From NCBI GenBank assembly GCA_020425695.1, contig JAGQRE010000013.1, positions 13,421-45,754 of the forward strand: a stretch of 32,334 nt of DNA, given 5' to 3'. The translations under genes were made by a program, and so were the position numbers. Positions 1 through 32,334 of the stretch are shown one piece after another (the first letter of the stretch is position 1; each line of letters begins with the position of its first letter). A model generated the notes under the pieces. It ran no database searches. It was not told where the DNA came from and saw nothing but the letters and a program-made list of their open reading frames with translations. This DNA is from Planctomycetota bacterium. Its GTDB lineage: Bacteria; Planctomycetota; UBA8742; UBA2392.

Positions 1-30
1 GTATCGACGCCTATGTTCTTAACAGATAAG

Positions 31-53
31 CCCGCGCCTTGAAACAGCGCGGG
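31..53 (-). terminator. Hairpin downstream of the response regulator gene
   Basis: A 7-bp perfect stem (CCCGCGC / GCGCGGG) with a 9-nt loop lies 27 nt beyond the stop codon of the minus-strand response regulator gene. The U-tract on the minus strand is weak, so this is a probable rather than certain terminator. Confidence 0.45.
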
Positions 54-80
54 GGTAAAGAGGCTGCTGCGTATGCGTTA

Positions 81-497
81 CTATTTTGATTCGTCGTTGC
101 GTACTCGTTGGGCTTCTTCGGCGATAGCTGCGCTTACGAGTTTCGTGAACTCTTCCGGCGAAAACGGGCGGGCGAGAAAGGCATAGATACCCATCATCAC
201 TGCACGCTCCAACTCGTTGGGGTGAATCTCGCCCGTAAGCAAAAGGATGGGCGTGTTGCGGTGTTCGGGAGCCTGACGGATGAGACTGATGAGGTCGATG
301 CCTGAGCCATCGGGCAGACTGTAGTCGACAATCACGACGTCAGGAGCGTTCTGAACAAGCACCGACTCGGCGTCTTCGAGGGTTGATACCCGATAGCAAG
401 TGGCACCCAGGGCTTCGACCAGTGGTGTACATTGCGAGGTGGACTCGGAGTCGTCTTCAATAACCAGGACGACGCTTTGTCTGGCGGATTCATTCAT
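81..497 (-). CDS. Single-domain response regulator (CheY-like receiver)
   Basis: 138-residue protein that is almost entirely a receiver domain. It has the acidic pair in VIEDD (residues 14-16), phosphoacceptor Asp58 in VIVDYS, and Thr88 in LLTGE. The usual conserved Lys before Pro is Arg110 (LARPFS), a notable substitution. There is no output domain, so it probably acts by protein-protein contact in a phosphorelay; its kinase is not adjacent. I chose the ATG at 497 because it has a GGGAG about 8 nt upstream and starts directly before the domain. The frame stays open up to a TTG at 746, but that would begin inside the terminator hairpin of the upstream gene. A perfect TTGACA on the minus strand at 536-541 could be a -35 element, although no good -10 follows it. 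Confidence 0.85.
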   Translation of the reverse strand: MNESARQSVVLVIEDDSESTSQCTPLVEALGATCYRVSTLEDAESVLVQNAPDVVIVDYSLPDGSGIDLISLIRQAPEHRNTPILLLTGEIHPNELERAVMMGIYAFLARPFSPEEFTKLVSAAIAEEAQRVRNDESK

Positions 498-729
498 TGA
501 ACTGGCTCCCACACGAGCACCTTCGTGGGCAATGTTGTCAAAGTGTCCGGTTAAGTCCAGCGCCAGTTGTTCGTCTTCGAATGAGTGACTTACATCGAAA
601 ACACCTGTTACTGCCTTTGGTAGTTGTAACACCGGGCACTGTGCACAATCTGCTGAAGAATAGCATACCCCGCGAACCGGATGAAAACCAATCATCACGT
701 AAGAAAACTTGCGGCAATCGAAATCGAAC

Positions 730-759
730 AACGGGGAGAGGACCAACCCCCTCCCCGTT
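730..759 (-). terminator. Hairpin after the chorismate mutase-DAHP synthase gene
   Basis: Perfect 9-bp inverted repeat AACGGGGAG / CTCCCCGTT with a 12-nt loop, 26 nt past the stop of the DAHP synthase gene on the minus strand. It has no strong U-tract. It likely ends the aromatic operon and separates it from the response regulator gene. Confidence 0.5.
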
Positions 760-784
760 GCAGTTGCGAGACAGTAAACGTCTG

Positions 785-1939
785 CTAATAGCGAGTTCGC
801 ACAAGTTGCAACTCATCGGTGATTCCTCGTAGCTGACTCGGACTCAAGGCCTGGCGTTTGTCGCAGAGTGCGTTTTCACGACATGGATGCATCTCGACAA
901 TCAACCCGTCTGCACCAACGGCGTGGGCAGCCCGGCACAATGGAGCGATCAACTCATCACGCCCGGCAGCGTGGCTGGGGTCAACAATGACCGGCAAATG
1001 GGTCAACTCGCGAAGCGCAGCGACACTTGACAGGTCAAGTGTATTGCGCGTCTCGCGCTCGAACGTCCGCAACCCGCGTTCGCACAGGATGACGTTCGGG
1101 TTGCCCGCGAGCAGAATGTACTCGGCTGCGCACAGCCATTCCCGAATGGTAGCGCCAGGACCGCGCTTCAGCAGGATGGGTCGGCCGGTGCGTGCGCATG
1201 CCCGAAGCAACGGCACGTTCTGCATGTTGCGAGCCCCGATCTGAAGCAGGTCGGCGCGGCACGCAATGTCATCGGCATGCGCGGGGGCGAGGACTTCAGT
1301 TACCGTACTCATGCCCCGCGAATGGGCTGCATCAGCCAGCCATTCGAGCGCTCGAAGCCCGTGGCCCTGGAAGTCGTACGGGCTTGTCCGTGGTTTGAAC
1401 GCGCCGCCTCGCAGGATGCGGACGCCAGCTGCACGCGCATGGTCAGCGGCTTCGTTTATCTGTGCTTCCGACTCGACGGCACAGGGGCCGCCAATCACTT
1501 CAAACAGCCCGCCGCCGAATTGCGCTTCGCCAACATTCACAACGGTTACGGACCGTCCGAGCTCCCAGCGAGCGAGGCGGAAGGCATCTGAATCAGGCGG
1601 CGTGACACGCTGCGTTTTGTCGTTCGGTACTTCGATCTGTCGCTCAAACGCCAGACGTGCGAGTACCTGAAACAACTCGCGGATGGTTCGCGCGGAAAGT
1701 CCGAGAGTTTCACCGAGACGGCGAAGCTCCTCGGCATGGTGCTGTTCTCTTTCGGCGTCATGCACCGTCTTTTCGGCAATGCGCTTGGCGAGCCCGATGT
1801 CTTTCGCAACCCTTGCGCGCTCGGCCAGTAGTTGAAGTAGTCGTTCATCGATTCGGTTGATCGAGGCGCGCAGTGCACCGAAGACGAGAAAATCGTCTCC
1901 AGCGACCGGGGCCCCAGCAGTAATGGTTTTGGTTGTCAT
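785..1939 (-). CDS. aroF: Chorismate mutase-DAHP synthase fusion
   Basis: 384-residue bifunctional shikimate-pathway enzyme. Residues about 20-101 form an AroQ-type chorismate mutase helix bundle, with LRASINRID, the RARVAKDIGLAK segment, HDAERE and FERQ all conserved. Residues about 145-380 form a type I-beta DAHP synthase with the metal-binding Cys153 in GGPCAVES, LKRGPGAT, IVDPSHAAG and the terminal EMHP motif. In this family the mutase domain commonly gives feedback control by chorismate or prephenate (family knowledge). The gene starts 11 nt after the stop of the prephenate dehydratase-like gene, so the two are co-transcribed behind the leader-peptide attenuator. The segment usually read as HPDPxxALSDGxQSL is HPCRENALCDKRQAL here, with extra cysteines. 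The symbol is chosen by function; aroG or aroA(Q) names are also used. Confidence 0.93.
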   Translation of the reverse strand: MTTKTITAGAPVAGDDFLVFGALRASINRIDERLLQLLAERARVAKDIGLAKRIAEKTVHDAEREQHHAEELRRLGETLGLSARTIRELFQVLARLAFERQIEVPNDKTQRVTPPDSDAFRLARWELGRSVTVVNVGEAQFGGGLFEVIGGPCAVESEAQINEAADHARAAGVRILRGGAFKPRTSPYDFQGHGLRALEWLADAAHSRGMSTVTEVLAPAHADDIACRADLLQIGARNMQNVPLLRACARTGRPILLKRGPGATIREWLCAAEYILLAGNPNVILCERGLRTFERETRNTLDLSSVAALRELTHLPVIVDPSHAAGRDELIAPLCRAAHAVGADGLIVEMHPCRENALCDKRQALSPSQLRGITDELQLVRTRY

Positions 1940-1950
1940 TTCAGTTCTTT

Positions 1951-2592
1951 CTACTTACTGGCACAGGCGTTCTTGCCTGTGGTCGCAACGCATGCGTCGC
2001 GACGATTGTCTTGGTTGAGGGCTGCCTCAGCGGTTTTCCGCGCGAGCAGCCTGAATGTCGTGCGGTTGTCCGCACGATCCTGCACCGGGCCTTCGATCGG
2101 GTACAAACCGGTCGCGCTACCGATACGTATCGGCCCCAGCACGCCAACGTGGCGGAGCCGACTGCCCAGAAAATCCGGTGCGGCACGTGCACCGTCGTCA
2201 ACGATTCGTACTTCAAGCCCGGACCTCTCGATCCACTTTTCACATTGGTCCGCCACCTGCGGGTGCGCCCACGCGACGCGTAACTCGGCACGGAGTACGC
2301 CCGGCACCGCCAGCAGGTAGTGCTCAACGGGCAGCGTGATTTCGCCGAGACTGTCGAAGTCCCTGCAAGCATCCAGTGCGTCGTGAATATCGCCCGTGGT
2401 CGAGTTGTGGATCGGCAGAAGCAACAAGTCCGCCTGGGCGTTTGCGAGTGCCGCCGCGGCTTCGGCGAAACTTGCAAACGGCCAGCCGATAAATCGCTCA
2501 GCCAACAATCTCAACCCTGCACGTTCAGAGTGGCACCCCGGGCCACCCTGGTAGGCAACCCTCACGGTTCGTCGTGATTCCAATGTCGGCAT
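1951..2592 (-). CDS. pheA: Prephenate dehydratase-like protein without ACT domain
   Basis: 213-residue protein resembling the catalytic domain of prephenate dehydratase, which turns prephenate into phenylpyruvate in Phe synthesis. Recognisable parts are VAYQGGPGCHSERA near residue 13, AHPQVADQC at 109-117 and the DNRTTF motif at 175-180. Two signature motifs differ: PIENS reads PIHNS (residues 60-64) and TRF reads TTF (178-180), keeping the Thr but losing the Arg. The C-terminal ACT domain that binds Phe in most homologues is missing; only about 30 residues follow the catalytic domain. The start has a strong GGGAGA site 7-8 nt upstream. It is the first gene of the operon with the DAHP synthase fusion and lies directly behind a Phe/Tyr leader and terminator, which may supply the control that the ACT domain normally gives. 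It could be an active divergent enzyme or a catalytically altered homologue. Confidence 0.75.
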   Translation of the reverse strand: MPTLESRRTVRVAYQGGPGCHSERAGLRLLAERFIGWPFASFAEAAAALANAQADLLLLPIHNSTTGDIHDALDACRDFDSLGEITLPVEHYLLAVPGVLRAELRVAWAHPQVADQCEKWIERSGLEVRIVDDGARAAPDFLGSRLRHVGVLGPIRIGSATGLYPIEGPVQDRADNRTTFRLLARKTAEAALNQDNRRDACVATTGKNACASK

Positions 2593-2616
2593 GTCGGTAT
2601 CTCCCTGGTTCAGTTC

Positions 2617-2649
2617 AAAAGAAAAGGCCCGCTCGTTTGAGCGGGCCTT
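2617..2649 (-). terminator. Attenuator terminator of the aromatic operon
   Basis: Perfect 11-bp stem AAGGCCCGCTC / GAGCGGGCCTT (2624-2634 with 2639-2649) with a 4-nt loop, followed on the minus strand by TTCTTTTG. It lies between the leader peptide stop and the ribosome site of the prephenate dehydratase-like gene, so it would stop transcription before the operon. The 5' arm contains GCCCGC (2641-2646), which can pair instead with GCGGGC inside the leader peptide coding region (2688-2693). That is a candidate antiterminator, with a short 6-bp core. Confidence 0.85.
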
Positions 2650-2673
2650 GCGTCGGTCAGGTATGAATCCTGT

Positions 2674-2745
2674 TTAGCCGCACGCACGCCCGCACCCACC
2701 AAAGTAGGCATAAGCGAGCGCGAAAATGTTGCGTGTACGGTTCAT
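2674..2745 (-). CDS. Phe/Tyr leader peptide of the aromatic operon
   Basis: 23-codon ORF starting at an ATG with GAGAG 5 nt upstream and ending in TAA. The product begins MNRTRNIF and continues ALAYAYFGG, so it has Phe8, Tyr12, Tyr14 and Phe15, four aromatic codons within eight. It sits between a promoter-like sequence and an intrinsic terminator, directly ahead of genes for DAHP synthesis and prephenate dehydration. By analogy with the enterobacterial pheA and pheST leaders, stalling at Phe or Tyr codons when the charged tRNAs are scarce would favour readthrough. The leader role is inferred from layout and composition. The ORF is too short for routine gene calling. Confidence 0.8.
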   Translation of the reverse strand: MNRTRNIFALAYAYFGGCGRACG

Positions 2746-2764
2746 GATTTCTCTCAGGGCAGGA

Positions 2765-2792
2765 ACGATAGCGAGTTGCATTGACGGGTCAA
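2765..2792 (-). promoter_or_regulatory. Promoter of the aromatic operon with overlapping palindrome
   Basis: On the minus strand TTGACC (2787-2792) and TATCGT (2765-2770) are separated by 16 nt, placing the start site near 2758, about 13 nt ahead of the leader ATG. The -35 region is part of a perfect palindrome TTGAC-GG-GTCAA (2781-2792), which could be an operator. Confidence 0.5.
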
Positions 2793-2858
2793 GTGGCATT
2801 GCCAGATATCGGAACTGAGGCGTCAGAAAGTCGTTGAGGCTTCAAACACTATTCAAGC

Positions 2859-3572
2859 TCACTTCGTAATCTTGAATTCGCTGTCCTCGACGTCGCTGTC
2901 GAGCTTCGTGTCCTTGAACTCGTACAGCGTGTAGCCGGCTTCTTCATCGCCCTCGGCCAATGGCTCGACGATCTTCACGGACGCGATCTCTGCTTCTTTC
3001 TTGCCGAACTTCACTTCGATGCTCGCGATGAACTTTTTGACGATCTCCTTCTTCGGAACCATCTTCAGCTTTACCGGATCGCGTGCTTCGATGGTGACCG
3101 TGTAGTCGTCCTTCAGCTTCGTGAACTCGCCCTTGAACCAGGTGAACAGTTGTTTCACGACGGCATCCAGCCCGCGGTCGTCACCAAGCTTGAAGTTCTC
3201 GACACGGTTTGTGCTTTCGGACCACTTCTTGCCGTTGTCGCCGGTGACCACGAGAATCGACTTGTGCGGCTTCGTGTACTCCCATCGCACGTGGTCCGGC
3301 TTTTTGAAAACGAACTTTCCGTTCGACTTGATCTCGTCGCCGAAGAGGGGCAGGTACTTTGTCTGTTCGAAGTTGCCCTTGAAGTCCTTGTGTTCTTTGT
3401 GGGACTTCTCAATGCGCTTGAGTAGGTCGTCCAGCGTCTCCGGCTTTTTGTCGTCCGTGTTCTCTTCGGACTTGGCTTCGGTCTTCGCCTCTTTGGCCGA
3501 CGTGTCTTCTTGTGCACGTACCAAGGAACTTGTCGTGAGTAGCAAGAGCAGAGCAATCATCCAGTAGCGCAT
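2859..3572 (-). CDS. lolA: Outer-membrane lipoprotein carrier protein LolA
   Basis: 237-residue periplasmic chaperone of the LolA family, which carries lipoproteins from the inner-membrane LolCDE complex to the outer membrane. Residues 1-20 are a signal peptide (hydrophobic MIALLLLLTTSSL, likely cut after VRA). A charged Lys/Glu-rich linker of about 25 residues follows. The LolA fold starts near LDDLLKRIEKS, with the typical segment FKGNFEQTKYLPLFGDEIKS and the FKKPDHVRWEY strand, in which Arg and Trp are typical of the family. The start has AAGGAG 7 nt upstream. It lies 72 nt downstream of the polysaccharide deacetylase gene on the same strand and may share its transcript. Its stop codon is TGA. 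Confidence 0.88.
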   Translation of the reverse strand: MRYWMIALLLLLTTSSLVRAQEDTSAKEAKTEAKSEENTDDKKPETLDDLLKRIEKSHKEHKDFKGNFEQTKYLPLFGDEIKSNGKFVFKKPDHVRWEYTKPHKSILVVTGDNGKKWSESTNRVENFKLGDDRGLDAVVKQLFTWFKGEFTKLKDDYTVTIEARDPVKLKMVPKKEIVKKFIASIEVKFGKKEAEIASVKIVEPLAEGDEEAGYTLYEFKDTKLDSDVEDSEFKITK

Positions 3573-3644
3573 TTGGTACTCCTTCCGGCTTGGATCATAT
3601 CGCAGATTGAGCGCTCGGGCGCGTGCCGAAATTCTGGCAGCAGG

Positions 3645-4472
3645 CTATCGTTTCATCTCGCCGTCTGTGGGCACGGGGTCCTTGTACGGCGGGATCTTCA
3701 GCAATTCGTCGAGGCGAAGAATCTCGAAGCCTCGGGCACGCAGTCCGTCAATAATCACGGGCAGCGCGTCCACGGTGGCGCTGCGATCGTCGCTTCCCTG
3801 AAGCCCGGCGCCATCGTGCAGCAGTATCACGCCGCCCGGCCTGGCCTTGTCGACGATGCGTTCGGCAATTTTTGCCGCATTGCCGGAGACGGCGTCAAAA
3901 CCTCTTACCTGCCAACCAACGGCGACCATGCTCTCCTGCGTCAGGATGTCGCCCAGCGCCGGGTTCTTGAACCCGTGGGGGGCGCGATACATGCGCGGCT
4001 CCTGGCCGATGCATTGCTTGATTGCCTTGTTGGTGTCGTTGACCTCTTGGCGCAGGCGTTTGTGCAGGCTGAAGTTGATCCACATGGCGTGGCTGTCGCT
4101 GTGGTTTCCCAGCATGTGCCCACTCTGATGAATTTCATGCACAAGGTCCGGGTTCTCGATAACGCGGTGCCCAACCGCGAAGAACGCGGCCTTCACACCT
4201 TTGTCGGCAAGAACCTTGAGGACTTCGGGCGTGAATCGTGGGTCCGGGCCATCGTCGAAGGTCAACGCGACGGCCTTGATCGGCTCAGGCGCGCGCCAGA
4301 CGGTGTCGGCCCACAGGCTGGAGTTCACGTTGAACACACCCCATGAGATCCAGCCAAGCGTGAGCAGCAGAATTACTGCGGCGCCAATCCAGCCGTCAGC
4401 CCCCGCCCCGAAACGCAGCGAGGCCAGCATGCCCATGATGGCGACTACTTTGATGAACAACGCCTTGACCAT
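3645..4472 (-). CDS. Membrane-anchored polysaccharide deacetylase (NodB domain)
   Basis: 275-residue protein. One or two hydrophobic segments (about residues 5-48) anchor it in the inner membrane, with a NodB/carbohydrate esterase 4 domain outside at about 65-260. The catalytic motifs are complete: TFDDGP (Asp73, Asp74), HSDSH (His124, His128), RAPHG (Arg163, Pro165) and LLHDG (His219, Asp220). Such enzymes remove N-acetyl groups from peptidoglycan, chitin-like or exopolysaccharide substrates using a metal; the substrate cannot be read from the sequence. The gene is followed by lolA on the same strand, which agrees with an envelope role. No strong ribosome site precedes the ATG at 4472. Confidence 0.9.
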   Translation of the reverse strand: MVKALFIKVVAIMGMLASLRFGAGADGWIGAAVILLLTLGWISWGVFNVNSSLWADTVWRAPEPIKAVALTFDDGPDPRFTPEVLKVLADKGVKAAFFAVGHRVIENPDLVHEIHQSGHMLGNHSDSHAMWINFSLHKRLRQEVNDTNKAIKQCIGQEPRMYRAPHGFKNPALGDILTQESMVAVGWQVRGFDAVSGNAAKIAERIVDKARPGGVILLHDGAGLQGSDDRSATVDALPVIIDGLRARGFEILRLDELLKIPPYKDPVPTDGEMKR

Positions 4473-4522
4473 GTTGCAATCGTCGATGGATCAGGGGGTG
4501 TGGTCAATGGGCTGAAATGCAA

Positions 4523-4548
4523 CGATGGCCGCCAAGGGGCGACCATCG
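4523..4548 (-). terminator. Hairpin after the RsbW-like gene
   Basis: CGATGGCCGCC and GGCGACCATCG pair over 10 of 11 positions around a 4-nt loop, starting 24 nt past the RsbW-like stop on the minus strand. Only a weak T-run follows, so it is a probable terminator or an RNA 3'-end stabiliser. Confidence 0.45.
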
Positions 4549-4571
4549 ATCATGAATCGTCAAAGTCTGAC

Positions 4572-5021
4572 TTAGTTAGCGCCCGGTTCCTGTTCTTCGT
4601 ACAGGAACTTGATCATCTCGATTTCGCTCTGGAATCCCTTACGGAAGATGTAGGTGAACTCGTCGACTACTCGCCGAATGAGGAAGGTACCGAGTTCTGT
4701 CTTCTTGGCGCGGGTGAATTCCTTGAGCAGCTCCTCGCGGGTGATTTCGCCGACATCGTAGTCGTTGGCTGTATCCGCAATGTGGCACTTGACCCGTGTG
4801 GGGTCGATATCGATCAGCAGGCGCAAGTTGCCCGTGGCGCCTTGTTCTTTCGCATTCAGGATGATGCTGCTGCAGGCTTCGTCGATGGCGATGACAACCT
4901 GGCGAGCAACCTTCTCGGCCAGCTTGCCTTCTGAAAGGACTTCGCGCACAAATTCTCGCAGCGGTGCCAGCGACCGAGTGTCGATGGGTACGTCCAATTC
5001 CCGGCGAGTTGTTTGAATCAT
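4572..5021 (-). CDS. RsbW-like HATPase-fold protein with degenerate ATP site
   Basis: 149-residue protein with the fold pattern of anti-sigma factor/Ser-Thr kinases of the RsbW/SpoIIAB type: an N-terminal strand, then IAIDEACSSIILNA (the N-box helix, 44-57), IADTANDYD (the G1 box, 82-89) and GTFLIRRVVDEFTY (the G2 region, 111-124). Glu48 of the N-box is kept, but the Mg-binding Asn is Ser52. The Gly residues of the DxGxG box are Ala85 and Asp87. It may therefore bind ATP poorly or act as a non-catalytic partner-switch protein. No anti-sigma antagonist (STAS domain) or sigma factor gene is adjacent. A good promoter lies about 115-140 nt upstream. Confidence 0.7.
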   Translation of the reverse strand: MIQTTRRELDVPIDTRSLAPLREFVREVLSEGKLAEKVARQVVIAIDEACSSIILNAKEQGATGNLRLLIDIDPTRVKCHIADTANDYDVGEITREELLKEFTRAKKTELGTFLIRRVVDEFTYIFRKGFQSEIEMIKFLYEEQEPGAN

Positions 5022-5042
5022 GGTAGTTCTGTCTCAGGACCA

Positions 5043-5078
5043 ACGGAATGCAAGATTTTGACGAGACTCACATTCCGT
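5043..5078. repeat. Inverted repeat in the 5' leader of the RsbW-like gene
   Basis: ACGGAATG (5043-5050) and CATTCCGT (5071-5078) form an 8-bp perfect inverted repeat with 20 nt between the arms. It lies between the promoter and the start codon of the RsbW-like gene and could be an operator or an RNA hairpin. Confidence 0.4.
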
Positions 5079-5134
5079 AAACCAATTGCTCAAGAGAGTG
5101 CTATTCTTCGCCACGAAGGCAAGCGCAATCCATA

Positions 5135-5163
5135 TATTTACCACCTGCCAACACTATGTGCAA
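5135..5163 (-). promoter_or_regulatory. Sigma-70-like promoter of the RsbW-like gene
   Basis: Minus-strand TTGCAC (5158-5163) and TAAATA (5135-5140) with an ideal 17-nt spacer. The predicted 5' leader is about 105 nt long and contains the inverted repeat at 5043-5078. Confidence 0.55.
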
Positions 5164-5200
5164 ATCGTGCGATTGGAATTGCTTCAAAATTCGTACATTC

Positions 5201-5887
5201 TCAGCGCGGCGTTGCACCCGTAAGTGCTTCTACAAGTGCTTCTTCTGACTGGGCTTTCGGTGATTTCCACCAATCAACCTGCAGCCAGAACGGCTGCGGC
5301 AGATCTTTTGTTTCAAGTCCCTGGCGTGCCATTGCACTTTTCAGTGTTCTCGGCCAGCGGCGGGGTTCACCTTCCGAATCTTCAACTAGTACGAGGTAGT
5401 CCACACGTTTAAGCGCGGGCAAGACACTTGCCTTCACGCCTCGAGTTTTCTGAGGCCACAAAAGAACAACAGTGCCGCCAAAGTCGTTCACCGTCGCAGC
5501 CGAATTGCCCTCCAGAATCAATGGCCGGTTCGCATCAAACCGCTTCAAGGCCGTCTTGAGCGCAAATTCGAACACGTGGGGCGCGGCTCGGAGCCACAGG
5601 ACCGGGTTGGCCCCGGCCTTCAGCATTCGGTCAGAGTCTTTGCCGGGCGTGTGCAAGGTTGCCTCGTCCGTCACCAGTTCAAACCCCGCTGGCGCGGGTG
5701 CACAACCGTCACAGTTGTCGTCGCCCTGTTCGTTGACTCCATGAACAGGGCAGTGCGATTCGCGGTGAAAGCGCGTGATTTTGAGAGCCTGTGCGCCCTT
5801 CAGCCCGGTAATCAAACGGCAGGCCAGCTCGGTCTTTCCGCAGTTTGCACTGGGTGCGGCAATAATGATCGGCTTGTTGGCGGGCAT
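5201..5887 (-). CDS. MobB-like P-loop protein with a Cys/His cluster
   Basis: 228-residue protein whose N-terminus (PIIIAAPSANCGKTEL, Lys18-Thr19) is a variant Walker A loop with the first Gly replaced by Pro12. The overall arrangement, with LEGNSA near residue 125, recalls MobB, which binds GTP in molybdenum cofactor maturation. Inserted after the P-loop strand is a Cys/His cluster: HCPVHG (His45, Cys46, His49) and CDGC (Cys59, Cys62). This could bind zinc or an iron-sulfur cluster. moaC lies 4 kb away, but there is no direct operon link. The start is 38 nt or more from the divergent membrane-protein gene. I cannot assign the exact function; a Moco role is only suggested. Confidence 0.55.
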   Translation of the reverse strand: MPANKPIIIAAPSANCGKTELACRLITGLKGAQALKITRFHRESHCPVHGVNEQGDDNCDGCAPAPAGFELVTDEATLHTPGKDSDRMLKAGANPVLWLRAAPHVFEFALKTALKRFDANRPLILEGNSAATVNDFGGTVVLLWPQKTRGVKASVLPALKRVDYLVLVEDSEGEPRRWPRTLKSAMARQGLETKDLPQPFWLQVDWWKSPKAQSEEALVEALTGATPR

Positions 5888-5961
5888 AGTTCAAGCTTAA
5901 CACCTCTTGCGACAATTGCTTCCCGTTGACCGCGACCTCCGGCTGGTTCAATCTGCTGTCG

Positions 5962-6522
5962 ATGTCCACACGACTCCTTCACTTTCGTTTGACCTTCGCT
6001 GCGCTGAGCTTGATCGCTCTGCTGCTGGCGGCACTGATGGAGAACGCCTGGCTGGCAGGGCCCGGGGTAATCGCTGCGGTTGTCTCTGAACTCATCGGGC
6101 TGGTTCAGTCGCGTATCCGCTTCGACCTGCCCGTTGAGCGAACGTTCCGGGGTGCGGCGGAATCTTTGCCGGCGTTGGGTGTGGCGGCCTTTGAACCCTA
6201 TGCAATCGGAGTGACTGTGGCCGTCGTTGTCTTTGCTTTGATGGCGAACGGCATGGACACAGTGAAACGTGCGCAGGGGCGTGGCTCCGAGCGTCGCATG
6301 AGTGAGACGCTACGACGCGTCGTCACGTCGCTGGCTACCGCGTCATTGCTCTGGATGCCTCTCGCTGCAACGACGGATTTTGACCTCGGTGCCCGCGCAG
6401 GGCTGGATTCGCACTTGGTGATCGGCGTAGCTTTTGTCGCTGTCGGGCTCGCCGGAACAATCGCGCTGCTGGATTCGTTGATTTCTGTCAAAGGTGCCAA
6501 TGCCGGAAACGTTGACACCTAG
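5962..6522 (+). CDS. Integral membrane protein of unknown function
   Basis: 186-residue protein with about five hydrophobic segments, near LTFAALSLIALLLAALM, GPGVIAAVVSELIGLVQ, EPYAIGVTVAVVVFALM, VVTSLATASLLWMPLA and LVIGVAFVAVGLAGTIALL. A basic loop with RRMSETLRR lies between the third and fourth. I recognise no family. The ATG at 5962 was chosen over the in-frame TTG at 5926, because it gives a short basic N-terminus just before the first membrane segment. It is divergent from the MobB-like gene and about 107 nt ahead of the pilB-type gene. Confidence 0.65.
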   Translation: MSTRLLHFRLTFAALSLIALLLAALMENAWLAGPGVIAAVVSELIGLVQSRIRFDLPVERTFRGAAESLPALGVAAFEPYAIGVTVAVVVFALMANGMDTVKRAQGRGSERRMSETLRRVVTSLATASLLWMPLAATTDFDLGARAGLDSHLVIGVAFVAVGLAGTIALLDSLISVKGANAGNVDT

Positions 6523-6629
6523 GGCTTTGCGGGTACAGTAGCGGGGCGTAGACTACCAGCAGAACCCCCAATCCGTAGACTGTCGGGCGCGAGTCCGCCA
6601 CCTCGTTCGCGTCGCTTGAGGAACACTGC

Positions 6630-8327
6630 ATGCTGACAGAGTCCAAGAAAATGCCTCTGGGTAAGATCCTGGTCGGGCTGAAGTTCTGTTCGGTTGACCA
6701 GGTCAAGGAAGGGCTCAAGCACAGCAAAGAGAATATGATGATGCTGGGTGAGGCTCTGATTGAGCTCAGCTACCTCGACGACGAAAAGCTTGCGCGTGCC
6801 CTGGCTAAGCAGCAGGGCGTGAAGTTCGTCAACCTCAATAAGTACGACCTGCCCATCGAGTTGACCAGCATGGTCACCAAGGACGTGGTCGAAGAACACG
6901 AGATTGTCCCTGTCATGAAGAAGGGACGGAACGTCACCGTCGCCACACACCGCGTGCTGGAATTCTACGCGCTGGACAACCTGCGCTTCATTCTAGGCAA
7001 CGAAGTCGACTGGGTGATCGCGCCGGAGTCACACGTCAAAGCCGCCATGAAGAAGTATTACGGTATCGGCGGCATGGACGAAATGATCCATGGCGACGCC
7101 GACATTGACATGGCCTACAAGGACATCGGCGCGGAAGAGCTCGCGACGGACGATGAAGAAGGCTACGTCGCGCAGCTTGTGCAGTTGCTGATTACGGACG
7201 CCATCAAGCAGCGCGCGTCGGACATCCACGTTGAGCCGATGGAAGAGAAGCTGCGCATTCGCTACCGCGTAGACGGTGAGTGTGAAGAGATGGAGGCGCC
7301 GCCGAAGCGCCTGCAAGGGCCGCTGATCCAGCGCATCAAGATCCTCAGCAAGATGAAGATCGAAGAGAAGCGCATCCCGCAGGACGGGCGCATCAAGACC
7401 CGCGTTGAAGGGCGCGACATCGACTTGCGTGTAAGCGCACTGCCGTGCAGTTGGGGCGAATCGGTCGTTATGCGTATTCTGGACAAGCAGAAGAACCTGG
7501 TCGGGCTTGAAGTGCTGGGCATGCACCCGACCGACTTTGACCGCTTCCAGAAAATCCTGAAGAAGCCCAACGGTATCTTCCTTGTGACCGGGCCGACCGG
7601 TTCAGGCAAAACAACCACCCTGTATGCGGCGTTGACGGCCTTGAACCAGCCGGACGTCAAGATCATCACGGCCGAAGACCCCGTCGAGTACAACCTGACA
7701 GGTATCAACCAAAGCCAGGTGAATCACGGCATCAAACTGACGTTTGCACGAATCCTGCGTGCCATGCTGCGTCAAGCGCCGAACATCATTCTGGTGGGTG
7801 AAATTCGAGACCACGAAACAGCCGAAATCGCCATTCAGGCCGCTTTGACGGGTCACTTGGTGTTCAGCACGCTGCACACGAACGACGCGCCGGGTGCGCT
7901 CACCCGTCTGATGGACATGGGTGTGAAGCCCTTCCTTGTGGCGTCGGCCGTTCAGGCGATTCTTGCGCAGCGTCTGGTGCGCGTGCTTTGCAAACACTGC
8001 AAGAAGCCGTACGTACCGGACGCAGCGGAACTCAAGACCGTTGCGCTCAAGCCCGAGGCGATTGCCGGCAAGACGCTGTACCAGGCCGTCGGCTGTAAGG
8101 AATGCAAAAACCAGGGCTTCCGTGGACGCATGGGTGTGTATGAGCTGCTGGAGATGAACAGCGTCGTGCGCGAGCTGACTTTCCAGCAGGCCAGCAGCCT
8201 GAAGATCCGCACAGAGGCGCGACAGAACGGCATGACTTCGTTGCAGGACGACGGCGTACGCAAGGTGCTTCTCGGGACAACAACCATCGATGAAGTCCTG
8301 ACGATTACGCACCGAGACGACGTATAG
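6630..8327 (+). CDS. pilB: PilB/GspE-type secretion or pilus assembly ATPase
   Basis: 565-residue cytoplasmic motor ATPase. Residues about 1-140 form the N-terminal MshEN/T2SSE_N region that docks on the inner-membrane platform. The motor domain has Walker A GPTGSGKT (321-328), the Asp box ITAEDPVEY (346-354), Walker B with NIILVGEIRD (385-394) and the His box HTNDAPGALTR (416-426). The zinc-binding tetracysteine typical of PilB/GspE is intact (Cys454, Cys457, Cys489, Cys492). GAGG 8 nt upstream supports the ATG. No pilin, platform (PilC/GspF) or secretin genes are nearby, so whether it drives type IV pili or type II secretion cannot be decided here. A clear terminator follows. Confidence 0.92.
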   Translation: MLTESKKMPLGKILVGLKFCSVDQVKEGLKHSKENMMMLGEALIELSYLDDEKLARALAKQQGVKFVNLNKYDLPIELTSMVTKDVVEEHEIVPVMKKGRNVTVATHRVLEFYALDNLRFILGNEVDWVIAPESHVKAAMKKYYGIGGMDEMIHGDADIDMAYKDIGAEELATDDEEGYVAQLVQLLITDAIKQRASDIHVEPMEEKLRIRYRVDGECEEMEAPPKRLQGPLIQRIKILSKMKIEEKRIPQDGRIKTRVEGRDIDLRVSALPCSWGESVVMRILDKQKNLVGLEVLGMHPTDFDRFQKILKKPNGIFLVTGPTGSGKTTTLYAALTALNQPDVKIITAEDPVEYNLTGINQSQVNHGIKLTFARILRAMLRQAPNIILVGEIRDHETAEIAIQAALTGHLVFSTLHTNDAPGALTRLMDMGVKPFLVASAVQAILAQRLVRVLCKHCKKPYVPDAAELKTVALKPEAIAGKTLYQAVGCKECKNQGFRGRMGVYELLEMNSVVRELTFQQASSLKIRTEARQNGMTSLQDDGVRKVLLGTTTIDEVLTITHRDDV

Positions 8328-8364
8328 CGGCTTATGCCGCCAAGGCAAAAGTAAGAAGGCAAAA

Positions 8365-8400
8365 GGCCGAGCTACCATTAGGGCTCGGCCATTTTGTTTT
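8365..8400 (+). terminator. Intrinsic terminator after the pilB-type gene
   Basis: Stem GGCCGAGC / GCTCGGCC (8365-8372 with 8383-8390), 10-nt loop, then ATTTTGTTTT. An A-run before the stem means it could also work in the other direction. Confidence 0.85.
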
Positions 8401-8453
8401 GCCGTTTTTGGCCTTTGTACCTTTGCTTTTTTACTTAGGAGCGGAGCGACGAA

Positions 8454-8984
8454 ATGCCACAGGACGCGGGGACGCTGGAACGCTTGATTGCATCATTCCC
8501 CGGTCTTTCCGCTATCGGCGGAGCGGACTGGCAGCCTGTAGAAGATATTAAGTCGGGGCGCACCTCTGACGAACTTGCGGAGTCCGAACGTGAACTGGGT
8601 ATCTCGCTGCCAGACTCGTACAAACGCTTTCTGTCTATCTCGGGTGGGTTTAGTCTAGCTGGTGGCGCGGTTCAGTTCGGCTCTCAGCATCCATTCTTCC
8701 ATGAGTTTAGTGCTTTTGAGAACTTGACGATACAGCAACGTCAGCGGATTGCTGCTAGTGGAGACCCGTGGCCCCCTCCGAGTGAGGGCATGCTCTGTTT
8801 CGCAGAAATGTTCATGCTGGCCGACGGCGACCAGGTCCTGTTCGATGTGAAGCAAGGCCTGCGGGACGGAGAGTATTCTGTCTACTACTATGCCCACGAG
8901 GACAGCCCCGCAAGCGTTGTGAAGCTCGCGAGTGGTTTTGAGGAGTTCATGAACGGGTTTCTCAGCTACCCGCAATGGGGCTAA
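8454..8984 (+). CDS. SMI1/KNR4 (SUKH) domain protein
   Basis: 176-residue cytoplasmic protein. The SUKH signature is seen as ESERELGISLPDSYKRFLSISGGFSLAGG (about 43-71), with a later strand region MLCFAEMFMLADGDQVLFDV. SUKH proteins often act as immunity proteins against secreted nuclease or deaminase toxins (family knowledge). No toxin gene is adjacent, so this may be an orphan immunity protein or have a housekeeping role. A GGAG element about 8 nt upstream supports the ATG. It stands alone between the pilB-type terminator and the ElbB-like gene, which starts 36 nt later. Confidence 0.8.
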   Translation: MPQDAGTLERLIASFPGLSAIGGADWQPVEDIKSGRTSDELAESERELGISLPDSYKRFLSISGGFSLAGGAVQFGSQHPFFHEFSAFENLTIQQRQRIAASGDPWPPPSEGMLCFAEMFMLADGDQVLFDVKQGLRDGEYSVYYYAHEDSPASVVKLASGFEEFMNGFLSYPQWG

Positions 8985-9020
8985 CGTGGATATGTCGAAC
9001 AATTCCAGGAGCGATTGACC

Positions 9021-9683
9021 ATGCCACACAAAGTTGGAGTGATCCTGTCGGGTTGCGGTTTCAAGGACGGTGCCGAAATTCATGAGAGTGTCTGCACGCT
9101 ACTGGCGCTTGATCGGATCGGTGTCGATGTCATCTGCTGCGCGCCGAACATTGAACAGTCGGTCGTGATCAATCACCTGACCGGCGAGACCGTTGCCGAG
9201 AAGCGCAACGTGCTGGTCGAGTCGGCGCGCATCGCCCGTGGCGAGATTAAGGACATCAAAGACGTGAACGCGGGCGACCTGGATGCGCTGGTCATGCCCG
9301 GCGGTTTCGGTGCCGCGCTGAACCTGAGCGACTTCGCAAGCAAAGGTGCAGAAGCGACCGTGAACGAAGATGTCGCCCGCCTCGTGCGTGAAGTTCACAA
9401 AGCAGGGAAACCAATTTGCGCTATCTGCATCGCACCGGGCGTGGTTGCCAAAGTGCTGGGCGACGAGCACCCGACGCTGACCATCGGCAACGATGAAGGC
9501 ACGGCCGAGGCCATCGAAAACTGCGGCGCAAAGCACGAAACCTGCGCCGTCCGTGATTTCGTCGTCGATACGGAACGCAAGATCGTCAGCACACCGGCCT
9601 ACATGCTCGGCCCCTCAGTCGCCCACGTAGCCGAGGGTATAGAGAAGGCCGTAAGAGAAACCGTCGCCATGATCGGTCGATAG
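9021..9683 (+). CDS. elbB: ElbB-like DJ-1/PfpI glyoxalase-family protein
   Basis: 220-residue protein of the DJ-1/PfpI superfamily closest to ElbB (isoprenoid biosynthesis protein with amidotransferase-like fold, reported to have glyoxalase activity). It begins with KVGVILSGCGFKDGAEIHESV, typical of ElbB, and has the MPGGFGAALNLSDF loop. The nucleophile-elbow Cys is in ICAICIAPGVVAKVL. The ATG at 9021 with AGGAG 9 nt upstream is preferred to the TTG two codons earlier. It is 36 nt downstream of the SUKH gene and may share its transcript. Confidence 0.9.
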   Translation: MPHKVGVILSGCGFKDGAEIHESVCTLLALDRIGVDVICCAPNIEQSVVINHLTGETVAEKRNVLVESARIARGEIKDIKDVNAGDLDALVMPGGFGAALNLSDFASKGAEATVNEDVARLVREVHKAGKPICAICIAPGVVAKVLGDEHPTLTIGNDEGTAEAIENCGAKHETCAVRDFVVDTERKIVSTPAYMLGPSVAHVAEGIEKAVRETVAMIGR

Positions 9684-9778
9684 GCTGGCCCGTGGGTGCT
9701 GGCTTGTCCTGACCCCGTGCAAACGTTTGTCGATTGAGCTAATGTAACAACGCTCACTAGGTCGTACCGGGGTCTCAA

Positions 9779-10309
9779 TTGCCTGACCCGAAGCATTCAA
9801 GCGAAATCGATGGCTCAGGGCCCAATGCCCTGACGCACCTCAACGAATCTGGTGAGGCGCGGATGGTTGATGTGGGCGACAAGTCTGTCACGCAACGCAA
9901 AGCCACCGCCGAAGCCGTCATTCGTATGAGTGCAGCCACCCATGCTGCCGTTGTGGCCGGGAATGTGCCCAAGGGCGACGTGCTGGGCACGGCGCGCATC
10001 GCCAGCATCATGGCTGCCAAACGTACGCACGAAGCAATCCCGATGTGCCATCCGCTGATGATCGACGGCGTGAAGGTTGAGTTTGACACCGACGTCGCGC
10101 CAGATGCCGACAGTCGCCCGGGCATTGCCGTGCGTGTTACGGTTAAGTGCACCGGGCGCACGGGCGTAGAAATGGAAGCTCTGCACGGCGCGACGGTAGG
10201 TGCATTGACGATCTACGACATGGCCAAGGCCGTGGAGAAAGGCATGGAAATCACCGCCGTGAAGCTGCTGGAGAAAACCGGCGGCAAGAGCGGTGACTGG
10301 AAGGCGTAG
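9779..10309 (+). CDS. moaC: Cyclic pyranopterin monophosphate synthase MoaC
   Basis: 176-residue enzyme of molybdenum cofactor synthesis that forms cyclic pyranopterin monophosphate after MoaA acts on GTP. Hallmarks are [23 protein letters not shown] near residue 18, the IPMCHPL active-site segment and the C-terminal GLTIYDM-like stretch ([16 protein letters not shown]) with catalytic Lys/Asp positions kept. The start is a TTG at 9779 with GGGG 6 nt before it; no ATG upstream fits. It stands alone, with no other moa genes in the window. A 14-bp hairpin follows the stop. Confidence 0.95.
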
Positions 10310-10320
10310 GCGAGAACTGA

Positions 10321-10365
10321 AGGTTCGAGGTCAGGCGCTTAGACCAAGTTTCTGACCTCGAACCT
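10321..10365 (+). terminator. Long perfect hairpin after moaC, no U-tract
   Basis: AGGTTCGAGGTCAG (10321-10334) and CTGACCTCGAACCT (10352-10365) form a perfect 14-bp stem with a 17-nt loop, 11 nt after the moaC stop. No T-run follows. It could be a terminator of an unusual class, an RNA 3' end or an intergenic repeat. Confidence 0.5.
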
Positions 10366-10385
10366 CCGCTCCGCCCGCGCAGTAG

Positions 10386-10438
10386 GGAAGCTCGGCTTCC
10401 TGTTAATCGGGTTTCGGTTGGGCGCAGCCCCTGCCGAA
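10386..10438 (+). promoter_or_regulatory. Structured leader upstream of the RNase D gene
   Basis: Two further hairpins lie just before the RNase D ribosome site: GGAAGC-TCG-GCTTCC (10386-10400) and a nested TTCGG / CCGAA (10413-10417 with 10434-10438) enclosing GGGC-GCA-GCCC. They precede GGAGG by less than 10 nt and may modulate translation. Confidence 0.35.
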
Positions 10439-10458
10439 CTCTGCGCGGAGGTATCAAA

Positions 10459-11601
10459 TTGCCGGAAACTGAAATCGTGGCGGAGCCTGAGCGCTTCTCC
10501 GAAGTCATTGACGAGTTGATGAACGCGCCGCGTGTTGCGCTCGATATTGAATCAGACGGCTTCTACAACTACCGAGATCGTGTCTGCATCGTCACCCTCA
10601 GCAGCGAAGAAGCCGACTTTATCATCGACACAATTGCGCTGGGTGAGGCTGCTCGCGACATGCAACGCCTTGTAAACCGCGAAGGCGTGCCCGTGCTGAT
10701 GCACTCCGGGCAGAACGACGTTTTGGCTCTTAAGCGTGATTACGCATTTGAGTTTGAGCTTGTGCACGACACGGCCGTTGTCGCAATGCTGCTTGGGCTG
10801 CAGCACACAGGGCTTGCAGCCATTGTGCAAAGCTACCTGGGCATACCGCTTGAGAAGGAGCTCCAGCGCCATGACTGGAGCCGTCGCCCCATTGAGCCCG
10901 AGCATGTGCATTACCTCATTAACGACACGAAGCATCTGTTCAAGATGCACGATCTGATGATGGATGAGTTGGCGAAGTTAGAGTTGATGGATGAGTACGA
11001 GATCGAATGCCGCGCCGTCGCCGAGGCCGAGCCGCGACCGCGAGAGTTTGACCCTGAGCGTTTTCGCAAGATCAAAGGCCATGGCGACCTGTCAGACAAA
11101 CAGCGTGGAGTGTTGAAGGTGCTGTATGCGTGGCGCGACGAGTTGGCTTCGAAGCTTGATCGTGCGCCGTTTCGTGTGACGGGGGACTACACGCTGCTCG
11201 ACATGGCCCGTCGCCTGCCGCGTGACCTGGATGCGCTGGCTCAAATCCGGGGCGTGGGGGAGTGGATGGTGCAGGACCATGGCAGCCGGTTGCTTGGGCT
11301 GATCGAGCAGGGTTTGAGTCAGCCCGTCGGCGTTCGCCCGCCGAAACGCCGCCCGACCGGCCCGCTACCGCCCCGCATGGACCAACAACAACGGGACAGA
11401 CTGGGCGAGTTGAAACGATGGCGCGAAAAAGAAGCCGAGGCCAGAGGCGTCGGCATCCAGGCTGTGCTGCCAACAGCCGTCCTGAAGGACCTGATCTTCG
11501 AGCCGCCTAAAAACCCGGTTGAGCTGGCGCGTATTCCGCGTGTCGGCACCAGCCGCGCGGAGCGCTACGGGGAAAGCATTCTGGGGATACTTGACGCGTA
11601 A
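10459..11601 (+). CDS. rnd: Ribonuclease D
   Basis: 380-residue 3'-5' exoribonuclease of the DEDDy class that trims tRNA and other stable RNA 3' ends. Exonuclease motif I is ALDIESDGF (about 29-37), motif II is around MHSGQNDVLALKR, and motif III is HYLINDTKHL with the Tyr-x3-Asp of the DEDDy type. Two HRDC-like helical domains follow, at about 215-285 and 310-378. The start is a TTG supported by GCGGAGG 7 nt upstream, a strong site. A structured leader precedes it. It converges on phoR, with only 11 nt between the stop codons. Confidence 0.93.
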   Translation: MPETEIVAEPERFSEVIDELMNAPRVALDIESDGFYNYRDRVCIVTLSSEEADFIIDTIALGEAARDMQRLVNREGVPVLMHSGQNDVLALKRDYAFEFELVHDTAVVAMLLGLQHTGLAAIVQSYLGIPLEKELQRHDWSRRPIEPEHVHYLINDTKHLFKMHDLMMDELAKLELMDEYEIECRAVAEAEPRPREFDPERFRKIKGHGDLSDKQRGVLKVLYAWRDELASKLDRAPFRVTGDYTLLDMARRLPRDLDALAQIRGVGEWMVQDHGSRLLGLIEQGLSQPVGVRPPKRRPTGPLPPRMDQQQRDRLGELKRWREKEAEARGVGIQAVLPTAVLKDLIFEPPKNPVELARIPRVGTSRAERYGESILGILDA

Positions 11602-11612
11602 AGATTGGCTGG

Positions 11613-13409
11613 TTAGCCGCGCTGGGCCTGGGGTTGCGGCGCCGGCAGGCTGATACGGAACTTGCTGCCTTTGCCTACTTCGCTTTCAGCGTCGACCTTG
11701 CCGCCATGTTTGATGGCAACGTGCTTGACGATGGCGAGCCCCAGGCCTGTTCCACCCAGTGCCCGGGATCGCGCCTTGTCAACGCGGTAGAACCGTTCAA
11801 ACACCCGCGACAGGGCCTCTTCGGGGATACCGCAACCGGTGTCTTCGACTTCAAGCAACAGCCCAAGGTCGGTGCGCCTGATTCGGACGTCAACTGTCCC
11901 GCCGCTCGGTGTGTAGCTGATCGCGTTGACGATCAGGTTGTCCACGGCCTCCGTCATGTCTTCTTCGTTGACCAAGGCGATGACCGGCTGTCCTGACTTG
12001 TGAACCGTCAGGGCTACGTCTTTGTTGGTTGCGGTCTCACGGTGCCTGTCGGCGCAGGAAGTCGCGAGTTCGTTCAGGTCCAGCAGTTGGCGTGACTCGT
12101 CACCGGTACCACTTTCCAGTCGGGACAGGTTCAGGATGTCCGACACCAGCTTCGACAGTCGTGTCGAGTTAGTCTGAATCTTCTTCAGGAACGGAACCCG
12201 TACACTTTCGTCATCGGCCGCGCCGTCAAGCAGTGTTTCAACGTATGCGCTGATGCTGGTAAGCGGCGTCTTCAACTCGTGGCTTACGTTGGCGACGAAG
12301 TCCTGGCGCATCTCCAGTAGCTTCTGGTCTTCGGTAGCGTCACTGATCAGCAGCACCGCGTGCTTCTCACCTTTAGCCGTTTCGAACAACGGTGTTGCCA
12401 CAAAGCCAAGTACGCGGCGCTGCGTTCCCTGTGTGCGATCCTCAACCCAAATGCGGCGCGGCTCATCAAGGTTCGGAAGGCTGGAGAGAAGCTCGTCCAC
12501 CTCGGGAAGGCGCACCGTTTCCCACAACGGACGGCCAATCAGGGACTTGTCACCCGTTATCAAGAGGGCTTCCGCTGCCCGGTTCGCGAGAATCACACCT
12601 CCACCCGAATCCACCAGCAGCAGTCCCTCGGCCATGTTGTCCATGATCGTGGACATCTCGCGCCGGTTGTCTTCAAGCTGACCAACACGGTTCTGCATTT
12701 CGCGCCCCATGCTGTTGAAGGCGTCAACGAGTTGGCCGAACTCGTCACGGCGGTTCATCTCGACCTTCACCTCGAGATTGCCTTTCGCGAGTTCCTGCGC
12801 GGCCGAGCGAACGATCTCGATGGGGCGCACGATGTACTGCGCCAGCACGAAACTGAGGGCCAACCCTGCGATAAACAGAACGCCTACAGTGATGAAGATC
12901 GTGCTACGCACGACTTCAAGCCGCGTTGTCATTTGGCGCATCGGCAGCGCCACACGAACAATGTCGGCTTGCGGGTTCTGCGGGTCGGTTACTGCAACGT
13001 AGATGAAATCGAGATGGCGGGTGTTGCTGTAGCGCTCCGACGTACCTACGCCTGTTTCCAGCGCCTTGATTACCTCCGGGCGGGTGCTGTGGTCATCCAT
13101 CTCGTCGGCGATGGCTTCGCTGTCTGCGCGTACGGTTCCGGAGCGGTTTATCAACGTGACGCGGGTGCCTGAGGCCCGTGCAGCACCGGCGACGGCTTCC
13201 TGGACTTCGCTGTCAGGCGACAACGCGAGATTGTCGCTTACGAGGTTGGCACGGGTTTCGAGGTCGCGTGTGGCCTCGGTTACCAGCAGTCCCTTGAACT
13301 CGAACTCGAGGTAGAGGCTCGTGACGACAAGAAAGGCTATAACGGCAGCGGTGTTCATGGCGACGAGCCGCCAGAACAACTTGCTTCTCCAAACGCTAGA
13401 CTTCTTCAA
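11613..13409 (-). CDS. phoR: PhoR-type sensor histidine kinase
   Basis: 598-residue membrane histidine kinase. It has a first membrane segment at about 12-34, a periplasmic sensor region of about 135 residues and a second segment at about 170-192. Then come a HAMP linker (about 190-245), a PAS region (about 250-365) and HisKA with phospho-acceptor His377 in FVANVSHELKTPLTS. The HATPase domain has NLIVNAISYTPSGG, DTGCGIPEE and GGTGLGLAIVKH. The start is a TTG that overlaps the end of phoB by 14 nt, which indicates translational coupling. The order phoU-phoB-phoR supports a phosphate-starvation role, although no pst transporter genes are in view. Confidence 0.9.
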   Translation of the reverse strand: MKKSSVWRSKLFWRLVAMNTAAVIAFLVVTSLYLEFEFKGLLVTEATRDLETRANLVSDNLALSPDSEVQEAVAGAARASGTRVTLINRSGTVRADSEAIADEMDDHSTRPEVIKALETGVGTSERYSNTRHLDFIYVAVTDPQNPQADIVRVALPMRQMTTRLEVVRSTIFITVGVLFIAGLALSFVLAQYIVRPIEIVRSAAQELAKGNLEVKVEMNRRDEFGQLVDAFNSMGREMQNRVGQLEDNRREMSTIMDNMAEGLLLVDSGGGVILANRAAEALLITGDKSLIGRPLWETVRLPEVDELLSSLPNLDEPRRIWVEDRTQGTQRRVLGFVATPLFETAKGEKHAVLLISDATEDQKLLEMRQDFVANVSHELKTPLTSISAYVETLLDGAADDESVRVPFLKKIQTNSTRLSKLVSDILNLSRLESGTGDESRQLLDLNELATSCADRHRETATNKDVALTVHKSGQPVIALVNEEDMTEAVDNLIVNAISYTPSGGTVDVRIRRTDLGLLLEVEDTGCGIPEEALSRVFERFYRVDKARSRALGGTGLGLAIVKHVAIKHGGKVDAESEVGKGSKFRISLPAPQPQAQRG

Positions 13410-14112
13410 AGCGATAGCCGACCCCTCGAACCGTCACAATCCAGCCGCCGTACTTGCCCATCTTCTTGCGAAGGGCTGCCACGTGCACGTCAATGTTTCG
13501 TGCGGTGACGAACACGTCCGGTCCTACCACAGCATCCAGCAACTGGTCGCGGGTGAAGACTCGGCCCTTCTTCTTTATCAAGAAGCTGAGAAGTTTGAAC
13601 TCACTGAGTGTCAGCTCGACAGGTTTACCTTCAACTCGCACTTCATGCTTGCGCAGGTCAATGGCCAGCGGACCTACCTTGATCGCCTCGTCGTCGACTT
13701 CGCCGTCACGTGGTTCTACCCGACGCAGCACGGCCTTGATTCGCGCCATCAGCTCGGAAGTGCTGAAGGGCTTGACGATGTAGTCGTCTGCGCCGAGCGT
13801 CAGCCCGACCACGACGTCGGCCTCAGTGCCTTTGGCGGTCAGCATGATGACCAGCAAGTCGCGTGTACGGGGGTCTTCGCGCAGCTTGCGGCATACCTCA
13901 AGACCGTCAATGCCGGGCAGCATCAGGTCAAGAAGCACGAGATCAGGCAGAGTGTCGCGGGCGACGGCCAGTCCGTCTTCGCCCGTGCCGGCTGTGGCTA
14001 CCTGGTAGTGATTCTTCTCCAGATTGTACTTCAGGACTTCCGCGATATCCGGCTCGTCCTCAATGATCAGTATCCGCTGTGCGTTGGTGGCTGTGGCCAT
14101 GGTGTTCGCCAT
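13396..14112 (-). CDS. phoB: PhoB-type response regulator (OmpR family)
   Basis: 238-residue transcription factor with a receiver domain (acidic pair IEDEPD at 17-22, phospho-acceptor Asp62 in LLDLMLPG, Thr92, Lys114 in VKPFS). A winged-helix DNA-binding domain follows from about 145, with VELTLSEFKLLSFLIKKKG and the C-terminal RKKMGKYGGWIVTVRGVGYRF. The start codon overlaps the phoU stop by one base (TAATG), so the two are coupled. It probably binds the 11-bp repeats upstream of phoU, giving autoregulation by phosphate. Confidence 0.92.
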   Translation of the reverse strand: MANTMATATNAQRILIIEDEPDIAEVLKYNLEKNHYQVATAGTGEDGLAVARDTLPDLVLLDLMLPGIDGLEVCRKLREDPRTRDLLVIMLTAKGTEADVVVGLTLGADDYIVKPFSTSELMARIKAVLRRVEPRDGEVDDEAIKVGPLAIDLRKHEVRVEGKPVELTLSEFKLLSFLIKKKGRVFTRDQLLDAVVGPDVFVTARNIDVHVAALRKKMGKYGGWIVTVRGVGYRFEEV

Positions 14113-14774
14113 TACTCTGCGTGCCTCGAGATATCACCCGAAAGAATATACAGGACCTGTTCAGCAATGTCGGTCGCACGGTCAGCTGCGCGTTCAAGAT
14201 GGCGCATCAGGTGCATGGTGTTCAGCGCAGCCTCGACCTGGTCTGAGTGCTGTTCCATCACCGCGATCATCTTGCTGGTTGCGTTGCGGTAGGCGTTGTC
14301 GACAAGGTTGTCCATGTCCATCACTTCGTGGGCGCCAAGCTCGTCTAGTTGCACAAACGCCTGCAGTGCGCGGTCAAACATCTCGACTACGTGGGCGCCC
14401 GTCCCCGCCACGTCAACATCAACTGGAAGCGGCGGGCGCGATGCGAGAAACACGGCACGGTCTGCGATACGTACCGCAGTGTCGCCCGTGTTCTCGACAA
14501 GCTGGTTGATTTTCAGCGCTGACGCGACGTAACGAAGGTCTTGCGCGACAGGCTGGTGCAACGCGATGATGCGCAGGCACTCTTCCTCGACGCGGACTTC
14601 CTTGGCGTCCAGGATTTTGTCTTCGATTGAGACCTGACGGGCGAGTTCAATGTCGCGCTTGCGGTAGGCCTCAAGGGCTTTGCCCAGTTCTTCGAGCGCG
14701 AGTTTGCCCACGTGCAGAAGATTGCGCTTGAGTCCTTCAAGCTCACGAGCCAGATGATGTGCTTGCTGCGGCAT
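14112..14774 (-). CDS. phoU: Phosphate-signalling regulator PhoU
   Basis: 220-residue cytoplasmic helical protein made of two PhoU repeats (about 10-110 and 118-215). Each contains the acidic metal-binding motif region, for example SIEDKILDAKEVRVEEECLRI in the first and DNLVDNAY in the second. PhoU links the phosphate transporter to the PhoR kinase and damps signalling when phosphate is plentiful. Here it is the first gene of the phoU-phoB-phoR operon, unlike the common placement after the pst genes. GGAA precedes the ATG by 5 nt, and a Pho-box-like array lies upstream. Confidence 0.93.
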   Translation of the reverse strand: MPQQAHHLARELEGLKRNLLHVGKLALEELGKALEAYRKRDIELARQVSIEDKILDAKEVRVEEECLRIIALHQPVAQDLRYVASALKINQLVENTGDTAVRIADRAVFLASRPPLPVDVDVAGTGAHVVEMFDRALQAFVQLDELGAHEVMDMDNLVDNAYRNATSKMIAVMEQHSDQVEAALNTMHLMRHLERAADRATDIAEQVLYILSGDISRHAE

Positions 14775-14792
14775 AAAGATTCCTTGGTGAAT

Positions 14793-14848
14793 TAGATAAC
14801 CATACTAAATCAAGAGAATGTTAAGACTGCGCTAAGCACGAAATAACC
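14793..14848 (-). promoter_or_regulatory. Putative Pho box and promoter of phoU-phoB-phoR
   Basis: Four consecutive 11-nt units (14805-14848) carry the related cores CAAGA, TAAGA, TAAGC and TAACC at exact 11-nt spacing. On the minus strand these read TCTTG, TCTTA, GCTTA and GGTTA. An 11-bp period is typical of OmpR/PhoB-family direct repeats. A -10-like TATCTA on the minus strand (14793-14798) lies 12 nt beyond the last repeat. Confidence 0.5.
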
Positions 14849-14881
14849 TTTGGGGAGGTCCACAAGCCGATGCCCCCCCGG

Positions 14882-14887
14882 TATGAT
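14882..14887 (+). promoter_or_regulatory. Possible -10 element for the moxR gene
   Basis: TATGAT on the plus strand, 35 nt before the moxR start codon. No convincing -35 is present at 16-18 nt spacing; TCCACA (14859-14864) is the only candidate. Confidence 0.25.
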
Positions 14888-14922
14888 TCCGCCAAGGCAA
14901 CAAAACGCGCCCGGAGACCAGA

Positions 14923-15924
14923 ATGGACATTGAGCAACAAGCCAGAGAATTCGCCGAAACCGTGGCAAAGCTAAAGGCCGAGATCGCCAAGGTCATCGTC
15001 GGCCATGCCGAAATCGTAGATAAAACCCTGATAGGCTTCGTTGTCGGCGGTCACATTCTGCTTGAAGGCGTCCCTGGGCTCGGCAAGACCATGTTGGTGC
15101 GCACGCTGGCCGACGCCGTTGACGTCAGTTTCAGCCGCATCCAGTTCACGCCGGACCTGATGCCGGCCGACATCACCGGCACGAACATCGTCGTAGAAGA
15201 AGAGGGGCGCCGCCGGTTTGAGTTCCAGAAGGGGCCGATTTTCGGCAACATCATTCTGGCCGACGAAATCAACCGTGCCACGCCGAAGACCCAGTCAGCG
15301 CTGCTGGAAGCCATGCAGGAAAGTAGCGTGACCTTTGCCGGGCAGACGTTCCGGTTTGAGCCGCCGTTCTTCGTGCTGGCGACCCAGAACCCCATCGAAA
15401 TGGAAGGCACCTACCCGCTGCCGGAAGCCCAGCTTGACCGCTTCATGTTCAAGCTCGACGTCAAAAGCCCCAGCGTTGCCGAGTTGGCAAAGATTTTTGA
15501 AGGAACCACCGGCAAAGACAAAGTACTGGCGGGCAAGGTCGTCGATGGCAAGCGCATTCTTGAGCTGCGTGCCCTGGCTGAGCAGGTGCCCATTGCCCAG
15601 CACCTGAACGAGTACGTCGCCCGTGTCGTGCTTGCGACCCACCCGGAAAGCCCCGAAGCCGCGCCGATCGTAAAGCAGTTCGTTCGTGTCGGTTCAAGCC
15701 CCCGTGGCGGGCAGGCGATCATCAAGGGTGCCAAGATGGTGGCGCTGGCGCGTGGGCGCTACAACGTGAGTGCCGACGATATCCGCGAATGTGCGTTCCC
15801 CGCGCTGAGGCACCGTCTGATCCTGAACTTCGAGGGCGAGGCCGAAGGCATCAAACCCGACGAAGTGATCTCGAAGGTGCTGGAACACGTACCCGACATC
15901 CCGGAACGCGTTCGGAAGCTGTAA
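14923..15924 (+). CDS. moxR: MoxR-family AAA+ ATPase
   Basis: 333-residue cytoplasmic AAA+ chaperone of the MoxR class, which helps mature metal- or cofactor-binding and envelope-stress proteins (family knowledge). It has Walker A EGVPGLGKTM (about 49-58), Walker B IILADEINRATPKTQ (about 109-123), the sensor-like FFVLATQNPIEMEGTYPLPEAQLDRF and a C-terminal lid domain ending with HVPDIPERV. CCGGAGA before the ATG supports the start. The usual partners (DUF58 and von Willebrand factor A proteins) do not follow. Instead a lipoprotein gene converges on it with only 3 nt between the two stop codons. Confidence 0.92.
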   Translation: MDIEQQAREFAETVAKLKAEIAKVIVGHAEIVDKTLIGFVVGGHILLEGVPGLGKTMLVRTLADAVDVSFSRIQFTPDLMPADITGTNIVVEEEGRRRFEFQKGPIFGNIILADEINRATPKTQSALLEAMQESSVTFAGQTFRFEPPFFVLATQNPIEMEGTYPLPEAQLDRFMFKLDVKSPSVAELAKIFEGTTGKDKVLAGKVVDGKRILELRALAEQVPIAQHLNEYVARVVLATHPESPEAAPIVKQFVRVGSSPRGGQAIIKGAKMVALARGRYNVSADDIRECAFPALRHRLILNFEGEAEGIKPDEVISKVLEHVPDIPERVRKL

Positions 15925-15927
15925 GGG

Positions 15928-16446
15928 CTAGCCGGCCGAGGCCTTCTTCATCAGTGCGTCGTACTTCGGCTTGAGATCAGTGGGCAGAGGAGTCGTACCC
16001 AACCGGTTGGCAAGCAGATTCACCGCGTCGTCGTAGCGTCCGAGCATGTAGTATTCGTTCGCCATGTCGTAGCGCAGGTACGGCAGCATCTCGTCGTCGG
16101 CGGGCAGGTGCATGAACGCGCGCTCAAACCAGTCGAAGGCGAACTCGTGCTCGCCGTTTTTTGACAACGCTTCGCCGAAACGTTTCGCACTGACGGCTGA
16201 CTTCGGGCGCGTGCCCCACAGGCTGGCCATGAAGCGCAGGTCGCGGTCGTCGCCGGATGCCGCCTCAGAGGCAGCGGCCACACCCACAGATTCAGACTCT
16301 GCACCCATGCGGTCAAACAGGCGCGTGAGCTCGCCCTGGCGCTTTGCGTCAGGCGGCACCATGTTGTCAGCGGGTTCTTCAACGCTGGCGCAACTCGCCA
16401 ATAGCAAAAGTGCGAGCAGGCTGAACAGTTGCAGGGTCTTGGTCAT
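15928..16446 (-). CDS. Small lipoprotein with TPR-like C-terminus
   Basis: 172-residue predicted lipoprotein. The start at 16446 gives a signal peptide MTKTLQLFSLLALLLLASC with a lipobox (LASC) and Ala as the next residue. A spacer of about 60 residues is followed by helical pairs, for example FGEALSKNGEHEFAFDWFERAF and YDMANEYYMLGRYDDAVNLL, that look like one or two tetratricopeptide repeats. No specific function is recognised. It lies 69 nt downstream of the unknown 319-residue protein on the same strand. Confidence 0.75.
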   Translation of the reverse strand: MTKTLQLFSLLALLLLASCASVEEPADNMVPPDAKRQGELTRLFDRMGAESESVGVAAASEAASGDDRDLRFMASLWGTRPKSAVSAKRFGEALSKNGEHEFAFDWFERAFMHLPADDEMLPYLRYDMANEYYMLGRYDDAVNLLANRLGTTPLPTDLKPKYDALMKKASAG

Positions 16447-16515
16447 GCGGTGTTCCAATCGTGGTCCGGACACTCGTTGTACGACTTTGCCGCGTAAGGG
16501 TTTGTGAAAAGCAGT

Positions 16516-17475
16516 CTATTCGTCATCGGCTTTTTCTGGCGGCGTTTCGACCTTTTGCTTGGCAATGGGCTCGGGGCTTCCGCGCAAGCGCCAGAAATAC
16601 ACCCAGCGGCAATAACTGTCGAACTGTGGCGTGTCTTCAAACAGGTAATCGCCCGAATCAGCACCGTGGGCGAGCGCAAGTGTCGAGCCCGGCTGGGTCG
16701 CTTGGGTTGCCAGCGGCGAAATCTCTTTGACGGCCATATGCAGGTTTCGGGCCGCGCTGGCCGTATGTTCAAGCCCGGTCATGCGCCCCTTGGCGGTCAC
16801 GCGCAGGCGCTCAAATGGCTTGGTGAAAATCAGGTCGAGCACCGTGCCGACTTTGCCAAAACCGTCAACGCTTGTCTCAAGAATCGGGGCTTTGCCACTC
16901 AGTGCGGCCTCAAGAGCTTCGCCGACTTCCTTGCCGCCGCGCGCGATTTCGTCAGCCAGCGGGAACACACGGCTGCGGGCTTTCTCAAGCTGCTTGGCGG
17001 CCATGGACTGGCGGTCACTCGCATCGCTGAAGCCGCCTTCGTCGATGCGATCAAACAGACCGGCGGCCTGAGCGGCCGGGTCCATAAGGATGCCGCCGGC
17101 CAGCATGGCCAGGTCTTCCCATTTCCAGAGCTTGGGCAGTCCGGCGCCATTGATTGACGGCGTCGCGAAGCCTTCCCGCAGGATCTGAGACAGCGAAACA
17201 TGTACTGGTTTCGGCAGCAGCGGCATCTCGTCGTCGGGAACGGAAAGTGCCGCCACGTCAAAGTCGCCAAGCGCACGAACAGCGGCGTCGGCCTGCTCGG
17301 CGGTAGCGCCTTCAAACAGGATGCCACGCTGAAGGCGGCAGGCGCGCACAGTGTCCGAGCGAGTAAGTTTCAAAACACGAGCAAGCTCCGGCGCGACCAG
17401 CGCCGGATCAAGCCACGAAGACTTCTCAAGCAGAACACAAAAGCGCCCCGCCTCACGACTTAAGCGAACAGCCAT
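16516..17475 (-). CDS. Conserved-looking protein of unknown function
   Basis: 319-residue soluble protein with no signal peptide or membrane segment. The N-terminal about 75 residues (RACRLQRGILFEGATAEQADAAVRALGDFDVAAL) look like a small alpha/beta domain. The centre has WKWEDLAMLAGGILMD and a charged helical stretch. The C-terminus contains DSYCRWVYFWRLRGSPEPI and ends in a charged tail. I recognise no family. Coding bias resembles neighbouring genes, and the ATG at 17475 is the only good start. It may be co-transcribed with the lipoprotein gene downstream. Confidence 0.65.
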   Translation of the reverse strand: MAVRLSREAGRFCVLLEKSSWLDPALVAPELARVLKLTRSDTVRACRLQRGILFEGATAEQADAAVRALGDFDVAALSVPDDEMPLLPKPVHVSLSQILREGFATPSINGAGLPKLWKWEDLAMLAGGILMDPAAQAAGLFDRIDEGGFSDASDRQSMAAKQLEKARSRVFPLADEIARGGKEVGEALEAALSGKAPILETSVDGFGKVGTVLDLIFTKPFERLRVTAKGRMTGLEHTASAARNLHMAVKEISPLATQATQPGSTLALAHGADSGDYLFEDTPQFDSYCRWVYFWRLRGSPEPIAKQKVETPPEKADDE

Positions 17476-17572
17476 GTGCTCATTAGAAAGTGGTCAGGGG
17501 CTAGAGGCCAGAGGGTAGGAAGGAAGGCGGTGTGTGGCCTCTTGGCAGACATTGATGTGGTAGACTGTTGCG

Positions 17573-18031
17573 ATGCGCATCTTTTCGATCTGTCTCACTG
17601 TGCTTGCCGTGGTGTGTGCGGTGGTAGCCGCATTCGGTTTCACGGTGCTAGCCATGGCCAAAGACGGAGCAGCGTACGACGGCGGCGAGTTTCAGGACTC
17701 ATTCATTTCCGCCAGTGAACTGCACTCTGAGCGAAAGGCGGTGGCCCGCCTGAGGCAGGCTTGTGACGAATCGGAAGGGCGTCTTACTTACTCGTGTTTC
17801 TGCGAGAACGCGGCGGGTAGTCAATTGCAATTCGATGAAGCCGTTGCAGCCGCAGAGAACGGAAAGAGGGTTTATGTTGCCGTGCGACTGCTTGACGGGA
17901 ATTCGTTTGGGCCGGAAGAAATCAACGTTGCAACTGTCTGGCATCAGGTCGTTTTGGTCGACAACCTGAAACTATTGCTGGAGGACGCCAGAACGTTTCA
18001 GGATGTCGGAGACCGCCGTCCGGAACGCTAA
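17573..18031 (+). CDS. Small exported or membrane-anchored unknown protein
   Basis: 152-residue protein starting with a hydrophobic signal or anchor ([20 protein letters not shown], residues 2-21). A hydrophilic domain follows with Cys64, Cys75 and Cys77 around [14 protein letters not shown] recognise no family. The upstream 97 nt contain an 8-bp inverted repeat (AGAGGCCA at 17503-17510 with TGGCCTCT at 17535-17542) but no clear promoter. It converges on the thiolase gene with 10 nt between stops. Confidence 0.6.
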
Positions 18032-18041
18032 GGAAACTGCC

Positions 18042-19226
18042 CTACTTCCGCACGATGCTCAAAGCCGCACCCAGGCCGCCGCTTACGCATAGGGTTGCGA
18101 GCCCTCGGTTGACGCCTCTTTGTTTCACGGCGTGGGCTAGTGTGGTTACGATTCTGGCGCCGGTGTTGCCGATTGGGTGGCCTAGTGCGATGGCTCCGCC
18201 GTTTACGTTCAGGCGGTCGCTTGGGATCTTCAGCTCGCGGTCGCAGGCGATTGCCTGGGCGGCGAAGGCTTCGTTCAGCTCAACCAGATCGTAGTCTTCG
18301 ATCTTCAGCCCGAGTGCCTTGTTCAGCTTCTGCGTGGCCGGCACGGGGCCTATGCCCATGACCTTCGGGTCAACGCCCGCGAACGCGAAGCCTTCAAGAC
18401 GCGCGAGTACTTCTAGGCCCAACTCTTTGGCCTTGTCGGCGGTCATCAGCAGCAGGGCGCTGGCGCCGTCGGTGATGCCGCTGGCATTGCCGGCCGTGAC
18501 GCTGCCGCCGTCCATGAACACTGGCTGCAACTTCGCGAGCGCCTTTGTGTTCTGGCCCTCGCGCACGGGTTCGTCGTTTTCAATCGTGACGTCACCCTTG
18601 CGGTGCTTGATCGTGATTGGGCTGATTTCGGCCTTGAACGCACCGAGCTTGATCGCGGATTCGGCCTTGTTGTGGCTTAGCGCCGCGAACTCATCCTGCT
18701 CATCGCGCGTCAGGTTGTACTGCTCGCGCAGGGTTTCGGCCGTGCGCCCCATTAGCTGGTCTGCAAGCGGGCAGTGGAAGCCGTCGCGGTACATCAGATC
18801 AACGATCTGCCCATGCCCGAGGCGGTAGCCGTCGCGCATGCGATCAAGCATGTGCGGAACGTTCGACATGCTTTCCATGCCGCCCGCCATGACGACTTCG
18901 GCCTGCCCAAGCTGGATCTGCTGCGCGCCGAGCACGATGGCCTTCAACCCGCTGGCGCAAGCCTGATTTACGGTAGTGGCTATTGCGGTCTCGGGGATGC
19001 CGGCGTTGATCGTTACCTGCCGGGCCGGGTTGGGACCGCAGCCGGCTTGGCGGGCATGGCCCATGTAGACTTCGTCGATCAGGGCCGGGTCGATACCGGA
19101 TTCTTCCAGTACGGCTTTGACGGCGTGCACACCCATTTCGACGGCGCTGAGGCTCGCAAACCCGCCGCTGAACTTGCCGATCGGCGTGCGCTTGGCGTTG
19201 GTGATAACGATGTTGTTGAATTCCAT
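18042..19226 (-). CDS. atoB: Acetyl-CoA acetyltransferase (thiolase)
   Basis: 394-residue biosynthetic or degradative thiolase that joins two acetyl-CoA molecules or cleaves acetoacetyl-CoA. The nucleophile Cys90 lies in NQACASG, the catalytic His in [18 protein letters not shown] and the second Cys in [11 protein letters not shown] near the C-terminus. In that last motif, CxGGG reads CVSGG, a mild departure. I chose the ATG at 19226, with GGAG 6 nt upstream; the longer frame from 19286 runs into the tRNA promoter region. It stands alone, with no beta-oxidation or PHB partners nearby, so its pathway is open. Confidence 0.92.
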
Positions 19227-19305
19227 GGCGGGCTCCTTGGTTCCGTATTTAACAAACGGAGGCGTGGGGGACAGTCCCGGCTGCAACCGGCGAGCGTTCC
19301 TCTGC

Positions 19306-19333
19306 TTGACGGGGATGGACCCCTTGGTACGCT
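19306..19333 (+). promoter_or_regulatory. Promoter of tRNA-Phe
   Basis: TTGACG (19306-19311) and TACGCT (19328-19333) with a 16-nt spacer. The -10 ends 16 nt before the mature tRNA 5' end. Confidence 0.55.
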
Positions 19334-19349
19334 CGCGCCCCGCTGCAAC

Positions 19350-19425
19350 GGTCAGGTAGCTCAGTTGGTAGAGCAGCGCATTGAAAATGCGCGGGTCGCC
19401 GGTTCAAGTCCGGCCCTGACCACCA
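19350..19425 (+). tRNA. tRNA-Phe (GAA)
   Basis: 76-nt tRNA with an encoded CCA end. The acceptor stem is GGTCAGG / CCTGACC, the D stem GCTC / GAGC and the anticodon stem GCGCA / TGCGC around TTGAAAA, giving anticodon GAA. The T arm is GCCGG-TTCAAGT-CCGGC. It lies between a promoter and a strong terminator, so it is a single-gene transcript. Confidence 0.97.
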
Positions 19426-19464
19426 CAAAAGGCGGCTTCCTTTGGAAGCCGCCTTTTGTTTTTT
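19426..19464 (+). terminator. Intrinsic terminator of tRNA-Phe
   Basis: Perfect stem GGCGGCTTCC / GGAAGCCGCC (19431-19440 with 19444-19453), extended by AAAA/TTTT on the outside, 3-nt loop, then a run of T with one break. It starts directly after the CCA end. Confidence 0.92.
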
Positions 19465-19587
19465 CTTAGCTACTAGAGCGTGCAGTTTGTGGTTTGTGCT
19501 AAGTCGGCGTGACTGACGCTCGGCATTCAGGAGTGGAGAGTTTCATTCAAACTTCGGCAGAGCCAAGACCTTTTGGGTAGCAACCGC

Positions 19588-20697
19588 CTACTGCTCACTC
19601 TTCTCGATTTCCTTTACGAGTGCCATCACGCCGTCCCAACGACTGTCCTCGCGAATAGCGTCAAAGTCATGGTCGTGACGGAGCAAGTTGAAGCCTCTAA
19701 AGCCACAGTTGATAGCCTTTGTCAGTAGTTGAAAGCTAGTAGTAACGTCATCAAGGGCTTTCCACTCTTCGCTGTCCCCATCGCCGTAGGTTGTAGACCG
19801 CACGCAGAAGATCCGCGCTAGACGAAATGGCGACCAGCCCCGCCATTGCTTTGATGTCAGCGTGAGTGATGTGAAATCCAATGCTTTGGCGAGATCCGCC
19901 CTGGCACCTTCCTTGTCTCCGCTTCTAGCTCGACAATCTGCTCGCCCTATCAGTGCATCGACGTTGTCTTCGCAGATTTTCAATTCTTCATCGTACGACT
20001 CGATTGCCTTAGCGTGGTCGCCTTTGTCACGCTGGTAGGTTGCGACGAAGAAGTTTGCGTCTGCGCAACTGCCGAAGTCGAGTAACATTTTCTGCCCGAG
20101 TTGCCTGGCCTTCTTGTAATCGCCAAGGTGGTAGTACGCGGAACTTTCCAACACCCGTGCCTGGAACGACTTGGGCTGGACCTTCACGACTTTCTCGAAA
20201 AACTTTAGTGCGTCGGTGTCGCGCCCCTGCCAGCGACGACACTCTCCCTGCTGGATCATGCTTAGCGTGTCCTTCGGATTGAGTTCAACAGCCTTGGCGA
20301 AATTCTCGAAGGCCAAGTCAAAGTCGCCATGGTTCAAGTAGAAGTAGCCGCGCATTTGGTGCCAGAGATGGAACTTTGGCTGCAGCTCTATGGCACGATC
20401 TTCGTCGGCAATGGCGTTTAGATAGTCCCCCATCATCGCGTAGACACGGGCGCGCTGATTCAGGGCATTGGAGTCGTCGGGAAACTTCTTAACCAATTTG
20501 TTGGCGAGTTCGAGCGCTGCGAAGTAGTTACCCTTCATCATCTCGCTGTAGCACGGTTCGAGATCCTCACGTGTAATACCGGTAAGAGTGTCGCGCGGCT
20601 GCACGGGTACGGGTACCGGCGTATCCGCGATGCCATTGGCACTTGAGACGATGAGCGCAGCGGCAACCAGCAATAGGCAGGTTGTGGATTTCAACAT
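19588..20697 (-). CDS. Secreted TPR-repeat protein
   Basis: 369-residue protein with an N-terminal signal peptide (MLKSTTCLLLVAAALIVSS, likely cut near NGIA). A Pro/Val-rich linker and at least six tetratricopeptide repeats follow, for example GNYFAALELANKLVKKFPDD, GDYLNAIADEDRAIELQP, GDFDLAFENFAKAVELNP, GRDTDALKFFEKVVKVQP, GDYKKARQLGQKML and GDHAKAIESYDEELKI. Such proteins scaffold protein complexes; the partner is unknown. The start at 20697 has GGAGG 6 nt upstream and begins the signal peptide, so the longer frame to 20754 is rejected. It is 90 nt downstream of the cyclophilin lipoprotein gene. Confidence 0.85.
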   Translation of the reverse strand: MLKSTTCLLLVAAALIVSSANGIADTPVPVPVQPRDTLTGITREDLEPCYSEMMKGNYFAALELANKLVKKFPDDSNALNQRARVYAMMGDYLNAIADEDRAIELQPKFHLWHQMRGYFYLNHGDFDLAFENFAKAVELNPKDTLSMIQQGECRRWQGRDTDALKFFEKVVKVQPKSFQARVLESSAYYHLGDYKKARQLGQKMLLDFGSCADANFFVATYQRDKGDHAKAIESYDEELKICEDNVDALIGRADCRARSGDKEGARADLAKALDFTSLTLTSKQWRGWSPFRLARIFCVRSTTYGDGDSEEWKALDDVTTSFQLLTKAINCGFRGFNLLRHDHDFDAIREDSRWDGVMALVKEIEKSEQ

Positions 20698-20787
20698 GAG
20701 TGGCCTCCTTTTGTCGCGTACTTGAGATATTACGTCGCGCCATCGTAGCTCCACTCAATGTTCGGTCTACCCGGAGTTAAGTGCTGG

Positions 20788-22137
20788 CTATTCCCGCTCG
20801 GGGAGTTTCTCGATGGTGTATCTGTGGCTGCGTTTGCTGAGGACTTTGGCGGTCTTGATTGCTCCGCCGAGGCGTAGCTTGTCCATCACGTCGAGTCCTG
20901 CTGACACTCGCCCGAACACGGCGTAGCTGTCGTTCAGGTGATGGGTCGTCGCTGCTGACAGGCAGAAAAAGAACTGTGAGCCTGCGCTGTCGGGGTCTTC
21001 ACTGCGGGCCATGCTGAGTGATCCACGGAAGTGATGGCGGTTGGCTTCCAGCTTGATTGCGTAGCCAGGCCCGCCTTCGCCGGTGCCGTCGGGATCGCCA
21101 CCCTGCACCACGAAGTGTGGCACGACACGGTGGAACTTCAGCCCGTCGTAGAAGCCACTCTCAACCAGTGTGATGAAGCTGGCGACTGTGTTCGGCGCGT
21201 CGTCTTCGAACAGTGTGATCTCGATGCGTCCCTGATCCGTGATCATCTCGACCTTCGGCAGGTCTTCGGGCTCGGCCTTTATGGCCGCCAGCTCTGCGGG
21301 CCAAGCTTCCGCGAGTCCCTCGAAAGTGTTCTCGTAAGCTTCCAGCCGCTCTCTCACTTTCTGCGGCTGTGTGTCCTCAAGGCGTTTCCGGACGCTGGCC
21401 AGCGCGCCTGCGTAGTCGCCGGCGCGGGCCAAGTGCAAGGCCGGCAGCAGGACGTACGTGCGGTACTCGCCCAGTTCTTGAACCTTCGCCGGCACAAGCT
21501 TGCTGAACAATTCTGCCGCGCGTTCGTATTCGCGCTGACCTTCGGATTCTCCAAGACCCATCAGCACAGACGACTTCAGAAGTCGCAGGCGAAAGACCTT
21601 TAGCGGGTCGGCTGCATTCAGCTTCAGCATGCGTTGGAAGCTGCGCTCGGCCATATCGCCATGCCCGCTGATGGCGAAGAGTTGATAGTTCGCCCTTACT
21701 TCGCCGGTGGTTCCGTCGCCGAAGAAGCGTTCAAACAACTCGTCGCGTTTCTTGGCGGTGTCTATGTTGTCGGTGTCGTAAATCGCCCTCAGGGCGTCGA
21801 CGTCTTCCTTCTCTGTGGCAAGCAGGGCGAAGAAGCGGGTTTCTTCCTGAATGATGGCTAGCGTCATTCGCTGTGTTAGGCGATTGAAGTCTTCAGATGT
21901 GGAGTCGTCCTCTGCTGAATTTTCCTTCTGGGCTTCATCGAAGTCCGCCAGGGCTTGATCGAGGATGGCGATGGCCTGTTCCGGCTCGAAGTTCCGGAGC
22001 GCTTCTTCGGCGTGGTCAATGCGCGCGGTGTCTTGATCAATCATGACTACCGTATCTTTCAACGGCTTCATCAAGAGCATGGAACCGCATGAGGACAAGA
22101 GCAGGCAGACACAGATTGAGGACAGGATCGTACGCAT
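20788..22137 (-). CDS. Lipoprotein with C-terminal cyclophilin-type prolyl isomerase
   Basis: 449-residue predicted lipoprotein. The signal peptide MRTILSSICVCLLLSSC ends in a lipobox with Cys17. Residues about 25-285 are helical and TPR-like (EEALRNFEPEQAIAILDQAL and later repeats). Residues about 292-445 form a cyclophilin domain: FHRVVPHFVVQGGDPDGTG, SAGSQFFFCLSAA and YAVFGRV, with the catalytic Arg in FHRV kept. It likely assists folding in the periplasm or at the outer membrane. The start has GGAGAAAA upstream. It is divergent from the MerR-type gene, whose operator lies 55 nt upstream of its ATG. Confidence 0.88.
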   Translation of the reverse strand: MRTILSSICVCLLLSSCGSMLLMKPLKDTVVMIDQDTARIDHAEEALRNFEPEQAIAILDQALADFDEAQKENSAEDDSTSEDFNRLTQRMTLAIIQEETRFFALLATEKEDVDALRAIYDTDNIDTAKKRDELFERFFGDGTTGEVRANYQLFAISGHGDMAERSFQRMLKLNAADPLKVFRLRLLKSSVLMGLGESEGQREYERAAELFSKLVPAKVQELGEYRTYVLLPALHLARAGDYAGALASVRKRLEDTQPQKVRERLEAYENTFEGLAEAWPAELAAIKAEPEDLPKVEMITDQGRIEITLFEDDAPNTVASFITLVESGFYDGLKFHRVVPHFVVQGGDPDGTGEGGPGYAIKLEANRHHFRGSLSMARSEDPDSAGSQFFFCLSAATTHHLNDSYAVFGRVSAGLDVMDKLRLGGAIKTAKVLSKRSHRYTIEKLPERE

Positions 22138-22192
22138 ACTGATTTTCTCCGGGCTGAGTCTGCCATGAATTGCATGAACCTTCGCCCCAACT

Positions 22193-22214
22193 TATCCGTA
22201 TAAAGGTACGGGTA
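22193..22214 (+). promoter_or_regulatory. MerR-type operator upstream of the regulator gene
   Basis: Dyad TATCCGTA-N6-TACGGGTA (7 of 8 positions symmetrical), ending 13 nt before the MerR-family start codon and overlapping a TATAAA. The half-site GGTACGG recurs at 22671-22677 (reverse) and 22716-22722, in front of the metal operon. Confidence 0.6.
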
Positions 22215-22227
22215 TGGAGGAGACGTC

Positions 22228-22650
22228 ATGACAATGACTGTAGGCGAGTTGGCAAGACAGACCGGCGTAAACCTTGAGACGGTACGTTTTTATGAGAAGC
22301 AGAAGCTGCTTCCAAAGCCTGAGCGCACGCCGGGCGGCCACCGTCTGTATACGCACGATGACGTTGAGCGGCTGAGTTTCATCCAGCGTGCCAAGTGGGT
22401 TGGTTTCACACTGAAAGAAATCCGTACGTTGATGCGCGTGCGTGAAGCCAACCCCACGGACAGCTGCGAAGACGCCATGGATCTGGCACGGCACAAGGTT
22501 GCTGAGATCGACGAGAAGCTACGCGAACTCCATAGCATGCGTGACGCTCTGCAGACTTTTCTCGATACCTGCCCAGAGATCGACGCAGGGCACTGCCACG
22601 TAATTCAGGGGCTGCAAGCCGTGACGCCATCCAGCTGCTGCGACGACTAA
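22228..22650 (+). CDS. MerR-family metal-responsive regulator
   Basis: 140-residue transcription factor. It has an N-terminal MerR winged helix (VGELARQTGVNLETVRFYEKQKLL then GGHRLY, residues 5-41), a dimerisation coiled coil (about 82-112) and a metal-binding C-terminus. Cys80 and Cys115 are spaced by 35 residues, as in MerR (Cys82, Cys117), and Cys123 sits near the third MerR ligand position. A C-terminal CysCys (137-138) resembles ZntR/PbrR-type proteins. It could therefore sense Hg, Pb, Zn or Cd; the exact metal cannot be read. GGAGGAGA supports the start. It has a dyad at its own promoter and a matching dyad within the 19-bp-spacer promoter downstream, so it probably controls the barrel/HMA operon. 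Confidence 0.9.
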   Translation: MTMTVGELARQTGVNLETVRFYEKQKLLPKPERTPGGHRLYTHDDVERLSFIQRAKWVGFTLKEIRTLMRVREANPTDSCEDAMDLARHKVAEIDEKLRELHSMRDALQTFLDTCPEIDAGHCHVIQGLQAVTPSSCCDD

Positions 22651-22664
22651 CGCGCGACTTGCAC

Positions 22665-22695
22665 TTGAACCCGTACCCTGATACCGGTGTAGTTT
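22665..22695 (+). promoter_or_regulatory. MerR-type promoter (19-bp spacer) of the metal operon
   Basis: -35 TTGAAC (22665-22670) and -10-like TAGTTT (22690-22695) are separated by 19 bp, the overlong spacing typical of MerR-activated promoters. Between them lies an imperfect dyad ACCCGTA-N6-TACCGGT (22669-22688) with the same 6-nt centre as the operator before the regulator gene. Confidence 0.6.
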
Positions 22696-22755
22696 CCATG
22701 CCCCCCGTTGGTGCGGGTACGGAATACACTGATGCGCATTCTGCTTCGCTGACTC

Positions 22756-23631
22756 TTGATTCTGCTGCCGGCCGTGCTGCCGGCGAGCCTCTTCGCCCAT
22801 AACACGTTGTTTGGCCAAGCACCCCGGACCATCTGGAAGGGGGGGATGGAAATCGAGGCCGAATACGAGTGGGAGATCTTCCGGCGCTTCTACGAGGAAG
22901 ACAGCCCAGCCGCAAACCCCCGCGACGACCAGGTGATGGTGCATCATTTCACTGCGGCCTGGACCTACGGGCTGCATCGTGACTGGGCGATACGCGTGGC
23001 CATTCCCACTGCGCTGGCCATTCACACAAGCAAGGACACCCGCGAAGCACGATTCGGGCTTGAAAACATTCCGCTGTCCGTGAAGTGGCGCTTCTTCAAT
23101 GATCCGTTCCCCGGCGGCTCTGTGCAGTCGGGTACTTGGTTCCGAGTTTGGCTGCCGACGGCCGACAAGTCCGAAGACGGCAAGCTTCTGGGTGAAGACA
23201 TTGAGTTCGGCAACGAGTCCTGGAAGTTTCAGCTCGGCTGGACGGCTTCATACAGTACTCGACAGTACTATTTCTGGCTCGACGTCGCGGCCGATGCGAG
23301 CACTCGGCGCTCCGGTACCGGTGCCGGCTCAAGTCTGATCGTGCATCCGGCATTTGCGTGGCGCGTGTTTGAACTGACTGACTATCAGGACTTTGACCTG
23401 ATCCTGCTGATCGAGTCGGACTTTGCGATCCAGGAGAAGGGGCAGGTAAACCACCGCCAGAACAACAACTCGGGATACATCAAAACACACCTTGAGTTGG
23501 GAATGCAGATGAACATCACGAACCGGATAGAGATCAAGTTCGGATATCACATTCCGCTTTACCGGCGGTTTTACGGACGCCAGTTCGTGCATGAAGGTGA
23601 GTTCAAGTTTTCTTTCAACTACTTGATTTGA
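22756..23631 (+). CDS. Outer-membrane beta-barrel, transporter-like; signal peptide broken by in-frame TGA
   Basis: 291-residue open part of a probable outer-membrane barrel. It has many alternating aromatic strands (MEIEAEYEWEIFRRF, HHFTAAWTYGL, FQLGWTASYSTRQYYFWLDVA, IEIKFGYHIPLYRRFYG) and ends FKFSFNYLI. It resembles the MetA-pathway/transporter-like barrels often found near metal genes (inference). An in-frame ATG at 22732 reads MRILLR, then TGA (22750-22752), then LLILLPAVLPASLFA, a perfect signal peptide if TGA is read through. Starting at TTG 22756 gives no basic residues and no ribosome site. Another start, ATG 22846, has a G-rich site but loses the export signal. A stem GCCGGC-N6-GCCGGC lies 14 nt after the TGA. 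The stop codon is TGA, 18 nt before the selenoprotein-like gene. Confidence 0.7.
   Translation: MILLPAVLPASLFAHNTLFGQAPRTIWKGGMEIEAEYEWEIFRRFYEEDSPAANPRDDQVMVHHFTAAWTYGLHRDWAIRVAIPTALAIHTSKDTREARFGLENIPLSVKWRFFNDPFPGGSVQSGTWFRVWLPTADKSEDGKLLGEDIEFGNESWKFQLGWTASYSTRQYYFWLDVAADASTRRSGTGAGSSLIVHPAFAWRVFELTDYQDFDLILLIESDFAIQEKGQVNHRQNNNSGYIKTHLELGMQMNITNRIEIKFGYHIPLYRRFYGRQFVHEGEFKFSFNYLI
22767..22784 (+). promoter_or_regulatory. Candidate SECIS-like hairpin after the signal-peptide TGA
   Basis: GCCGGC-CGTGCT-GCCGGC with a 6-nt loop whose second base is G. The loop starts 20 nt after the TGA at 22750-22752. As I recall the loose bacterial SECIS model, this spacing and loop fit it. GC-rich hairpins are common by chance, so the support is weak. 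Confidence 0.3.
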
Positions 23632-23649
23632 CGGGGCAGGGAGAAACCG

Positions 23650-24108
23650 ATGAAAAAGCTGATACTGGGCTGCATGTTCGCTGTGCTGCTGGCCGGTTGC
23701 CAGTCTGCGCCGAAAGGCAACGGCGACGCGCAATCCAACAAAGAGCCTGAACCAAAGGCAAACTCTGCCGCCGTCAACAAAGAGCCGGAACCACAGCCCG
23801 AGCCGGAAACCGAACCTGAGAACGATCCCAACATTGTCGGTGGGCAGGATGCAAAGCAGGTGATTTTCGTCCTTGGTGTGGACGGCATGGACTGAGGACA
23901 GTGAGCCACGGGCATCGTTGATGCCCTTGAATCCCGGTCAGGGATAACAGAAGCAAAGACAGACATTGTTGAAGCGGTGGTGTACCTGCTTGGAAAACCT
24001 GGCACTACGCTGGACAAACGGGTCGTTCGAGAGATAGTCGAGGACGATTACGGCTTCGGCTTCCGCTCGCTGGATACAACAGACAAGAAGTGGGAAGATC
24101 TGCCGTAG
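23650..24108 (+). CDS. Candidate selenoprotein: HMA-domain lipoprotein with UxxU in place of CxxC
   Basis: 152-residue protein if two in-frame TGA codons (23893-23895, codon 82; 23902-23904, codon 85) are read as selenocysteine. The N-terminus MKKLILGCMFAVLLAGC is a lipoprotein signal with lipobox LAGC. An acidic, Pro-rich linker with repeated NKEPEP follows. The C-terminus is a heavy-metal-associated fold: VIFVLGVDGMD-U-GQ-U-ATGIVDALESRSGITEAKTDI, then REIVEDDYGFGF. The two TGAs sit exactly at the two metal-binding Cys of the GMxCxxC motif, and the domain continues in frame to a TAG. A hairpin follows directly. GGGAGA supports the start. Gene callers would stop at codon 82 or miss the domain. 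It lies between the barrel gene and a CxxC paralogue. Confidence 0.8.
23907..23929 (+). promoter_or_regulatory. Candidate bacterial SECIS element
   Basis: Perfect 7-bp stem GGGCATC-GTT-GATGCCC (23910-23926), extended by two more pairs across one mismatch. The loop begins with G and starts 21 nt after the first TGA and 12 nt after the second. Position directly downstream of the TGA codons and inside the coding region is as expected for bacterial SECIS hairpins; SelB binding is inferred. Confidence 0.6.
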
Positions 24109-24144
24109 TCCATGAGTTAAGGGTATGGACACCGGAGAATAGAC

Positions 24145-24561
24145 ATGAAATTCAACGTGATGATGGCGGTCGCCGTTGCAGTGCTTTCGCTCGGTTTTGC
24201 CGGCTGCGAGCAGTCCACCGCGGAAACTGTCGAAGCGACGAACAAGCCTGCTAACGAAACCGCTGCGCCGGAAACCACTGGCCAGACGTCAAAGGATTCC
24301 ATTGTGAGCGACACCACCAACCCTGCGCCCGCAGTCTATGAGCTGCACGTATCGGGCATGATGTGCGAGCACTGCCAGGCGACGGTTACCAAGTTGCTGG
24401 AAGGCATGGACGGCGTGGCCAAGGCCGAAGTCGACCACAAGTCAGGGCAGGCCATCGTGACGATGGAGCCCGGAAAAACCTTCGATGAGAAGGCTGCCCA
24501 CGACGTGATTGACAAGGATTACAAGCTCGACAGTTGCAGCGTCGCGCCTACAAGCAACTAA
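24145..24561 (+). CDS. HMA-domain lipoprotein with CxxC
   Basis: 138-residue predicted lipoprotein: signal MKFNVMMAVAVAVLSLGFAGC with Cys21 as lipid site, then a Thr/Ala/Pro-rich linker of about 45 residues. A C-terminal heavy-metal-associated domain of MerP/CopZ type follows, with HVSGMMCEHCQATVTKLLEGMDGVAKAEVD (CxxC at about 75-78) and IDKDYKLDS at the end. It probably binds soft or thiophilic metal ions in the periplasm. A further Cys lies in LDSCSV. GGAGA before the ATG supports the start. It is 36 nt after the UxxU homologue, has the same architecture and shares its promoter. Confidence 0.9.
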   Translation: MKFNVMMAVAVAVLSLGFAGCEQSTAETVEATNKPANETAAPETTGQTSKDSIVSDTTNPAPAVYELHVSGMMCEHCQATVTKLLEGMDGVAKAEVDHKSGQAIVTMEPGKTFDEKAAHDVIDKDYKLDSCSVAPTSN

Positions 24562-24579
24562 CGTTGGGTCGACTAACTT

Positions 24580-24611
24580 CGAGGACAGGTGCCGTCCGGT
24601 GCCTGTCCTCG
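24580..24611 (+). terminator. Strong hairpin at the end of the metal operon
   Basis: CGAGGACAGG (24580-24589) and CCTGTCCTCG (24602-24611) form a perfect 10-bp stem, with five further pairs including two G-T wobbles inside. No T-run follows. It lies 18 nt past the CxxC HMA gene. Confidence 0.55.
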
Positions 24612-24680
24612 AGTGCGTTTGGGCCCTCAGGAATAGGCCGTAGCGCAAGGCCGTTCTGCATCGAACGAACGGAGGTGCTC

Positions 24681-25547
24681 GTGTTACGCAAACCCAAGGA
24701 GATCATCACAGCTCATCGCCAGACAGAAGGCGGTGGCTTCATCGTGCGGCGGCCGTTCCCAACAAACGGGTTGAACATGGTGGACCCGTTCCTGTTGCTG
24801 GACGAGATGGGGCCAATGGACTACGCGCCGGGCAAAGCTGTCGGCGCGCCGGACCACCCGCACCGTGGTTTTGAAACCGTTACCTACCTATTGAGCGGCG
24901 AGTTCACCCATGAAGACAGTGCCGGCCACAAAGGCACTCTGCGTCCCGGCGACGTGCAATGGATGACGGCCGGCGCGGGCGTGATTCACAGCGAGTTGCC
25001 TTCAGACAAGATCATGCGTGAGGGTGGGCGCATGCATGGCTTCCAGCTATGGGTAAACCTGCCCGCGCGGGACAAGATGACAATACCGCGTTATCAGGAG
25101 GTACCCGCGGATGGTATTCCCACGGCGAAAAGCGAAGACGGGCTGGCACAGGCCACGGTGATTGCCGGCGAAGCGCTTGGCGTAAAGGCCGTGATTGATA
25201 CGCGCACGCCCATCATCTACCACGACTGGACGTTACAGCCGGGCGCTCACGCAACGACTTACGTACCGCCGGATCACAACGTGTTCGCCTATGTGTTCGA
25301 GGGTGAAGCATTGATCGGAGATGAAGTGGTCACCGAAGGCCAGGTTGCGTTCCTCGGCGAAGGCGACGATGTGCAACTCGGCGCGAAGGCAGATGCAGCA
25401 AACCCTGCGCGCCTGCTACTGGTTGGTGGTGTGCCAATCAACGAGCCGGTCGCTCGTTACGGCCCGTTCGTCATGAACACCAGCGAAGAGATCGTTAAAG
25501 CGATCGAGGACTTTCAGTCAGGTAGTTTCGGCGAAATCGTGAGGTAA
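24681..25547 (+). CDS. Pirin-family cupin protein
   Basis: 288-residue bicupin of the pirin family. The N-terminal cupin has the metal-binding pattern DHPHRGFETVTYLLSGEFTHEDSAGH and WMTAGAGVIHSE, and LNMVDPFLLLDEMGP is typical. The C-terminal cupin contains YVFEGEALIG, and NEPVARYGPFVMNT is the usual pirin ending. Bacterial pirins bind iron, and some have quercetinase activity or bind pyruvate dehydrogenase; the role here is unknown. I chose the GTG at 24681 with GGAGG 5 nt upstream. The longer frame begins inside the HMA gene. A hairpin separates it from the metal operon, so it is probably an independent unit. Confidence 0.9.
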   Translation: MLRKPKEIITAHRQTEGGGFIVRRPFPTNGLNMVDPFLLLDEMGPMDYAPGKAVGAPDHPHRGFETVTYLLSGEFTHEDSAGHKGTLRPGDVQWMTAGAGVIHSELPSDKIMREGGRMHGFQLWVNLPARDKMTIPRYQEVPADGIPTAKSEDGLAQATVIAGEALGVKAVIDTRTPIIYHDWTLQPGAHATTYVPPDHNVFAYVFEGEALIGDEVVTEGQVAFLGEGDDVQLGAKADAANPARLLLVGGVPINEPVARYGPFVMNTSEEIVKAIEDFQSGSFGEIVR

Positions 25548-25559
25548 GCGGCAGGTGGT

Positions 25560-26345
25560 TCAGGCCGTGAAGTTCTTAAAGGCCGCTTCGACGCCCGGCT
25601 CGTCCATGTTGCTGACTTCGTAGCGCATGGGCGTGACGCTGATGTAACCCTCTCGAACGGCGACTGTATCTATCTCGGGGTCGGTCTGAGCTTCTCGCGC
25701 GGCCTGGACGTCGTCCCATATAGGCCAGTAGTAGCTGCGACCATCGGGCGCTTCTCGCTCGATGAAGTTGTCGCCCTTGACCATGGGATTTTGTCGCGTG
25801 AGGCGGACACCTCTAACATCTTCTGCCGGGACTGGCGGTAAGTTCACGTTGTATAGCCAGTCAGGGCGTGAATGTTTGGCAGCCAGAAGCTGTTTTATCA
25901 GCTTGGCACACAATGCGTCCAAACCGCCCCACTCAACGTTGTTCGTCCAGTTCGCGAGGCTGAATGCGATGGCCGGTACGCCGAAGCCGTGTCCTTCCGC
26001 TGCTGCTGAAACTGTACCGCTGTGAAAGACGTTCCAGCCCAGGTTGCCGCCGTGATTGATGCCCGACAGGACAAGATCAGGCTTGAGTTTCAGCAGCTTG
26101 ATCATTGCCAGTCGCACGCAGTCGCACGGTGTGCCGCTGACAGCGATGCGCATGGCCTCACCATGGGTAAGCGGCAGGCGATGCGCGAAGACAGGGTGCC
26201 GGATCGTGATCGCGTGGCTTTGGGCGCTTTGCTCACGTTCAGGTGCGACAACGTAGACTTCGGCGCCAAGGCGTTGGGCTGCGCTTTCGAGGGCTACCAG
26301 CCCCGGCGCATTCATGCCGTCGTCGTTCGTGATCAGGATTCGCAT
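25560..26345 (-). CDS. surE: 5'-nucleotidase SurE
   Basis: 261-residue metal-dependent nucleoside monophosphate phosphatase for stress and stationary-phase survival. The N-terminal MRILITNDDGMNAPGL carries the Asp-Asp metal ligands. VAPEREQSAQSHAIT, VSGTPCDCVRLAM, LVLSGINHGGNLGWNVFHSGTVSAAAEG and PAIAFSLA are all standard SurE motifs. The ATG at 26345 begins the conserved strand directly, so I prefer it to the GTG three codons upstream. The gene ends in TGA, 12 nt from the converging pirin stop, and follows the peptidase gene by 37 nt. Confidence 0.94.
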   Translation of the reverse strand: MRILITNDDGMNAPGLVALESAAQRLGAEVYVVAPEREQSAQSHAITIRHPVFAHRLPLTHGEAMRIAVSGTPCDCVRLAMIKLLKLKPDLVLSGINHGGNLGWNVFHSGTVSAAAEGHGFGVPAIAFSLANWTNNVEWGGLDALCAKLIKQLLAAKHSRPDWLYNVNLPPVPAEDVRGVRLTRQNPMVKGDNFIEREAPDGRSYYWPIWDDVQAAREAQTDPEIDTVAVREGYISVTPMRYEVSNMDEPGVEAAFKNFTA

Positions 26346-26382
26346 TGGCGACACGCTATCGTTTGTCCGCCGTGTGGCAAGC

Positions 26383-28401
26383 TTAGCCTATGCCGTCTTT
26401 GAGAGCATCCGTCACACTCTGTTGCAGGCGCGCGTGGTCTGCGTTTACGCGTCTCAGTGCCTCCGGGTCGCCTGTAAGCAGGTCTCGCAGAAACTGCAGC
26501 CCGCCGGCCCGCGTCGCGTGAAACCAGACGACACCCCATGCGGCCAGGTAGTTGCCGTGGACTTCGCCGGGCAGGTAGAACTCCTGCGGGCGAGCACCCA
26601 TAGCGAACTCGATGCGAGAGGGCGTGATCGCCCCGATGGGGTTTTGGATTCCGCCAAACTCGGTTGGAAGTTCAGAGTAGCGCATGCTCTCGTTTTCATA
26701 CTTCCCGGCCGACAAGAAGACCGCCATGCCTTCGTCAAGCCATCTGGGTATTGCCTGAGAATGCCCGGTGGAAGCCAGCGCGAGGTGCCACAATTCATGA
26801 ACCAGCGTGCGCAGCAGCTCATCTTCGCCAAAGGCACGGCAGGCAACCACACTGGGGCCGTTGCCTATGCCGTGCGGCATGTACATGCCCGCTATGTTGT
26901 CCAGATTGTCGCCAGCCACGAGAAGCGCAGCGTGCAGATACTCAATTGGACTCGCGTAGATTGCCACGACGCCTTCCAGTGTCTCTTCCAGGTCGGGAAG
27001 CCAGACGCGAATCTGCTCGATGTAGGGCTTCAGGCGGGCCATCACCGGTTTCAATTGTGCGTCACTGAGATCGCTGGCGAGTTGCAAACCGAGTGGTCCG
27101 GGAATGTTTGACACAGTCAGGTCTTGGGTTTCCATGAGCGCGTCGGCGGATTCGCTGAGGGCGCGCAGATGGTCGCTGTTCGGGTACTTTCTGCTGGCCT
27201 CACTGAGGACCTGTCTGGCAGCGGCAATATCACCGCGGTCAGCCAGCAGTCGTCCACGCAGCAAGGCGTAGTCTGGTTGAAGCCCGTCGGGCATGTCCGT
27301 CAGCGCACGACTGAGGGCCTCTTCCGCTTCATCCGGTTGGCCGATGCGGCGGTAGGCTTCCGCCAGTGCCAGGCATGTGAGAGAGGTTTGTTGTAACTTA
27401 TCAGCCGCTAGCAGAAATTGGTGCCCGCGCACGATCAGGCCTGCCTGCAAGGCTGCCACACCGGCTTCGTGTTGGGCGACTGCAGATTTCGGGTGTGATT
27501 CCGCCAGCGCCAGCAGGGCCTTCGCTCGACTCGCAGGATTGAGCGTGAAAGCGTTTTCCCGTTCTGCGCGTTCTGCATCGCTGTAGGCCTTAAGTGCGTC
27601 TTTGATCGTGGGGTGCGGATGTGCGGCAACGCCCTGAAGCAGACCTACCGTGGCGTACTCACGCAAGCGCTCAAGGGTACGACGGGCCAAAAGGCGTGCG
27701 TTGGCATCTGCGATCCAGTCGGGGTGAAGTCTAAGGTCGATGGAAAGCTTTCGAAGCCGGGAGCGGGCATCGGTAGTCGCCAGCCCGATTGTGACCCCAT
27801 TTTTGAGCTCGGTCTTCGCTTCACTCTGGTTCCCGGCGACTTCTGCGCTGAGCCCACTGGGCTTGATCGTTAGTTTTAGCTCTGCGGGCAGTTGAAGCGT
27901 CTCGATGTCGGTTTTGCTGTGGGGAAACGTGGAATACTGAGCCCCCGTCGAGACGCGGATGCGAAGTTGGTACGAGCCGTTATCTTTGTGTTTGAGTTCA
28001 ACCAGCCAGGCTTTTGCGGGCTCGGCCAAGTCTCTAAGGTGCCAGCCAACTGCGCCTCCTTTGTCGAGCTCAACCACGCTAACCGTCGCGCCCGCATCAA
28101 CGACACCCACATCTATTAGCGCCTCGCAGGTCTGGTGTTGGGCTGCATTGAACTCAAGACCGGTAGCGGCGAACTTGAAGCTGTCGCGTGCGCTGCCGTT
28201 GTCCGATGTGCTGAAATTGATCCAACTAGGCGCACCGGACTTCAGGGAGTCACTCAGCACGCCACTGTTGGCGCGTTCCTTGGCTGGCTGGTATGCCGGG
28301 CCAAAGAAATCCACGGCGTCAAAGCCTTGCGAGCCCTGTGACCACAGGGGCGCACAGACGAAGATCGCCAACAACAGCAAAGATGCTTTCGGAATGTGCA
28401 A
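26383..28401 (-). CDS. Exported TPR protein with HExxH peptidase domain
   Basis: 672-residue protein from a TTG at 28401 that begins a signal peptide (HIPKASLLLLAIFVCAPLWS). Residues about 25-200 are beta-rich and may bind ligands. The middle has several TPR-like helical pairs (LLALAESHPKSAVAQHEAGVAALQAGL and following). The C-terminal domain has HELWH (His535, Glu536, His539) and Glu557 in LDEGMAVF 18 residues later, the zinc site of gluzincin peptidases of the MA clan. It is probably an envelope or secreted metallopeptidase with unknown substrate. The frame is open back to 28719, but that part overlaps the DksA-like gene in another frame. GGACGGAA is the nearest ribosome-site candidate. Confidence 0.75.
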   Translation of the reverse strand: MHIPKASLLLLAIFVCAPLWSQGSQGFDAVDFFGPAYQPAKERANSGVLSDSLKSGAPSWINFSTSDNGSARDSFKFAATGLEFNAAQHQTCEALIDVGVVDAGATVSVVELDKGGAVGWHLRDLAEPAKAWLVELKHKDNGSYQLRIRVSTGAQYSTFPHSKTDIETLQLPAELKLTIKPSGLSAEVAGNQSEAKTELKNGVTIGLATTDARSRLRKLSIDLRLHPDWIADANARLLARRTLERLREYATVGLLQGVAAHPHPTIKDALKAYSDAERAERENAFTLNPASRAKALLALAESHPKSAVAQHEAGVAALQAGLIVRGHQFLLAADKLQQTSLTCLALAEAYRRIGQPDEAEEALSRALTDMPDGLQPDYALLRGRLLADRGDIAAARQVLSEASRKYPNSDHLRALSESADALMETQDLTVSNIPGPLGLQLASDLSDAQLKPVMARLKPYIEQIRVWLPDLEETLEGVVAIYASPIEYLHAALLVAGDNLDNIAGMYMPHGIGNGPSVVACRAFGEDELLRTLVHELWHLALASTGHSQAIPRWLDEGMAVFLSAGKYENESMRYSELPTEFGGIQNPIGAITPSRIEFAMGARPQEFYLPGEVHGNYLAAWGVVWFHATRAGGLQFLRDLLTGDPEALRRVNADHARLQQSVTDALKDGIG

Positions 28402-28457
28402 GTTCCGTCCCAAGGCCCCGGTGCCTGCATTGTAGCTAATACGCGCCGGTACGAAAC

Positions 28458-28482
28458 GACCGCCGGTGAAACACCGGCGGTC
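28458..28482 (-). terminator. Hairpin after the DksA-like gene
   Basis: Perfect 10-bp stem GACCGCCGGT / ACCGGCGGTC with a 5-nt loop, 22 nt past the stop on the minus strand, followed by only a short T-run (GTTTCG). Confidence 0.55.
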
Positions 28483-28504
28483 GCGTTGCTGACACTTGTT
28501 GAGC

Positions 28505-29467
28505 CTAGACTCGGCGCTCAGGGTGAACGCCGTAGACTTCGCCGCCGCCCTCTTCTTCATACTTGCTTCGGCAGTGGATGCAGATTCGCGTGTAGGGCAT
28601 GACGCGCAGTCGCTCCAGGCTGATGTCGATGCCGCACGCTTCGCATTCACCGAAGGTACCGGTGGCGATCTTTTCCAAGGCGCGTGAGATCTCTTTGAGT
28701 TCTTCCGTCTCATTCTCAATCATCGAGAGGGTGAACTCTTGCTCGTACTGCTCAAATGAGCTGTCGGCGAGGTGATTGGATGAAACCTTCTGCGTTTCAT
28801 CGCTGAATGCTTCCGCTTCAAGTCCGTCCACGTCGCCCTGCAACTGTTTCGCACGCACCAGCAGAAGTTGACGGAACTCCTCAAGCTCCTTCTTGTTCGG
28901 CTTGCGGTGGTGAAGTGTAACCGGCGTCTCGCCCTTTGACTTCTCTGTTGCATTTACATGGCGGAGCTTCACGCGCTCTTCAGGGGCAGGAGCGGCGGCA
29001 GGGCTGGAACGCTTCAGCTTGATCAGCACACCCTTGCCAGAGACCTTGCTCGCAGAACGGCTGGTTGCGGGCTTCTTGGCTGTGCTGTCCGACTTTTTGC
29101 CGGTCTTCTTGGTGGCCATAGGTGTTTTCTTCGTCGCGCTCTTCGGCGTCGCTTTCTTGGAGGCAGATTTGGAAGCAGTCTTCTTTGAAGCTTTCGCCGC
29201 CGATTTTTTTGTTGCTGACTTAGCCGTCTTTTTGGCGACCGGCTTCTTCGATGCAGCCTTCTTGGTCGCTGTTTTCTTTGAGGCAGCCTTCTTTGCACCG
29301 GATTTCTTCGCTGCCGGCTTCTTCACAGACTTTGGTGCAGCCTTCTTTACAGGTTTCTTGACAGCCTTCTTCACTGACTTTTTCGAGGCGGACTTCTTTG
29401 GAGCAGCCTTCTTCGGGCTCGCTTTCTTAGTCGCGCTCTTCTTTTTTGTGGCGGCCTTTTTGGCCAT
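28505..29467 (-). CDS. DksA/TraR zinc-finger protein with histone H1-like Lys/Ala-rich tail
   Basis: 320-residue protein. The first about 150 residues are a low-complexity Lys/Ala/Ser/Pro tail with repeated AAKKS and KKAA units, like bacterial histone H1-type proteins. Residues about 195-310 are a DksA/TraR domain: a coiled-coil region KKELEEFRQLLLVRAKQLQGDVDGLEAEAF, then SFEQYEQEF, and a C4 zinc finger CEAC-x17-CIHC near the end. DksA proteins act in the RNA polymerase secondary channel; the tail could add DNA binding. I chose the ATG at 29467 rather than the GTG four codons upstream. The combination suggests a nucleoid-associated transcription factor, by inference. Confidence 0.85.
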   Translation of the reverse strand: MAKKAATKKKSATKKASPKKAAPKKSASKKSVKKAVKKPVKKAAPKSVKKPAAKKSGAKKAASKKTATKKAASKKPVAKKTAKSATKKSAAKASKKTASKSASKKATPKSATKKTPMATKKTGKKSDSTAKKPATSRSASKVSGKGVLIKLKRSSPAAAPAPEERVKLRHVNATEKSKGETPVTLHHRKPNKKELEEFRQLLLVRAKQLQGDVDGLEAEAFSDETQKVSSNHLADSSFEQYEQEFTLSMIENETEELKEISRALEKIATGTFGECEACGIDISLERLRVMPYTRICIHCRSKYEEEGGGEVYGVHPERRV

Positions 29468-29578
29468 TGGACTGCTCACTTTCTCTGGGCGCCGCGTACG
29501 GCAAGTACCATGAAAAAACGCCGCGAAAGCATAGGCGGGCAGGATGCAGAGTCAAGCAAAACGCTGTGATTCCGCGTT

Positions 29579-29980
29579 CTAGTCGTCCTGGAACGGCGGG
29601 TCAGCTATAAGACGCCGCAGTACCGGTAAGTTTGGCTCAAGAAAGCGCATTGAAAGCACTTCGCCCGGATCAACCCAGCGGTGCTCCAGTGCGTCTGCAG
29701 CCGCGTCACCGGGCGGACGCCGCCCGACAAAGAACCGCAAACGAATCCTTCGGCCGGGGTATTCCACACACTCTATGGCGTACTCGGACAGATCGGGCTG
29801 GTAGAGCCCTATCTCTTCTTGCAGTTCCCTGACGGCACAGTCCAGGCTGGTTTCACCTTCCTGTTGTTTGCCGCCCGGCCACTCCCACCACCCACTGAAA
29901 TAGGTGCCCTCGGGACGTAAGTTTACCAGCATTAGGGGACCGTCATACAGGATGACGACAGATACGTTGATTTCTTGCAT
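29579..29980 (-). CDS. Nudix hydrolase (MutT-like)
   Basis: 133-residue hydrolase with a complete Nudix box GGKQQEGETSLDCAVRELQEEIGL (about 36-59), the GX5EX7REUXEEXGU pattern. The preceding YFSGWWEWPGGK is typical of MutT/8-oxo-dGTP-type members that clean oxidised nucleotides, but the substrate is not certain. The start is supported by GGGA about 8 nt upstream. It is divergent from the 702-residue membrane protein gene, with about 70 nt between the starts, and lies 111 nt downstream of the DksA-like gene. Confidence 0.92.
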   Translation of the reverse strand: MQEINVSVVILYDGPLMLVNLRPEGTYFSGWWEWPGGKQQEGETSLDCAVRELQEEIGLYQPDLSEYAIECVEYPGRRIRLRFFVGRRPPGDAAADALEHRWVDPGEVLSMRFLEPNLPVLRRLIADPPFQDD

Positions 29981-30049
29981 AGGCTCATCCCTGCTTAGAC
30001 TGCCGGTTTCTGGCTAACCAGATGGGCTTTCACTCGTACAATAGCATGG

Positions 30050-32158
30050 ATGAACTGGCTGAAATCAAACTGGAAACGCGTGGCAAAGTGGTCCGGGCTA
30101 GGTGCCGGGTGTGTGGGTATTGCACTGGTCGCGTTTGTCGGCGCGCGCTGGATTGAATCCGGCAGCGAGTACGAAGGCGACCTGCTTTCGCTTGCCCCGA
30201 CTGACGTCTCGCTCGTCATGACCGTAGACGACGTCGGCAACCGCAAGGCAGAACTCGAGCGCTTCCTCGACGACATGATCCAGCAACCCGACTTGCCGCA
30301 ACTTGAACGCTCAAGTCTGTGGCAGGACAGCATCGGCGAGTCCCTCGGCGGTTCTCTTGAGACCTTTCGTGCCGAAAAGTACGAGCAGGGGTTGAAAGAG
30401 GCCCGCAGCAACGCCGATGAACTCGGGCTTGAACTGTTCAAAGACGTTCTCAGCGACAAACTGGTCATCTGTACCGATTCAGGGCCGGAAGATGACGGCA
30501 TGGTCATCCTGACCCGCTTGGCACGCAATGGGCGCTTCAAGTGGCAGTTCCTGGACCTTGCCTCGGGCTTTTTTCCGAAGGGCCCGACGAAGCCAAAGCT
30601 GGACTACAGCCACGGCATTCTGAGCGTGACACCACCCGCCCATCCCGGCGAGCCGGCCCCGCGAACCACTCTCATCGCGCTGCTTGATGATGTGCTGGTT
30701 ATCAGCAACAACTCTCGGCTGATGAACGGCGTGATAGCGAATCACGCGAAAGGCGGCGGGGGCATTGGCGGCGACGAGTTGTACAAACGAACTGTTGAGC
30801 TAGTGGACCCGACTCTGCGTGAGCGCCACGCCACAGGTATCTGGTTGAACCTCGATCGTATGCGCGACCGACTGCCGCCGGAAGAAAACGACCAAGGCGA
30901 GTTGGTCAGTCCGGTGGATGCCTACAACACGCTGCCAACGAGTGTCGTTTCGATCTACCCGGATATCTTCGGCCCAGTCAATCGGATCGTGCAACAGGAC
31001 CTCGACACGCGCCCGTTCGGTGCGGCCTACTACGGGATAGACATCACGGAGCCGTCGGCCGTTACATTTGACCAGTACCTGCTGGTGAACGAAGATCGGG
31101 CAAGCAGCCAGCAGTATGAGTATCTGCGGAAGACGTGGGCCCAGCCGGCTGCCGCACAGACACAGTTGAAGCTCTTGCCGCCCGATACGTTGCTGCAAGT
31201 GAGCTATCGTCAGCCGATCGACATTCTATTCAACGAAGTGTTCGACCAGTCTGCCCGGCAGAGCCTCGTAGGTGACTTTCTGGTTGCCATGAGTTCGCCG
31301 GCCGTCAAAGAGAAACTGCGTGACCCGGCTGAAGAACTGGTGTTCGCTGCGGTGCCCCGCGAGTATGCACCGGATTCGTCGATTCCGCTTTCCGGGACGG
31401 ATCTTCCACTACCCGGGTTCATGATTGCCTTCCGTACGCCCGGCGCAAGCACAACGGTCGCTCGTGCGCTGCTTGAAGAGTACTTGCAAGCCCAGCGGGG
31501 TCGCAGCAGTAAGCCCGGTGAAGCGCCCAAGCCTGGTGTCGTCTCAGTCATTGAGATCGCTGTTGAAGGCAAAAGCGTGTATGGCTTCAGTGACCCACGT
31601 GAGGAAGACAACTTCATTCGTCGTCTAAATCGCAGTATTCGAAGCGCGCTGGTGGGGGACTGGTTGATTTTGACGAACTCTCAGCGTCTTCTGGAATACT
31701 CGCTGCGTGCTGATGCAGGCCAGGTACCGGGATTGGCAGACGCTCCCGGGTCAACCTGGCGCGGGCTCTCACAGACCGGCAACGCAACCATTTACCTCAA
31801 CTTCGACACGTTTGCTGACTACGCCAGTAGCCCCGAACTGTCCAAGGTTCTTCGGGACAACAAGTTCAACCCAACGCTGATTGAAGGGCGTGACCCTCGC
31901 GACATCCGGGAAGATATTGTGCGTGAGCTGGGACTGGACCCAAGCGACACAGCAAACTTGTCCAACCCTCAAGTCGAGACCCGCTACAAGCAGCGCAAGA
32001 TTGCATGGCAGCAGAAATGCGAGATAGAAGGTGCTAGCTACCAGGCCAAGCTGCAGGGCGACATGAACGGGTTGCGCTACTTTCAGGACCTCGCGTTGAC
32101 CACGAAGTTTGCGGACGACCATCTGCACGCGCGTGGGATTCTGCGCACTGGGCGATAG
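30050..32158 (+). CDS. Large membrane-anchored protein of unknown function (DUF3352-like)
   Basis: 702-residue protein with one N-terminal membrane segment (LGAGCVGIALVAFVGARWI, about 17-35) and a large outside domain. The start of that domain, LLSLAPTDVSLVMTVDDVGNRKAELERFLDDM, and repeated blocks such as LDDVLVISNNSRLMNG and GDWLILTNSQRLLEYSL resemble the DUF3352 group of exported proteins (tentative). These two related blocks, about 300 residues apart, suggest an internal duplication. A charged C-terminal stretch ends in RGILRTGR. No catalytic motif is evident. The ATG at 30050 directly precedes the anchor; no strong ribosome site is visible. Confidence 0.7.
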   Translation: MNWLKSNWKRVAKWSGLGAGCVGIALVAFVGARWIESGSEYEGDLLSLAPTDVSLVMTVDDVGNRKAELERFLDDMIQQPDLPQLERSSLWQDSIGESLGGSLETFRAEKYEQGLKEARSNADELGLELFKDVLSDKLVICTDSGPEDDGMVILTRLARNGRFKWQFLDLASGFFPKGPTKPKLDYSHGILSVTPPAHPGEPAPRTTLIALLDDVLVISNNSRLMNGVIANHAKGGGGIGGDELYKRTVELVDPTLRERHATGIWLNLDRMRDRLPPEENDQGELVSPVDAYNTLPTSVVSIYPDIFGPVNRIVQQDLDTRPFGAAYYGIDITEPSAVTFDQYLLVNEDRASSQQYEYLRKTWAQPAAAQTQLKLLPPDTLLQVSYRQPIDILFNEVFDQSARQSLVGDFLVAMSSPAVKEKLRDPAEELVFAAVPREYAPDSSIPLSGTDLPLPGFMIAFRTPGASTTVARALLEEYLQAQRGRSSKPGEAPKPGVVSVIEIAVEGKSVYGFSDPREEDNFIRRLNRSIRSALVGDWLILTNSQRLLEYSLRADAGQVPGLADAPGSTWRGLSQTGNATIYLNFDTFADYASSPELSKVLRDNKFNPTLIEGRDPRDIREDIVRELGLDPSDTANLSNPQVETRYKQRKIAWQQKCEIEGASYQAKLQGDMNGLRYFQDLALTTKFADDHLHARGILRTGR

Positions 32159-32259
32159 GTTCGCCACGCCCGTACTCGTCGAGATGCAGTTGCGTAAATT
32201 CCATGAGCGTTTATGCGCGCTGTGCTAGCATGCGTGGACGAACAGCCCCGGAGGTTTCG

Positions 32260-32334
32260 ATGCGTCGACTAGGAATTCCATTTGCTTTGCTGCTGTTGCT
32301 TGCTGTTGGCGTAAACCGTCCAGTGGTCGCCCAG
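32260..32334 (+). CDS. Start of an exported protein, cut by the window edge
   Basis: 25 codons are visible from an ATG with GGAGG 5 nt upstream. They encode MRRLGIPFALLLLLAVGV followed by NRPVVAQ, a typical Sec signal peptide with a cleavage site after VVA. The rest of the gene lies beyond the window, so no function can be given. Confidence 0.7.
   Translation, partial: MRRLGIPFALLLLLAVGVNRPVVAQ

Follow-up and report, generated by a model that had tools for sequence, protein, structure and literature searches.

A candidate double-selenocysteine (UxxU) lipoprotein encoded in a MerR-type operon of Planctomycetota

Introduction

Selenocysteine (Sec, U) is best known as a redox center. Sec-containing proteins of the metal-binding kind have also been described. 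A UxxU metal-binding selenoprotein, NF041115, is already on record and is listed in a 2026 review, and PMC13188914 credits a protein of this type to Zhang and Gladyshev (2007), from an Olavius algarvensis symbiont. A MerP selenoprotein is listed in the GOS survey (PMC2398784), and the NCBIfam entry NF045683 stands for a MerT/CopZ fusion-like heavy metal transport selenoprotein. The closest described operon is mer (merR, merT, merP, merA).

Here, we compare with these systems a locus from a planctomycete genome, found within a window (the whole stretch of DNA analyzed) of 32,334 nucleotides. Like NF041115, the protein of interest has an HMA-type domain and would carry Sec at both UxxU positions, i.e., two Sec per protein; NF041115, however, is a 74-position single domain, whereas the window protein also has a lipobox, a long linker rich in Pro and Glu, and the motif DUGxUxTG. 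With 21.4 of the 95 bits required, the window protein does not qualify for NF041115, and none of the 17 genomes of the order had a match above that cut-off. As in NF045683 and the GOS MerP, Sec would sit in a mercury/copper HMA or transport protein, but the MerT part of NF045683 is lacking, and the 13 NCBIfam matches obtained for the window protein at E ≤ 0.1 do not include NF045683. The operon is like mer in its MerR regulator, its promoter with a 19-bp spacer, and its envelope MerP-like HMA protein; it is unlike mer in that, as read, it has no merT but encodes an outer-membrane channel and lipoproteins. An initial annotation of this DNA did not recognize the combination as a described family. 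The protein misses the NF041115 cut-off; the UxxU kind itself, however, is known, and with NF041115 on record the idea is less new than the annotation had it. What is very likely a double-Sec lipoprotein family is, together with its operon, new as far as searched, within a kind that was already known.

Results

The genes and elements of the operon in the window are as follows.

22228..22650, + strand: MerR-family metal regulator, 140 aa (TIGR02051, 124.4 bits)
22665..22695, + strand: MerR-type promoter/operator (TTGAAC, 19-bp spacer CCGTACCCTGATACCGGTG, TAGTTT)
22732..23631, + strand: outer-membrane beta-barrel channel, COG4313/PF13557-like, ending in TGA
23650..24108, + strand: UxxU HMA-like lipoprotein, 152 aa, with lipobox LLAGC, Pro/Glu linker, and HMA-like domain
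23893..23895, + strand: UGA 1, codon 82, the first metal-ligand position
23902..23904, + strand: UGA 2, codon 85, the second metal-ligand position
24145..24561, + strand: second HMA lipoprotein (HMA2), CxxC in the window

The UxxU gene opens with ATG at 23650 and closes with TAG at 24106-24108, the sole in-frame stops between them being the TGAs at codons 82 and 85; our rereading of the frame thus gave the same result as the initial annotation. Read through, it yields GMD-U-GQ-U-ATGIVDAL. The TGAs had been placed exactly at both metal-binding Cys of an HMA-like domain, and they do coincide with the ligand positions of Atx1/MerP-type proteins. With C put for U, the protein scored slightly below the gathering score of PF00403 (HMA; 24.0 against 24.8 bits) and below the cut-off of the lipoprotein-signal Pfam model (15.2 against 20). 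An AlphaFold2 model built from 14 sequences had a mean pLDDT of 81-94 per ten-residue block from residue 71 onward, and its top Foldseek matches among solved structures were Atx1 (E = 1.6e-3) and Ccc2a (E = 2.0e-3), with MerP also among the matches; the best probability was 1.00, and no Foldseek match was obtained at E ≤ 0.001. As modeled, the C-terminal domain resembles an HMA domain and may work like one, though it stays under the Pfam cut-off.

A six-frame search with the read-through protein found the UxxU gene in 15 of the 17 genomes of the order, representing 6 of 7 genera and 2 families, and each of the 15 homologues had exactly two TGAs inside the match. The gene was not found in the other two genomes (G011 and G013), though both have selB. 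The other 14 homologues were 30-74% identical to the window protein, and M1, C17 (the lipobox Cys), and D81-U82-G83-x-U85-x-T87-G88 were invariant in the alignment of all 15. In a first-look search of 392 genomes of the phylum with this alignment, in which at most 10 candidates were scored per genome, 23 genomes matched at E ≤ 1e-5. Fifteen of these scored >100 bits, all with two TGAs, and were the same 15 genomes of the order; the remaining 8 matched at 28-36 bits only. The 8 weak matches are from genomes outside the order, and the motif was legible in 4 of them, which are HMA proteins of other kinds: CxxC at L079, L080, and L085 (the last a 136-aa frame), so that distant Cys-type HMA relatives exist, and UxxC at L081. 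The L081 protein (GMTUGGC) belongs to a planctomycete genome that is likewise outside the order.

Homologues with U or C at both positions had been suggested as a check on the initial reading, and what emerged was TGA at both positions in 15/15, with no close Cys form in the 392 phylum genomes or in the protein database. Among 5.8 billion predicted proteins there was no homologue of the UxxU lipoprotein at E ≤ 0.001, nor did a protein-alignment scan of genome contigs with Cys back-translations reveal a relative. A DNA pattern spanning both TGAs matched 16 loci in named species genomes, 14 of which (13 Planctomycetota, 1 Planctomycetaceae) carry the UxxU gene. The other two, from Eudoraea, were chance matches. 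It is from these relatives that the window genome is assigned to its phylum.

These searches bear on whether the UGAs are ordinary stops in a decaying or truncated gene, or the TGAs errors of assembly. That predicted proteins include no full-protein homologue could be read this way, as could the fact that gene callers would stop at UGA, which is also why a predicted-protein search misses the family. Decay after the TGAs and a need for resequencing had both been raised at the outset; the domain beyond the TGAs, however, is conserved and intact in all 15 homologues, with the same two TGAs ahead of it across 6 genera and 2 families, both TGAs stand in 14 named public genomes, and the hairpins described below covary. 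With 14 other genomes sharing TGA at both sites, sequencing error is hardly likely. Conservation of the TGAs and of the downstream domain across genomes led us to reject decay and assembly error, to which we assign very little probability.

Two hairpins follow the UGAs.

23910..23926, + strand: hairpin 1, 7 bp, GGGCATC-GTT-GATGCCC, loop 21 nt after UGA 1
23931..23945, + strand: hairpin 2, SECIS-like, ATCCC-GGTCA-GGGAT, loop 31 nt after UGA 2

Hairpin 1 is the 7-bp hairpin with a G-initial loop that had been noticed just downstream of the TGAs, and it is paired in 99% of cells across the 15 genomes. Hairpin 2 does not figure in the initial annotation, nor do the operon, its MerR-type promoter, and the TGA in the channel signal peptide. 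When both hairpins were taken as the named structure, 95.6% of 180 cells paired, vs 33-55% when the structure was slid by 1-3 columns. Three hairpin pairs were altered on both sides in the 15-genome alignment (compensatory change), and RNAalifold, from the alignment alone, proposed the same two-hairpin fold. Synonymous codon identity was 0.73 in the hairpin zone vs 0.52 in the rest of the gene.

The bSECIS rules applied here, taken from PMC13188914, call for a stem of 4-16 bp, a loop of 3-9 nt, a distance of 16-37 nt from the UGA, and a G within the first two loop positions. A comparison with bSECIS models had been proposed initially, and its outcome was divided: hairpin 2 satisfies the rules for UGA 2 in 15/15 genomes, 31-32 nt away and with an invariant loop G (15/15), but hairpin 1, in its full form with a 3-nt loop, has the required G in only 5/15, the window included. 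Of its alternative forms, that of L037 fits the rules with a 5-nt loop, and in six other genomes a fit requires the stem to be cut to 4 bp and the loop widened to 9 nt. Since, in addition, hairpin 2 lies 40 nt from UGA 1, outside the 16-37 nt rule, an all-rule SECIS for UGA 1 is not found in every genome. When the sequences were recoded at random with synonymous codons for comparison, the best hairpin downstream of UGA 2 beat chance (P < 0.05) in 8/15 genomes, and that after UGA 1 stood out in 3/15, among them the window (P = 0.007, its UGA 2 hairpin having P = 0.16); the case for the hairpins therefore lies in the alignment and in no single sequence. SECIS scores of 21 candidate Sec UGAs, including the window's two, were higher than those of 1501 UGAs, a control that includes the Sec UGAs themselves (Mann-Whitney P = 0.0004). 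Four of the 21 had no fitting hairpin, and another UGA control (247 of 1672), which also contains Sec UGAs, is given no weight.

The window genome (4.14 Mb, 88.7% complete) encodes selA (549 bits), selB (341.6), and selD (397.7), all above cut-off, as well as a tRNA-Sec with a TCA anticodon on the same contig as selA, so that the Sec machinery looked for as a check on the initial reading is all present. Its selD itself contains one TGA. Across the order, selB was above cut-off in 16/17 genomes; the exception is G006 (86% complete), which carries the UxxU gene but gave no selB match at E ≤ 1e-70.

Frames continue through UGA in several genes of the window genome, as they would if UGA were reassigned genome-wide (e.g., to Trp, Gly, or Cys) and not recoded locally. 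Against this, the channel gene terminates with TGA (23629-23631), as do four of the 15 UxxU homologues (L031, L035, L036, and L037), which bears out the initial view that TGA is a normal stop nearby and that local recoding is to be preferred; the Sec gene kit is present, with a tRNA-Sec whose anticodon is UCA; and most of the candidate UGAs stand where metal or redox motifs have Cys, an exception being the one in the signal peptide (see below). Because TGA ends genes and the Sec kit is in place, we rejected whole-genome reassignment, the probability of which appears close to nil.

Gene order was read at the 15 loci with the UxxU gene, three of which (L050, L055, and L057) are truncated on the upstream side. 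Of the remaining 12, 10 have merR, the channel gene, and the UxxU gene in direct succession; at L059 the nearest merR lies 4.9 kb upstream, and no merR was seen at the L062 locus. The window MerR has Cys at three places (in SCEDA... and TCPEIDAGHC), which we take to be the ligand places of metal-sensing MerRs. Its TIGR02051 score is below the cut-off of that MerR equivalog (150.85 bits), and the regulator is under the metal-specific equivalog cut-offs. A promoter of the form TTGAA[CT]-19 bp-TAnnnT occurs in 14 of the 15 genomes, either between merR and the channel gene or upstream of merR, with a GTA...[TA]AC dyad in 13 of the 14 elements; in 3 of the 4 genomes from genera g4 and g6 this dyad is perfect over arms of six bases (CCGTAGTAAGCTACGG). 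The window promoter (22665-22695) is one of three matches to a looser pattern on both strands of the window. We assume the 19-bp spacer and a CCGTA...TACGG dyad to be features of the mer promoter, with a likeness to the Tn501 operator, and the CCGTA...TAC dyad of the window promoter is presumably like that of the mer operon.

MerA (TIGR02053, cut-off 454.45 bits) was above cut-off in 0/17 genomes of the order, the best score being 357.2. With no MerA above cut-off and the regulator under equivalog cut-offs, mercury is put forward only as a plausible metal for the UxxU lipoprotein.

Downstream of the UxxU gene, the first HMA gene was read in 14 genomes, of which nine have CxxC, four UxxC, and one UxxU at its motif; in G001 no HMA gene was seen downstream, and the UxxU-type gene of G012 may not be the same ortholog as the others. 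These counts come from reading the loci, a motif scan having missed most HMA copies. More UxxU HMA proteins (GIDGATUATU, GVDGATUAGU) lie beside the operon, downstream, at L052, L060, and L063.

Conservation of the UGAs at the CxxC ligand places in 15/15 homologues, together with Cys and UGA in the neighboring HMA gene, is as expected of a bacterial selenoprotein. Because the adjacent gene can have either Cys or UGA at these places, Cys would also serve, which speaks for another reading: both UGAs would be decoded, but often as Cys or by near-cognate tRNAs under selenium shortage, so that the product is a metal binder of mixed Cys/Sec type. For the UxxU lipoprotein itself, however, no close Cys form was seen, which suggests that selenium matters at both of its places, and we regard a mixed Cys/Sec product as highly unlikely.

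The channel gene contains a UGA of its own.

22750..22752, + strand: in-frame TGA in the channel signal peptide, codon 7, with 15 residues between it and the mature His

The channel was modeled as a beta-barrel, and its nearest structures were FapF and the COG4313 channel 4rl8. It is like 4rl8 (COG4313/PF13557) in its barrel (TM 0.71/0.77) but has 10% identity to it and differs in the UGA of its signal peptide; PF13557 is precomputed on one channel homologue. From the start at ATG 22732, the signal peptide reads MRILLR-U-LLILLPAVLPASLFA, followed by HNTLFG after a cleavage site judged by eye. Eleven of the 15 genomes have the signal-peptide TGA, nine of them with exactly 15 residues between it and the mature His; the channel genes of the other 4 lack it. 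Translation starting after the TGA would give a signal peptide without its charged end. Database homologues of the channel number 29; 16 were examined, and 8 extend far enough upstream. At the TGA column, two of the 8 (P0008 and P0017) have Cys, and the other six have Pro, Tyr, Ala, Leu, Leu, and the start Met.

A hairpin occurs at a similar place after the signal-peptide UGA in 10/11 channel genes (the exception being L024). Since synonymous recoding yields an equally good hairpin in 7-85% of trials (10 of 11 genes tested), and since the four UGA-less channel genes form hairpins too, two of them strong (L028 and L062), a SECIS for the signal peptide is unproven. Since the residue would be lost with the cleaved signal peptide, it can hardly be of use to the mature channel, and our best guess for the role of this UGA is a selenium gate on channel translation. 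The N-terminal His of the mature channel, directly after the by-eye cleavage site, is invariant (11/11 in the alignment). It could be a metal ligand.

Further metal genes with in-frame UGAs were found, among them genes on two other contigs of the window genome.

Own-genome contig C298; L004 2151-2561, - strand; L128 around 2777: MerR with TGA at the C-terminal metal-binding Cys
L004 1925-2173, - strand: small HMA protein whose UxxC sits in a long, unusual loop, GMVVRNGFLUMQC (P0003)
L004 1105-1923, - strand: HMA-thioredoxin lipoprotein with three UGAs, UxxU + UxxC (P0002)
L003 1342-2025, + strand (contig C220): secreted protein with tandem HMA domains and four UGAs, two in each of its UxxxU motifs, GMSUGVSU and GMTUGVTU (P0005)

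On C298, the order is MerR, then the small HMA (UxxC) gene and the HMA-thioredoxin (Trx) lipoprotein gene. The MerR frame runs through the TGA to give UX7C (LVDS-U-RANRSGR-C), which aligns with the CX7C site near the C terminus of MerRs that have Cys; the MerR of G008 has the same TGA and an identical 14-nt hairpin, GCAGC-GGTC-GCTGC, whose loop is 15 nt after the UGA, one short of the rule's 16. Five of the 392 genomes match the C298 MerR at E ≤ 1e-27, two with TGA and three with Cys in the column, the TGA-bearing form thus being found in only 2 genomes of one genus. The small UxxC HMA protein is also encoded at L128 and L125, and the HMA-Trx lipoprotein keeps all three UGAs in 7/7 matches, in 6/17 genomes. 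In literature searches at record level, no selenoprotein of the MerR or signal-peptide type was encountered.

The C298 operon, in which an HMA domain with UxxU is fused to a UxxC domain of the Trx type, raises the prospect that the window gene does encode a double selenoprotein but that its UxxU is a redox site, a diselenide pair that would reduce or regenerate envelope partners much as Trx-type UxxC would. Most known Sec residues are redox centers, which counts in favor of such a role. So does the emphasis on antioxidant defense in the review PMC13188914. The fold, however, is that of metal chaperones and not of thioredoxin, and the neighbors are a metal-type MerR, a MerR-type promoter, and another HMA protein; a redox function accordingly appears rather improbable to us.

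Discussion

The reading that we favor, and consider likely from the sequence evidence, is that the UxxU gene encodes a lipid-anchored double-Sec protein that traps soft metal ions, e.g., mercury, at the cell envelope. The MerR sensor (22228-22650) would bind the dyad in the 19-bp-spacer promoter (22665-22695), and a soft metal sensed by it would jointly induce the channel and the two lipoproteins, UxxU and CxxC. SelB would deliver Sec-tRNA to both UGAs, directed by the two downstream hairpins, and in the mature UxxU lipoprotein a pair of selenolates would bind the metal between them. This lipoprotein might then either keep the metal or hand it to its CxxC partner and the channel.

A broader reading, which we put forward tentatively and at somewhat less than even odds, takes the UGA-bearing genes together as a selenium-built metal defense: Sec envelope traps (UxxU, UxxC, and the four-Sec tandem HMA protein), a Sec-ligating MerR, and a channel whose signal peptide is selenium gated. 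Under such a scheme, MerR would ligate the metal via a Sec that replaces its C-terminal Cys, and the signal-peptide UGA would tie synthesis of the channel to the selenium supply of the cell.

In the UxxU lipoprotein, Sec would take over as both ligands in a metal-binding loop, and, no close Cys form having been found as searched, the family offers a test of whether selenium can be kept purely for metal affinity. If the broader reading is true, these bacteria would have a selenocysteine transcription factor and a selenium gate within a signal peptide; a UGA at a MerR metal ligand and a UGA in a signal peptide would both widen the range of places in which Sec is expected.
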